Source: Chaetoceros tenuissimus
Lineage: Eukaryota > Bacillariophyta > Thalassiosirophyceae > Chaetocerotales > Chaetocerotaceae
NCBI GenBank assembly: GCA_021927905.1
Contig: BLLK01000055.1
Location: 62,001-126,000 of the forward strand
Length of the DNA stretch: 64,000 nt
Direction of reading: 5' to 3'
Shown: one piece after another, positions 1 through 64,000 of the stretch
How positions within the stretch are numbered: the stretch's first letter is position 1
Layout of the letters: every line of letters starts with the position of its first letter
The notes under the pieces: generated by a model
Database searches by the model: none
Seen by the model: the letters and a program-made list of their open reading frames with translations, nothing else
What the model was told of the DNA's origin: nothing
Translations under genes and position numbers: made by a program

Positions 1-1228
1 TCCAATTTGTTACAAATTTTCCTTCTTCTCTATCAATCTTTTCATTTGGAATCTTAAATGCAACAGTCTCATATGGTTCAGCCGCAATCAAAAGATATTG
101 GTACCTTCTATCTGGTGGTGATTCTTTTCTCTGTTCAAATGCAGACATGAATCTATGACGTGGTTGACAATTAGCGTCAATCTCTGGAAAATGCAATTGG
201 AAACTGAGACATCTTTGATTTGTTTCGTGGTGTCTTGATTTTGAAATTTCATATCCTGGTCTACCAATTTTGACACGTTGCACTGTTTTTGTTGTTGTTT
301 GGACTGGAAGTGAAGGACCAACATCTTGTTTTCCTTGCAATTTTGCTTCCATAGCTGCTCTTCGAGCTAAACCTGCTTGGTGCTTCTTTCCCTGTGTATG
401 AGCAAGGTAGTTTCTGTGTTTTGAAGAATCAATGTTATGTGTTGGTAAATGGAAAAGGGGAACGAAATTTATTGATCAAAGAATGACTCACCCCTCATTT
501 GTATGCAATGTCAAACACAATTTACATTCATATGTCCCCAAATGATTTCTCATTAGGTAAGGGTCTTTTGCTAGATCGACTGTTTCAAGTGCGAGCTGTC
601 TTAATCTTTCCTTTCTTTCTCTTTCCGACTGTTGCTCAGAGCTGACGCCACCGCCACCAAACTTTGAACCGACTCGATTCTGCCTATCAACGCCTCCTCT
701 CATCCTCACACGTAAGGAAATATGATGCACAGTTTCTGGCGAAGGGCTCTCTGAAAACTTTTGTGTAAGATGTTCATACTCATTTCGGCCCAATACCTTC
801 CCGTTTAGAACCACGTATGCCAAATTACTAAAGTTGACCGATGAATTTGAAAAAGAAGTAATACAACTACTGCAATTATAGTTTGATTCAGAATCAAGTT
901 CCCCCGTTCTATTATAGCTCGCTTCTCTTGTGTGTTCATCGCAATTTTGACATGCTCTATTCTCAACATAACGATTCAAGTCTGTTCGCCGACGAACTAG
1001 TCTACCGGCTTCTTGAACCAATTTTCGATGGACACCGATGGTGAGACGGGACATTTGATAGTTCACACTTTGTGCATCATCGAACTCTCTATCTATATGT
1101 GCAGCTCTCTCTAGGAGTGAACGTAAGAAAGTGTCGTAGGATGCTGTTAATGGAATATTTGCTACGGTAGATTTCCCGCGTGGTGTTCGGAATACATAGC
1201 TTATTTGAGAACTGCTTTGAGGATCCAT
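1..1228 (-). CDS. SF3A2: Splicing factor SF3a subunit 2 (SF3a66/Prp11) with N-terminal ubiquitin-like domain, 3' part off the window
   Basis: U2 snRNP subunit needed for branch-site recognition. Exon 1 is 492-1228 and exon 2 is 1-413. The intron at 414-491 has a GTGAGT donor and an ACACAG acceptor and splits the U1-type zinc finger. Residues about 197-246 match SF3A2 closely (RERLRQLALETVD, then KDPY, then YECKLCLTLHTNEG). Exon 2 continues NYLAHTQGKKHQ, supplying the two His, then KIGRPGYE and PRHRFMSAFEQR, all family hallmarks. Unusually, about 179 residues precede the normal SF3A2 start. Residues 10-42 resemble the first strands and helix of ubiquitin (YVFRTPRGKSTV), and 137-179 resemble its end (YVVLNGKVLG, then HHISLRVRMRGG). 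The normal SF3A2 N-terminus begins directly after RGG, at V180. I infer a processed fusion. The C-terminus lies outside the window. Confidence 0.93.
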
Positions 1229-1613
1229 GATGCCACCTTTGCCATCTATTTCAATAATGGTTGTAAAGTTGGTATTTGAATAATTTGAGACGCACTAGCG
1301 AAGTTATGGTGATCTAGGAAGGATCAGATCAACAGCGCCTATCTAGTAGAGTAATGAATAGTGGTGAGTGGTAAAGGTACCATATCTTGTTTTTTTAAAA
1401 GGAAGATAGAACTGAAACTGTACGTGCTGTAAGTAGCTAGTGTCCTAGCTTGGTAAGTAGTATTTGGGGGCGAAAAAGAAAATAATTTTTTTTCTTTCAA
1501 TTTTAATGGAATTTTCTATTTTATGATTTTCTATTTCCGTGGTTGAGGTTAGGGAGAGGAAATCAAAAGGCAGCATTGCTATTGGCTAAAGATTCTTCAT
1601 ATATTAGATTCCT
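1229..1613. other. Intergenic spacer between the U2AF and SF3A2 genes
   Basis: The spacer lies between the stop of the U2AF gene and the start codon of SF3A2, both on the minus strand, so it should hold the SF3A2 promoter. It contains a T-rich run near 1484-1497 that, on the coding strand, is A-rich. No TATA box or conserved operator could be recognised and no open frame stands out. Confidence 0.5.
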
Positions 1614-3428
1614 CTACTTTAGATTGCCTCTAGCATAGTCACTTTCCTCAAGATGTGTCACGTGTACTACATTATTTCCAAACTGTCTTCCAGACAGTTC
1701 ATTCTTTGCGTTGAATGCATTTTCAACAGTTGCATATTCCAAAAAGATCTTTTTAATAGCAGATGAATTGACCTTATCCTATTGAACCACCAAATTGTGA
1801 GATTCAAATGAGACTCAGGGACAAATGCAGAATCGCATAGATATGTTCGAAAACGTACTTACCTTTGGATGAGGAATTTTCATACTGATTAATTGACCAA
1901 ACTTTTCACATTCCTCTCGAACTTCTTCTTTCAATCCTTCATAGTCTTCTTTAGATGCAAAGTCTTCATCAGTCACCATGTTATGGAGCACCAATATTCT
2001 TGTTTGACGTTCAGTATCGCTTCTTCCATTAGCAGATGGTCCTGGGTTGTTTGAACCATACACAGCTTCAAGCGCAGCATTAGCAATATCCAAAGCATTG
2101 TTTGCAATCTTGCTGGCAGCTTTTGTGCTTCCATTGCCATCATTTTTTCCGAGAGTAGAATTTCCCATTGCAAAATCGACTAATGCCTCTACATCCATCC
2201 CGTCAACATATCTCATGATGGGAGGTGCAACTGAAGATCCAATTCCTCCTGAGGTTGTAGACTCCGACAAGGAACTGTAAGAAGTTGTCACTTGAGCTCC
2301 AGCAATGCCAGCTGAACCGATTTCTGTACCTTCTCCTTCTCTCCTTTCTGAAGCAAGTTTAGCGGTCAACACTTTCCCTCCACCCATCTCCATACCATTT
2401 AACCCTGCAATTGCCATATCTCTGATATGAGTTTCTGTGTATTCCACAAAGCAGTATCCTTTCGAAGTAGTAGCATCAACATCATCCTTGACCAAATGAA
2501 ATGCTTTCAATTTACCAAAAGCACTCAACAATTGCATCACTTGCTCTTCATTCAAATGAACCGGTAAACCACTTATCAAAACTCTATTAGGAGTATCCAA
2601 TACAATATACGACACAATCCCCAACTTCGCTACATCAAATTGATAAATAAAATCTACGTTCAAAGCAGGAGCCCTAGATGGCATATAATCCTTTGGACGT
2701 TTCAGAGTAAGTTTCTGATTTTGGAAAGAGATTCCATTGAGAGCGAGACAGGCAGTACAAACATCCATGTTTTGAAATTCTACAATTGCGAAGGAATCTT
2801 GTACCGAGACTGAAGCGATAGGATCATCTTTAGGTAAGAGAAAGGATGTAATATTCATGGCTGTAAAAATTTGACTTCGCAACCATGACTTCAACTGTTC
2901 TTCAGAAACATTATTTGGTAAATTCCCAATCAAAAGTGTACGTGCATGTTTGGTATCATTAGCCTGTGGAGTAGAAATTATTGACACGAGATTGAATGCA
3001 TTACTGGTGTTCATAGATTCTTGTGCCAATTGACGTTGCTCCGGTTTAAGGAAGACATTTGGATTTGGACCATGAGATGCCAGTGCTGCTTTCTGCAATT
3101 CTTCGAGTGTGATTTGTTCCTCAGTTGGTTCGACGTCAAAAAGGGATGGTCGTTCTCTACGTTTGCGACGACGATCTTGAACCCATGCCAATTCTTCTTC
3201 GTAAGAGTTAAAAATGATGTCATTCTTGCGTCTAGGAGGAGGCCCTCTTCTATCTCTTCGATCATAATTACGTCCGTGGTGATATGGTCTTGAACCTCTG
3301 TACGGAGGTTGGCTATCTCTGTTTCTTCGGTAGGAGTCTCGATCTCTCGATGGTGGTGCTGGCTCTCGGCCATGTTCACCTCTTGTCATCCAAGCAGGCT
3401 CATTAGATATTCCACGTCCCCTTGACAT
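1614..3428 (-). CDS. U2AF2: U2 snRNP auxiliary factor large subunit (U2AF65)
   Basis: Binds the polypyrimidine tract and recruits U2 snRNP. Exons are 1863-3428 and 1614-1778, with an 84-bp intron (GTAAGT donor), giving 576 residues. An Arg-rich N-terminus (about 1-95) is followed by RRM1 at about 163-245 (ARTLLIGNLP), RRM2 at about 281-360 (NRVLISGLP, then KGYCFVEY) and a C-terminal UHM at about 470-570. The intron splits the UHM; its second half, in exon 2, reads KKIFLEYATVENA and SGRQFG. This domain order is diagnostic of U2AF65. The short N-terminal motif that binds the small subunit through a Trp in animals (YWDV) reads SLFDV here (Phe about 97), so that contact may differ. It lies just upstream of SF3A2 on the same strand. 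A linker of about 110 residues rich in Gly/Ser/Asn separates RRM2 from the UHM, longer than in animals. Confidence 0.95.
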
Positions 3429-3984
3429 GATGTTACTCTAATATATCTCGAGTGAGAGTGGGCAATGGTTTTAATGATGATGGTACAACAAAGATATGTT
3501 GTCCAGAGTACAGAGTTTCTTTCACTTTCACCAATTTATCGACTTTCACCAAATGTTATTTTTCATATCCACTTTGGATTAGTGTTTTAATCCTCTTTCT
3601 GTTGGTATTTCATCTGAACTTTCACAGACGGTCTTTTGATGAAAGATGGCTCATTATTCATCTTGTTTTACTGTGACAATCCGATTTTTTATTGCGTTGT
3701 TCCTCCATTTCAATTCAAAGTATGCAACACTGAGTGATAGCAGCCATTTACTATCCATATATCAATTCCAATGAGTCTCTTCGAGCTAGGAATTCCTGCT
3801 ACTAATTTTGAACTTTGAACAGTGAGGTTTAGATTTGTTATTGATTCAACTTTACAAATGGAAAGAATGCTGAAATGGAAAGTCAAATCCATAGACTGCA
3901 TCGAAAAGCGTTGACAAGTTGGATGTATGACTTATAAAGAGTAGAAGAATATACAGAAAGTGTTCATGGAAAGTTGTAAAGCAA
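3429..3984. other. Non-coding stretch upstream of the U2AF gene
   Basis: The stretch holds the U2AF promoter side and AT-rich sequence. Short open frames on both strands show no recognisable protein signature and no consistent splice sites. I see no RNA gene or repeat here. Confidence 0.4.
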
Positions 3985-5081
3985 CTGATTTACATAGTGC
4001 AGGTGAACATGATAATGATACCATGGTTTGGGAAGGATGGTGATGACACACCTGACTTTGGCGTCAAAACTTTGCTCAAACAATTAGACTGCATTTGCCA
4101 TACAAAGAGCAAATCCAATGACAGGTGAAACCTACTTCTGGGATTTGTTGCATAATACAACATCTTTCCATCACGAATTTGCATTTGGATTTACTCCGAA
4201 CCTTAATGAATGCACAGTTGTAGAAAACACAGAAAATGTATTACCAGTAGAAATTGGGATGGAGTATGTTCCAAATCCTGACTCTGACAAAGGGCCTAAA
4301 CATTTTGTCAAAAAAGTTTATGGGATCAATCGTGTTGTTTAATTATGAGGAGGAGGACAAAGGCCCGAAGTTACTTGGCCAAGAAGGGAAAGACTCCTTT
4401 GAAATAATTTTTAAAGAAATTCAAAACGAATTGAATATGATAGAAAGTAAAAAGGGGACTTTTGCACTTTTTTTAGACTACACATCCATGGATTCTAACG
4501 CTTACTCCGACAATAGAAGCTCCATATTGCACACTGTAAATCCAAACTTTGTGAATAATGTAAGTGAAGTACGCACTTCTTCTATATTGCTAGTCATTCT
4601 TATTCACCTCACTTTGAATATACTTTCTCGTAGACAACTCAAATAAGTGAAGAAGCGCGTCGAGAATTTTGGAAAACTAGCTCTACATGCGTCAACATCT
4701 GCCTTGGAAAAATTTCGTCTGACCAACCACTTCAACTTGCAAGATACAGAAGCAGGAAATATGAGAAGGGATATCAGAAAAGAATTTGGTAGAAAGTTGA
4801 TGATGAATGATGCCGATCTAGATTCAATGAAAGTTTGAAGGCATTTCTGCCTCTGTTGGTCTTAATTTGAATCCCCTGAATGATCCATCCGAGAATCAAT
4901 CTGGAACTAAAGCAATACCAACTATCTACCTGTAAAAATTGTTGAAAACAAGAAGTTAAAGGAGCTTTTGACAGACCTGGATTACACAGATGACGATTCC
5001 TTTCCTTTCACAATTATTTTCTACGGTCGCAAATGCTGCTATTCTGTTTACAATTTTTTGCAAAGGACATGGAAAAAATGC

Positions 5082-5818
5082 CAGAGTTCGCGGTGGAAGG
5101 ATTTTTCATTTTTCCACATTGTGGAGAAATACTTCCACATTCACTCTATTCTTCCACAATGTGGATAAATCTTCCACATTAAATACAAAAACATCCACAT
5201 ACTTCCACACCAATAGCTATGTGGAAATCAAATAATTATGAAATTCATTTTTAATTTAAAAATAGTTCAAATGAGTTATTTCTTCGTAGATTGCACTGAT
5301 TCTTCAGTTTCTGAGATGAATTTTGCTATTTCCCTCAAATTAAAAACATTATTTCATGAATTCTCTATTCATTTGAAGTAATACTACTCCTATGTAGCTT
5401 GGCAATATTTCATTCTAGTTCTTTTTTCACATTGTCATTGGTTAATTATGAAATTCATTTTTAATTTTAAAAAAAATCAAATGAGTTATTTCTTCGTAGA
5501 TTGCACTGATTCTTCAGTTTCTGAGATGAATTTTGCTATTTCCCTCAAATTAAAAACATTATTTCATGAATTCTCTATTCATTTGAAGTAATACTACTCC
5601 TACGTAGCTTTGCAATGTTTCATTCTAGTTCTTTTTTCACATTGTCATTGGTTATTGTATACATAAAGTAGTATCTAGTCAATTCACGGGTATTTTTCCA
5701 CTATGTCCACTGAGTGGAAGGCCACTCTAATCTTCCACATGGTGGAAGTGTGTGGACAGCCTAAATTCTTCCAGAATGTGGATGTGTGGATGCACAAATC
5801 CTTCCACCGCGAACTCTG
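5082..5818. mobile_element. Non-autonomous hAT-type MITE, 737 bp
   Basis: Perfect 23-bp terminal inverted repeats lie at 5082-5104 and 5796-5818 and begin CAGAGTTCGCGGTGGAAGG. They are flanked by an 8-bp direct duplication, AAAAATGC, at 5074-5081 and 5819-5826. An 8-bp target duplication with ends starting CAGAG is characteristic of the hAT superfamily. The element has no transposase frame. Just inside the ends are many copies of a TTCCACA/TGTGG motif in both orientations, typical of subterminal transposase-binding sites. The intact ends and clean target duplication suggest fairly recent movement. Confidence 0.9.
5234..5653. repeat. Tandem duplication of 210 bp inside the MITE
   Basis: Two copies, 5234-5443 and 5444-5653, start AATTATGAAATTCATTTTTA and are nearly identical, differing at a handful of bases near the start and near the end. 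The duplication makes up most of the element's core and must postdate the element's origin. Confidence 0.9.
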
Positions 5819-6114
5819 AAAAATGCAAATGCAATGTAACGATTCACGTCAGATAGAGAAAATTATTGCATCGAGTATTTTGCAGGTGAAGGGTGAAAGA
5901 GATTATGATGGTCCAATTTTTGATGATCCTAGATACTTTTGATAAAATTATTTTTCATACTCGTAAAAGTGGACAATGCCCCGTGAAACACCGATCGCGT
6001 ATCTTGTATTATGCACACTTCCCATGTCATTACTATATAAGTCCAAATGGTCGATAGGTTTAGATATGATCCTTAGATTTGGTTGCTATTGCAACACGAA
6101 TTCTATCATCATTT

Positions 6115-6402
6115 GTCTTTTCTGTATCTTAAGTAAGCATCTATCTATGGCACTGTACCTTTGTTGAGATGGAAATCGAGAAAACTGATGGGAAAATAAT
6201 CCTTCTAGAAAAATGATGACTAGAAAATTCATTACTCAATGAGTACATCAACTCTTTTGTCTTTTCTGTATCTTAAGTAAGCATCTATCTATGGCACTGT
6301 ACCTTTGTTGAGATGGAAATCGAGAAAACTGATGGGAAAATAATCCTTCTAGAAAAATGATGACTAGAAAATTCATTACTCAATGAGTACATCAACTCTT
6401 TT
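6115..6402. repeat. Tandem duplication of 144 bp
   Basis: Two copies, 6115-6258 and 6259-6402, begin GTCTTTTCTGTATCTTAAG and appear identical over their whole length. The surrounding sequence (5950-6800) has no supported gene, only short coding-like scraps. The identity implies a recent local duplication. Confidence 0.9.
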
Positions 6403-6803
6403 GAGAATTAATCTTCAGCGATTATGGAGAAGGCTCTTGAAGTACAAACTGAAGCCTTTATTTACGGGTCAATGCTGTGGGTTTGTCTTTCTTGCCACTA
6501 TGCACACTACTGAAGAATTCGCAAAGCCAAGAAGAAATGCCTGAAATAGAGAAAGAATGAATACAAATATTCGGAATAGGAAAAATTGTAATGCTGGGGC
6601 TATGATTCGGCTTACTAAACAGATGATGCATCGTGCTGAGCTACAGCCGATTGGTGGATTTTATGGAAATTTTGATGATGGAGAATGTTGATCAAATTCT
6701 TATTTGATGAGATCAAATCGTGCTAGTTTAGAGGTACTCTACATAACTTTTTTCTCCATTTGGTTAGATCAATAAACAAAGATTTGATTAAAGATTTGAT
6801 TCC

Positions 6804-7273
6804 ATGTTCATAATTCTATCTTGTATGCATGTATTGTATTATTCATTAAAGATTCTTGTGAACTGCTTCACCAACGCTGGAGCTGACTACTATGATTGTA
6901 TCGAGGAGGAGGAAGAGCAGAATGCTTACGGATACAATAACCTCAACGCGAACGGAGAGGTAAAGCTTAACTACATGCAGTGTGCACAATATCAAGGAGC
7001 AAATGGAAACAACAATAGAGAATACTGTTCTTGGTCTTTTAATTTGCTGACGTGTTACTTTCCAAACTATTGCTGGAGGAAACCTTCCATATTCTTCTAC
7101 TTCTATTGTTTACTCATGCGAAGAGGAACGCAAATAACGCATACGGAAACCAAGCAAAGGAGCCAAAGGAGTCATGTACTATGATGTACGAGAATGCTGG
7201 AAAGTGTGAATCCAAGCTGGTGTTATCAAAAGCATCTTTACTAGAATGGACCAATACGGAAAGTCTTAATTAA
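6804..7273 (+). pseudogene. Remnant of a cysteine-rich secreted diatom protein
   Basis: The N-terminal part reads ADYYDCIEEEEEQNAYGYN and YMQCAQYQGANGNNN. After a frame change the sequence resumes with NNAYGNQAKEPKESC and MYENAGKCESK. Secreted diatom proteins often carry the C-x-MYE-x-AGKCE pattern; I assign it from general familiarity with the type rather than from a search. The first part is preceded by a weakly hydrophobic stretch (ILSCMHVLYYSLKILV). No clean intron joins the two parts, and the last codons also read better in another frame, so I call it a pseudogene. A poorly conserved intron around 7035-7085 is the alternative. Confidence 0.45.
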
Positions 7274-8550
7274 AACCTAGCAGAGTCGCATAAGAATAGC
7301 GATGTTGTTTACATTTCCGTTAGAGTAAAGTAGACATGGTTTTTAATTACCTTCATTCACTTGATTGATCACAGACCAGTGACGGAAATTAAGAAGAAAG
7401 CATGGTTGATATCTTCAAAATAATATTTCTTCGGTGAAATCAATTCATTTCGAGAAACTTTTGAAGAGTAATGCTAACTTCTCAACATCTTAAACTCATT
7501 CTGTGAGGAGAAATATGGTTTCGATGAAAAAGTGTGATAACCGAAATAAACTACTTTAGACGTTGATTATCAGTGATCTCGTGTGTGCTCCAAAATCCTT
7601 CTAATGAATAAAATGAAAAGATACCCTTGATTCTAGGAAATTGATATGATTTGTTTTTCAATGAAGATATTCGATTCACAAAGACTAACAAATGAAGAAC
7701 AGTGATACATCTCGTTTGTGCTGCAGATGGAATTTAAACCACAATAGCTACTTCTCAGGGGGGTTGTTAGTTTCAATCAAAGCCACAATAATAATAATAA
7801 TAATAATAATATTTATTGTTGGAAGGGAAATGAGAAAAATGATAATTTCACTCCCTTTATTCTTCAAAGAAAGAGAGATGCTTGTGTTTTCAATAATATT
7901 TTCTAATATTCCTTGTTATTAAAATTTTCGTTACCTCCTTCTCTTATTTATTTATCTCCACCGTCATTTTTTTTTACTTTCTTTGGCAATCACAATAACG
8001 AAAGGTTACTTCTAGATTACAGAAGAACATTTGTTTCGCAAGAGCCTTGAATGAAATAACATTAATTATTAGCATATAAAAAAATAATTGCAGTAATTGA
8101 GCCCTTGCTGATATTTTATACATCCATCACATTCTACATCGAAGTTCGTTGTAAATGAGTTTTTTAAAAATATATATTTTACAAAAGAGATGTTGGTAAT
8201 TTTTTTCCTTCTCCCCTCTCTCCTCGAGAATTCCTTTTACAAGTCTGAACACTTCACACTTTCACATCTGCATTCTGAGAAAAATTTTGGAGATTGATTG
8301 TCTAACCATCCTTTCATGCTCAGTTAGTTACTCCACTTTTCTGGACATTAGGACTCCTTGGTAACTCAATTGTAGAAAACACCTCTTTCAAAGCTTCCTC
8401 TACAGGTTCCTACATGGTTAGTCAAAAATAATCATGCCATTTTCATTTCTTTCAAATAGAAAGCCATAATCGTCTTTCTAAAACTGTCCCGACCGCAAGT
8501 ATCATCACTAGATCCTCTTTTGTACTTCAAGCTGCAATGGTACCAAACTT
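7274..8550. other. AT-rich gene-free stretch
   Basis: The stretch holds only short, unsupported open frames on both strands. It contains one AAT microsatellite and poly-T/poly-A tracts. I see no RNA gene, repeat family or recognisable coding exon in it. Confidence 0.4.
7786..7811. repeat. AAT trinucleotide microsatellite
   Basis: About eight to nine consecutive AAT units within non-coding sequence. Confidence 0.9.
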
Positions 8551-9082
8551 TTAAATTGTGCATTCAACGACTAATGACAGATTTTTAAAATATGGTGAAA
8601 TCTGCCTTTCGCACCTGGATGTGAAGAATAAATAAAACAAGAGATAATATATTCCAACATCTTCCTTTAGCAAAAGGCGCTTGTTCTGCAATTCTTCGAG
8701 AAGCTCTACTCTCTCATCGTTATTTTCGCCCTCCTCGCACAGCACTTGCAAAGCATTCAACTCTACTTGAAATTCAGTAAGTAGCTGGAGAGTTAGTAGC
8801 AAGCCTCTCGAGTCTTCATTGAAGGATGTATGTTTACCTTACAGCGTTGCGTTCTCCACAAGGAATGGAATATATTTTATGGCTTCGTCGTAGGTCTACT
8901 TCGTCAAGAGCATCAGTGCTCTTTTGAAGGTAAGTGGGACGAGTTTCACGACTCGACGGAGTATTTAAATTGAGGTTTACTCCATCCTTTTCCTGAGGGC
9001 GACCATTCCGTCTGTGAAGAACTGAACTGATTCGATTCGATTCTATGTGAGTTGCCCATCGAAATATAATTGTAGATGGTAT
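8551..9082 (-). CDS. Possible partial two-exon gene, unknown protein, cut at its 5' side by a repeat element
   Basis: Exon A, 8843-9082, is an open frame of exactly 80 codons without an ATG. It starts after a TTAG acceptor and ends at a GTAAGG donor. Exon B, from 8784 down, follows a CTCCAG acceptor and stays in the same frame after splicing. The joined protein reads TIIFRWATHIESNRISSVL, then LDEVDLRRSHKIYSIPCG, then ALLTEFQVELNALQVLCEEG and ELLEELQNKRLLLKED, ending at 8551 or after a further small intron. The second exon looks helical and acidic. I do not recognise the family. The exon A acceptor lies about 6 bp from the end of the fold-back element at 9089-9742, so any upstream exons were displaced or lost. 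It is probably a truncated gene rather than a working one. Confidence 0.4.
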
Positions 9083-9088
9083 CTAATG

Positions 9089-9742
9089 GTCAAGGGCGAG
9101 CGACCAATAATGTAATCTGCGATCAAAGCCTTATTTATTGTCATTGAAATTTGATCAAGGGCGAGGCTTGGAGGCCTTATTTATTGTCATTGAAATTTGA
9201 TACTATACGTATACGTACACAACATCGTCACACTTTCAAAATTTCGATTGTCGGAAACCAGGGTTAGTTTTGTTAGAATTACGAAAGTTATAGGGCCTCT
9301 GAATTTTTTCGCTGAATTTTCCCAATATCAGTGAATAAAATGCTAACGATTGGTTATTTTAAATTAACGATTGAAGTACTCTAATATAGCGTTTAATTCT
9401 TGCAAAGTTCAATCGATTTTTGAAAAAGAAATTTGATTTCGTACGTACTTGCAATATTTGGATTCGGTGTCAAGTTTCAACATGAGAACCCTTGAGGCCT
9501 TTTCAAAGGATTCTTGAGCTGAAAAAAATTTTCGACGCAATTCGGCGAATTTTCCCAATATCAGGGAATAAAATGCTAACGATTGGTTATTTTAAATTTA
9601 TGATTGAAGTGCTCTAATATAGCGTTTTAGTTTTTTCTGAAGCACCCTATTGTCGGTCGATCCACTCACATGCGTACGTACAGGGGTTAAGTAAACGGGC
9701 GAGGCTTTACGCCGCTACGCGGCTCCAAGCCTCGCCCTTGAC
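9089..9742. mobile_element. MITE-like fold-back element
   Basis: Short ends GTCAAGGGCGAG (9089-9100) and their inverted copy (9731-9742) bound the element. A longer inner match of 19 bp pairs 9155-9173 with 9723-9741 (TCAAGGGCGAGGCTTGGAG). The right end is itself a hairpin around 9697-9737, with GC-rich arms (GGGCGAGGCTT, GCCGC) in an otherwise AT-rich region. A segment beginning CCTTATTTATTGTC is duplicated near the left end (about 9129 and 9174). No transposase frame is present and no clear target duplication could be found at the outer ends, so the exact limits are approximate. Confidence 0.65.
9314..9627. repeat. Direct repeat pair inside the fold-back element
   Basis: Copies at 9314-9394 and 9547-9627 share GAATTTTCCCAATATCAG, then GCTAACGATTGG, and end in TATAGCGTTT. 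They differ at only a few positions over about 81 bp and are spaced 233 bp apart. Confidence 0.85.
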
Positions 9743-10041
9743 AAATGACCTGAAATATACTGACTTTAAAATAACTTTCTTGGAAGCCAAGGAGATGATA
9801 GCATGAACGGTAAAATTTTAAGCAATAGATCTGGAAGCTACTTGATAATGTAGAAAGGAATCACCTTTAATGTTCTACTAATTCTCAGGAGAATATCTTT
9901 CGAATGGACCAGAGGATAATTAATGTTTGCAAACTAGTTTGGAATGGAATGGACATTCCAAAAATTGAGAAAATCTTCTCACCATTACTGAATAACACAT
10001 ATTATATCTAACACCATAAAATGAGTTATATTTTATCTTGT

Positions 10042-11061
10042 TTAAGATGATGATGAAAACATAGACTTCAATTTTTGCACTCTTCTCTCTCGCTTCAAAG
10101 ATGTAACTTCTTTCCTCATTTCCTTCATTTCGTTTTGCATTTCATCACGATCTCGAATACAATATGGATCCTTCAACTCCTTTTGCAACATTTCTATGCG
10201 GTGGTTCAAGTCATCAATCAGAGGTTGATATGAATCGAATTTTGTTCTATTTGAAGTGGATGCGGATATTGAAGTAGTCGGCGATGACACACTTGCATTT
10301 GATGCTTCTGTAGGAGCATTTGAAAATGTGTACCATGCGGACCATATAGATGTAAGTTTTGATATGCGTGATAGAGGATCATTTTTCACATAGATATCCT
10401 CAAATTCACTATCTTTTACAATCTCATGACTACTATCTTCTTCCTCATCTTCAAATGTGATGTAGACATGTTTAGAAGACTCATCATTCCCAAAACCTAG
10501 TGTTTGTACAACTTTCTGTACATCTGCAGTGGACATTCCATCTAACGATCGTACCTTTTCATCACCGATAGCTTCTGTTTCGACATGAACAGTCACTGGA
10601 GCATCCAATCTTTCTTGAATCATCTCCTGTTCCTTTCTTTCTAAAGTCGAAACATCATATTCGAGCGAAAGCTCTTGGTGATCTTTATTCCCTAAGAAAT
10701 CGGCATATGGCATATCATCCTGTTTTCCATGCCACCATCGTACAAATTCTACAATTTTGTTCCCCAAACTCTCAGTATTCTCATCATCTTGAAGTGTTTC
10801 TCTTAATCTAGGTGCCTCTGATATGTATGCTATTGTAAAATATGGGACAGCAATGGCGATCGCCGTATAACCTGCTTTTCTCATATAAGATGGCCATTCT
10901 GCATCATCCTTTTTTGCTTGTTGCTTGACTGTTTCTACGAGGTACTTTGGATATCTTGGAGATAATTTTCTCAAAGCCGACCTTGAAGTCATGACTGGGA
11001 TCCCCTTATTCAATGCATTCATATCTTGTAATTTATATTCGTCAAATAATCTGTTCTTCAA
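10042..11061 (-). CDS. Hypothetical protein with one hydrophobic segment and C-terminal coiled coil, 339 residues
   Basis: The single exon starts at the ATG at 11061 and I do not recognise the family. The first 65 residues are basic (SALRKLSPRYPKYLVE, QQAKKDD). Residues about 65-83 form one hydrophobic segment (AGYTAIAIAVPYFTIAYI) followed by acidic sequence, as in a single-pass membrane protein. Residues about 280-330 are heptad-like and charged (RIEMLQKELKD, EMKEMRKEVTSLKRERR), a probable coiled coil. The basic start before a membrane segment would suit a mitochondrial or plastid envelope protein, but that is inference. An upstream minus-strand open frame at 11058-11315 could be an N-terminal exon, but no convincing splice pair was found. 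It is divergent from the ALB3 gene. Confidence 0.7.
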   Translation of the reverse strand: MKNRLFDEYKLQDMNALNKGIPVMTSRSALRKLSPRYPKYLVETVKQQAKKDDAEWPSYMRKAGYTAIAIAVPYFTIAYISEAPRLRETLQDDENTESLGNKIVEFVRWWHGKQDDMPYADFLGNKDHQELSLEYDVSTLERKEQEMIQERLDAPVTVHVETEAIGDEKVRSLDGMSTADVQKVVQTLGFGNDESSKHVYITFEDEEEDSSHEIVKDSEFEDIYVKNDPLSRISKLTSIWSAWYTFSNAPTEASNASVSSPTTSISASTSNRTKFDSYQPLIDDLNHRIEMLQKELKDPYCIRDRDEMQNEMKEMRKEVTSLKRERRVQKLKSMFSSSS

Positions 11062-11499
11062 TTTGAAATGGAAACTTTAGTGTTGGTTCCCTCTGCGAAA
11101 CTTGAAACTTTTCTGTGCTGTTTCCTGAATTCTACCTGAAGACTATTACTACTGCTCAAAGAGATGTAATACATAGATAGGTAGGAGGCAACAACAATAA
11201 AAATAAAGAAGACGGATGGTCCAAATTTATTTCTTGTTTCTCTCTTTTCTTTCCCTTTCTTTCTTCTCCAAAAAGATACATTTTCCATGTACGTACGTAC
11301 TAGGTAAGTACGCATTTGTTATTCAACGAACGCCTGTATCCATCAAACACATCATCACATCAGACAACTGAAAGCTGGAAGCAATCACTACGATTTTTCT
11401 GACTAATTCAACCATTTACCTGCCCCACTAGTGAATCTCCTTACCACAACAGTATAATAGGAAGGACGTCTAAAAACTGGCATTAATCTCGACTAAAGT
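11062..11499. promoter_or_regulatory. Shared upstream region with TACGTACGTAC palindrome
   Basis: The 438-bp spacer lies between two divergent start codons. It contains TACGTACGTAC at 11290-11300, an overlapping ACGT-core palindrome of the kind bound by bZIP factors. The same motif recurs in other upstream regions of this window. No TATA box was clear. Confidence 0.45.
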
Positions 11500-12992
11500 A
11501 TGAAGTTCTCCATCGCATCTACCTGTTTACTTCTTGCACAGGTGCAAAATACAGTTGCATTTGTACCATCTGCATCCATTACAAAGGCACCAATCACTCA
11601 ACGTTCAGCAATCTTAGATCCATCCATCTTTGCGGATGCACATCAACATGTAGACGCTCTTTCATCTGTATTTTCATCCATCAATCTAGCTGATGCATCT
11701 GATGCAGTAGTTGCATCTGCTGATGCTGCTGCAGAAGTAGCAAAGGATGACAATGGCTGGTTTGGTTTCTTGGAGGGACCAATTGAATTTTTGCTTGGGG
11801 CAATCCATTCCACTCTTGTTGGAGTTGGCATGAATGAAGATGCCTGGGGTGTCACCATTATTGCAATGACTTCTATCATCAAGCTTGCTACTTATCCATT
11901 GACAAAGCAACAGTTGGAGAGTACCAACAAGATGCAGGTAAGTTTAGAATCCATTGTGAAAATATTATGAGAAGAGATTCATGTTCTCGAGAAACATCCA
12001 TTGATACTGCAGATTGTCAAGTTGGTATATTTTGTGGAAGCAAATGGTGTCATCTTGGACGATATGCACAAAAGATTGTAACAATACGAGATTTCTGTAC
12101 ATTGTCGAAGCAATTCTACGTTTACACAGCCTTGCGAAAACAAATTCATCTTTTGTAATTATGTCATTTCACTTGCAAATGTTTTTTCTCGCTTCTGACT
12201 AAAATTTGTTTGCAACTACAGGCTCTTCAACCTACTATTAAGGAGATTCAAGCAAAATATCAATCCAACCCAGAGGTTATGAATCAAAAAATTGCAGCAA
12301 TCTATCAGACTAATGAAGTCAACCCATTGGCGGGATGCGTACCTTCCCTTCTTCAAATTCCAATTTTCATCGGACTTTACCGCGCTGTACTCACACTTGC
12401 TAAGAATGATAAGTTGAATGAACCATTTTTGTGGCTTCCGAATCTGGAGGGACCAACGTATGGAGCAGATCCTTCACATGGATCAGACTGGATTTTGAGC
12501 GGATGGGCAAATGGAGCACCTGCACTTGGATGGGACGATACACTAGCATTCCTTACTATTCCTGTGGTTCTTGTTCTTTCTCAATCATTAAGTATGAATC
12601 TTATGGCTAGCAAAGACCAAGAACAACCTGCCTTTTTGAAGTTTCTTCCATTGTTGATTGGATGGTTTTCCTTGAATGTTCCTGCTGCTCTTGGAATTTA
12701 CTGGGTAGCGAATAACTTTATCACGACTGCTCTTACTCTCCAGATCCGTAGTTCTTTCGAACCAATGGTACCTGTTACCCCAGGAAGCAGTGGACCAGTT
12801 GTTGATGTAGAACCACAAGCATTTACACCTGCACCAATTAGTGAGAAACCAGCAGGATTTGCTTCTGCAGCTGCAAGTTCGGACGATGTAACACCAATCA
12901 CTGATGTTGATGCAGAAGCAGTTGAAATGGAGTCTTCATCAAAGCCAAAGCGAGGAAAGAAGAAGGGAAAGAAAAAGAAGAAAAAGAACTAA
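11500..12992 (+). CDS. ALB3: Plastid thylakoid membrane insertase ALB3 (OXA1/YidC family)
   Basis: Inserts light-harvesting and other proteins into the thylakoid membrane. Exons are 11500-11937 and 12222-12992 (phase 0; CAG, then GTAAGT; acceptor CTACAG), giving 402 residues. Residues 1-20 form a signal peptide ending VAF-VPSAS, the Phe-containing cleavage motif of proteins imported into secondary plastids. The 60KD_IMP domain spans about 93-300. It includes a first membrane helix, then the conserved IIKLATYPLTKQQLESTNKMQ region, a helical cytosolic hairpin (ALQPTIKEIQAKYQ), NPLAGCVPSLLQIPIFIGLYR and GIYWVANNFITT. After about 350 the tail is Ala/Asp/Glu-rich and ends in a dense Lys run, comparable to the positively charged C-terminal tails that bind SRP or ribosomes in this family. 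Nothing is missing. Confidence 0.95.
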
Positions 12993-13656
12993 ATATATTG
13001 AGAGAAGAAAGCAAATAATATGAAAATGAATTGAAGAAGTTATAGCAGACACATAAAATTACAAGCAATTATAAATTGATGTAAATCATGAGTTGTGCAA
13101 GATACATCATACTCAAGAAATTGAATGCATTGTACTAAACTTTATAGCATTCTTTGTTCTTACCTTTTCAATCACGATCTTATTATGAGCCAATGACGAT
13201 ACTTTCGGCTCTTTCAGCTCACACCTTATTTACCCTCACCTAATAAAATCTATGTACTCTAAATATCTCAACAACAATATACTTTATTTCTATATCTCAT
13301 CTTTTACAAAGTGAACACTATTAGCAAAGGTACTGTACATCCTGAAGTCCAGTCCCAGTGGAATAGGGATAGTAAACCAGACAGACATTGATGGCCACTT
13401 TCAGCATGCCACACACACACACAGCACACAGTAACTCATAAAATCTAACAAAACAACGAAAACAACAAAACGTTGTTCATCAATCAAGTCTAATAGACAA
13501 TTGGCATTCAGCAATTGTACATACACAACACAACGCCTGTGGGCTACCAAAATACTCACTGACAAACCTACATCGTGACTGAGGGCTACGACAACGACAG
13601 AGAACGGACAGACAACACCAAAATAGAGATCATTTCAATTAATAGCTAGGGAAATC
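12993..13656. other. Intergenic stretch between ALB3 and the tRNA methyltransferase gene
   Basis: AT-rich sequence with a short CA-rich tract (about 13410-13436). It must hold the ALB3 3' end and the promoter of the next gene. I see no coding exon or RNA gene. Confidence 0.4.
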
Positions 13657-14996
13657 ATGTTAGACAAAGATTCGAACCTTGTAGATGAAACCAACGAAAT
13701 CAAGCACATTGAATTTTTCTCTGGAATCGTGAGTAAAAGTTCCACCTAATTCGCCACTATTGCATGTCTATCAGCACACTGACCAATGCTCATTTGTCTC
13801 CAAATATGATAGGGTGGTATGCGATATGGAGTAGAAAATGCAATTTCATCTAGATTAAACGATGATTCACAAAAAATATATACAAGATGCAATGCATACG
13901 AAATCAGTGTTTATGCAAATGATACCTATTGTCATAATTTTACTGAGACAATATCGAAAAAGAAAAAGAATAATAGTCCATTCACGGTGCAAACAAAACT
14001 GATCGAACAACTCAAACCTAATGACATCGATAACCTTGGAATCAACCTATGGACTATGAGCCCTCCTTGTCAGCCTTTTACAAAAACGAAGAACGCTAAA
14101 CAACGAGATTCTGACGGTAAGTAATTAGACTGGACTCATTCCATAATCGAACGAAATGATCGTCTGACTCTTTGCATTTCTGTTTCAATTGTAATACTAT
14201 GAATATAGACGAAAGATGTAAAGGACTAAAGGCCATCATTCGACTTCTCAAAGCTATCAAACAAAAACCAAAGTGGATCATTCTCGAAAATGTCAAGAAT
14301 TTTGTTGGATCGCATATGCTTGCACTGTGGCAGGAATGTTTGATCGAATGCGAATATTCATTTGAAGAATACTTACTAAGTCCCACACAATTTGGCATTC
14401 CAAATCATCGAACGAGGTTTTACATGATTTGCGAGAGGTCAGAACGTTTTCAAAATAGAAAAATATGTGCCGACAACTTATCTTTATCGTTTCTTCCTGG
14501 AACAAATCAAAAGGCTGTTGCTGTCTCACCATCTTTGGTTGGTAACTTCATTGATAAGAACCTAGATACTGAAGAGAAAAAGAAACTGATTATACCTGAT
14601 GATACATTTGACAAACCATGGGTGAAAAATTTAGGTATTGTTTGTGCCTTGGACACAATCACTCATTGCTTCACAGCATTTTATGGAAGGCAACTGCACC
14701 GTGCAACTGGTAGCGTGTTGCTAGAAGATGATACCCGAAGTCAAGCTATTGCTACTTTACCATTGGATAGAACGGATATGCTTCGATACAAAGGAAAGCT
14801 CCGACGATTTTCTCCAAATGAGTTATTGTCATTGTTTGGATTTCCTTCTGATTTTTTATTTCCAGAAGAAATTTCATTAGAACATCGCTACAAATTGATT
14901 GGGAATTCAGTGAATGTATCTGTGGTGTCATTCGTTGCGTCATATTTATTACAAGATGTCTGTGAAAACAAAAAGAGAAAATGTATGCATTCTTGA
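13657..14996 (+). CDS. TRDMT1: tRNA (cytosine-38-C5) methyltransferase, DNMT2
   Basis: Methylates C38 of tRNA-Asp and a few other tRNAs using SAM. Exons are 13657-13728, 13813-14116 and 14209-14996; phases agree and give 387 residues. Motif I reads EFFSGIGGMRYG and spans the first intron. Motif IV is SPPCQPFTKT with the catalytic Cys near residue 108. Motif VI is ILENVKNF. The DNMT2-type CFT motif reads THCFTAFYGRQLHRATGSVL, and the C-terminal FSPNELLSLFGFP and IGNSVNVSVVS match motifs IX-X. The protein is the length of the family and has no added chromatin domains, which favours DNMT2 over a DNA maintenance enzyme. Its 3' end converges on the RNase gene with a 37-bp gap. Confidence 0.93.
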
Positions 14997-15033
14997 TGAC
15001 CATTGCAACAATAAGGATAAGTTACATGATTAT

Positions 15034-16446
15034 TTATATAAAACTATCGCTGCGATGAATTCTCTCAATCATGGCTGTCAAAGGATGCCTTGGATTCGGC
15101 ACGAAGTCAAGTTTGACATCACCGAACTGATCAATACTCCCTAAATCTGCAAATGAGTAAGAGATTCGTTTTGAAACACCCAGGTCATCCTCACCGTCTA
15201 GCCAGTCCTTTAAATTTCCGGATACATCCCTTTGCTGCGCATCTCTATATAAATCATTGCTGAGTATATATGCACCACCCAATGAAGTCAAGTCACTCGA
15301 TGTGGAATAGTGATTATGTGAATAAGACTGTAAACTCGATACTTTTCTTCTGTTCTTGAACTGATTATCAATTCTACGAGCTATTGCTATACAATATGAG
15401 TCGTCGTCATCTGTTGGTGGAGAGCACATCAGCATATTTTGCTCTTTGAGTGATGATAAGATAGCAATTTGATCAGAAGCTTGGATGGTTGAATTGGAAT
15501 TGTATTTCGGGTTTCTATTTAACCAATAAGACGGAATTACCACAGAAACTCGACATCCTGCAGTGACAAAGTATTGTACAGCGACATTGATACCCAAGAC
15601 ATTTGGTTCTATATTCTTTGAGCGAGAGGAAGGAGTTGTTGCTTGTGTATATGCGTATGCTATGTTTGCCCCATCAATAACAATGAGTGGTAATCTCTGC
15701 GCTCCTGTTTCGTCCACTTCCATTCGTTCACTATGAATTGGTGAATCTTGAATTGAGGAGTGTCTATCGTGATGCTCATATATTGGATGATGCATTTCTA
15801 ATGCTTGATCATGAATTGTATGCTGATGTGATAAAAATGATGTGTTGTATTGGTTGTTTGCACTGTGTTGAGGGTAGCTTTGATACGCATTATTCATGTT
15901 ATGTTCTTGTTGATTTATTTCATACTCTTGATTCTGATCGAAGTCCATATCCATACAATCATGGGATTTAGAGTCATGTATTTCGATGCTTGTTTTCAAT
16001 TTCGACTTCTTTTCTTTCAAAGGAAGATTTATATCATATCTAGATTGCGTTTGAGTTTCTGGTGGAGATCTTCTTGATCTTCCTCCAATTACAATTTTGG
16101 TTTGTAACTTTTCGCGAGGCCTAGAATCCAAAGAAGCTCTTGACACTGCACCCCCTAACGAAGACATAAGACTGCTTTGATTATTTGATGATAAGTTATG
16201 AGACTGACATGATTTGCGATTTCTAGAGTGATATTCGTCATGTCCATCGCTTTCTCGTAGTGTTTGTTGTTTTCTGATTTCGGCATCAATAAATGCATCA
16301 ACGTCGTGGTCATCTTGCGATATCGGGGTACCCGATTCTACTAAACGAGGTCGATATGACATCTTCTGTGTAATGTCCTCTTTGGTGGAGATGTGTCTTT
16401 CAAATTGAATAGAGGACTCACTATCTAAATACTTTTTATACATCAA
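15034..16446 (-). CDS. NYN (PIN-like) domain ribonuclease, Regnase/ZC3H12-like
   Basis: Single exon, 470 residues. The first 245 residues are low-complexity (Gln, His, Ser, Asn). Residues about 250-460 match the NYN ribonuclease fold of ZC3H12/Regnase. They read PLIVIDGANIAYAYT, GINVAVQYFVTAGCRVSVVIP, SPPTDDDDSYCIAIARR, GAYILSNDLYRD and ISYSFAD. The acidic residues of these motifs (D in VIDG, DD before SYC, ND and RD in SNDLYRD) would bind the catalytic magnesium. Family members in animals carry a CCCH zinc finger just after this domain. Here the protein ends soon after it and no CCCH motif is visible, so RNA selection must rest elsewhere, perhaps in the N-terminal region. It probably degrades RNA; the target is unknown. 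It converges on DNMT2. Confidence 0.85.
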   Translation of the reverse strand: MMYKKYLDSESSIQFERHISTKEDITQKMSYRPRLVESGTPISQDDHDVDAFIDAEIRKQQTLRESDGHDEYHSRNRKSCQSHNLSSNNQSSLMSSLGGAVSRASLDSRPREKLQTKIVIGGRSRRSPPETQTQSRYDINLPLKEKKSKLKTSIEIHDSKSHDCMDMDFDQNQEYEINQQEHNMNNAYQSYPQHSANNQYNTSFLSHQHTIHDQALEMHHPIYEHHDRHSSIQDSPIHSERMEVDETGAQRLPLIVIDGANIAYAYTQATTPSSRSKNIEPNVLGINVAVQYFVTAGCRVSVVIPSYWLNRNPKYNSNSTIQASDQIAILSSLKEQNMLMCSPPTDDDDSYCIAIARRIDNQFKNRRKVSSLQSYSHNHYSTSSDLTSLGGAYILSNDLYRDAQQRDVSGNLKDWLDGEDDLGVSKRISYSFADLGSIDQFGDVKLDFVPNPRHPLTAMIERIHRSDSFI

Positions 16447-16832
16447 GAAAAGAAAATGTGAGAGGAAAGAGGAAGGAAGGTTGTTGGTGTTGTTTCAAAG
16501 CATATATGTACCTAGCTAGTCACTTCCACTGCATATCTTCTCGTGGCTAGAACACGACTCGATTCTTCCATTCCATTATTTTAGTGCAAGATTCTCTGCG
16601 AAAAGAGTAAGTATGGGAAGGGTTAATGTACGTACGTACTACGTACTGAGCATACGAGCAGAAGGGGTGTTTTGATGAAAATAATTGAGTTTTGGAGCTG
16701 CTCCAAAATTACTCTCACTTTTTGGAGAGACGGCAACTTTGACTTGTAATATATCTACTCAAGCACAACGGAGAGGTGCTACCAACTACCAACTACCTGC
16801 TACCTACAATATAGAGTTAATTTTGCATCGAA
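16447..16832. promoter_or_regulatory. Shared upstream region with TACGTACGTAC palindromes
   Basis: The 386-bp spacer lies between the divergent RNase and sulfatase starts. TACGTACGTAC lies at 16629-16639, followed directly by TACGTAC at 16640-16646, giving a string of ACGT cores. No other element was recognised. Confidence 0.45.
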
Positions 16833-17243
16833 ATGAGGATATTCTTTCTACCTTTACACCTAACTTTTGTTTTGACATTATTGCGAAATGGTCTAGCGCA
16901 AAAGCCAAATGTTGTAGTAGTCATGACAGATGAACATAACCTCCGCACAATCTCATGTTATCGAGATTACCTTTTATCAAAATATAAAAACAAAGCACTT
17001 GTTGACGTTTGGGGCGATAATGTATTTGTTGAAACACCAAACATTGATAAACTCGCATCCCAAGGTGCAATGTTTACAAATTGGTACACTGCAAGTCCAT
17101 CTTGTACACCATCAAGAGCGAGCTTCCTCAGTGGAATGTTTCCTCATAAAACAGGAGCTTTGTTTAACAATGATGCCATCGATCCACAAATAAAGACTTG
17201 GGCCGACGCATTACAACAGCAAGGATATAATACAGCATATTTG
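16833..17243 (+). CDS. Sulfatase, N-terminal part (gene split by inserted DNA)
   Basis: A signal peptide (MRIFFLPLHLTFVLTLLRNGLA) is followed by QKPNVVVVMTDEHN, the metal-binding start of type I sulfatases. Next comes SCTPSRASFLSG at about residue 90, the CxPSR site where Cys is converted to formylglycine. The match continues through KTWADALQQQGYNTAYL and then stops, just where GKWH-like active-site residues should follow. The open frame runs on without similarity to 17369. The rest of the enzyme resumes at about 20548. Either a very long intron holding two genes or an insertion has split the gene. No good donor directly follows TAYL (only GTATTT), which favours disruption. Confidence 0.8.
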
Positions 17244-17481
17244 TATTTTTATCAGTATAGGTCAGCATATTTTTTACTTCATGTCTTCGGTTCAAACAAA
17301 GTAGTAAATTCATTGAGATTAAAGATGATCAGTTATATTTCTTTATTCTTTTCTACTACATATAGCTGAGCACCGCATGGTATCATAGGACATTTCTTTC
17401 TAGTTCGTCCATCCTAAACTGATGTCCAGTATAGATTCTTCTCGTAATTATTATGTAAAATAGAAACCTTGTGCATCCAAT

Positions 17482-18927
17482 TTACGGTTTCTTCTCAAAG
17501 TAAGACATGATAGGTTTCTGTACCTTCTTCGCTTTCTTCACCTTCTTTGCAGTTGGATTCTGTTTAGACACATCCTTCTCCAAGTAAGACATGATAGGTT
17601 TCTGTACCTTCTTCGCTTTCTTCACCTTCTTTGCAGTTGGATTCTGTTTAGACACATCCTTCGTTCCAGGTGTTACCTTTCCAAGAATTGGATGGAAATT
17701 TGTAGTTGATGTATTGACGTCCAATTCAGCTAGAGGCTGTGGACTTGGATTTGCCTCCTTTGAACTTGCCTTCTTTGGATTCGAATCTAACACTGCAGGG
17801 TCAGGCTTTGCTACTTGAAGCTTCGAAACGAGCACTGCAGGGTCAGGCTTTGCTACCTGAAGCTTCGAATCAGGCTTTGCTACTTGAAGCTTCGAATCGA
17901 TTGCATGGTCAGGCTTTGCTACCTGAAGCTTCGAATCGAACACTGCAGGGTCAGGCTTTGCTACTTGAAGCTTCGAATCGATTGCATGGTCAGGCTTTGC
18001 TACCTGAAGCTTCGAATCGAACACTGCAGGGTCAGGCTTTGCTACTTGAAGCTTCGAATCGATTGCATGGTCAGGCTGTGCTGCTGGAATCCTCAGACGG
18101 AATTGCATACGACCATTTGCAAAACCGTCTGCCGGAAATAGTGTGTCTTCGAACTTTGTTTTAGTACTCGCTCTGTTTCGTCCAGGTGCGCCTCTCATTT
18201 TGTCTCTCAATTTGACCCACAATACATCATAGTCATACAAATCTCCAGATTTTTCAACCATGTATTCTACTGATAGCTTTCTTGTGTGAGTCAATTTGAG
18301 AAAATTATAATTCTCGTCCAAAATTTCAAGCTTTTCTACCAACTCCCTTGCCACAATTGGAAGATTGACCTTTTCATTCCCAACAAGTCTGATACAAAAC
18401 TCCTGTCCATCTCCAGAACGTTTAGCGATTGGATAGTTATCATTTCGTTTCTTTTTCTGATTACTCTTATCTTGACCTACCATGAGTCTTTGGTAGTAAT
18501 AGTGATACTCCGAATCACTCGTGATTGCTTCAAAATCAAGTAGACTCAGTGCTTCAGACATATTTTCGAAATACATCCATTCGTCATCATCATCTTGCTT
18601 GTCCCACATTACCTTCTTACCAGTGTAGACTTTTTCAACACGGATGAATTGAACTCTGCACTTCTTAAATAGATTTGCAAATTTCACTGCTATTTGTGGT
18701 TGAACAACGTGCTTGGTATTGTCTTGAATCTCTTGGAGACGTTCGTCTGTGATTCCAACTTGGTACACTGCGTCTTCATTCGATAATACTAACTTGGACA
18801 ACGCTGCCTCAATCTCATTACATCTTGCAGCAATAATCTCTTTATCAGAATCTGAATCGAAAGATTCTGGTACGGAAGCTGCACGAGGAGTGTGACGCTT
18901 GAATCTTGTTTTCGTTGATTTACCCAT
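17482..18927 (-). CDS. Unknown protein with internal repeats and two C-terminal PIP-box-like motifs, 481 residues
   Basis: Single exon. Residues 1-265 look globular and are not a family I recognise (KFANLFKKCRVQFIRVEKV, EWMYFENMSEALSLLDF, KLSVEYMVEKSGDLYDYDV). Residues about 285-390 are tandem repeats built on KLQVAKPD followed by HAIDS or PAVFDS. The C-terminus is a 28-residue duplication of a Lys-rich segment, each copy ending in QKPIMSYL (about 442-449) and QKPIMSYF (470-477). The last matches the PCNA-interacting PIP box, Q-x-x-(I/L/M)-x-x-aromatic-aromatic, at the usual extreme C-terminal place behind basic residues. I infer a nuclear protein that docks on PCNA. It is divergent, 134 bp from the oxygenase gene, and lies inside the split sulfatase gene. 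Confidence 0.75.
   Translation of the reverse strand: MGKSTKTRFKRHTPRAASVPESFDSDSDKEIIAARCNEIEAALSKLVLSNEDAVYQVGITDERLQEIQDNTKHVVQPQIAVKFANLFKKCRVQFIRVEKVYTGKKVMWDKQDDDDEWMYFENMSEALSLLDFEAITSDSEYHYYYQRLMVGQDKSNQKKKRNDNYPIAKRSGDGQEFCIRLVGNEKVNLPIVARELVEKLEILDENYNFLKLTHTRKLSVEYMVEKSGDLYDYDVLWVKLRDKMRGAPGRNRASTKTKFEDTLFPADGFANGRMQFRLRIPAAQPDHAIDSKLQVAKPDPAVFDSKLQVAKPDHAIDSKLQVAKPDPAVFDSKLQVAKPDHAIDSKLQVAKPDSKLQVAKPDPAVLVSKLQVAKPDPAVLDSNPKKASSKEANPSPQPLAELDVNTSTTNFHPILGKVTPGTKDVSKQNPTAKKVKKAKKVQKPIMSYLEKDVSKQNPTAKKVKKAKKVQKPIMSYFEKKP
17797..18085. repeat. Coding minisatellite, about 81-bp higher-order unit
   Basis: Alternating 39-42-bp subunits each contain TCAGGCTTTGCTACTTGAAG or the same with one change. 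They form nearly identical higher-order units of about 81 bp (27 codons) in the PIP-box gene. Near identity of the units points to recent expansion or ongoing homogenisation. A separate 84-bp duplication at about 17490-17657 carries the two PIP-box copies. Confidence 0.85.
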
Positions 18928-19061
18928 TCAACAAATTTGTGAGGGGTGAAGCATTGTTTCCCAAAATTTGATTTTTACTCTTATTTTTTCCAAATTCGAA
19001 AATTGACCGTTAGTCCTTAACCGCCTCAACCTTACCGAACCTTTTTATCACATAAACCCAA
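18928..19061. promoter_or_regulatory. Compact bidirectional promoter region
   Basis: Only 134 bp separate the start codons of the divergent PIP-box gene and oxygenase-like gene. The sequence is T-rich on the plus strand with no recognisable factor site. Such spacing implies shared control. Confidence 0.45.
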
Positions 19062-19946
19062 ATGAATCAAAACCATCTTCCAAATAAGAAGCAGAAAATT
19101 ACTGAAGAAGAGTATTTCAATGATGCTCCAACAGGCGATTTAGGAGAAGAGTTTTTCAATGATGCTTCAGAAGGCGATTTAGATCTTTGGAACAAAGTCG
19201 AGGGTGATTTTGCACTTGTAAAAGCGACAAAGAATGCCATACAAGCGGGGAACTGCAAGTCCAAAGAATTTAGTGAATATTTGACGAATAAAGTCTTAGA
19301 CTCCTTTGACAGTTTAAATTGGAAATGCATGAAAACTCCTAATCAAATTCTCCCACCTGGGTTTACAGGAGAAGAACTCACTGTAAATAAACTCAAAGAG
19401 CTTTGTCCGGAACTGCGAAAATTTATTGCGATTTGTGAAGTAAAAGGGATCGATATTCACCCATTCCTTCAAGTTTATCTTCTCAATGATAGAGAAGAGG
19501 GATCGGAACAAGGAGCAAGAATGAAGTGGCATAGAGACAAGCCATCCTCAAAATACCGTGGTGGTCGTGAACCATTCGTACGAATTGGGCTAACAAGATT
19601 TGCTCATATCAAAGAAGAAGATGAAATTGGTGGTCTTGTTAAGAAGAAATTTGGATGGAGAAGAATTGTTGAAGGATCCAATAAGTTTGACAGAGTAACA
19701 GTTGAGATCGAAGACGGAGACGTTCTTTTTCTCGGTCCGAAAGAGGCTTCTGGTAAATTCAAAGCGGTTGAACATCAACCAACAATTTACCAGAGCAATT
19801 CTATTTCCGTTATGGCAGATATTCTTTTGCCTGAAGGCTCGAAATTCAAGGATTTCGCTGTACCTCAATTTGCTCAATATTTTGTTGACAAAGGTGCTTT
19901 TGAGCACAAACCTGACGGATATAATCTTAAATTTGGTGAATTCTAA
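19062..19946 (+). CDS. Putative 2-oxoglutarate/Fe(II) oxygenase-like protein, 294 residues
   Basis: Single exon. The N-terminus has a short repeat (EEYFNDAPTGDLGEE, EEFFNDASEGDLD) and a basic stretch (PNKKQKITEE) that could act in nuclear import. The core has MKWHRDKPSS at about residue 153-162, an HxD iron-binding pair, followed by FVRIGLTRFAHIKEEDE, then VEIEDGDVLFLGPK and VEHQPTIYQ, where the His (about 238) would be the third iron ligand. This order matches the double-stranded beta-helix of the AlkB/2OG oxygenase superfamily. The Arg that binds 2-oxoglutarate is not obvious after the distal His (NSISVMADILLPEG), so activity is uncertain. The substrate is unknown; DNA or RNA repair is a guess prompted by its divergent PIP-box neighbour. 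Confidence 0.65.
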   Translation: MNQNHLPNKKQKITEEEYFNDAPTGDLGEEFFNDASEGDLDLWNKVEGDFALVKATKNAIQAGNCKSKEFSEYLTNKVLDSFDSLNWKCMKTPNQILPPGFTGEELTVNKLKELCPELRKFIAICEVKGIDIHPFLQVYLLNDREEGSEQGARMKWHRDKPSSKYRGGREPFVRIGLTRFAHIKEEDEIGGLVKKKFGWRRIVEGSNKFDRVTVEIEDGDVLFLGPKEASGKFKAVEHQPTIYQSNSISVMADILLPEGSKFKDFAVPQFAQYFVDKGAFEHKPDGYNLKFGEF

Positions 19947-20141
19947 AATTATATTAAAAGAAGTTTGTCTAAATCAAAGCTGTTCAACGAATAAAAGATA
20001 CTATTCATTTTTATTATTTTATTGCTACTTTTGCAAAACCGCTGTTGCTGTAATACAATCCCTGTTGAGATGCGAAAGTTTAGTGTTCGCATTTTAGAGT
20101 TCTCATCCATCACAAAGATGAGACTCGACTAAAATCAGTTT

Positions 20142-20366
20142 TTAGTCTTGCTGTTCGACATGAGCAAACCTCACAAGACCAGCATTTGAATTGTCTCTAT
20201 GCCAGTTCATCGGCATGTCTTTATGCCAGTTCATCATGTTTTCTCCTGGAGTAGGCTCTTCTTGTCCTCTAGCAATGCAAATAGCTCTCCTCGCAGCGCA
20301 AAAGAAACATTTCGCTTCTCCAATAAGTTTTTTGACAGATTCGATAACTCCATTTGTTGATAACAT
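20142..20366 (-). pseudogene. Fragment of a second oxygenase-like gene
   Basis: The short frame encodes ENMMNWHKDMPMNWHRD, then NAGLVRFAHVEQQD. This parallels MKWHRDKPSS, then IGLTRFAHIKEED, of the neighbouring oxygenase-like protein on the opposite strand. The WH(K/R)D segment is itself duplicated, from a repeat of GCCAGTTCATC in the DNA. The upstream part (FFCAARRAICIARGQEEPTPG) does not match. It is far too short for an enzyme and looks like a decayed, inverted paralogue. Confidence 0.5.
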
Positions 20367-20547
20367 ATTTAGAAAGTAACAGAAATAGGGGTAGCTAGGT
20401 TGTTATTGGTCTTCTAGAGCTCAATCAACTGCTGTGGAAAGAATCAAAAACAAAAATCGTGGTCGGTTTGTGCGTGTGTGAATGATTTTTTCTTGATTTC
20501 TTGTTTTTCCATTTTGATTTTGATTTTTAAAAATTAAATGTAAATTT

Positions 20548-22609
20548 CATCTATCACCTTGATGGCACAGAAAAACCAGGGTTTTGGAAAAATGTTGACA
20601 ATTCTCAACAGAGAAAAGCTGGATTTCAAAACAATAAATACAGATACAATCGAGGACATTGGAAACTTTTTGATGAGGCAAATGATGGCACTGTCAATGT
20701 CTATGACTTTGGTGAGAAAGGCACACAGAAACTTTTGAGAAAACTAGACAAACATTACGCAACAGATTTCATAGTTGATCGAGGCATTGACTTTATTCAG
20801 GAGCATGCCCAAGCAGAGGAACCATTTGCATTATTTTTGTCGATACCAGATCCGCATTCTCCAATGGTTGTGAGAGAACCATACAACTTGCTTTACAACA
20901 CTACAGATTTTGATCCAGTCATTCCTAGAACTACAAAGAAGATGATCCAAGCAGATCCATCACCTCCATCTTTTTACCAACAACCCAGACAGAAAGATAA
21001 AAAGATAAAAACAATGTCTAGAAGTGTCTGGAAAAATAAAGGGGAACAGGAATTTAGAGAATTACTCAAAGAATTCAAAGATGTTAATAATTTTGATGAG
21101 CACTTGCGCCAATACTTTGGTATGGTAAAACTTCTTGACGATAAAATTGGAGATCTTTTATCCAAAGTCGAAGAATTGAATATAGAAGAAAATAGCATCA
21201 TTGTATTCACTAGTGACCATGGCAAACTCCTGTAAGTGTATATATTTGATATCTTTTTACACGTTAAACATTCCGGAGTAAAACACACTAACAAATTATG
21301 TTTTCGTAGTTTTGAACATGGTAAAAGTAACAAAGGGGAGCCCTTCTTTACCTCTGCTGGAATACCAATGCTTGTAAAGTGGCCACAGAAAATTAAGAAA
21401 GGAAAAATTGTTGAAACTGCCTACTCATCTGTCGACTTTGCTCCAACTCTACTTGGTCTTTTAAACATTACAGATCTTCCTGTTGGTATGAAAATGCACG
21501 GTGTGGACGGAAGCAATGAGATTTTGAACAGTCTAGATATTTCATCTAATGATAGCAAGATCGTATTTTCTTACAGATCTTCCGGGAGATGGATAGCAGC
21601 AATCAAGGATGGATACAAACTTGTTTTGAACAAGAAATATAAAAGTGACGGTCCTTACCTATTTGATTTGAACATAGATCCAGATGAATTGATGAATTTT
21701 GCAAATTCTGCAGCACATAAGCAAATCTTTGAAGAGCTAAAAGATGCTTTAATTGAATGGATCTATGAATATGAATTCTTAGACGCTGACAAAATCAATT
21801 TATATCTAGATACGCCATCTTGCATCGACAGTAAGAATGTATTGCATAATGAAGGTACATCAAATCACCTCCCTGATCTAATCTTCTGCAGTGATATTGG
21901 TTCCAAGAAGCTTCCCCAAGAAGTGTGTCTCGTCGAGGAGATTCGAGAACATTGCCCTGTCACTTGTAAAAGTCGATGTCCTGACTCTGATGGGATGATG
22001 ATGTTTCGAAACAAAGTTGTACAATGCAAAGAATTAAGGGATGGATGTTATGACGAGAGAGTTCGGTAAGTTTGTATGTTTTGATTTGATACTATAACTT
22101 GCAGTCAGTGAAATTTCTCATAAGTGCAAAATAGAAATTTCTGTCCAAGAACTTGTAGAAGGGACTCATGCAGAGATGATTTAGAATTCAAGTTTTTTGT
22201 GAAAGAAAATATGAAGAGAAGATGTGAATTTATACTGACGAACAACAAAAGTAAGTCTGAAAAACATAAACAAATATTTGACTTAGTTGTGCTCAAAGCT
22301 AATCTTGTCACTGTTGTAGTGGTAGCTGCTCTACGAAGAAAGAAATTTTGTGCCGATGAAAATATTGCTTCAAAATGCCGATGGTCATGTGGTGGTTGTA
22401 ATAATTCAATTTTTGATGACGACTCGTTTACGTTCGGAGGTACAGGTATATTAGCCTCTGATAGCGCTGGTCAGGATTTGCCTAGAGGATATAGTTATAG
22501 CATGAATTGCTCCTGGTTAACAAGTAACATCAGGCGCAGAGCAACAAGGCAGAAAAGATTCTGCCCTAGAGTAAAAAGTAATTGTGCACTATCATGCGGT
22601 AACTACTAA
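20548..22609 (+). CDS. Sulfatase, C-terminal part with cysteine-rich ShK-like modules
   Basis: Exons are about 20548-21231, 21310-22065, 22135-22250 and 22326-22609 (donors GTAAGT-like). The sequence resumes the sulfatase fold at YHLDGTEKPGFW and continues through IPDPHSP, IIVFTSDHG and EHGKSNKGEPFF, which are metal- and sulfate-binding motifs, then VKWPQKIKKG and VDFAPTLLGL. After about 21800 come repeated Cys-rich modules with the spacing C-x-C near their ends (EHCPVTCKSRC, RNFCPRTCRRDSC, KCRWSCGGC, NCALSCG). These resemble the ShK-like domains that many secreted diatom enzymes carry. No start codon of its own is evident, so this part depends on joining to 16833-17243. It converges on PA200 with a 41-bp gap. 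Confidence 0.75.
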
Positions 22610-22650
22610 ACTTTAAAATTATACCTTTGGAATTTTTTCAGACAATAGAG

Positions 22651-25600
22651 CTAGGCATAATAATGCGGTGTGCTCACAACATCATTAAGGGCGTCTAATT
22701 GATCCTGTGTAAACTGTTGTTTGTGCATGTTCCAGTTATCTGTCATGTGTGTTCGTTTATACTCGCGACAGCATAGCTTGACAACTTCTCTCACAGAAAA
22801 GGGAGCAGATCTTTCGTACGAATGCCTCGACACAGCTGCTAGAGCACGCGGTACAAATTGCGGTGTCTCATAAGGTCTTGACAGTACAGCAGCAGAAAGG
22901 AAGTATACTGATGTTTGCTGTTTTGTGGCTCTAGTGAATTCCTTCTCAAGAGCTGTTCCTGTGAGAACTGTATTACCCCTCTTCTTTTTCTTGATTACTG
23001 AATTGTTTGCTTTTTTAATGTACTTATCAACCATCAGTTCTACCATGTTTGTGGGGGTCGAAGCAAGAATCCCTGTCAAAGCCGACATTGCCTATTGTAA
23101 CATGTAGAAAAGGGTGAGATATGTAGTGCGAAGTCTACAGAATATAGAAATAAAAACCACTTACAGCTGTTGAAACTTCTTTGCGGTCGTCTGCTAGAAG
23201 TCTCGCAACAATTCGTGTTGTTCTCTTTGATTGCTCTGCAGTCAAGAGAAATTTGTGACATCCATGAAAACACCTGAGAAAGTGTGCTGCAGTATGACGG
23301 ACTTGCCATGAATCATGGTGCGAGACTGTGTTCAAGGTTTTTAAAACTGCTGTGATGTCATCTTCTTTGTTATACGTCACAAAACTAGATGCACTTATTT
23401 CTGCAATACTGTGACGGAAACCTTTCACAACCTGAGCTTGCAACATTCTTACTTCTGCGTCTAAATCTTCATCTTCATCAGAGATATTTGGTTTCACAGC
23501 TTCAAATGCCAATGGTAATAGAGGAAGAATGAATTCTGCGTATTCATTTTTATTGTCACCATAATGGAGGCAATAAAAAAGGAAAAAACGAACTGTTGTG
23601 AGACAAAGTTGCTGTTCCTTGGTCGAATCAGCTCGCATCTCATTGATCTTTTCGAATGCTTCGAGTATTACTTTGCCTGGGTCCAAGCTGCAGATATCTA
23701 GTGAGCAATCTTCAAGGTACTTTCCTTTCTGTACTAGTTTGAAAAAACAATTGCATATGCAAAATAAACACCATGCAATTTGTTCTCTACATTTTTGATA
23801 TGGATGACCAATTGCTTCAATGAGCCTTGGCAGTAAAACTTGATTGATATCTACCCACAACTCTTGCAATGATCCCAACCCTTGTCTGTTGTTCTTACAT
23901 TTGTTAAGTAGCATTGATAGAGTATCACCACCAGAAACTAGTTCAGAAAATGTGTTCTTTTCCATATCGAGTTCAATCAGTATGGCGCACATAACGCCAA
24001 CCCATTTCGACTGTTCAGCAAACCCATCCACATTGACGACATTATCGTCTACTTCATCGGAACCATTTCTCCACAAAGTTTTGTCAATACTTTCCATGAT
24101 TTTTGTCACTAAAGGACGTTGCTGGCTAGGACTCAAATCTTGAATTATGAACCTGATGGCGTCACTATAAGCACCTAGAGCACTGCTGGGTATCTTTTTC
24201 ATGACACTATCAAAAAATGGTAAAAGAACTAAGTGCCATGTTTGGATAATATCAGAGTCAGAGGCAGCATAGGATAATATACCATCAGCAACTCCTGCAA
24301 AGATCTCAGCAGATGTCATCAGAGAGTTGCGCTGGTCTTCTGAAGGGAGAGCAGAAGCCAATTTCTTCGCATTGGAAAGGAGGAATGTGGCTGCGTCTAG
24401 TGCCGCCTCCTCGCCCACAAGTTTCAACAACCTACTCAGCAATTGTACGTGCTGCAGTATCAAACCAGTAGAACTCCTTCCCATGCGCTTGAAGGGGAAC
24501 ATGGTCCTTGGGGCTAGATTTGATTGTGCATCCCTAAGCATGGCTTCTACTCCTACCGACCATTGAGCTCTATGCCCCCCGCCAATACTTCTATCTTCTT
24601 TGTGATTAAAAACGAGAGCAGACCCTAGGTCGGCGCAAAAGTTTTCGTCGCCGAGTTTATGCTGAAGGTACTTTATCTCATTTACAGATTTACTACCTTG
24701 AAAGAGATCTGACAAGCGACCAAGTAATCCAAGAGCTAATTTTTGGATCGGTTGGCCAACTTCCTCCTGAATACAGACCAAACAAATTTTCAATACTTTC
24801 GCTGCAAAGACTTCTGACGAGAGGTCATCATTTTCAATGAATGTGAGAAGAAACCAACAACTGACTAGGCGATCCCTCCAATGTGCAGTTGTAAGCTCCG
24901 AGTCGTTTTCATCTTTGCATTCATCATTAACTTCATTCACCAAGAATTCGAGATATTCAAAACGCAGAACATCAAAAGCAGAAATTCTTGGAACAGAAAA
25001 ATATCTGTTCCGAAATTTCGAGAAAACACTGTTGTAGTAATGCGTCAATTTTTGAATCTCTTCTGCTGGAAGCAATGAAATCACACGCTGGGATCTACAA
25101 ATAGATCTCACTAAATCTAGGCGAAATTTATCAGATAGAACAAGTTCTTTTATGACTCGTCCTTGATGCAGCAGCGACGTCACACCTTTCAAGACCTCAG
25201 CTAGTCGCTTCTTACTTGACGTCGAAGCACTAGAAGCTAGTAAAGACGTTGAGGGTACCCCGTAAGGCAGTTTTTCATTTGCATCATCGAGAAGCAATGC
25301 ATTTAGTAGTCTTTGAACTCTTTGAGCTGCGAGCCAACCAAAGCGAGAAAATAAATTTTCACTTAATCTTGAACCAATTGAACGCACTGATGCATTTGTA
25401 TGACATGCAAGCGAGAAACTTCTATCAATTATAGATTCATACCATTGGAGATTCATTTCAACTCCATCTGGTCTAAATAATCTTCCATCGATATCGAACA
25501 GGGTCTGAATTAAGTAATTGATGTCTTCATATCTCTGGATTTGTACTATTGCTGTACTAGCATTGACACCTTGCATGCTTTTTCGTCTCAGTCTCCTTGC

Positions 25601-28600
25601 GATCTCAAAACTTGAATCCCTTTGGATTGCTTGGAGGAAAATATATACACGACTTGTAAGCATCCGGCGAGGAAACGACTTACCGCCTTGCTCACCATCG
25701 TTATAAAGTGATATTTCAGGAGGCTTCATAAAACCACATTTTCTCAACATGGTCACAATTTCCTTTCTAGCTATACCTAACATTCTATCACTTGCCAGAC
25801 CTTTCTGTAACTTCCATAATGTTTTTGCATCCTGACATTTATTAGATGCACTACGCCTAGTGGCCAACAAAACGGACAATTGTGTTACTTCCTTGCAGAT
25901 TTTCACATCCGTAGAAAAGACACTTTCTAAACTTCTATTTTTGCTATCCTCTTCTGCCATAAATTCCGAGCCCGAAGCAATTAGTGAGAGTAGGTCATGA
26001 ATAAAGTGGAGCATGGTTTTCCGAGCATTGAATATGAAAGCAAATGAATCTTCGGAACAATCTTTTGCAAGTTCAGATATAGCTTTTTCGTGGGGATGAA
26101 GGATTTCAGTAGTGAAAGCACTGTCTACTTCTTGCAATAAACTTATGGCTCCACGAATTGAATACCGTAATATCTTCAGCGACTTCCTCCATTTTGAAAC
26201 ATCAAGGCCTTCTTTATCCACTTCTTTGGAAAGATTATAAATAGATCCAAAAGCAAAATGTTTGAAGAAATATACTGCGGTATCTAGTTGTTCTCCTGTT
26301 GGTGTGTGCCAACAAATATGATCATCACTCAGGTGTGATGGCTTTCCAAGAGAGTGCAAAGATGACAATCGTGGGCTGTTATCTGACGCAATTGGATATG
26401 ATTCACATTGAGACGACAAAAAATGTCTCAGTAATTTGCAGCCCGCCTTCACTACTTTTTTGTCTTTATCAGAAAATGCCATTTCAAGAATTGTCTTGAT
26501 TTCTTGTTTGTAACTTTGTACATGCATACCTGCATAGCGAACACCTCCTGCTAATGCTCTTAATCGATACAATTTTGTGGCATTAGACTTGTTACTCAAG
26601 TCTTCATACAAGCGAGGCAAAATAATTTCCAGTCCCGAGTTTCTGCTATCTACATCTTGACATCTTGTTGCACATACCGCTTCACACAAAATCGATGCGT
26701 ACTTTGCTGCGAAGGGGAGAGTCTCACTCGACAGAAACGCTGCAACTGATCTTGCAGCGGCTACAAAATTCGATTCATCCATAGCGGCAAAAACTTGCGC
26801 AATGCACTGTCGAAAAAGCAAATTGAAATGCTTAGCTTGTGAAGCGTCAGCAGAAGAATGCCTCGACGCAATACCATGAGACTTTCCGACTTTCTCTTGT
26901 TCTCCTGCTGCTCGAAGTAAATCATAAATACGTTCTAGAAAAGCTAGACACCAGTCACCCAAAGCAAGTGCGGCTTCTTCCATCAGAATCGTCATTCTTT
27001 CTCTCTGATCATCTACTTCGATGGAGTGCGAAATCTCTGCTTGAAACAAAAGAGAATCCTTTGGTAAACTCTTCAGACAATCCCAATAATTTGTATTTTC
27101 TGATAAATTGGCAATCGAATCAATAAGCTCACTTCCAAAAGTCCACGTTCCTGCTTCTTTCTTTTTATTAAGGGAATGTATCTCTTCTGTCTTTTTCTTT
27201 CCTATTGGAATCCAAGATGTAAGTGTCCTATAGAAGATCAATGTTCTAATAGTTTTATCTTCGTCATTACTGTCAATACCTGCCAGAGTGAGACGCAACA
27301 TTTCTGGCAACCTTTCAAGAAAAAACGAGGGATTTTTCTTCAGGGATGGCGGCACTAAACGAGATAAGACTGAAAGTGCTGCAGGCGCTTGATGACTTAA
27401 AGTTACCGACGATATGTCCAATGCTCTCATGGCAAAATCAAGAAATACAGGGCAGATTTTGTGATCAATCTGAGTCAAATATAAAAGTGCTGATTCGCCA
27501 GCTCTACCAACCCTGCTACTTTTACTGTAGAGAGCTTGTTGACATAATGGAAGCATTGCATCAAGTATCAGTACTAATTCATGATCAGGTATGAGGGAGT
27601 GTGCTTTATAAGGCTCCACAGTTTCTATTTTTTCTGCAAGTTCCGGATACTTTTTCGCTAGAGCTGACTGGCTCGCACCTCTGGCCAACCTCCGGCATAA
27701 CTCATAGGACAAGTAATGCAGAAATACCCCCAAAGGAAATGTCCAAGCACCAGTATTCGAAGGGTGGAAATAAGGTGCCACAAAAGCTAAAAATGATAAC
27801 ATGTCTCCAGTTCCCTTTGAAATCTCTTTTCCACTGTTGGGAACCTCACCTAAGTCGGATACCCCCTCTTCATCTTGGGTTATCTTTCCGTCATTCTTTC
27901 CTATGCAAAATACCAGTAATTTTGATAATCTTGAAACAAAATCAACACCCTCTTGATAGGAATTACTATTTCCTAAGAAAGACTTCAGACGAGATGGAAT
28001 ACTCCGGCTTTTTGCCTGTGCTGCATTTGGAAATGATTTGTCACTCGATTTTCCGCCAACTGGAATTTGTAACCAATAAGCGCAAAGTGTCAGCAACCTC
28101 GTGCGAATGCTTCCCCAGTCATAATCACCATTATCTACATATTTCCTTGCTCTACAAAACATTGTAAGCCAGAGATAATCACAATCAGGGCAGCGATCAA
28201 TATTTGTCCAACATTCCAACCAAATCGGCATAATTCGAACATAAAACTCTTTTGAGCATCTACTCGGATGAAATAGGTATAATAGAATCAGGGCACGAAA
28301 ACATGCATTGGAGTGAGTCTCATATAATAAATCATATGAAACCATGTCCCAAACTTCCTTTGCAGTTTGGTCCGTTAAAACATTTTGCTTCACATCCAGT
28401 CCTTGATTATAAAAACGGCGCAAATATCTTGCCAACAAAGATGTTCGTTTCAATATAGTAGTTTGTCGCGAAAGCGAATAGACTTGAACTTTGGAACACC
28501 TTTTTTCATCAAGGTATGGTGCAGTTCTTAAAATCATTCGAAGCATACTTTTCCAATTTACGACGAGTAGTAATTCTCCACTATAATTCTCTTCAAAATT

Positions 28601-29363
28601 TTCATCAGCAGTTTCAAAAGACGTATTTGACACTGCCCGATAGAGGTCATCTGAGGATACAAGTGAAATTGCCACTCCGAGTAAAGTTTCACGTGCAGAC
28701 ACGGGCAAAGCAAACTCGTCATTGACCCACTCTCTATCTTTGACATTATCAATGTTTTCATATTTCACACTCTCCTTTTTGTAGACAACTTCCCGACTTT
28801 TTGTATCAAATATGTAACCAATGTCATCATAATGGAAAGTGACTTTATCGTTGCCATCCTCATCTACTTCCTTTGTCACAGTAGCTGCAAGTAAATTCAA
28901 AATATGAATCAAGATTTTACATAGTTCCATTTGAGAAATCCCTACGTGTTTCATGTCCTGCAGTGTAGAAAATAGGCTTGAGAGGCGATTACATTTTTGC
29001 AAAAGCGCTTTCTACTCAGAATAAAGACGGCATCAGTTAGTCCATGTTATCTCATGAAAATCAATGTGTAAAGGAAGGTATGAAACATGCTATACTCACC
29101 AATTCATCTTTTTCATCAGTAATCACTTCCAGATCGACATTGTTGCCATCATCATCATGATCCATCATTTCTGTGTCTTCCACACATTCGTCAAAGTATA
29201 ATTTTGGTGAAAGTTGAATCGAATGTGCTAGTTTTACGAATGTCTTGGCTTTCTCATTTGCATAAAGGGTAACAAGGGGAACACCACTTCTTCTATCTAT
29301 GTAATGCTCTGGAAGATTATAATGATATGCGTGTCCCTCTAAAGTTTCATCTTTTGTATCCAT
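22651..29363 (-). CDS. PSME4: Proteasome activator PA200/BLM10
   Basis: A HEAT-repeat solenoid that caps the 20S proteasome and opens its gate. Exons are 29100-29363, 23165-29011 and 22651-23091 (GTGAGT and GTAAGT donors; TAG acceptors), giving about 2183 residues, close to yeast Blm10 and longer than mammalian PA200. The first exon gives LPEHYIDRRSGVPLVTLYANE. The long middle exon is helical throughout (FLSSETLPFAAKYASILCEA, HDSWQVRHTAAHFLRCF). The last exon carries the conserved end of the family (DNWNMHKQQFTQDQLDALNDV) and finishes STPHYYA, the HbYX-type tail that inserts between proteasome alpha subunits. The small flanking introns make the end exons easy to miss. No frame damage is visible. 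Confidence 0.93.
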
Positions 29364-30208
29364 GGTGAATCTAGAAAATGTCAAAGAACAAAGATCTTGC
29401 AACAGGTACGTCTTGATGTACACTTTTTTCTACAATAGTATGTATTGACAGCGATACGACTTCGGTGTACTTTGGATATTTTTTTTATTATTCCAGAAAG
29501 AAATAGATCGCTGCGGCTCTTTTTCTGCTGCTCTTTGAAAAGTAACACAAGTTTAGTACCAAGGAGTCCAATTATGAAGAAGATATTGACATGAAAACTA
29601 AAATGCTTCGATGCAGTTTTTGTTCAATTTTCAATACCAAATAGCTTTAGTTTTTGCGGCCAAAGAACTGGGGATGAAAAGGAATACGAGTAAAAGTGTG
29701 TGTGTTTTGATACGTGATGATAGCCTGATAGTTTAACGTGTGCTTCTTGGATGATGATCGATGATCGATGATGCCCATCTCAAACAGTCCGATAGCTAGA
29801 TAATCTACTCGTAGCCAAATACTCTTTTACATACGTACGGTCTTCCCACATCTAGATACGTAACGTTTATACGTACGTACGTAGCAACTTGTCTTTTAGA
29901 ACTATCTCCAATCTTATTGTTTAGATGAAAGATGAAAGTTCTTTTTGGAATATTTTCATTTGAAAAAGTGGAAATTAAATTCATTTTGAATCAACATGTT
30001 TGTAACCAGCTTTTCGATGTTCTTTCATCATCATTCCTCCTCGCAACTTCAATCTTTCGGAGGAACGGCTGGAATAAAAATACTCCGATACACCGAGAAG
30101 TTCACGGAAAAACGCCTTTTTTTCTTCTTCAAAACGGACGATTGGATTGTGGAATCTTTCATTCCTCACATAAATACAAAACAAATACATAATACATCCA
30201 TTTTAAAT
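29364..30208. promoter_or_regulatory. Divergent upstream region with TACGTA strings
   Basis: This 845-bp region lies between the PA200 and rhodanese starts. It contains TACGTAC at 29832-29838 and TACGTACGTACGTA at 29870-29883, plus a short tandem GATGATC run near 29752-29770. An in-frame upstream extension of the rhodanese reading frame reaches an ATG at 29996, but its sequence looks non-coding. Confidence 0.45.
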
Positions 30209-30844
30209 ATGAGTACATATGAGGACAGAGCTGAACAATTGGGTTTCGCACCAAAAGATGAAATTAAATCTCTTTCGCATAGCGAAGAGGTTGTGTTTTT
30301 AGATGTGCGAGGAGAAAGCGAAATCGAGGCTGAGCCGTTGGGTGGCGACTTCAAGATTGTGTATTGTCCGTGCAGTAGAACTGATGCTACAGAGCTAGTA
30401 AACAAATCTAGCGAGATCTTGCCAGACAAGTCAGGTAAGCTTGTACTTTCCCTTTGTTGCGGCTACTTCATGTGCAACCCAAAGTATTGTGTCATCGGGC
30501 AAGAATGATGGATCAACTCCTACCTTTACACTAGATGATGATTTCATGAATGCGGTCGTAAATTCTTCTACAGACTTCTTTGTATATTATATATCTTCTT
30601 TGCTAACTCTGTCTCTATTGTTCTTTTCTTCACAACATTAGCACCAATCGTTATCTTTTGCAGAAGCGGAGCAAGGGCAAAAACTGGCAAGGAAGCATTG
30701 GAAGCAATTGGATATACAAAGGTACGTTCTTATTCTTATATATCATGTATTTACAAAGCAAGCGAATATCATTCTAATTGGAGTTTTTGTTTCTTTTAGA
30801 TTTATAATGCTGGCGGAGTATGCGATATGGATTATTTGTTGTAG
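30209..30844 (+). CDS. Small single-domain rhodanese-like protein
   Basis: Exons are 30209-30434, 30642-30721 and 30800-30844 (GTAAGC and GTACGT donors), giving 116 residues. The first exon has EEVVFLDVRGESEIE, the usual DVR of the rhodanese fold. Exon 2 gives APIVIFCRSGARAKTGKEAL, with CRSGARA as the active-site loop; its Cys would carry the persulfide. Exon 3 gives the short end IYNAGGVCDMDYLL, like the NxxGG that closes many rhodaneses. The domain is complete but minimal, with no targeting peptide if the start at 30209 is right. It might pass sulfur or bind thiols; the substrate is unknown. Confidence 0.85.
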
Positions 30845-31574
30845 ATACATTGTTACTTTATCGAAATAGAAGAAAATTATAGAAGAAGTATTGGCTGGGA
30901 GAAATTGGCAATATTAAAAAGTAATCTAGCTTGAGGAAATAATTGAGTCTAATGGCTGCGATATTTCGAAGGTAACGAACATTCTCACTGTAATTATGCA
31001 TTGCAATTATTTTGTAATGTAGCATGCAAGAGAAGTTTCAACAAGTAATTTAATATAAAAGGGGATAGCTTAGATTTAGAAATACCTATGATTTTTTTGC
31101 AATCATTTTACAATCTAGAATTGAAGAGAATACTACTCGTATGTCATATTTTCATTTCATTTTGGAAAAAATAACGTGTAGACAACGGCTCTGTCATCTG
31201 TGCACTCATCTATTTTTTTCTTATTTTTTGATGGGAATGGCACTTTTCCGGGGAAATTGAAATGACCCCCCGTACTCCTATCTATCCCAAAGTTTATCTA
31301 TTGTACGTACCTTGACCTATCCTACACGCACTTGTAGCTTGACGCTATCTCTCCCAACATTACCTTTTAGAAGAGTACAACCAGACCAACATAATTTACT
31401 AGAGGGAGAAAGAAACCAATCTCTCTTTCTGCCTTGTGTATTGGGCCAGTTCACCTTGAAAGATTTCGTATGTCAATCAAACTTGAGAAAAAAGGAAGGA
31501 CTAGCAATTTCTATTCATAAACTGTCTTGTTTCCTCTCCTGACACAACATACAAATACATAACTCATAAGAACA
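30845..31574. other. Intergenic stretch
   Basis: AT-rich spacer holding the rhodanese 3' end and the promoter of the giant gene. It includes TACGTAC at 31304-31310. No coding exon or RNA gene was recognised. Confidence 0.4.
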
Positions 31575-34500
31575 ATGTCAAGGATGCATTCGAACGTTAA
31601 CAACAACAATTTATCCATCAAAAGTTTCATCTCGTCAAAAAGAAGGAGGAATGATGGGGTCGAAGAAAATAATTCCAACGAATCAATTTTCCGGAAAGAT
31701 GATGGTATTGCGGAACGAATAGATGGTGAAGTTGTGTTGAATAACAAACCAAACAACCCTAGAGACTATACACAAGAGACAGCGTTGAGATCTTTCCATT
31801 TGGACTACGATTCTAAACAAGGCATAATGAACGCTTCAGACCGGAACACTACTTCATCTTCCGAATCAAAAACACAAGCTACTAGTTTTCAGGAAGGCTA
31901 TCAAGATACTCCTGAATCGTCTGAACGTCACCTACCTAAACAACAAATCTATCATCAAGAATCCCTGAGCTCCTCATCAAAAGTATCCGTAGGGTCCTCG
32001 ACTTCAAAGCCTCCTTCGAAATTTCCAAAGGCCAGTGCGCCGCCGGTACTTTCATCGCCAGAACATAGATGGGAGCAATTCCACACTGATGACTTGGAAG
32101 CAGAGACATGGAGAGCAAGCGCATCCGCAATCGCTAATGCAGCAGCAAATTATGCCGAACGATTTGCATTGATGGAAGAAGATGAACAAGATGTTTCGAC
32201 AAATAGTAGGACACCCCCACAGACCCAATCGCAACAGTCACTGGCTACTTCACCATCGAGAGAAGATTTAGGAATGGGATATAGAAGTATGAGTCTTGAT
32301 GTAATGGATTTTCATGCAGAGAAAATGAAACCGAGATTGAGTGGTGTGAGCCTTGGTCAGACTTCAAACGGGAGTGATTGGAAAAATCTTGACCCAGATG
32401 GTGAAAGTAACATTGAGTACAATCTCGAGAGAGGACAACAACTACTAAAAAAACTCCAAGAATTACATGAAGAAGCTAGCTCTCAATATTCCAATCCACA
32501 TCATAGAGATAGCTTTTACTCAAGGACTTCTAGAAGTAGTGCATATAGTGACATAGAGGAAGGTGACGAAGATGAAGATGACTATAATGATAAAGAAGAT
32601 GAGAGTCCCAGATTGAATATACAAGCAGAGAAAACTTCCCAGACAAAAAATGATCGAATGCATTCGATAGACACAGAAGGCAATTTGGGTGACGGAAACT
32701 TTGAGGGAAGCTTTATTCGTGCTGATTTGATGAGGATGGTTCATCAGCAAATGTCTGAACTCACATTTGGAGACGAGTCTCAAAGGCAAAACAGTGGAAG
32801 ACTGCTTAGCCAAGGTAGCACGAGATCCAATTTGAGTGGAAGCTCTAGGAATATAAGCGGACGCCAGTTACTCCCTTTGCCTCCAATTCAAAGTGTAGGG
32901 ACAAAAATGACTGAAATAGGACAAAGACGTTCAGATGAAAGTGCCATGAGAGATTCCTCGATCAAAACATCAAGAACTAGTAATGTCGAACAGGAAAAGA
33001 ATGTAGAAGCAAAAGACTACCCTGTCATATCTGATGCTTCTAGCGACAGTGAAAATGATAGTGATCCCAGTACCTCGGGTAGTGATTTGAGTAACATTCA
33101 ATATACTTTAAGTCTACTTCGAAAAAGTCGAGAATTGAGGAAACGCAGATATTCTCATAGTACCCAATCCCATACAAGTATCGACGATCATGAAGAAGAT
33201 GAAAAGAATGAAGAGAATCCTGTAAAGCATTCTAATGATAACACTAGAGAGGAGGAAATAGAAAATTCCGATGATGAACGTCCAATTGCCGATTATGGAG
33301 CTTTCTCTGATGGTCTAGAGAATGATGATACTCAAAGTGAAAAAAAGACACGATCGTCATCGGTTGCAGAAGAAACACAGGGCTCGCCTACATCAAGTTC
33401 CAACGGGAAAGATTTTAATGCATTTGGTACTGACTCCCTCTTTAATTCAATGGCAGATGAAAGTATTGATAATTCCAACTCTGAAAATGACTCACAAGAG
33501 GAAAATGGACAAAAAGATCTTCAAAGTGGACGAAGATTGTCAAACTTTACTTCAAAATCCGATCTTGTGACTGAGAAAGACATATATCGTGCAAGCTGCT
33601 CGGATTCAGACTTTGACGAGCTAAGCGGTAAACCAAACAAGAAAGATGGCAGCTTAAGCGAAAAAATGGAAGAAGAAGAATTAGATCATGTCCAGACCAG
33701 AAATCGTATGGGATTCCCACTTCTCCACAGGGAAATTTCTTTTCGCTCGATTACTTCAGCTCCTGTTGATAAAGATATTGATAGTGATTCTGACGATGAT
33801 TTAGAGTCAGCAAGTGATGATGTTGGAAATAAAGATAGCACGACCGAAGATTTTCTACCAGACTTTGAAGCTGAACAAATAACCGAGCAGTATAGAAGCA
33901 CTGACTTTGACGAGAATGGAGAAAGAAATCAGTTTTCATCCTTTGTTGGACCTCTTCCTTCTGAAATGAAAAAAGACTTTTCGAATACACGGGATAGAAG
34001 GCGGAGTTACATTTCTGAAAATAGCACAAGCACGTGGGGGCTTCATGTTGTGACGAGTGATGTATCGAAAAATGGAGACGCAGATCGTCGATTCTCTCTT
34101 TTAAGTGAAGCCTCTTCAGTGTGGGGAATTCCATCAATTTCAAATGAGTCCGAGACTCGCAGTGGTAAAAAAGAAAACGCCATTCGTATCGGTGGCTTTC
34201 TTGGATTTCAAACTCTGTACAAAGCCCCAAGGAGACACTCATACAATGGTAGTGAAACCTCAGAGTGGGGCTTCCCTGAGGAAAGTATAGGTTCAGAATG
34301 TGGAGGAAGTGCTTCCCATCGATCCATAGGTCATTCACGTCCCCGAAGGCATTCCTACGAAGGAAAGAGTGAAGCATCGTCTGGATGGGGTTTTCATGCA
34401 CATCTTAGTGATTCAGGATCTCTCGGCGGAAAAAGTCGTCGCCCAAGTATATTATCACATGGTCATAACGAGCGACAATCTACACAATGTCAAAGTAAAC

Positions 34501-37500
34501 AGTCTCCTGATGATATCAGTTCTGTAGTGTCATCTGACTTGGATGTCAATCAAAAGGCTATGGCAACAGTCCATCCAAAGCAAAAAAGCAATACCCAATC
34601 ACAAGAAAAAGAAAATTCTACATTCATGTCCAAATCAGATGATTCCAAAATAACGCAAAATTGCAAAAGCAACAATGCCGAGAAGGAAGATAAATTCACA
34701 TTAGATTCTGAAATGGAAAGTGAGAGAATTTGCGATAAAACTGATTTATCGGTCACATCAAATACCAAAAGAGTTACAGATAAGGAAGAACATTTCTATT
34801 CATCTGACAGAGAGGATTCTTCACATTCATCTATTCCAAGTTCCGGTAAATATGATGCTAAGTTTTCAGTGTCTAGTAGCCGAGTCTCGGGCCATGCCTC
34901 TATAGAAGGAGGCGATAATACAAAATTGGACACTACTTATAATCCTTTCGCAAGCAGTAAAAAGGATGAGATGTCGTCATCATCGTATTCATCGTCAGTC
35001 TCAAGTGGTTCCAGTCTTTCCGATACTAAATCAAAACAGAATCAGAGATGTCAAATAGACGATGATGAATCCCTATTATCAATTGAAAGTTCGGATTCAA
35101 GCAGAAACCCATCCGGTTCTAATACTCCTCGCAATTACAATGCTTTTGATTTTCATACTTCTGTGTCTACGACCGATAGTAGATATAATCCTTTTGCCTC
35201 GTGCCTCCAGGAAGGTAATGATGACGGAGAAGATGACAGTGACTCTCTTTCCACTACCGATAATCAAGATATCTATGGCCGCATCTTTGATGAAGAGCAA
35301 AATTCTGGAGAATCTGATTTTAACGAGGAAGAAAACAACAAAGGTGATTTCGAAAATTTTAATCCGCATTCCGATGTGATGGAAGTCTCCGAAAAGGATC
35401 GAATTGGGAGTAACTCCTCACAAAACGATCGTGATTACATATCAGATAATCAGAGTCTTAGCCATGCAGAAAAAAATGATCATCAGTCTACTTTGAAAAA
35501 ACCATACTTCTATAGAGATAGTGTAGAACAATTGACATCGCGGTCTTGGCAAAAGCAGCAAACAAGTACCTCAATATCAAGAACACCTGCTTTTCAACTA
35601 AACAGACCCAAGACAAATATGTCAAAGCCAAATGAGAGCGATGAAGAAGCCTTCAACATGTCGAATAAGTACAGTGGAAACTCAAATGGACAAGAGGAAG
35701 ATTTCACCGAAACCTCAGGACAAAATTCAGACTTATCCAACAAGGCAGATCTTCCCTTTTCATTACTCAAAAATACAATAAAGCCATTTAAAAGTGAGAG
35801 TGATAATGAAAATGTAGATAACTCGACCCATGTTGAGGAATTTGTCAATGAGAATAATAGTCTTGGGAATCTAAAAACACCATACTTTTATAGGAGTAGT
35901 GTTGAACAGTTTATGAACAAGGAAAAAGACACAAACTATGGACAAACTAATGCAAGTTTTCAAGTTGGTGCATTTAGCCAATCCTCTACTGATAGGGAAG
36001 GCAAAGATTCAAGATTTTCTCTAAGGCGCACGCCTACAGTTGACGAAAGTAATAGTAGGCACGATTCTGCTAACTCACCATCATCAGAAAATATTCAAAA
36101 GGCAGATTTCCAACGGAGTAGATCTCAAGGTAATGTGTCCGAAGGTTCGGATGAAAGTGGAGCTAGTTATGATGACAGTAATGATGGCCAGCATTATTCA
36201 CTTGAAATTTCGAATAATTCTTATGCTGAGGTAGGATCTATGTTTGAATATTAATTGAAACTGACTGACTTTTTTACAAGTTTCACTCACTTTTGTAATT
36301 TAGGTTCGATTTTTAATGATGAGGGAATCATACAATTTGCCACTGAGTACTATCATCGAAGAAGGCAGTTTTTGCAGTGATATTATCAGTGATAACGAGA
36401 AGAGCGTACTGAATACATTTGAGACCACGATGAGACAGAGGGTTGATTCACAGAGTAGTCTTTCTTCAACAAGCGAGAATTCGATGGGAACAATGTCCTC
36501 CGTTTCTGTACAAGACGAGCAACCAATGTACATTCCTAGCTTTAGCAACAATCCTCTCCTCCGAAGTATTTTTACAACCAATGAAGTTGAGACTAGTTCC
36601 GTCACCTCGAATATCTCAATGCAACAGACAGAGAATGTGAAAACTGAAGCATATTTTCAACATGACGAAAATAGGATCGATGAAAATGTTCCAGATGACA
36701 AGTCTGTCGAAAAGAAAAATAAACCTATTATGGATGAGTGCTGTGATGATTACGACGTTGAAGAAGACGGATTCATGGGTTGGCCAGAACACGACTCCTC
36801 CTCTATTGATGATAGTGGTCAAGATGCCCAAACACAAGAACATTGTATAGAAAATGCTGAGCCCAAGGAGTCAGTTGATGGCCAAGGTAAGGTTTGTAAA
36901 ACATGACACACATTTGCAAATTGTCTTTCTAGACTAACCTTTACAACTTCACTTTTTTAGATGAAAATCCATCCCTTTCTGATAAAAATGATCAAAAACA
37001 GATTTTCCCAGAGGAACAGGAAGTGCGCTTGAATTTTCATGGCCCTGACGATGAAAGATCGGATGTTGAAAATGTTGTCTCCAACAAAGATGAGTATGAA
37101 TCGTCATATGACTCTGACAGTTCTTTGGATGAAAGTAAACAGTCTGTCCATAATTGCAATGAATTCGATAAGCACAATGCATTTGGATCTATGAAAAGTG
37201 ATTCATTCTCATCTGGGGAAAATTCATTTACATCATCTATACACTCAAAGAACTCTTCTAAATCAGGACAAAGCTCTGGGATGCATTCAAGCTATCATGT
37301 AGAAACAAACTCTGTTGCTTCTGCACTCAATAGCAACAGTGATTGTTCTTCTGATGATTTGCAATTATGTAGAGACAAAGCAATAAACGGACAAGAACTA
37401 TTAGTTGAGCTTAGAAAAAGTGAAGTTAACGTCGAGATTATACCCATGAAGGACGAAGAAGAAAAGGAACAGTCTGTTGTTCACCACGATGATAATCATA

Positions 37501-40205
37501 TCTTTACTTCCATAAGTGGTATGGAGCATTATGGAGATGATATTATAGATAAACCACACGATCGCACTGCTTACGGCAAATCACCTCCCGAAGGCTTGTG
37601 TACGGTCGCAACAGATAAAAGCATTGATCACGAGGTGCTTTTCTTAGATTGTGATTCTGAAGATTCATCTTCTCATGCTGATTTGAATAATAGCGAAATG
37701 GAACTGATGCAGGTTCCAGCGGGGTCTCTTACTGCTACTTTAGACAATCCTAGCAGGCATCAGTCAGTCCAAAGTTATTCAAGCAAATCTCCAGTGGTTG
37801 CAACCAGCCATATCACTCCAACTTCCAATCCGCAATCTATGAAAGAGGTTCCTTGTTCATCTACAGCAAGAAGCGAATTTCTACCCTCCACGAAGATTGC
37901 AAAACATAATTTGATGAACCAAGAAAAAGTCAAGCATACAACCATTAAGAGTATGTTAGGCTGTGAATCGTCTTCAATTGATAAAGGATTGCAAGTGGAA
38001 GAAGGAGATAGAGAAACTGTTGTTGTTGATATTTCAGGCTATGGTACTAACGTCGGTGGCAATGAAGATGCCACCACATTCAAGGCCATTATGGACAATG
38101 CAACATTTTCTACAAAGGACAAACATTCGATGGAGAAAGGAAACTCTCTTGCCGTCGATGATGGAAAGAGTAAACTTAACAATGTTTCATTGTCATCATT
38201 CCATGCCAGCGATGAGAACATAGATTTGAAATCGGAGCTCGACAAAATTCCTTCTCATACGGACAAAAATACTGTACTTCCCCTAACTGTAACACATACC
38301 GATAGTTCTCGGGCTGAAAGAAAGGAACCTCTATCGAGTATTTCTAAAGAAAAAAATAAAAGTACATCCTCACAGCCATCTCGAATCGTGTCAGAATCCC
38401 AAATCGCATCAGAAGACGAACAAAGGAGCGTAAAAGCATGTTCAACTCAAAATATTTTGCATCTAAAAAGTATAGAAGTAAAAGAAGAGAAACACTGCAA
38501 AGGAAATTCAACAATTTTGAAGGAAACATACAATAATGGGCCTCCGAAAAATGAACAGGTTCCATTGAATTCGAATAGCAACACCTTTTCCAACTCCAGA
38601 GGAACAGACAAGCAACATGTTCCAAAACCAGATGATAATGACCAAAAGAGGCCGAAGAGGTCGAGTTTAATGCAGGCAGATGATGAAAATCATCAACACG
38701 AAACAAGAGACATTGAAAATGGCCTCAATAAGGGTCCGAGTACTGGAAACGAAAAAGAACCTTTTCTGCCAACTGAAAGAATTGATTTAGATTTGCCTCG
38801 TGGAAACGATTCTTCCCATGAATATATTGTTGAATATGCCCCCCGTATGAACCCGTTGTATCGTTATGTTTCTCTCCTTTTTCTTTTTCTTGCAAGTCTA
38901 TCAATAGCTCTCTCTATTACTTTCTCTTTAATGAGAGACAACTCTGATCCGCTTACAGTAGACGGCGCATACATTAGTGATTCCCCTGGTCCTGAAATTT
39001 TGTTGGAATTTGATGCTAAGTTTTGGCGAAATGATGCTCTAATTATGACCTCATCTGATGAAGGACAGCAACTGGGATATTCGACAGCGTTATCTGCAGA
39101 TGGAACGAGACTCGTTATAGGCGGAAAATATTATTCTACCGACCTAAGTACCAAAACAGGTATCATTATTGTGTATGATCTAATTGAATTAGAAGACGGA
39201 GAGAGGAAACAATGGAAGCAGCTCGTGAATATGACTGGTGAATTTCCAAATGATCAATTCGGAACTTGTGTAACATTGTCAGGTGATGGGGTCACACTTG
39301 TAGTCGGTGCTCCTGGGTACAGTCTGAGCAACGGCAACGAGGAAGGTAGAGTTTATGTATACGACTTGTCAGAGTTCAACATTTCTCCATGGCAAAATGC
39401 GATCCAAACATTCACAGGGCCTACCGAGACCGCTGCATTTGGTACATCTGTAGCACTAGATAGTACAGGCTCAAATCTCGTCATTGGCGCTCCACTTCAA
39501 AATCAATCCACAGGAGCAATATTTATTTACAACAGAGACGCCCGTGGGAACTGGAATCAGGTTGGGGACGAAATTTTGGGTGACAAAAGCGGAGAAGAAT
39601 TTGGCTATTCAGTCTCCATTGCTCTCAATGGTATTTTTGTTGTGGCTGGGGCTCCAGGAAAGACTACTATGAATCCAGGAGGATATTTCATTATCTACCG
39701 TTATTCAAATCAGGGGTGGGAAGAATATGAGAGTTCTAGATTAGACTCTCCAGATGCCAGATTTGGAGAGTCCGTCTCATTTTCCAACGACGCTAAATTT
39801 GTCTTAATTGGCGCTCCAGGCGTAGATCAACAACGCGGTGCAGCATATCTCTTCAGTCGAGATGAAGATGGCGATGATGAGAATAAGAACATTGAAAAGC
39901 TTGGAAGCATTGCAGGATTTGAGGAAGGGGATGCATTAGGTTCGTCTATCTCAATGGCCTTAGATGGCAGGCGCTTTATCGTTGGACTTCCTGGACGAGG
40001 CGCATCTGATAATTTACAAATGGGTTCAGCTTTGGTTTGTCAATATGATGTGGGTGAACAAAGAATTGAATATTCAAAAGAAATCTTTGGCGGAGACGAA
40101 AAAGAAGTTGCTTCTAATTTTGGCCAATCAGTAGCAATTAACCTGAATGGGACCCTTGTCATTGTTACAAGTCCATCCAATGGTGAAATCAGAAGTTTCG
40201 TGTAA
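31575..40205 (+). CDS. Giant Ser/Asp/Asn-rich membrane protein with C-terminal seven-repeat FG-GAP-like propeller
   Basis: Exons are 31575-36230, 36304-36886 and 36961-40205; phases agree, giving about 2827 residues. Residues 1-2370 are low-complexity and acidic, apparently disordered. They contain family-like short repeats: RR-x-S...WGF units (about 804-950), two YNPFAS motifs (about 1121 and 1203) and two PYFYR-x-SVEQ motifs (about 1309 and 1435). One membrane helix follows at about 2380-2404 (YRYVSLLFLFLASLSIALSI). After it come seven repeats of about 45-60 residues, each starting FG or LG and ending in a GAP-like turn (FGTCVTLSGDGVTLVVGAPG, FGTSVALDSTGSNLVIGAP). This matches the blade count of integrin-alpha-type propellers. 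With no N-terminal signal peptide, a signal-anchor (type II) arrangement is likely, with the propeller outside or luminal. Function is unknown. Confidence 0.8.
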
Positions 40206-40310
40206 TGGAAAGAATGAAAACAAAGGTATTGATGTATCTGTAATATAAATTTTTAAAAAATGTAAATACTTATCATTTGTAATTTAGCTTTTTTTTAAAG
40301 GGTCTTGAAG

Positions 40311-41834
40311 TTACTTTGTTGGGCGGCCTTCAATGCTGATATTTGCACTTCTTGAATTTTTCGACACAGGGCGATTTTTCTCAAGCATTCTTTTGTGCAA
40401 GGATTCTCTCTTATCAGCTACACCAGATGAGATGCGTGTCTTTTTATCACTGACATCCCCTTGAATGTCAGATGGTCTCACAGTGTACTGGAAACCCTTG
40501 CTATATGGAATACGAACACGGTTCTTTCCAGCGTCTCTTCCTTGTTTTACTTTTTTCGACATAATTGTTGCAATATCCCCATCATTGGCACTTTCTTTCT
40601 TGCGGTTGATACTTTCATTTTCTACCTCAGAGACGGCTTGAGAACGTGCTGCATATGCCGACAATCCTGCCGGGCGTCTTCTTTGTGCATTGGCTAAGTC
40701 TCTCATGTTTCCACTCTTTCCAAAAATACTTCTACTCCATTCCTCAATCAACTTTTTGTGCATTTTCTTCATTGCTGGCGTTTCTTTCTTATGATTGTAA
40801 AGAACCATGACAAGTTTTCCAAACCCACTTTTCTTTAAGTCATCAGTGTCAATTCCATGGTCTTCTCCTGTGCCCATCGCAGCAACAACAGAAATCATTT
40901 TCTGCCTAACTGTAACATTTCCAAGTGATCCATTGGGTAGAGGTTGAATCCATCTTTTGACAGCCATGAGAACATCACTCTCCAATAGAGGTCTTACCAT
41001 TTCACGATTTGTCATGACAGCGACAGCTTCATCAAGCATTTGCAACTTTTTCAAGCCTGGTCTTTTCTCCTTAATTGCCAATTCATCCTCCTCCGCAGCT
41101 AGATCCATTTTCGCAACAAATTCCTCTGCTTTTGCTTTAAGCTCCTCAAAGGTATGAACAGTCTTTTTCTTTTTCTTCATACGATTGACAGCTGCCATGA
41201 TAGGATTATTCTCATCCTTTTTATCTTCCTCATCAAGAGCATCAGGGCCTCTCGATCTCTTTTTAGAACCACCCTTTTTCCCTTTAGATTTACGTCCTCC
41301 TTCGTCACTGTCTTCACCATCTGGTCTTTCATCGTAGAAATGCTGTTCTCTGTAGTATTCCTTTACAAGTTCCTCGTCTTCACCTTCAACGTCAATGAAA
41401 TCATCATCCTCTTTAGTCCTCTGATATTCTTCTCCTGAGTCATATGCATCTCCATTATCATTTTTCTTACTCTTGTCATCGGCACTACTTGCATCGTCTG
41501 ATTTTGCCTTTTCCCTTCGAGGTCTGTCCTCCCCAAGTCCTGCAGCCTGTCTCTTCTTCTTCCTCAGGGCCTCCATTCTTTCTCGCTTACTAAGGGATTT
41601 GGTGACGGCCTTCTTTTTGCCCTCCTCTTTATCTTCGTCATCAGAATCAAAGAGTCCGGCATCTTCATCATCGGAGTCATTATCAGCATCAGGAATCTTT
41701 GCGGCAGAAGACTTTTTACGTGCTGCACCTAGTTTCTTGACTTTTTTCTTTCCTTTGTTTGCATCTGCAAGGAGAGTGTCTGTGTCTTCACCGGAGTCAC
41801 TCCCGAACAAATCTTCACTATCGCTGTCTGACAT
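40311..41834 (-). CDS. IWS1: Transcription elongation factor IWS1/SPN1
   Basis: Works with SPT6 and RNA polymerase II during elongation and mRNA processing. Single exon, 507 residues. Residues 1-225 are acidic and Lys-rich, with SDSEDLFGSDSGED and AGLFDSDDED motifs as in other IWS1 proteins. Residues about 240-385 form the TFIIS N-terminal/LW-type helical domain (KLQMLDEAVAVMTNREM, RWIQPLPNGSLGNVTVRQ, GFGKLVMVLYNHKKETP, KKLIEEWSRSIFGKS). The basic C-terminal tail continues RVRIPYSKGFQYTVRPSD. The length and order are normal. It converges on the giant propeller gene (105-bp gap) and diverges from the HOOK gene. Confidence 0.93.
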   Translation of the reverse strand: MSDSDSEDLFGSDSGEDTDTLLADANKGKKKVKKLGAARKKSSAAKIPDADNDSDDEDAGLFDSDDEDKEEGKKKAVTKSLSKRERMEALRKKKRQAAGLGEDRPRREKAKSDDASSADDKSKKNDNGDAYDSGEEYQRTKEDDDFIDVEGEDEELVKEYYREQHFYDERPDGEDSDEGGRKSKGKKGGSKKRSRGPDALDEEDKKDENNPIMAAVNRMKKKKKTVHTFEELKAKAEEFVAKMDLAAEEDELAIKEKRPGLKKLQMLDEAVAVMTNREMVRPLLESDVLMAVKRWIQPLPNGSLGNVTVRQKMISVVAAMGTGEDHGIDTDDLKKSGFGKLVMVLYNHKKETPAMKKMHKKLIEEWSRSIFGKSGNMRDLANAQRRRPAGLSAYAARSQAVSEVENESINRKKESANDGDIATIMSKKVKQGRDAGKNRVRIPYSKGFQYTVRPSDIQGDVSDKKTRISSGVADKRESLHKRMLEKNRPVSKNSRSANISIEGRPTK

Positions 41835-42307
41835 GTTGTTGGCAATATATATGTATTGTTACTATGAAGTGCAATGAATTACCTTGTTACAATAAGAAGT
41901 AGGAGATGCCGTCTTGCCACAAAAAGCTCAAAGCTCATACGAGTAGTACTCGATACAGCAGCACTGCCTCCCCCCCCCAAAAAGAGATTTTTGGAGATAC
42001 ATGAGCACAATATGAGAAAGTACGTGTAAATAAAGGTAATTTTATGGTCAAAACTTGCCCCCCTCCATAAAAATTCAAACCGAGATTTTGCCACATTTAT
42101 TTGTGGCAGAAACGATTGTGTGTATATTTTTGTTATTATATACTCTTAAGTGTATTTGTTATTGAAAACAAATCAACGACCAACATTACATCTCAACTAT
42201 CTCTACTTCTGTTTCCAAGCATATCTAGTTACCGATTGCTAGCACGACGCTTGTGAAAACTTCAGTACAAAACATAGACACGAAATACCATACATACACT
42301 TGTAAAA
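41835..42307. promoter_or_regulatory. Divergent spacer between IWS1 and the HOOK gene
   Basis: This 473-bp spacer probably serves both genes. It contains a run of ten C residues near 41970 followed by AAAAAG, and AT-rich sequence with TATATA-like segments close to the IWS1 start. No defined factor site was recognised. Confidence 0.4.
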
Positions 42308-44253
42308 ATGACAGAGAGTGAACATAGATATGAAGCAATGGTGGAGTTTCTAAACTGCTTCCCAACAGTCTCCAATAATCCTGAATCTATCTACGACTTG
42401 GGTGATGGTGTGGCATTATTTGAAGCATTCTCTGACTTGTAAGTATTTGTGCACATTCAAAGATTCTATTTTTTCGACATGTCTCACTCACATCTATTTC
42501 CACCTTTACATCATTTTGAATCTTTAGATCTCAAGAGTATTTTGATGCTTCTGTTTTAGCAACAGATACAAGTGGGAATTGGGCATTGAAGGGAAACAAT
42601 TTGCGTAAATTACTCCGTAATCTCGAGTCATATTATCACTCGGAACTCAACAAAACAAACATTGATTTTGAATATCTTTCCGACAATCTCACAAATATTG
42701 CAAGACAACCGGAAGAGAATGCTGAATGTATTGGAATTTTTGTGGAAATGTTGGTTGCGGCATGTGTCACTTGTCCTAATAAGGGTCGGTACATCCAATG
42801 GATTATGGAAATGACTTCAGAAAACCAAGTGACAATGAAAGAAGTCATTGAGATTAGTATGAGTAAATTGGAAGATCACGACGGAGCAGACATTGAAAGT
42901 TCCATGGAAAATGGCAACCTTGATGAATCATACATGAGCGACGATGATGATGTGCATTTTGAAGGTGAAGAGGAAATGAATGGTCTATTTCGTAATGCAA
43001 TGCAAAATCTGGACTCAGCTACAGAAGGTATGGATGTCACCATAGCTTCTCATTCGGAACACTCCAACGATGGCATTTTGAACAATAGTATGAATGATAG
43101 TGCACTACGAAAGGAGCGTGATGCATTGAAAGCAGCTTTGGCGGAGGCGAAGCGTGAATTAGCCACACAAAAGACTAATGCGGAAACAGCAGCTGAGGAT
43201 GCAGAGACAACACAAACAAAATTGAGAGCTTTAGCTACTGATTTGCAGGAACGTCTTGAAGAACGACAGAAGGAACTTAATGATTCCACAGAAAAACTTT
43301 TACAAACTCAAAGAACGCTAGATGATGCCGAGGCCAAGATCAATGACTTGACAGAGAAAAATGTCACCCTTGAAGATGAATTAGACATTGCAAATGCTAA
43401 AGCTCAACAATTGAAAAAGGCCGAAGCAACAGTTGTCGCATACAGGAAAAAGCTTGAAGGAGCAGGAATGATGAATCAAACTCTAAGTGACTTGGAAAAT
43501 CAATCCGCAAAGTACCTGTCTCAGATTGTTGAACTCGAGATGGAAACCAAAAAGATCCCCGAACTACAAAAACTCGTTGATGATACAAGTAGAGAATTGC
43601 ACATGTGTGAAAAAGAAAAGAATGCCATGGCTGAAAAGGTTACTGCAAAGACAGCAGAGGTTGCCCAATTGAAAACAGAACTCTCAGCGTCCATGAACGC
43701 AAAGAAGATGATGGAAGAAGAAGTTCAAAACCTGAGGTCTCTACAAGACTCTGAGCACCCAGATGTTGAGAGCGACCTGAATATTGCAGGACTTTCTTTG
43801 ACAAGTGCACAAAGTATGTCTGATGTGAAGGAGAAAATCATGCGTTTGGAAATTGAGAACAAATCTCTCAAGAAGAAATTAGAGAGTGAAGCATCTGCTT
43901 CTAAGGTGGCACCAACTGCAGATGAATCTGTTGTCAAATCAATGGAGGCTGAGATAGAGCGCTTACAGGCAGAATTGAAGAAGAAGGAAGCTGCATCTGC
44001 AAAATTGGCATCAGACAAGGATAAGCTCGAGGCTTATACAAAGAAGACCCTTTCAAAGTTCCAAGAAAAGTATCTTGTTGCTCTACAGGAATGTAAGGCG
44101 AAATTAAAAGAAAAGCACGACAAAATTGAGGCTCTTGAACTTCGAAGTGCAGCTGAAAAGTCAAATCAAAAGAAAGAAGAGAAACTTTTATCATCTACTA
44201 TTTACGAGCTTGGGCTAAGCTTGATGCAACAAAAGTTGAAAGGAGCGCAATAA
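42308..44253 (+). CDS. HOOK-domain coiled-coil protein (dynein adaptor type)
   Basis: Exons are 42308-42438 and 42528-44253, giving 618 residues. The N-terminal 150 residues fit the HOOK domain, a calponin-homology variant that contacts dynein light intermediate chain (MVEFLNCFPTVSNNPESIYDLGDGVALFEAF, given here by its parts LNCFPTV and DGVALFEAF; then NNLRKLLRNLESYYHSEL). Residues about 195-605 are a nearly unbroken coiled coil (ALAEAKRELATQKTNAE, KKAEATVVAYRKKLEGAG). This is the layout of Hook and CCDC88-like adaptors that link cargo to microtubule motors. It is somewhat shorter than animal Hook proteins at the C-terminus, where cargo binding resides. Assignment to the HOOK family is firm; the cargo is unknown. 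Confidence 0.85.
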
Positions 44254-44668
44254 TGTCATCATGAAGATTTTATTACGCGAAAGCTGTCGGAAAATTATAT
44301 AGATAAAGTACTAAAATGAAATTACAAAATTAGAAAGGATTGGTATCCTGTTATGAATGCTCTGCACGTCATTGTTTTTAGTATGATGTCATCGTGACGT
44401 GACAGACTCTTGGTATCTACCTACCCGATAAGGATTTAGGATTGCTCTGTGTCCACTCATTGTCGAAGCAGCTTGCAGCTTGAACTCAAGTCTGGTGGTG
44501 ATACCCTTCTTCTTCAAAATCCTTCTGCACAGCTTCTTTTGGTGATGGGTATCCTGCGTCATATCGACGATCGGAGCTTGCAGCTCTAATAAAATCCTTG
44601 CAATTGCAATAGAATCAGTCAACAAAGCTGTATCTAATTTTTGCCCTTAAATCTATATTGAATACAAG
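44254..44668. promoter_or_regulatory. Spacer with TGACGT-type site upstream of sulfite reductase
   Basis: This 415-bp spacer holds the end of the HOOK gene and the sulfite reductase promoter. A GTCATCGTGACGTGAC cluster at about 44388-44403 contains the TGACGT core bound by bZIP/CREB-type factors. Short frames on the minus strand show no protein similarity. Confidence 0.4.
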
Positions 44669-46700
44669 ATGAAATTCCAATTGACAGCTCTTGCAGTGGC
44701 ATGTGCCCAAGTATCTGCTTTTTCATTTGTACCTTCTGCCTCCAACATCGGTGTCAGTTCTTCTTCTTCCACCAAGCTTAGCATGGTTCTAGAGAAGCCA
44801 AAGGTTGAAAAGAAGCTGGCAAAGATCGAAGTTTTGAAAAGCAACTCCGACCACTTGATTCATCCATTGAAGGAGGTAAGTCTTTTTCCATGTCTTTTTC
44901 ATTGCTACAAATAGCACCAGGAAAACAACAATGTCTCTGTTTTAAATGCATACAAAATTTTTGTTTTCAAAAGAAAATATCTAACTTTAGCTTATCCCTG
45001 TTTAGTCCATGGCTGATATGGAAGAAATTAGCGTAACAAAAGATGCAATGCAAATCCTCAAATACCATGGATCGTACATGCAAACTAACCGTGAGAAGAA
45101 AGGCAAACCAAAGGACTACCAATTTATGCTTCGTTTGAAGCAGCCTGCTGGAGAACTTCCACCAGACCTATTCCGTCTTTGTGATGACCTATCAGCAAAG
45201 CACGGACAGGGAGATCTACGTGCAACCACTCGTCAGTGTTTTCAGATCCACGGAATTATGAAGGGAAATTTGAAAACTGTTATTTCATCCATCATGAACA
45301 TCGGATCATCCACCGTAGGAGCTTGTGGAGATGTTTCTCGTAATGTAATGACCACACCAGCGCCATTTGTAAAGCCTGAGTACCAGTATGCAAATGAATG
45401 GTCCAAAGTTTTTGCACAACTCTTCCGTCCCATGACTCCTGCTTTTTCTCAAATTTGGCTTGATGGAGAAAAGGCTGCAACAGTGGAATACTGGTCAAAG
45501 GAAGTTGAGATGCACAATGTAGATGAGGCAATGACTTACGACAGTGGAAGAGGAATCATTCTTCCAGACTCAACCGAACCACTTTACGGAGATAGATACC
45601 TTCCTCGTAAGTTCAAGATCGGAGTTACCGTCCCAGGAGATAACTCCATTGATATCTATACCAACGATATTGGGTGTGTTGTCATCACCAATGACAAGGG
45701 TGAGTTGGAAGGCTTCAACGTAATGGTAGGAGGAGGAATGGGTAGAACCCACAACAAGGAGAATACCTTTGCACGTGCTGCAGATCATCTAGGATACGTA
45801 CCTAAGGAAGATATGATGGAGTTGATGAAGAGTATTCTTGCAAGTCAACGTGATCATGGAAACCGTGATGTTCGTGCAAATGCACGTATGAAGTATTTGG
45901 TACATACTTTGGGAATTGATAACTTCCGTTCATTGGTTGAGAGTTACTTTGGAAAAAAGGTTCAGCCATGGAGAGAGATTCCTGAGTTCAAGTACAACGA
46001 TTGGATGGGCTGGTGGGAACAAGGAGACGGAAAACTCTTTTATGGATTGCACGTCGACAACGGACGTGTTAAGGATGAAGGAGATTTCCGCCTCAAGACC
46101 GCGCTTCGTGTTCTCGTTGACAAATTCAATCTTTCCATGATTCTCTCCCCTACCCAATCTCTCATTTTCAAAGATATTGATCCAAAGGATAAGGACGAGA
46201 TTGAGCAGATTTTGAAGGATCACGGTATTTTGTCCATCGAGGACGTAGATCCATTAGCGAGACTTGCAATGGCTTGTCCTGCTCTTCCACTCTGTGGACT
46301 TGCACAGACCGAGGCTGAACGTCGTATGCCTTCTTACATTGAGCGTGTACGATCTGTATTGAATAAGATGAATTTGGATGATGAAGAAATTCTTATGAGA
46401 ATGACTGGATGTCCTAATGGATGCGCAAGACCTTACATGGCAGAATTAGCATTTGTTGGGGATGGAGCGAATTCCTACCAGATCTGGCTCGGAGGAAGTC
46501 CTGTTTTGACCCGCACAGCTTACCCATATGTTGCAAAGATGAAGGATGAAGACTTGGAGGCAACACTAGAACCAGTTCTTGCAATGTTTATCCAGCAACG
46601 ACAAGAATTTGAAGCATTTGGTGATTTCTGTCATCGTGTAGGTGCTGAGGCTATCGAGTCTTATGCAAGCTCTTACAATTTGGGATCTGTCCAGGCTTAA
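44669..46700 (+). CDS. SIR: Ferredoxin-sulfite reductase, plastid
   Basis: Reduces sulfite to sulfide with six electrons from ferredoxin, in plastid sulfur assimilation. Exons are 44669-44875 and 45006-46700, giving 633 residues. The N-terminus is a signal peptide ending VSA-FSFVPSAS, the diatom plastid motif. The siroheme and 4Fe-4S ligands are CPALPLC (about 492-498) and TGCPNGC (about 537-541). The surrounding text ALPLCGLAQTEAERR, then CARPYMAELAFVGDG and NSYQIWLGG, is that of sulfite reductase. Ferredoxin-nitrite reductase instead has TGN-x-x-C and CPNSC, so I exclude it. The N-terminal half has RATTRQCFQIHGI, a conserved siroheme-binding stretch. The gene looks complete. Confidence 0.94.
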
Positions 46701-47358
46701 AATGATCAGTGACATTTTAAAACAAAATAATAGTAAATCTTAGATTGTGTATTTTGATAACTTGGTTCTGGAAGATTACCTATTGACGAGTCCGTCGACG
46801 ACTCATTCTTCGAAATTGTAGATTTTTTCACTGAAAGAAAGGTCCAAAGGAGAGATATATCTTCTTTCCTCCTTTGAATAAATACTAAAATAATAATTAC
46901 ACCTTACTTTTGTTTTATTGTAGAGTGTAATAGTTGGATTGATAGAATCTAGAATCAACTTTTCATTTACTATTTGAATTTCACCAATCATATCTAGAAT
47001 AGCGCTTCATAATTCGCAAATAAGGAAAGGTATAATATTCTGTTATCCATTATTTATAATGTTTAGATGAAGAAAGATTGATGTGGTTTTGCGTATATTC
47101 TGTGTCATTGTTAAATTGAGTCATTATTGCATTCTTTTAGAAAAAACTATGACGTACCAAATCAGTACGTGGTATCTTTACAATCGATTGACAGCCGTCT
47201 ATTATTGTCTATGACATTTTGATGTACACAATGACGTAGAGGAGACATCATTGAGAACACAGGAAAAATGCTCCAATGCATATCTTTTCATATAGTTCAT
47301 ACCTTCTGCTTTGCTCCTCCATAACTAGTTGATACTACATCCACATTACTATACTACA
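46701..47358. other. Intergenic stretch
   Basis: AT-rich, with a small GAGTC/GACTC inverted repeat around a GTCGAC core near 46789-46805 in the 3' flank of sulfite reductase. No exon or RNA gene was recognised. Confidence 0.4.
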
Positions 47359-47370
47359 ATGCCATCTTAA

Positions 47371-48495
47371 ACTCTTACAAGAAAAATACTCGACCTCGAG
47401 GTGCAGATCAAGTACATCAAAGACAACATCGGTGACATTGAGAAGGATGAGGCTTTTGTGCAGGATACATCAAAGTTTGTCGAGTCAGCATATAAGCAGC
47501 TCATTGAGAATCATCAGTTCATAGACAATTTTGAGAGTGAAGGCAAAACCTTCATGCATTGGTTGATAGAGAAGAGAACTCTAGATGATTTCAAGGCACT
47601 CTTCCAAATTACTCTGGAAATGCACCCAGCGAAAGTTGGATATCTCTTTCAAAAGGATGCTGATGGTCAGCAGACCGCAGTCGAGAGTGCTATTCAAAAG
47701 TACGGAGGACAGGAGACAATGGCCGCTATCCATGACATAATTTCTCAATTCATTGACAATTTTGAGAAGGAAGGCAAAACCTTCATGCATTGGTTGATTG
47801 AGAAGAGAACTCTAGATGATTTCAAGGCACTCTTCCAAATTACTTTGGAATTGTACCCAGAGAAAGCTGGATATTTGTTCCAGAAGCATAACGATAGTCA
47901 GGAGACAGCAGTTGAGAGAGCTATTCAAAAGTACGGAGGACAGGAGACAATGGCCGCTATCAATGAGATAATTTCACCTGCAAAACAATTCCCCATCCTT
48001 CATCATGCACTTGTTCATGCACCAAAATTGCAAAATCACTTTATGGAATGGTTTCCTTGGGCATCTCGCGTACGAGATCACAATGACCGATCCTTGATTC
48101 AGGCTATCGTGGCAGCTGGGGCCAAATCAGTGAGAGAGAATTCTTCTTCTTTTGCGCTCATGACAAATGAGCAAATCTATGAAAAGGACCCAGTCACTTC
48201 ACTGTACCCCTTTGCAGCAGTAGCAAGAGGCGAGGATGGAGATTTGGATAAGACTTTTTATTTGCTTAATTGTGAGCCAAGCGTAGTCGATGAGATTGTA
48301 GATCATTTGCAAAATCGTGAGCCAAGAAGTGCATTTGATGAGAGTGTAGTTGCAGTTGGAACGAAAGAAGTTGGAAAGAAAAGAAAGAGAGGAGAAAGTA
48401 AACCCGATCAAAGTCGATCAAGAGGTGGAGTTAGCAAAAGGGAAACAAGGAGCAAGGGCCTTATCCTCCGCAATAGAAACGTGCAAAGAGAGTAA
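47371..48495 (+). CDS. Diatom-type helical repeat protein with tandem 77-residue units; start codon uncertain
   Basis: The open frame begins after a TAA. The obvious ATG, at 47359, is followed at its fourth codon by that TAA, and the next in-frame ATG (about 47551) would cut into the first repeat. Use of a non-ATG start, an undetected upstream exon or a broken start are all possible. The protein has two nearly identical 77-residue units (EGKTFMHWLIEKRTLDDFKA, then QKYGGQETMAAI). Next comes a helical region (FPILHHALVHAPKLQNHF, EQIYEKDPVTSLYPFAAVAR) of the kind seen in large ankyrin-like families in diatoms. A basic tail (GKKRKRGESKPDQSRSRGG) could target the nucleus. Function is unknown. Confidence 0.65.
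   Translation, partial: TLTRKILDLEVQIKYIKDNIGDIEKDEAFVQDTSKFVESAYKQLIENHQFIDNFESEGKTFMHWLIEKRTLDDFKALFQITLEMHPAKVGYLFQKDADGQQTAVESAIQKYGGQETMAAIHDIISQFIDNFEKEGKTFMHWLIEKRTLDDFKALFQITLELYPEKAGYLFQKHNDSQETAVERAIQKYGGQETMAAINEIISPAKQFPILHHALVHAPKLQNHFMEWFPWASRVRDHNDRSLIQAIVAAGAKSVRENSSSFALMTNEQIYEKDPVTSLYPFAAVARGEDGDLDKTFYLLNCEPSVVDEIVDHLQNREPRSAFDESVVAVGTKEVGKKRKRGESKPDQSRSRGGVSKRETRSKGLILRNRNVQRE
47515..47976. repeat. Tandem 231-bp coding duplication
   Basis: Copies at 47515-47745 and 47746-47976 are almost identical, with long exact stretches such as GGCAAAACCTTCATGCATTG. They encode the two 77-residue units of the repeat protein. The low divergence implies recent duplication or gene conversion. 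Confidence 0.9.
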
Positions 48496-49357
48496 GTTTG
48501 AGAAGACCTTCTATCGAAGTAAGATTGTTGATACGGCTTTTTCTCATTTCTATTGCACTACTGAATTACATTACCGATGAATCATACAATTTACATTGTT
48601 TATGTATCAGATAATAGAATTTCCTGTAATGTCTTCGTTATACCTAATGTAAAGTAGTAGTAACAGTTTGAATCTAGATTTAATACATTCGCCCAACCAA
48701 TCGCAAATTCATCGGACAAAGGATCTATCCATCCTCGTACTACTTTGATTCTACATCGCTGCAACAGATGCTGGGTCACCATGAAGTTATTCATAAAAGG
48801 CTTTCATCACGCCTGCTTTGATCGGGAGTCAGATGTTCTAAACTTTCATCAAATCATCGAGTCCATTTATAACATCTTACGGATAACTCATTTGATCTAT
48901 CTTCTTCCTTTTTTGCCTTATAGATATGAGAAAGAGAACTACAAAAGATGGTATTCGCAAACGAATACTATCTTCACTACTCACACAATAATATTTTGAA
49001 GCTGAAATACCACCATCTCATGTTCCTGGAGCGATTCAAGAAGATAGGCCATGTATTTGGTCTCTATATTCGTCAAAGTACCACGCTTGCTGCCACATAC
49101 ACGACATAATAGAGTTCTAGACTTTCCATAAGCAGTCTAGTTTGTTGTTGGATTCAAAGTCAATATAGACCTTCTGTGTCAACATTTTCTTGTGTCTGGC
49201 TTTGAATCAAAGTTGATTTCTACCTTCACAAATTTGAATGGAGGTGGTTTCTTTCTATAATTTCTCATAGCAGGTACATGTCCAAATATTCTATGCCATC
49301 CCATAATTCTCTAAAGAGGATCTTCAGCTCTAAATTCTGTGGTTTGATTCCAAGTGT
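48496..49357. other. Intergenic stretch between convergent genes
   Basis: This 862-bp stretch holds only short frames without similarity. It contains the 3' ends of both neighbours. Nothing else was recognised. Confidence 0.4.
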
Positions 49358-50566
49358 CTAATCCATTTCCATCTCCTCGAAATCTGAGTATTTCATGCCT
49401 CGAGGAATACTATTCGAGCGAGATTGCACAAATGGTTTTGACTTTTTTGCTTCCATGGGTAATACACTATGCTTACATGTGTCTCTGTGCAAACTTCTTC
49501 CGCGTTCATGCCCTCCTTGAGTTGACAATACACTATCATCTGTAGTTTTTCCTGTGAAGTGGCTTATTTCTTTGTCATTTTTCCTTTTTAATACTTCCCC
49601 GTTACTACTCCCGTCATTTGCTCCAACAGCATCAGGAACTACATCACAATCTCCAATGTCCATATCCTTTTCACTTTGCTGTATTGTTGACTTGTACTTT
49701 TCGTATGCTTGTTGTTGCTGTAAAGTCTTTTTCTGTTCGTGCGAATGTGTTTCTGATTGAGATTGAATCATAGCTTTGATCCTGGAATGACGGATCAACT
49801 CCTCAATTCTTTCATCCACCGGATCCAAACTTCTTACAGGTTTACTCTTCCGAGGTGCGTAGCAAATTGGATTTGACTCTGATTCCGACATGGAGTCAAC
49901 ATCTGAGCAGTCAATATCTGTAGAATCTACGTTAGAATCATTACTCGATATCGATCCATCTTCCATTTCATCCGGTAAACTATCTGTAGAGCTTGATTTA
50001 TTGAAGCTATATTGAAGTTTTTTATTGACGGATTCAGTTCCAGTCATATTTGCAAGGTCACTTTGATCGCTATCTTCCATCATAGCTTTTGTATCTCCAA
50101 TAGGTGTTCCGATATCATCGGCACGAATGAGGTTATCCTCATGCATGGTCATGGTTAGACATTGATGAAATGCATCTTCGAATGTTGTTCGTCTACGTTT
50201 CCTTCTTCCATCTACTGATATATACGGGATTTCTTCTTGAATATTGATAGGTACTTGCACTGGAGAGGAGTGTGTATTATTGTCAAGATCGTAGCGATTA
50301 GGAGACGAAGATGGTAATGACACAAGCTCATTCGAACAGCTAGACTGACCAGTTGGAAGTGCAACATCTTTGCCAAGTTGGTCCATCATGATAGGGAATC
50401 CATGATCGTTCCTAAAATTTGTTTTAGAAGATGATGTTAAAGGCCTGATTCTAGAATCAGTAATCGAAGTAGATGAATTAGGCACCTCATCGATCTGCAA
50501 ATTTCCAGTCGAGATGCTACTTGTGAAGCCCTGAGAAGACATTGTCGACGATGATTGTTTTGACAT
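49358..50566 (-). CDS. Ser/Asp-rich hypothetical protein, 402 residues
   Basis: Single exon with no recognised domain. The composition is Ser-, Asp- and Gln-rich and mostly disordered. Two islands look conserved in character: a basic patch followed by a helix (VDGRRKRRRTTFEDAFHQCL, about 116-135) and the end of the protein (SRSNSIPRGMKYSDFEEMEM). A helix with Gln (EELIRHSRIKAMIQSQ, HEQKKTLQQQQAYEKY) lies at about 257-290. The basic patch could be a nuclear localisation signal, and the Arg-Ser/Thr stretches are likely phosphorylation sites. I cannot assign a function. Confidence 0.7.
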   Translation of the reverse strand: MSKQSSSTMSSQGFTSSISTGNLQIDEVPNSSTSITDSRIRPLTSSSKTNFRNDHGFPIMMDQLGKDVALPTGQSSCSNELVSLPSSSPNRYDLDNNTHSSPVQVPINIQEEIPYISVDGRRKRRRTTFEDAFHQCLTMTMHEDNLIRADDIGTPIGDTKAMMEDSDQSDLANMTGTESVNKKLQYSFNKSSSTDSLPDEMEDGSISSNDSNVDSTDIDCSDVDSMSESESNPICYAPRKSKPVRSLDPVDERIEELIRHSRIKAMIQSQSETHSHEQKKTLQQQQAYEKYKSTIQQSEKDMDIGDCDVVPDAVGANDGSSNGEVLKRKNDKEISHFTGKTTDDSVLSTQGGHERGRSLHRDTCKHSVLPMEAKKSKPFVQSRSNSIPRGMKYSDFEEMEMD

Positions 50567-50878
50567 TTGTGCTGTGCTATGTAGTAAAAGGCTTTCTAGC
50601 TTTTTATGTTGTGAATTCTATTTGATAGGCCAATGAATAGATGAGGCAAAAGAGGTGGACGGTACTATACTATGTTCACAGCAAGACTGTTTCAAAATGC
50701 TTTCTTTTTTCTTCTACTACACAAAAAGAATTCGATTGTATTCCAAAGGTCTCAATCAAATCCCAAGTGTAAAGTAATGCCGCAGTAGATTACAAAAGAA
50801 ATCTATCTAAAGAGCGAAGATGAGTGGTAGTCTAACAAAACAATCACCTCTGCTACGATATACTGCTACGATATACTG
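50567..50878. other. Upstream region of the Ser/Asp-rich gene
   Basis: The segment between the start of the minus-strand gene and the MITE. It ends in two direct copies of GCTACGATATACTG (50852-50878) next to the element's left border. No promoter element was recognised. Confidence 0.4.
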
Positions 50879-51461
50879 GGTGACATCTGAACTGGGTTAC
50901 ACATAAGCTACTTTAGCTACAAACAAGACTAAGTCACCCAATTCATTGTTTGAATCACGTGTCAAGAATTTTGTAGTTCAGGTGACACTATGATTCAGGT
51001 GACAGAATTTGAAGAAAAAACGCTGGTTTTTTGTAGTTCGCATCTCCCCCTCCCAACATCAACAAGAATCTTTTCTTTTCAGAAGACATCTAACTAAATG
51101 TATCTAGATTATATAATACTGATCATTGGCGTTTTAAATTACTCATAACGAGACCACAAAAGGAAAAAGAATGTATACAATTCTTATTCTCGTACACTGT
51201 TGTACAATGCAAGTCAAACATATTACAAAGAAAATAGCACGATTAAAGATGATTGAAAGTAAATAATGTTTATTTGTAATAGTCATGCAACATATATGTG
51301 CTGGAAAGTTCTAGTGAATAGGTAATTTGCAAATTCTGACATGTAGTCACCTGAATCTCTGGCTGAGACCCCTGGGTGTGAAATGGGTGACAAACCCTTG
51401 AGAATTAGGTTACTGGGAATCAACTAAAGTAGCTTATGTGTAACCCAGTTCAGATGTCACC
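50879..51461. mobile_element. MITE with 38-bp terminal inverted repeats, 583 bp
   Basis: Perfect inverted repeats lie at 50879-50916 and 51424-51461 and begin GGTGACATCTGAACTGGG. The element encodes nothing. Just inside are further copies of a TCAGGTGACA/TGTCACCTGA motif in both orientations, which look like subterminal binding sites. No clear target duplication is visible (left flank GATATACTG, right flank GAAGCACC), so the superfamily cannot be named. It lies in the spacer between the divergent Ser-rich and PPR genes. The perfect arms suggest it is young. Confidence 0.8.
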
Positions 51462-51923
51462 GAAGCACCTCTCTACTCTCTACCTCTCAATAAAAGAGTG
51501 GTTTAGTTAGGAACATCGGAACATTGGACAGAAAGCGGGAACTGCCTCTGACGTCATGGGGGTGTTGGCAGTCAATCATGCAATACTAACAGAAATGAAG
51601 GGTTGAGAAGCGGGCTCAAAGCCAGTCAAACTCTACTCATGTGATGAATCATCAGAATCCTTCATCTCATCCTCTCATCACAGAATTTAAAGAACTCAAA
51701 ACATTCACAACTCATTATAACAAACAAACAATAAGTTTGTTCATCATCTTTGCAGAGAAAGGAAAGAGGATTAGGGAAGGACTCTCAATTTCTGTTTAGC
51801 TTCAAAGGACCCATTCAAAAGTTCTTTCTATCCCTTTCTACAGTTATCTATTTCTTCTATTGTAAACGAAGTTAAACCCGATCTATCCCTCTCTCTCTTA
51901 TAGAAACAAGTGCAAGAATACAC
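51462..51923. promoter_or_regulatory. 5' flank of the PPR gene
   Basis: This 462-bp flank includes TC-rich tracts close to the gene (CTCTCTCTCTTATAG at about 51890-51903). A TGACGTCA palindrome near 51549-51556 is a full CRE/bZIP-type site. No open frame of note. Confidence 0.45.
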
Positions 51924-54281
51924 ATGTCAACTATACGGCGAAAGTCAGTTTCATTACTGATTGGTATCTTTTGTTTATTGGAGGTGAAACTTGCTTATAC
52001 CTTTACATTACCATCTTCTTCTCAGCCAGCACTTACATCCACAACTACGAAGCTATCTGTTGCACAGTCTACTACAACGAATGATGTATCCAACAAGAAA
52101 CATAGTCCGTGGTATCAAAAAAGCAAACGGAAATGGGCTTCACGCAAAAGACGTGGAGCTAAAACTCCAGAAGAAATTCAAAAGCAATTAATCAAGGCAG
52201 AAAAAATAGAGGCAAGCCTCAATGCCGCACTCAAATCACTTGAACGCATGAGAAATAATATATTTGACGAGAGCAACATTGTTAAATTTCCTTCCATTAG
52301 AGAATGTAATGGTGCACTTGCGACTTTTGGAGATAGTGGTGATTTCAAAAGAGCACTGAATTTGTTCTGGGCAATGCGAAAATCAGCAATGGTCGTTTCT
52401 TCTTATCAATCAGATATTTCGCAAATGACAACATTGATAATACCACCTGTGCCTACATTGGTCACATACTCAACATTGATGTCACGAGCTGTTGCATTGA
52501 AGAAGGAAAAGGTAGCTCTTCGATTGTGGAGGTTGATGATTTCTTCTCCTAGTTTTTACACAAATAGAAATACTCGTACCTCTACTGGTATGAAATTTGG
52601 TGCTCCGATAGTACCCGACATAAGGGCAGTGAATATATTGATGAATGTATTTGCAAAACTAGGGGATAGTACAAGCGCCAAGAAGTTAATTGACCAGTTG
52701 TACAATGGTCGCGTTATTCCATATGCAGAATCTTTGGATCAGATTAATAAAGAACATGATCTAGAATCGTCTGGTGGTAGAGAGGATCCCATTAGCCTGA
52801 TTCAGGTTGTTCCACAGTTAGAACCAAACATAGTCACATATAATACAATGATTGACGCATGTATTCGAGCAGGAGATTTTGATGGTGCTATGGATGCACT
52901 AGAGCATATGAAATACAACAAACATTTTTCACCAGATATATATACTTACACAAGTTTGATTAGTGCAGTTGGAAGAAATACTAGAAGAAGGAGTGATCCT
53001 AATGTCGCATTTGAATTATTCGATGAGATGATAAATGATTTCCAGATTAGACCAAATGGTATGGCATATTGTGCTTTAATTGATGTTTGCGGCCGATGTC
53101 GTCGTAGTGACCTTGCTCTCAAGGGATTAAGAATGATGCTTCGTGAAAAGGCCAAGAGAAGCCGGGACTCAAAGAAATCAAACAAAAAGGGAATAGTCCA
53201 ATCTTTTACCCTGGAGAATGAAGTTGGTGCATGGACAGCTGCAATTGATGCTTGTGGCAAAGCTGGGAGAGTGGATACAGCAATACGCCTATTTCAAACT
53301 ATGCCAAAGTTTGATGTGTATCCAAATATCTATACATGTGGTGCTCTAACCGATGGACTCTTGAAAAGCAACGAAGAAAATAGCATTGATGAATGTATGA
53401 ATGTTCTTCGTTATATGGAAGAGGAGGGCATTAAACCTTCCGAAGTGATGTATACAAGTCTGATCACAAGCGCAAGTAAATTGGCAACGGATGAACACAG
53501 AGGAGAAGTTATCAAAAGTACAGTGTTTGGTGACAAAAAAGTATCCCTACCAAGTGATGATAAAGAAAGACTTGACATGGAAAAAGCTGTCACTGTATAT
53601 ACTGAACTAATTCGTAGTGTAACTGGCAGTGACTTCAAATCAAAAAAAGGGGACAAAGAAAATTCTGATTCCTCTTTGATGAAGGTTTTCTTAGTTTTGC
53701 AAGAAATGAAAGAAAATGATGTACAGCCAGATATAGCATGTTACAATGCTATTTTACAAGCATCAGCAAAGGCTGGAAACGTGTCAAGATTGAGAGATGT
53801 TATGGATCGTATTCAAATGGATGGTCTTACCCCCAACTCGAATACATGGAAAGAAGTGCTTCGCGGTGCTGCGATTGCTCGCGATAGTACACTAGCTGAA
53901 GCTACTTGGGCACAAGCTTTGTCTACTCATCATAATGACAATGAAGATAGTTACGAGGAAAAGTGGTATCCAGGTCTCGATGAATTTGACTTATTACTAT
54001 CAGCTTACGTCCGAGAAGCATCGAGGTCACCAGATCGCATGGAGTTTTTGTATAGCAAAGTTCTTGACGCATATATTGCAGTATCCGAAGGTATTGAGAC
54101 AAAGGGATTTCATAACATCAATCTAAATAGACTCAAAAAGAAGTCTAGAACAGTGAAGATGATAGGTCAAGCAACCAAATTTCTTCGAAGCACCATTCCT
54201 TACGTCGACGAAACATATAAACCTACCCTCCAGGCAAACATCAGAAAGGTGGAACGAGAACTGGATTTGAATAGTTCATAG
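51924..54281 (+). CDS. Pentatricopeptide repeat protein, probably plastid-targeted
   Basis: Single exon, 785 residues. The N-terminus is a hydrophobic signal (VSLLIGIFCLLEVKLAYTFTLPSSS) with Phe after AYT, consistent with plastid import. At least ten PPR motifs follow from about residue 125 to 660. The clearest are VTYNTMIDACIRAGDFDGAM, YTYTSLISAVGRNTRR, MAYCALIDVCGRCRRSDLAL and CYNAILQASAKAGNVSRLRD, in 35-residue P-type spacing with some longer linkers. Such proteins bind single-stranded organelle RNA and act in its processing, stability or translation. No DYW, E or SMR domain is seen at the C-terminus. The target RNA cannot be read from the sequence here. Confidence 0.9.
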   Translation: MSTIRRKSVSLLIGIFCLLEVKLAYTFTLPSSSQPALTSTTTKLSVAQSTTTNDVSNKKHSPWYQKSKRKWASRKRRGAKTPEEIQKQLIKAEKIEASLNAALKSLERMRNNIFDESNIVKFPSIRECNGALATFGDSGDFKRALNLFWAMRKSAMVVSSYQSDISQMTTLIIPPVPTLVTYSTLMSRAVALKKEKVALRLWRLMISSPSFYTNRNTRTSTGMKFGAPIVPDIRAVNILMNVFAKLGDSTSAKKLIDQLYNGRVIPYAESLDQINKEHDLESSGGREDPISLIQVVPQLEPNIVTYNTMIDACIRAGDFDGAMDALEHMKYNKHFSPDIYTYTSLISAVGRNTRRRSDPNVAFELFDEMINDFQIRPNGMAYCALIDVCGRCRRSDLALKGLRMMLREKAKRSRDSKKSNKKGIVQSFTLENEVGAWTAAIDACGKAGRVDTAIRLFQTMPKFDVYPNIYTCGALTDGLLKSNEENSIDECMNVLRYMEEEGIKPSEVMYTSLITSASKLATDEHRGEVIKSTVFGDKKVSLPSDDKERLDMEKAVTVYTELIRSVTGSDFKSKKGDKENSDSSLMKVFLVLQEMKENDVQPDIACYNAILQASAKAGNVSRLRDVMDRIQMDGLTPNSNTWKEVLRGAAIARDSTLAEATWAQALSTHHNDNEDSYEEKWYPGLDEFDLLLSAYVREASRSPDRMEFLYSKVLDAYIAVSEGIETKGFHNINLNRLKKKSRTVKMIGQATKFLRSTIPYVDETYKPTLQANIRKVERELDLNSS

Positions 54282-54338
54282 ATAAAAGCTAAGAAAATGC
54301 TACTTTTAAATTAAATTCAGTTTGAAAAAATGCAGATA

Positions 54339-56123
54339 TTATGTTCTACTACGAATGCGATTATCGCCATCTAGCTGCTGGTCTTCTATTGGCTCAGAGT
54401 TTTCATTCAATGCTTCTTTTTCATCTGCCTCTTGTTCAGAAATATTTGTTTCCTCTCCAATATCGTTAGCTTCATCTCCATCAGTATTGTTCTCAGCATT
54501 AGTATCATCGTCAGCATCTTCGTTTACATTACTTTCCCCCTTTGTTGCTCCTTTTGCTGGTTCTTCGGAGACATTGGTAATTTGCTTCTCACTTTCTTCA
54601 TCTGATATTTCCACCTCTGTGTCATTTTCTGCTACAATATCTACTTCAGCAACCTCAACACTTTTCTCATCAGTCAAATCACCATCAAGGTCATCCAGAT
54701 CTTTCTGATCAGCATCGGTGACTTCAATGTCGGCGTTTTCTGCATCTTCCGTTGTCTCATTATTATCTACATCATCCTCTTTCTCTTTATCGGTTTTAAT
54801 TGTTTCAATTGTCACTGTGGTGAGCTTTTCAGTGGATTTATTTGTTGGTGCAGCGCTTGGTTGAGAAGATTCATCAATCACATCTTCCACATCACCAGTC
54901 TCTTCTTTCTCATCATTCTTCTCTACAAGAGCATCATCCTCTTCAGGATCTTTCTCATCTACTACCTCTTCACTTGCTTTGACTGTCGGAGAAGAACTGG
55001 GAGGGTTTTGTTGTTGATTTTTTTCTTCGCCATCTGTATCAACATCATTTATATCCTCACCATCCGCATCGACATCATTTGTATCTTCGCCATCTGTATC
55101 AACATCATTTATATCCTCACCATCCGCATCGACATCATTTGTATCTTCGCCATCTGTATCAACATCATTTATATCCTCACCATCTGTATCGACATCATTT
55201 ATATCTTCGCCATCTGTATCAACATCATTTATATCTTCACCATCTGTATCAGTATTTGCGTCATCATTATTTTCCGATTCATCACCGTCAATAATTGCAT
55301 CATCTAGATCAGTTTCCGAAATGTTATCTTTTTGAGGTACCTTTTCTGTGACCTTCTCAGTAGCAGCTTCCGTAGGTGAAGAGCTTGGGCTACTTGTCAC
55401 TTTCATAGTTTGCTTTTCTGTCATCTTGGTTGTTGGAGAGGCACTTGGATTACTAGATTCTTCCGTCTCATCTTCTCCATCTAGATTGATATCATTGGTA
55501 TCACCAATATCTTCTTCTGTTGGGGTAGGAGTTGGACTATTTGTCTCAGACCCAACAACTTTATCAAGATCAAAGTGTTGTCGGATGGGACTACTTGTGA
55601 CTAGATTCTGTTCAGAATTCTGCTGCTGATTTATATCAACATTTGAGTATTCATCACCGTGAATGACTTGATTGCCTTCGTCGTAGTAATTATCGTCGCC
55701 ACCCATAAGCATCATGACTCCGAGCATTACTAATCCAATCACCATGATCTTCTTTGCCTTTTTCCTCCAGCTATCGTCAGAGATGTAATGATCTCTGTTG
55801 AGCCTTTTTGGCATACGATCATGACTAGGAATCGCATTTGAGTTTTGATAAGAGTGAGACGAAGGCGCTGAGATATTCATGTTGTATGTGTTGTCTAATT
55901 CGCCATTTTCCAATAGGTCATCGAGTTGATCGTCATCATTCCATGAATCAAAATCGTCGTCGAAAAAACCATCAGACGAATCTGTTGGCTGGTACTCAAA
56001 TTTTGTTGCACCAAGTCTTCCACCTGGCATTTCTACTTGTACTTTCTTCTTTTCACTATTTTGTGGAGTCTGGACGAAGTTGAAAGAAAATCTCTCCATG
56101 TGATCAACAAAACAACAACCCAA
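54339..56123 (-). CDS. Acidic single-pass membrane protein with PSxSPT and DGED repeats, 594 residues
   Basis: Single exon. A 140-residue N-terminal part ending in basic residues (RDHYISDDSWRKKAKK) precedes one membrane helix (IMVIGLVMLGVMMLMG, about 131-147). The remaining 440 residues are extremely acidic. They hold SSSPTEAATEKV and PSASPTTKMTEK motifs, a Thr/Pro/Ser pattern common in secreted and surface proteins of diatoms, and seven units of the decamer DTDGEDINDV or variants. The topology suggests a signal anchor with the acidic part luminal or extracellular. The Asp/Glu repeats could bind calcium. The start may instead be Met9 (MERFSF). Function is unknown. It converges on the PPR gene. 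Confidence 0.75.
   Translation of the reverse strand: MGCCFVDHMERFSFNFVQTPQNSEKKKVQVEMPGGRLGATKFEYQPTDSSDGFFDDDFDSWNDDDQLDDLLENGELDNTYNMNISAPSSHSYQNSNAIPSHDRMPKRLNRDHYISDDSWRKKAKKIMVIGLVMLGVMMLMGGDDNYYDEGNQVIHGDEYSNVDINQQQNSEQNLVTSSPIRQHFDLDKVVGSETNSPTPTPTEEDIGDTNDINLDGEDETEESSNPSASPTTKMTEKQTMKVTSSPSSSPTEAATEKVTEKVPQKDNISETDLDDAIIDGDESENNDDANTDTDGEDINDVDTDGEDINDVDTDGEDINDVDTDGEDTNDVDADGEDINDVDTDGEDTNDVDADGEDINDVDTDGEEKNQQQNPPSSSPTVKASEEVVDEKDPEEDDALVEKNDEKEETGDVEDVIDESSQPSAAPTNKSTEKLTTVTIETIKTDKEKEDDVDNNETTEDAENADIEVTDADQKDLDDLDGDLTDEKSVEVAEVDIVAENDTEVEISDEESEKQITNVSEEPAKGATKGESNVNEDADDDTNAENNTDGDEANDIGEETNISEQEADEKEALNENSEPIEDQQLDGDNRIRSRT
55031..55254. repeat. 30-bp coding minisatellite
   Basis: Seven full units of CATCTGTATCAACATCATTT plus TATCCTCAC-type ends, with small variants, encode the DTDGEDINDV decamers. 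Variants alternate (CATCCGCATCG, CATCTGTATCA), which implies duplication of a two-unit block. Confidence 0.9.
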
Positions 56124-56429
56124 ACTAGAAAGGGCTCACAAAATGCCGACGAGAGGAGGAGACATTTCATTCGAGCTGCCTTCTTTATTTGGCTATTGTA
56201 AGCCACCATTCATTTCAAAATCGTACTACTACGACTTTTAAACCCGCTTCGATCAACACTTCATGCATTTTTACACTTCTTTTTCTATTGCTATGAAATG
56301 GAAAGAAGAGGGGAGTCATCATCATTCCATTCTCACTCGAAGTACGAACAATTATTGGTATATCCTATTATTAAAAGTAATATCTCATCTCTTGTTATTT
56401 CTTAAGTAAGCGAATCACGAAAATTTGAG
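56124..56429. promoter_or_regulatory. Divergent spacer of 306 bp
   Basis: The spacer lies between the start codons of the acidic membrane protein and the ceramidase-like gene and so probably serves both. AT-rich with no recognised element. Confidence 0.4.
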
Positions 56430-57548
56430 ATGGAACAAGAAACTGCATCAAAATGTGATGCAGACAAACTAGAGGATGAGGCCCAACACTCGATGCCGAC
56501 TTCCATCTCTTCCAATCGCCATGAAACAAAGCATAAATGCACGAGTATGTTCTACTGTATTTTGCTCGTTACAACATTCGCACTTATTGCATTCCTTGAA
56601 ATCCTGAATGCAATCTACTACAAAAAGGGTTTTTGGGTTGATTTGCTTGGTATTGATAATGTAGGGAATGTGGATTCATGGTGCGAAGCAGTCGATGCGG
56701 ACAAGTATAGGTTTATAATGGAACCCGCCAATGCCCGATCTGATTACTTCTTTTTGTTGATCGGTGCAGTCATATTTTCATTTGGTGTACAAGACTATAT
56801 TGGAAACAGTTGCATGGATCCAGACACAAAAAATGTTCGCGATGACGAGAGATCGTTTATGCAAATAAATGAAGAAGAAGCAATACAGGTTGAAAATGAA
56901 GGCTCCGAAAGACAGGTGAAGAACTGCATCCTTCTCTTTCCACATATTTCTATATTCAATGGGATATTTAATATATTGCACGGCCTTGGATCATTCTTTT
57001 ACCATTCGTGTCAATGCTCGACTTGGTTTGGAGGTAGGGCAGATGGAGCGGGAATGCTTGCAGTAACTTCTTTCCCAATGCTGTATACAATGGTACAGCT
57101 TTTTTGCTCATTTGAAAATGCAGAGATGCATGAAAAAAGTAAAAAAGATGTGGCTTTGTCTTGGTTACCTCCATTAGGTCAATTTATACTCTGGATACTT
57201 GCCATTATTGGAATGATTGATTCTTCCCCTGCCTTCGAATCTATCAATGTCATTAGTTTTATCTGTATTATGGGAACTTGGCTGTATTTCAAAAGATGGT
57301 ACAATCATAAAAACAAATCAAAGCGACACCTCAAAATTTGGATGATATTTCTTTCGTTGGTGATATTTGCAATTGCATTTGGTGTTTGGAACCTTGATAT
57401 GAAAAAGATATGGTGTCCGAATGGACCAAGGTATGTTTCATGGTTCAATGGACATAGTGTGTGGCATTTCCTATGTGCGGTATGCCTTTTATTTATTTAT
57501 ATGTTTTATCGTCTCGAAGTTATAATTGTTACAAGTAGTAGTGATTAA
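56430..57548 (+). CDS. Alkaline ceramidase-like membrane protein (CREST superfamily)
   Basis: Single exon, 372 residues, about seven membrane helices. The family's metal-binding features are present. DSWCEAVD and FIMEPANARSDYFFLL correspond to the CE and EPxNxxS motif. ILHGLGSFFYHSC and RADGAGMLAVTSF correspond to the H-x-GS-x-x-FH and D motif. GHSVWHFLCAVC corresponds to the final HxxxH. In alkaline ceramidases these His/Asp residues bind zinc and cleave ceramide. A hydrophilic loop of about 50 residues (MDPDTKNVRDDERS, about 128-165) between the second and third helices is longer than usual. It probably sits in the ER or Golgi membrane. A related CREST enzyme with another lipid substrate is the alternative. 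Confidence 0.82.
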   Translation: MEQETASKCDADKLEDEAQHSMPTSISSNRHETKHKCTSMFYCILLVTTFALIAFLEILNAIYYKKGFWVDLLGIDNVGNVDSWCEAVDADKYRFIMEPANARSDYFFLLIGAVIFSFGVQDYIGNSCMDPDTKNVRDDERSFMQINEEEAIQVENEGSERQVKNCILLFPHISIFNGIFNILHGLGSFFYHSCQCSTWFGGRADGAGMLAVTSFPMLYTMVQLFCSFENAEMHEKSKKDVALSWLPPLGQFILWILAIIGMIDSSPAFESINVISFICIMGTWLYFKRWYNHKNKSKRHLKIWMIFLSLVIFAIAFGVWNLDMKKIWCPNGPRYVSWFNGHSVWHFLCAVCLLFIYMFYRLEVIIVTSSSD

Positions 57549-57733
57549 GTTGGAAGTACTTGTGTACATAGTTTTTCAGAAGTGACATCTTTTAGATACG
57601 AAAGATACGTCTATAGAGCAATTTTGTATTTGCATTAAATTAACAAATTTATTCCACGTGAATGTAGACTCAAGATAAGCGTATACAAAACTATTGTTAT
57701 GAAGAGCGGTTTCAACTCTGGATAGATGTACGA

Positions 57734-58378
57734 TCATATGAGCCCACGCTCTGGAATGAGAGGGCCAAATCTCACATGAGGTGACATTTCTTTAAATTCA
57801 TCTTCATCCCAGACAAACTGACAAGTGTATCCATCCTTTAGCAGTACACTAGGGAAAACACTACCCCTAAATCTGGATATGGCAAGATCATGTAACGGTT
57901 CTCCATTTAATAGAAATTGCACCATGGGCAAGTCACTTTGTTGTACAGCAACTCCAATGGTATCACCGTCTTGCACATTCGGTATAGCCCTCATTAATTT
58001 TGTACCATCATCTATACCCATATCGTCATCATTTTCTTCTATTTCCCTCAATGAGTTGTAAAATTCTCTATTCTTCTTAGTCGCTACACCAAATTTCAAC
58101 GCATTCATATTGTTGAAGAAGTCGTCATCGTCATCATTGGACACCTTGTCATCTGCCTTTATATGCCATTCCCAGTATGCGGCATCTTGCTCGATGGAAC
58201 AATCCACTAATGCCAGACCATCCCCCTTGCATTGTAATCCAGTAACAGTAACAGACGGACAACTCATTTTTCTACTTATTACAAATTGAAACGAAGGTTT
58301 AGCAGCGTCTTGTTCAGTCATTTCTAGGTCACGTTCTCGTGATGACTCTGATTTTAGGCATGAATTGCAGCAACCCAT
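57734..58378 (-). CDS. SPRY-domain protein with N-terminal Gly-Cys-Cys lipidation motif
   Basis: Single exon, 214 residues. It starts MGCCNSCLKSES, a pattern typical of N-myristoylation at Gly2 with palmitoylation at the Cys residues, so membrane attachment is likely. Residues about 50-190 fit a SPRY/B30.2 fold (AYWEWHIKADD, LKFGVATKKNREFYN, DTIGVAVQQSDLPMVQFLLNGE, FRGSVFPSVLLKDG). SPRY domains bind short peptide motifs of partner proteins. No RING, kinase or other catalytic domain is attached. An acidic insertion (SNDDDDDFFNN) lies in the first half. The partner is unknown. Confidence 0.85.
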   Translation of the reverse strand: MGCCNSCLKSESSRERDLEMTEQDAAKPSFQFVISRKMSCPSVTVTGLQCKGDGLALVDCSIEQDAAYWEWHIKADDKVSNDDDDDFFNNMNALKFGVATKKNREFYNSLREIEENDDDMGIDDGTKLMRAIPNVQDGDTIGVAVQQSDLPMVQFLLNGEPLHDLAISRFRGSVFPSVLLKDGYTCQFVWDEDEFKEMSPHVRFGPLIPERGLI

Positions 58379-58823
58379 CTTTATTTCTTTCAGCTATTTA
58401 TTGGAGTGTTCACCTGTAATATTCAAAGTATTCTTCAGCGGAAGTAGATGTAAGCAAGAAAACTATGAAGATGACTACCAGTTTACTGGTATGGTAAATG
58501 GTATGGAAACCAAATGAAAATGCCAATTGAAAATGAAACGAGAAAATTGTACATAGCAATACATACCAGACATAGTTGTGATAATAGGTAAAGAGTACTT
58601 AGTATCTACCTACTCGACACGGGAGTAAATATCCAATGGGTGGTGGTGCCGAACCTTTGTCGGAACTTCTTTCATTTTGCTTCAACGTGATCTCGTACTA
58701 CAATTACCTACAACACATCACCTACTGGGATGCAATTTCAAGCAAGAAAACAGATTTCATTGTTGTAATTTCAAACCCATAGCGAACACTACTACATCAT
58801 ATCTTATTTTAACTTTAATAAAC
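58379..58823. promoter_or_regulatory. Divergent spacer between the SPRY and OTC genes
   Basis: This spacer probably holds both promoters. An open frame continuous with OTC extends upstream to an ATG at 58677, so part of it could encode an N-terminal extension. No factor sites were recognised. Confidence 0.4.
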
Positions 58824-60235
58824 ATGAGCACCTCCCAATTTGCAGAACCATTAAAGGCCATGGTTGGTCGAAGTTTCATCTCTATCGACGAGCTTAGGTG
58901 CGTTTCAAGTTTCAGATTCAAGTTTTCGCTGAGGAGATACAAAGAATGATGATGGAACTGTTGATACCATCTGTCAGCGACGTCAATTGCAAATACAAAT
59001 TATTTATTTCATGTTGTTCTAACATTTATCCTTTTTCATATATCCATAGCAATGAAGAACTTCGTGGATTACTCGATCTTTCCAAGGCATACAAAGCAAC
59101 ATATGGAAAAGGATCATCAGTAGATCCAGTGACAGCCCCTAAACCTCTCACAGGGCAATCAATGGCAATGATTTTCCAAAAACGTTCTACTCGTACTAGA
59201 GTATCAACGGAAACTGGAATGAATCTCCTTGGAGGTCATGCTCTTTTCCTTGGACCATCTGATATTCAACTTGGAGTGAATGAATGTATGAAAGATACAG
59301 CAAACGTACTCAGTAGATTCAATTCCCTTATTTTAGCAAGAGTCTATGGGCACGCAGATATTTTGGAATTGGCAGAGCATGCAACTGTGCCTGTTATTAA
59401 TGCGTTGAGTGATAAGCACCATCCTCTTCAAACTCTTGCTGATTTGATGGCTTTGGAAGACCACTTTGGTGATCTCAAGGGAAAGACTTTGGCATGGGTT
59501 GGTGATGGAAATAAGTAAGTGAAATAAAGTTTTGGTAGTTATAAGTGGTTGCGATTGCGGCAAAAGGACAAATCATGAAGAAAAGGGAAAGATTGATCAT
59601 GAAGTTGTGAAGATTTTACATTGCCTTTGGTAAATGTCTTTCCATCACCCATCATTTCACATTCAAAATGAATCATGTTTCTGTGAATTGTTTGCTTTTC
59701 GTTTGGACATTGGATTTTTATCTGCTTGATTTTCATTCATGTCTTTAGATATCAAAAAGTTCTAACATTTTGTCCTTCTTTTCCAAATAGCGTGCTTCAC
59801 GATTTGATGCTTGGATGTGCAAAGGTAGGAATGAATGTTCGTATCGCAACTCCAAAGGGATATGAATGCGACGCGGGAATTCTTGCAACAACTCAATCTC
59901 TTGCATCTGAGAATGGAACCAAACCAGTATTTACTACAACCGATGCATCCGAAGCAGTCCAAACAGCAGATGTAATTGTAACTGACACATGGGTGTCAAT
60001 GGGACAAGAAGATGAATATAAGAAGCGTATTGCTGAGTTTGCAGGGTATGAAGTAAACTCTGAATTGATGGGCAAGGCTAATGAAGGATGCGTATTTTTA
60101 CATTGTCTTCCAAGACATCCAGAGGAAGTAACCGATGAAGTATTTTATTCAGATAAGAGTCTTGTTTTCCCAGAGGCTGAAAATAGAATGTGGACTGTAA
60201 TGGCTGTAATGGCGGCTCAGCTTGGAAGATATTAA
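58824..60235 (+). CDS. OTC: Ornithine carbamoyltransferase
   Basis: Makes citrulline from ornithine and carbamoyl phosphate, in arginine synthesis and the diatom urea cycle. Exons are 58824-58897, 59050-59514 and 59791-60235; phases agree and give 327 residues. The carbamoyl-phosphate loop reads FQKRSTRTRVS, followed by FLGPSDIQLG. Further motifs are HADILELAEHATVPVINALS and DKHHPLQTLADLM. The C-terminal half has LAWVGDGNN (spanning the second intron), VTDTWVSMGQEDE, the ornithine-binding SMG, and the catalytic Cys in FLHCLPRHP. All key residues are present. The choice of start matters: from 58824 there is no targeting peptide, whereas starting at 58677 adds 49 residues (MLQRDLVLQLPTTHHLLG) that might be mitochondrial. 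Confidence 0.95.
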
Positions 60236-60905
60236 GATATATTTGATTGGATGATTATTTTGAAATTGCAATTATTCAAAAAGTGTCGACTTCGTTAGAA
60301 TTGAACGTGACAATCATGTCTCTTCCAACATTGTACTTTGGGTACCTTATACATTAGCATATAATAAAACGTTTAAAATGGTCTCTCAAGACAACCTTTC
60401 TTTTATACTTGTTGAAGGAGGATATTAGACGATGAACATTATTTCCACATTTACAAACTCTCCTTTTTTATTGAAAGAACAAACAACAACAGTACAGTAT
60501 TAACTAGCTATCGGAAAAGGACTCATATCTAGCTAGTCTAAAATACTCCTTCTCAATAAAATAAATAACGGTCACTACCATACCTGAGCACATCAACCAC
60601 AGTAGTGTTGAGAAACACCATGGTGCATGTTACTACAGTACAACATACCAACAAATCCACCTTATACCCATCAAATAAAAAGTTATTCTTTAATAACACT
60701 ATTCCCCCGTTGTGTTTTTATCGGAAAGTGAGAGATTGTTGTAGAGAAAGTGGAAAGGATTTCAAAAGGAAAAATCGAAAGCTTCGCCACGAGTTGGTAC
60801 GATTCAAGACCAAATCTTCCCCTATACACACCTCTAACAGAAGGGATTTCAAAAGAGGCTTAACCCTGATAGAAAGAAATTATTGTCCAGACTTGAAAAA
60901 GAAAT
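60236..60905. promoter_or_regulatory. Spacer upstream of the kinesin-13 gene
   Basis: The spacer holds the OTC 3' end and the kinesin promoter. A plus-strand open frame at 60605-60976 overlaps the kinesin start in another frame. Its Lys/Arg-rich text shows no similarity and is probably incidental. The kinesin frame is closed by a TGA just upstream of its ATG. Confidence 0.4.
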
Positions 60906-63900
60906 ATGCCCAAGCAGAAGCAGAATTTGGTGCAAACCTGGCTCTCGGCGATTGGCCTTTCCCCTCAAATCATTGAGACATTCGAAGCAGCGGGTATAGT
61001 CAACCCAGTGGATCTAGCAGAATTGGAAGTTTGTCATTATCCTGCTTTGGGAGTTCAAGATGCAGCAGATAGAAAGAAGCTGTTTTATTTAGTTCAGAGA
61101 GTCAAGATGGCAGTACCTGCTGAAAATGACATTATGTCACCGACGCCTTCTTCTCAACAAGCTGGTGATACACCAATGCAAACAAAAGGACAACTTACAG
61201 ATTCATTTGATATTGACCATGAACTAGACGATGATGGAATTGATGATGCTCTAGAGGAGCAGTATAAACCTCTACTGCATGAATCAGACAACTCCTTTCA
61301 ATCGATGGAAGATGAAGAAGAGTGGACGAGTGATGAACCGCCTTCACCACCTGTCAACCAGAGTGCTGACTCTTTGGATAGAAGTTACTTGAAAGATAGT
61401 CCAAGTCCGAGGAATAAAAGAGAAGCTGCATTTCTGAAAAAAAGAGCCGCACGATTGGAAAAACTCACACCTCCTCGAAAGATAGTTGTCGATTCACCCA
61501 GTCCTGACAAAAGAAAGACGAAAAAGTCACCACGAGTGAGTAAAAGAGTACCTTCTGAAAATAGTTCTCCCAGTCCTGAAAAGCCAAAAAGAAACACAGA
61601 GACAAGAAGACAAGTATTAGCACGGCTCAAGAGGGACAATTCAAAAGATGATGTAGTTATGAATAGTAGCATAGAGGATTCTTCACCTTCGCCAACAAAA
61701 CGAAAAGCCAAGAGGAAATCTCCGAAAAAGTCAGCTTTTGATATGGAACCAATCACTACTTCATTATCTGATGATGTTGTTCCTTTGGAGCCACCCAAAA
61801 CAACGAGAAGAAGTAGACGTCTGGAAGAAAAGTTGAACAAAAATGATGTTTCAAATGATGACGAAAAAAGTCTTGGATCCAAACATAGTGCTACATCGCA
61901 TGGATCGCGAACCAGACGCAGTGCGAGAGCCAAGAACACAGGCACAGATACTTTTGGAAATGAAAGGCAAGCTACTAGTAGTAAAGGGGTATCAGGTATC
62001 ACATCTACCTCCAAAAAAGAAAGGAAATCAAAATTACAAAATCCGACTAAACGTCTATCCACAATTCCTTCCGATAGACCATCCATCATGTCACCAGTTG
62101 CAACAATAACTTCAGCAGATGATATTATCAATGACATACTCGGAGATGATGATGTTGTTTCCGTGAAATCGTCTTCAAGTCGTGGTTCTAGTAGGCAATC
62201 TTTGAGCGCCCCAAGGACTAGGACATTTTCCTCTGATGATAGATCTTATCGAAGTGGCAACTCTACAAAGTCTAATACATCTAGAGGAGGAACTCGGAAA
62301 TCCGCAAAGTCAAGTCTAGCCAATAGAGCAAAGTCAACACCAAAAGGAAGAGTATCCATGTCAAACAGTCGTGACGTATCTCCTTCCAAAGCATTTCCTG
62401 GTTTGGATGCTACAAAATCAAGAAGTTTTGATGAATTTGGGAAGAAAGATCCCGAGACACCAAAAAGTACCAAGTCTAATGCCTCTGGTACAGTATTTGT
62501 ACATGGTGGACGCACTGACAAATCTTGGTCGACTAGAGTCAATGCTGCACGCGAGGCAAATGTACTCAAGCACCAAGAGGAAACTGCAGGAATGAATCTT
62601 GAGGGCGATAGGGAAGAAGAAATGCGCATTCGTGTCGTTGTACGAAAAAGACCGATGTCGAAAAAGGAAGCTTCAAAGAAAGATGAAGTTGATGTGATAC
62701 ATCCACTTCGATATTCTGCTTATGGAAGAGTCTTGGTCTATCAACCAAAGACAAGAGTTGATCTGACCAAAGAAATTGAAACACTTCCATTTGCATTTGA
62801 TAATGTATTTGCCGAAAACTCAAATAACATGCAAATCTATGATGAAACTATTAGACCACTTATTCCAGGAGCATTTGCAGGTCGCTGGGCGAGTGTCTTC
62901 GCTTATGGCCAAACAGGAAGCGGAAAGACATTCACAATGATGGGGAGCACTTTGACCGGTATTAAAGCAAAGAACCAGAATGTCAAGCATGATGAAAATT
63001 ATGGGCTTTATGTTCTTGCAGCTCGGGACTTGTTTGAGTTTGCAAGTAGGAAGGAATACTCCCATTTGAAAATCGGAGCGTCTTTATTTGAAATCTACGG
63101 GGGAAAACTCTTTGACCTCCTCAACAATCGTAATCCTGTGAAATGTCTTGAGAATCACAAGGGAAGAGTATGCTTTCCTGGACTTAGCGAACATCCAATT
63201 AGGAATGCAGATGAACTCATGAAATTGATTGAGGCTGGTTCGAACAATAGATCAACAGGGAGTACGTCTGCAAATAGAGATAGTAGTAGATCCCATGCCG
63301 TTCTGCAATTACATTTGCGGAAAACAGTGGGCAAGAGAGAAAATGTTGAACATGGACGTTTGACTTTTATCGACTTGGCTGGAAGTGAACGTGGGGCTGA
63401 TACAAATAAAGCATCGCGTACGACCAGATTGGAAGGTGCTGACATCAACACATCTCTTCTGGCATTGAAGGAAGTTATTCGTGCATTAGCTACAGGAGAT
63501 TCTATGACACATATTCCTTTCAGAGGGAGCAAGCTTACACAAGTATTGAAAGAGAGTTTTGTAGGGAAGAACTCTCGAACAGTCATGGTGGCATGTGTTG
63601 CTCCAAATATTACAAATTGTGAACACACTCTAAATACTTTGAGATATGCTGATAGGGTGAAAGAGCGAAATCCTGAAAGTGGTCGCTTAGCGGATTCAGT
63701 TGCAAAAGCTTCGAAGATTGAAACGAAACCATTACTAGCCGAAGTAAATAATTTGGCAGAAGATGAGTCAAGACAGAAAAATATACCTGCTACTGATGGT
63801 GGCGATGAAGATGATGCTTACGAAGATGATGACAACTGGCTCTCAGACTTTGACAATGAAGATGATGATGACAACGAAGAATTTCTTAATGAAGGTATTG

Positions 63901-64000
63901 ATGAACTGAACGAAGTCCTCCGATCCCCAGTCGCAACAAGATTAGATGGGGAAAGTTTCTTTGTTGACAGTGACCTAGATATCAAGAATGAGATTAGTCG
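60906..64000 (+). CDS. Kinesin-13 microtubule depolymerase with N-terminal SAM domain, 3' end off the window
   Basis: Removes tubulin from microtubule ends. The frame opens at the ATG at 60906, the first after an in-frame stop, and runs to the edge without introns. Residues about 8-65 form a SAM-like domain (TWLSAIGLSPQIIETFEAAG, then ELEVCHYPALGV). About 500 residues of basic Ser/Lys/Arg-rich sequence with repeated SPSP sites follow. The motor spans about 575-920. It reads IRVVVRKRP, FAYGQTGSGKTFTM (P-loop near 668), NRDSSRSHAVLQL (switch I) and FIDLAGSERGADT (switch II; the RGADT ending marks kinesin-13), then INTSLLALKEVIRAL and HIPFRGSKLTQVL. The central motor behind a basic neck is the kinesin-13 layout. 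The sequence after the motor is very acidic. Confidence 0.94.
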   Translation, partial: MPKQKQNLVQTWLSAIGLSPQIIETFEAAGIVNPVDLAELEVCHYPALGVQDAADRKKLFYLVQRVKMAVPAENDIMSPTPSSQQAGDTPMQTKGQLTDSFDIDHELDDDGIDDALEEQYKPLLHESDNSFQSMEDEEEWTSDEPPSPPVNQSADSLDRSYLKDSPSPRNKREAAFLKKRAARLEKLTPPRKIVVDSPSPDKRKTKKSPRVSKRVPSENSSPSPEKPKRNTETRRQVLARLKRDNSKDDVVMNSSIEDSSPSPTKRKAKRKSPKKSAFDMEPITTSLSDDVVPLEPPKTTRRSRRLEEKLNKNDVSNDDEKSLGSKHSATSHGSRTRRSARAKNTGTDTFGNERQATSSKGVSGITSTSKKERKSKLQNPTKRLSTIPSDRPSIMSPVATITSADDIINDILGDDDVVSVKSSSSRGSSRQSLSAPRTRTFSSDDRSYRSGNSTKSNTSRGGTRKSAKSSLANRAKSTPKGRVSMSNSRDVSPSKAFPGLDATKSRSFDEFGKKDPETPKSTKSNASGTVFVHGGRTDKSWSTRVNAAREANVLKHQEETAGMNLEGDREEEMRIRVVVRKRPMSKKEASKKDEVDVIHPLRYSAYGRVLVYQPKTRVDLTKEIETLPFAFDNVFAENSNNMQIYDETIRPLIPGAFAGRWASVFAYGQTGSGKTFTMMGSTLTGIKAKNQNVKHDENYGLYVLAARDLFEFASRKEYSHLKIGASLFEIYGGKLFDLLNNRNPVKCLENHKGRVCFPGLSEHPIRNADELMKLIEAGSNNRSTGSTSANRDSSRSHAVLQLHLRKTVGKRENVEHGRLTFIDLAGSERGADTNKASRTTRLEGADINTSLLALKEVIRALATGDSMTHIPFRGSKLTQVLKESFVGKNSRTVMVACVAPNITNCEHTLNTLRYADRVKERNPESGRLADSVAKASKIETKPLLAEVNNLAEDESRQKNIPATDGGDEDDAYEDDDNWLSDFDNEDDDDNEEFLNEGIDELNEVLRSPVATRLDGESFFVDSDLDIKNEIS

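Follow-up and report, generated by a model that had tools for sequence, protein, structure and literature searches.

A candidate ubiquitin-like precursor of the splicing factor SF3A2 in Chaetoceros tenuissimus and other stramenopiles

The SF3A2 gene of the diatom Chaetoceros tenuissimus encodes an N-terminal extension of 179 residues that ends in Arg-Gly-Gly at the exact place where SF3A2 usually begins. This layout raises the question of whether the splicing factor is made as a ubiquitin-like (Ubl) precursor and released by cutting, or whether the extension has another explanation. We analysed the gene in a 64,000-nucleotide stretch of contig BLLK01000055.1 (hereafter the window), together with its relatives in protein collections. 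We consider it likely, with a probability of about 0.8, that SF3A2 is made as a Ubl precursor that is cut after Gly179, and that cutting yields splicing-competent SF3A2.

Gene structure and fold of the extension

The Ubl-SF3A2 gene is located on the minus strand. Exon 1 (492..1228) encodes residues 1–245 and the two leading bases of codon 246, with the ATG at 1226–1228. It is followed by a 78-base intron (414..491), bordered by GTGAGT and ACACAG (GT..AG), and by part of exon 2 (1..413), which continues SF3A2 through residue 383 and leaves the window at its left edge. The terminal 21 codons and the stop are outside the window, in locus L002 on the contig. The spliced window frame is identical to residues 1–383 of the 404-residue database protein P0001, and the exon 1 product has a single matching place in the genome (41.0 Mb, 68 contigs). 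The nearest named relative among the best 120 of 3273 matches is P0003 from Chaetoceros neogracile, at 74%. The stop-free minus-strand frame extends over 488–1294 and crosses the junction between the Ubl and SF3A2 unbroken.

SF3A2 proper starts at residue 181; exon 1 contains its residues 181–245 and part of codon 246 (492..688, minus strand), including the first part of a zinc finger (residues 233–257). The window protein matches the Pfam families SF3A2 (PF16835, 126.2 bits, cut-off 27) and zf-met (PF12874, 29.7 bits, cut-off 21.2). Weak matches to DUF7121 and DUF7836 were under the cut-off and were taken as noise. Human SF3A2 residues 2–212 align with window residues 181–396. Because human residue 2 aligns with residue 181, Val180 (GTT, 689..691, minus strand) occupies the place of human Met1; it replaces the initiator methionine of SF3A2 and is the proposed new N-terminus. 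It is preceded by Arg177 (698–700), Gly178 (695–697) and Gly179 (692–694) and followed by Asp181 (686–688), all on the minus strand. The Gly178-Gly179 pair (692..697, minus strand) forms the proposed cleavage site. A first-pass annotation, made from the sequence alone, had described the open frame, the splice site, the Arg-Gly-Gly junction at the SF3A2 start and the valine in place of the initiator methionine, and all of these stand. It had missed an in-frame ATG, encoding Met176 (701–703), three codons ahead of Gly179.

Three splicing-related genes are consecutive on one strand at this locus: a U2AF65-like gene (1815–3437, minus strand; top PDB match U2AF65, E 2e-38), Ubl-SF3A2, and, in locus L002 past the left edge of the window, a gene whose product has an LSM domain (Pfam LSM) and a tail rich in RGG. 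We read this LSM-domain protein as LSM4-like.

The extension (residues 1–179; 692..1228, minus strand) is predicted by AlphaFold to contain β-strands at residues 8–14 and 20–26, an α-helix at 31–52, β-strands at 137–141 and 144–146, an α-helix at 148–160, and a β-strand at 168–174. This ββαββαβ order is that of the ubiquitin-like β-grasp fold, which bears out the fold expected in the first-pass annotation. The mean pLDDT is 84–96 in blocks spanning residues 11–50 and 131–170, and the predicted Ubl is matched in the PDB by a ubiquitin variant, ISG15, and di-ubiquitin. The first half of the β-grasp (residues 8–52: β1, β2, and α1) is encoded at 1073..1207 and the second half (residues 131–179: β3, β4, α2, β5, and the C-terminal tail) at 692..838. 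The halves are separated by an insert between α1 and β3 (residues 53–130; 839..1072; all three on the minus strand), of which residues 53–128 are under pLDDT 50 and predicted to be disordered. The length of the insert varies greatly among the relatives, in which whole extensions reach up to 446 residues. In the window the insert carries an arginine run, RLVRRRTD, and the cysteine pairs CQNC and CSSC.

Judged by eye, the extensions share a ubiquitin-like pattern, in which a turn with TPRGKT leads into a helix and a second turn with NGKVL precedes SLRLRLRGG. The ubiquitin-like ends described earlier are present in the window protein, at slightly different residue numbers from those first given: YVFRTPRGKSTVANIPL at 11–27, YVVLNGKVLG at 137–146, and SLRVRMRGG at 171–179. 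The Pfam ubiquitin family (PF00240) gave no match in the window protein, let alone one reaching the curated cut-off. A Pfam search with nine single diatom Ubls returned four matches, all with E 0.06 or worse.

Conservation and distribution of the fusion

Relatives of the window protein were collected as the best 120 of 3273 matches, of which 97 carry the extension and 23 do not. A Gly-Gly pair is positioned one or two residues ahead of DRQNR in 95 of the 97. The extended proteins without it are P0010, which is very near the window protein but has a 66-residue core only, and P0093, which clusters with untagged proteins of Thalassiosira and Cyclotella. We aligned 75 of the 97 extended rows and dropped 22, which comprised partial, very long, or near-duplicate rows and both P0010 and P0093, so that the 75/75 occurrence of Gly-Gly in this alignment is not independent of the choice of rows. 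Gly143 in the NGK turn, Gly178, and Gly179 are the sole extension residues that never vary in the 75 aligned proteins; the start methionine (66/67), Gly18 (71/73), and Thr15 (65/70) are the next most conserved. The conservation of the junction Gly-Gly appears to be more than chance, as judged from sequence comparison.

The residue after Gly-Gly in the 95 relatives is isoleucine in 59, valine in 10, threonine in 7, and methionine in 19. SF3A2 is therefore unable to start at its usual site in 76/95. Methionine is also missing from the nine residues preceding Gly-Gly in 64 of these 76, and in 68 of the 76 the first methionine downstream is residue 46 when Asp181 is numbered 1, so a near-native SF3A2 could hardly originate from anything but the fusion. 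The positions equivalent to ubiquitin tail residues 72 and 74 vary in the 97 diatom-type rows (the 95 relatives with Gly-Gly plus P0139 and P0168): position 72 is R in 56, P in 34, A in 6, and S in 1, and position 74 is R in 45, L in 36, V in 7, C in 5, K in 2, P in 1, and I in 1. The tail comparison set these rows against 22 hand-picked non-diatom rows, both sets having Gly-Gly by construction.

Transcripts had been proposed as a check on the fusion. Transcriptome sources of related species contain extended forms in P0004, P0034, and P0052 (mmetsp) and in P0024 (MMETSP0580, Dactyliosolen), and run against the proposal in P0025, a Chaetoceros debilis MMETSP record that begins at MADRQN without the extension. 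A diatom-type Ubl-SF3A2, P0066, is present in a transcriptome record taken as that of the ciliate Tiarina, and is probably prey contamination.

A bait search scored on a generic junction of SLRLRLRGG and the SF3A2 start gave 115 new proteins among the best 120 of 934. Gly-Gly is present at the junction in 24 of the 115 (22 of non-diatom and 2 of diatom type), 14 have other N-terminal additions, none with Gly-Gly at the junction, and 77 start at most three residues from the usual SF3A2 start. The search is biased to LRLRGG endings and its rows are no measure of Gly-Gly conservation outside diatoms; nor are the best 120 of 934 matches proof that the fusion is absent from alveolates, rhizarians, and haptophytes. 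Nine of the carriers bear an organism name: Albugo laibachii, Lagenidium giganteum, Pythium insidiosum, Saprolegnia diclina, Thraustotheca clavata, Heterococcus, Tribonema minus, Phaeothamnion confervicola, and Chrysophaeum taylorii. Taxonomy records were consulted for five of them. The carriers span oomycetes, xanthophytes, Phaeothamnion, and a pelagophyte, and the fusion is not diatom-specific. Among diatoms it is carried by Dactyliosolen (Coscinodiscophyceae) and, by name, by the pennates Nitzschia and Cylindrotheca; its presence in all three indicates that it is old within diatoms.

Most of the 22 non-diatom proteins have a compact extension of about 75–85 residues; it is shorter in P0128, P0135, P0140, and P0153, and longer in P0123 and P0187. 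PF00240 scored above the cut-off in seven of ten orthologues scanned (P0121, P0124, P0126, P0127, P0129, P0138, and P0140), none of them diatom-type, and slightly under it in P0132; the diatom-type P0097 and P0100 gave no match. The fused Ubl of the metagenomic P0140 is still near ubiquitin itself (PF00240, 52.6 bits), and the protein looks as if it were close to the original ubiquitin-SF3A2 fusion. A profile of 18 of the 22 non-diatom Ubls, the 22 having been hand-picked for Gly-Gly, scored above 10 bits with 11 of the 75 diatom-type extensions, that of the window not among them, versus 0 of 1500 shuffled sequences. One profile-profile comparison of diatom and non-diatom Ubls gave a probability of 95.4% and E 6e-9. 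By these profiles, the diatom and non-diatom extensions are related.

The expectation that diatom and other stramenopile SF3A2 genes would share the extension and its Gly-Gly was supported: extension and Gly-Gly occur together in 95 of the best 120 of 3273 matches and tags recognised as ubiquitin by Pfam in non-diatom stramenopiles, while the 23 untagged relatives and five oomycete records depart from it. Nineteen untagged proteins and P0093 form one clade (100/100) with named Thalassiosira and Cyclotella; the tree leaves its position among the extended diatoms undecided, and the tag label changes four times on it, two changes being forced by well-supported branches. Four short diatom forms, P0025, P0036, P0038, and P0050, are outside this clade. 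The untagged oomycete records are from Phytophthora ramorum, P. cactorum, Plasmopara halstedii, [Pythium] brassicae, and Pythium oligandrum. For these five records and the four short diatom forms, the tag may have truly been lost, or the gene model may begin at a methionine retained behind Gly-Gly. A 46-row tree was calculated from 45 proteins hand-picked from the 235 collected and human SF3A2. In it the Ubl is present in oomycetes and ochrophytes and absent from the fungal, human, and Convolutriloba rows, oomycetes with and without the tag are interleaved, and the tag label changes six times (four forced); the root fork, placed by midpoint, is weak (65/39). We infer one early stramenopile origin followed by several losses or shortened gene models, although a single origin is not proven by the tree.

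Nine compact Ubls searched against 1527 proteins of about 0.55–1.75 times their length found no free-standing relative at E<=10, in a comparison that required shared five-residue words. No separate Ubl gene turned up for the untagged lineages in this word-based search, which is no proof of absence. On viral contigs, none of 27 stretches matching an alignment pattern encodes a relative.

Predicted processing and its alternatives

As in Ubl precursors, the di-glycine of Ubl-SF3A2 is positioned exactly at the start of the mature partner. The gene product would be an SF3A2 precursor with an N-terminal Ubl, and a deubiquitinase, most likely an enzyme with ubiquitin precursors among its substrates too, would cut it after Gly179 to release the Ubl and SF3A2 beginning with Val180-Asp181-Arg182. 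According to PMC5835773, the N-terminus of human SF3A2 extends as far as the active site of the spliceosome, at the 5′ splice site. An uncut tag should obstruct the active site, since the N-terminus of SF3A2 enters there. In the Bact complex, the free N-terminus of the cut form would thread into the active site by the 5′ splice site. Since the N-terminus is free in the cut form alone, we infer that cutting by a deubiquitinase after Gly179 activates SF3A2. The variable tail positions 72 and 74 suggest that the enzyme may be specialised. Two of four readable Ubl loci, out of 20 fetched from the genome, read as Ub-L40 and Ub-S27a, and a cell encoding these frames presumably has enzymes that process ubiquitin precursors. 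Two further loci were noted. L009 (G000:C18:349965-350177) encodes a diverged ubiquitin that ends in RVRLQGG and continues into a lysine-rich stretch and additional protein, and is possibly another ubiquitin-type fusion. L011 (G000:C14:832743-832958) encodes a ubiquitin-like domain within a longer frame, which ends in LRLRGG and continues with MYHPTSG.

The cutting may have no regulatory role. In this variant of the precursor model, the probability of which overlaps with that of the model itself and is close to even, the Ubl would be removed co-translationally and constitutively and would merely fold or boost its partner. Ubiquitin is thought to do so for its ribosomal-protein partners, Ub-L40 and Ub-S27a of the same genome share the layout, and the untagged lineages indicate that the tag is not indispensable. 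Nothing decisive speaks against constitutive removal; however, the Ubl has diverged strongly from ubiquitin while its fold and Gly-Gly persist, which hints at specificity. A further reading, which we consider less likely than not, is that a deubiquitinase checkpoint acts on the catalytic core of splicing in many stramenopiles. The SF3A2 N-terminus guarding the 5′ splice site would then come into being only through removal of the Ubl, the Bact complex would be unable to mature with uncut SF3A2, and splicing or SF3A2 supply would receive feedback from the released Ubl or from the exposed Ile, Val, or Thr. At the N-end of proteins in other eukaryotes isoleucine is destabilising, and it is a possible N-degron. 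It is the most frequent predicted new N-terminal residue among the GG-extended relatives, and could shorten the lifetime of SF3A2 unless the protein is assembled.

It is improbable that the Ubl stays uncut as a docking domain of SF3A2, like the C-terminal UBL of SF3A1, which acts uncut. The variable tail residues 72 and 74 would suit such a role, and a UBL domain is present on the SF3A1 domain map in PMC10943123. However, a docking domain gives no reason for Gly-Gly exactly at the boundary in 95/97 rows, and an N-terminus that enters the active site should leave little space for a folded domain. Less probable still is an origin of working SF3A2 from another start codon close to the junction, with the extended form as a minor isoform. 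The ATG of Met176, the methionine directly after Gly-Gly in 19/95 relatives, and the short P0025, P0036, P0038, and P0050, which begin at such a methionine, are in line with this. But Met176 is absent even from the 96% identical P0002, its position being occupied by V or L in the closest relatives, and we set an internal start there aside; the 64 relatives devoid of methionine near the junction speak against a second start too, and it would leave the conservation of Gly-Gly without explanation. A gene-model or assembly artefact, a reading to which the 14 bait-search proteins with other N-terminal additions might lend some weight, we take as refuted by the single unbroken frame over the junction and by the recurrence of the layout in many species, in data from genomes, metagenomes, and transcriptomes.

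The precursor reading suggests that splicing in the tagged lineages depends on tag removal. In many stramenopiles, a constitutive U2 snRNP subunit in contact with the 5′ splice site is apparently synthesised as a Ubl fusion; if true, ubiquitin-type proteolysis would be on the route to every splicing event in those lineages. The untagged Thalassiosira/Cyclotella clade provides a natural experiment on the need for a free SF3A2 N-terminus.

Comparison with known ubiquitin-like precursors

The open-licence literature searched, which included no bioRxiv and few subscription papers, contained no description of Ubl-SF3A2. The architecture is visible to any observer, since the Pfam pair PF00240 and PF16835 is already precomputed in the protein collection. 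Ubl precursors as such are known; one whose partner is a core U2 snRNP protein, and which occurs from oomycetes to diatoms, was not found in the open-licence literature searched and may be described elsewhere. The ubiquitin and Ubl precursors known to us supply the ribosome, except for that of Sde2, a regulator acting on selected introns. In the main text of PMC10049718, on plant SF3a2, the word ubiquitin is absent.

Ubl-SF3A2 resembles Sde2 of S. pombe and human in that an N-terminal Ubl is joined via Gly-Gly to a splicing protein. Removal of the Sde2 Ubl is required for its intron-specific role in splicing, the precursor is inactive until Ubp5 or Ubp15 cuts at Gly-Gly-Lys, and ubiquitin can replace the Ubl, according to excerpts of PMC9508853. 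However, Sde2 is an intron-specific regulator with an N-terminal lysine after cutting, whereas the partner in Ubl-SF3A2 is a core U2 snRNP subunit, and I, V, T, or M follows Gly-Gly in 95/95 rows. The Sde2 N-terminal ubiquitin family PF13019 was not among the Pfam matches of the window protein at E<=10, a search in which HMMER filters drop weak matches, and its profile gave no match in the genome, where the controls were equally silent.

Other ubiquitin folds within the spliceosome include the UBL of SF3A1 and UBL5/Hub1, as listed in a part of PMC10943123. The former belongs at the C-terminus of a larger protein and the latter is a protein of its own that docks on MFAP1, so that neither represents a precursor of SF3A2. 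The partner itself corresponds to SF3A2/SF3a66/Prp11 along the aligned residues 181–396, but human SF3A2 starts at the methionine matching Val180 and has no Ubl, like the 77/115 bait-search proteins (best 120 of 934) that begin near the usual start. In the precursors Ub-L40, Ub-S27a, and FUBI-S30, an N-terminal ubiquitin or Ubl is cut after Gly-Gly from a protein of a ribonucleoprotein particle. Ubl-SF3A2 shares this arrangement, and differs in that its partner is a spliceosome protein and its Ubl is distant from ubiquitin and contains a long disordered insert.
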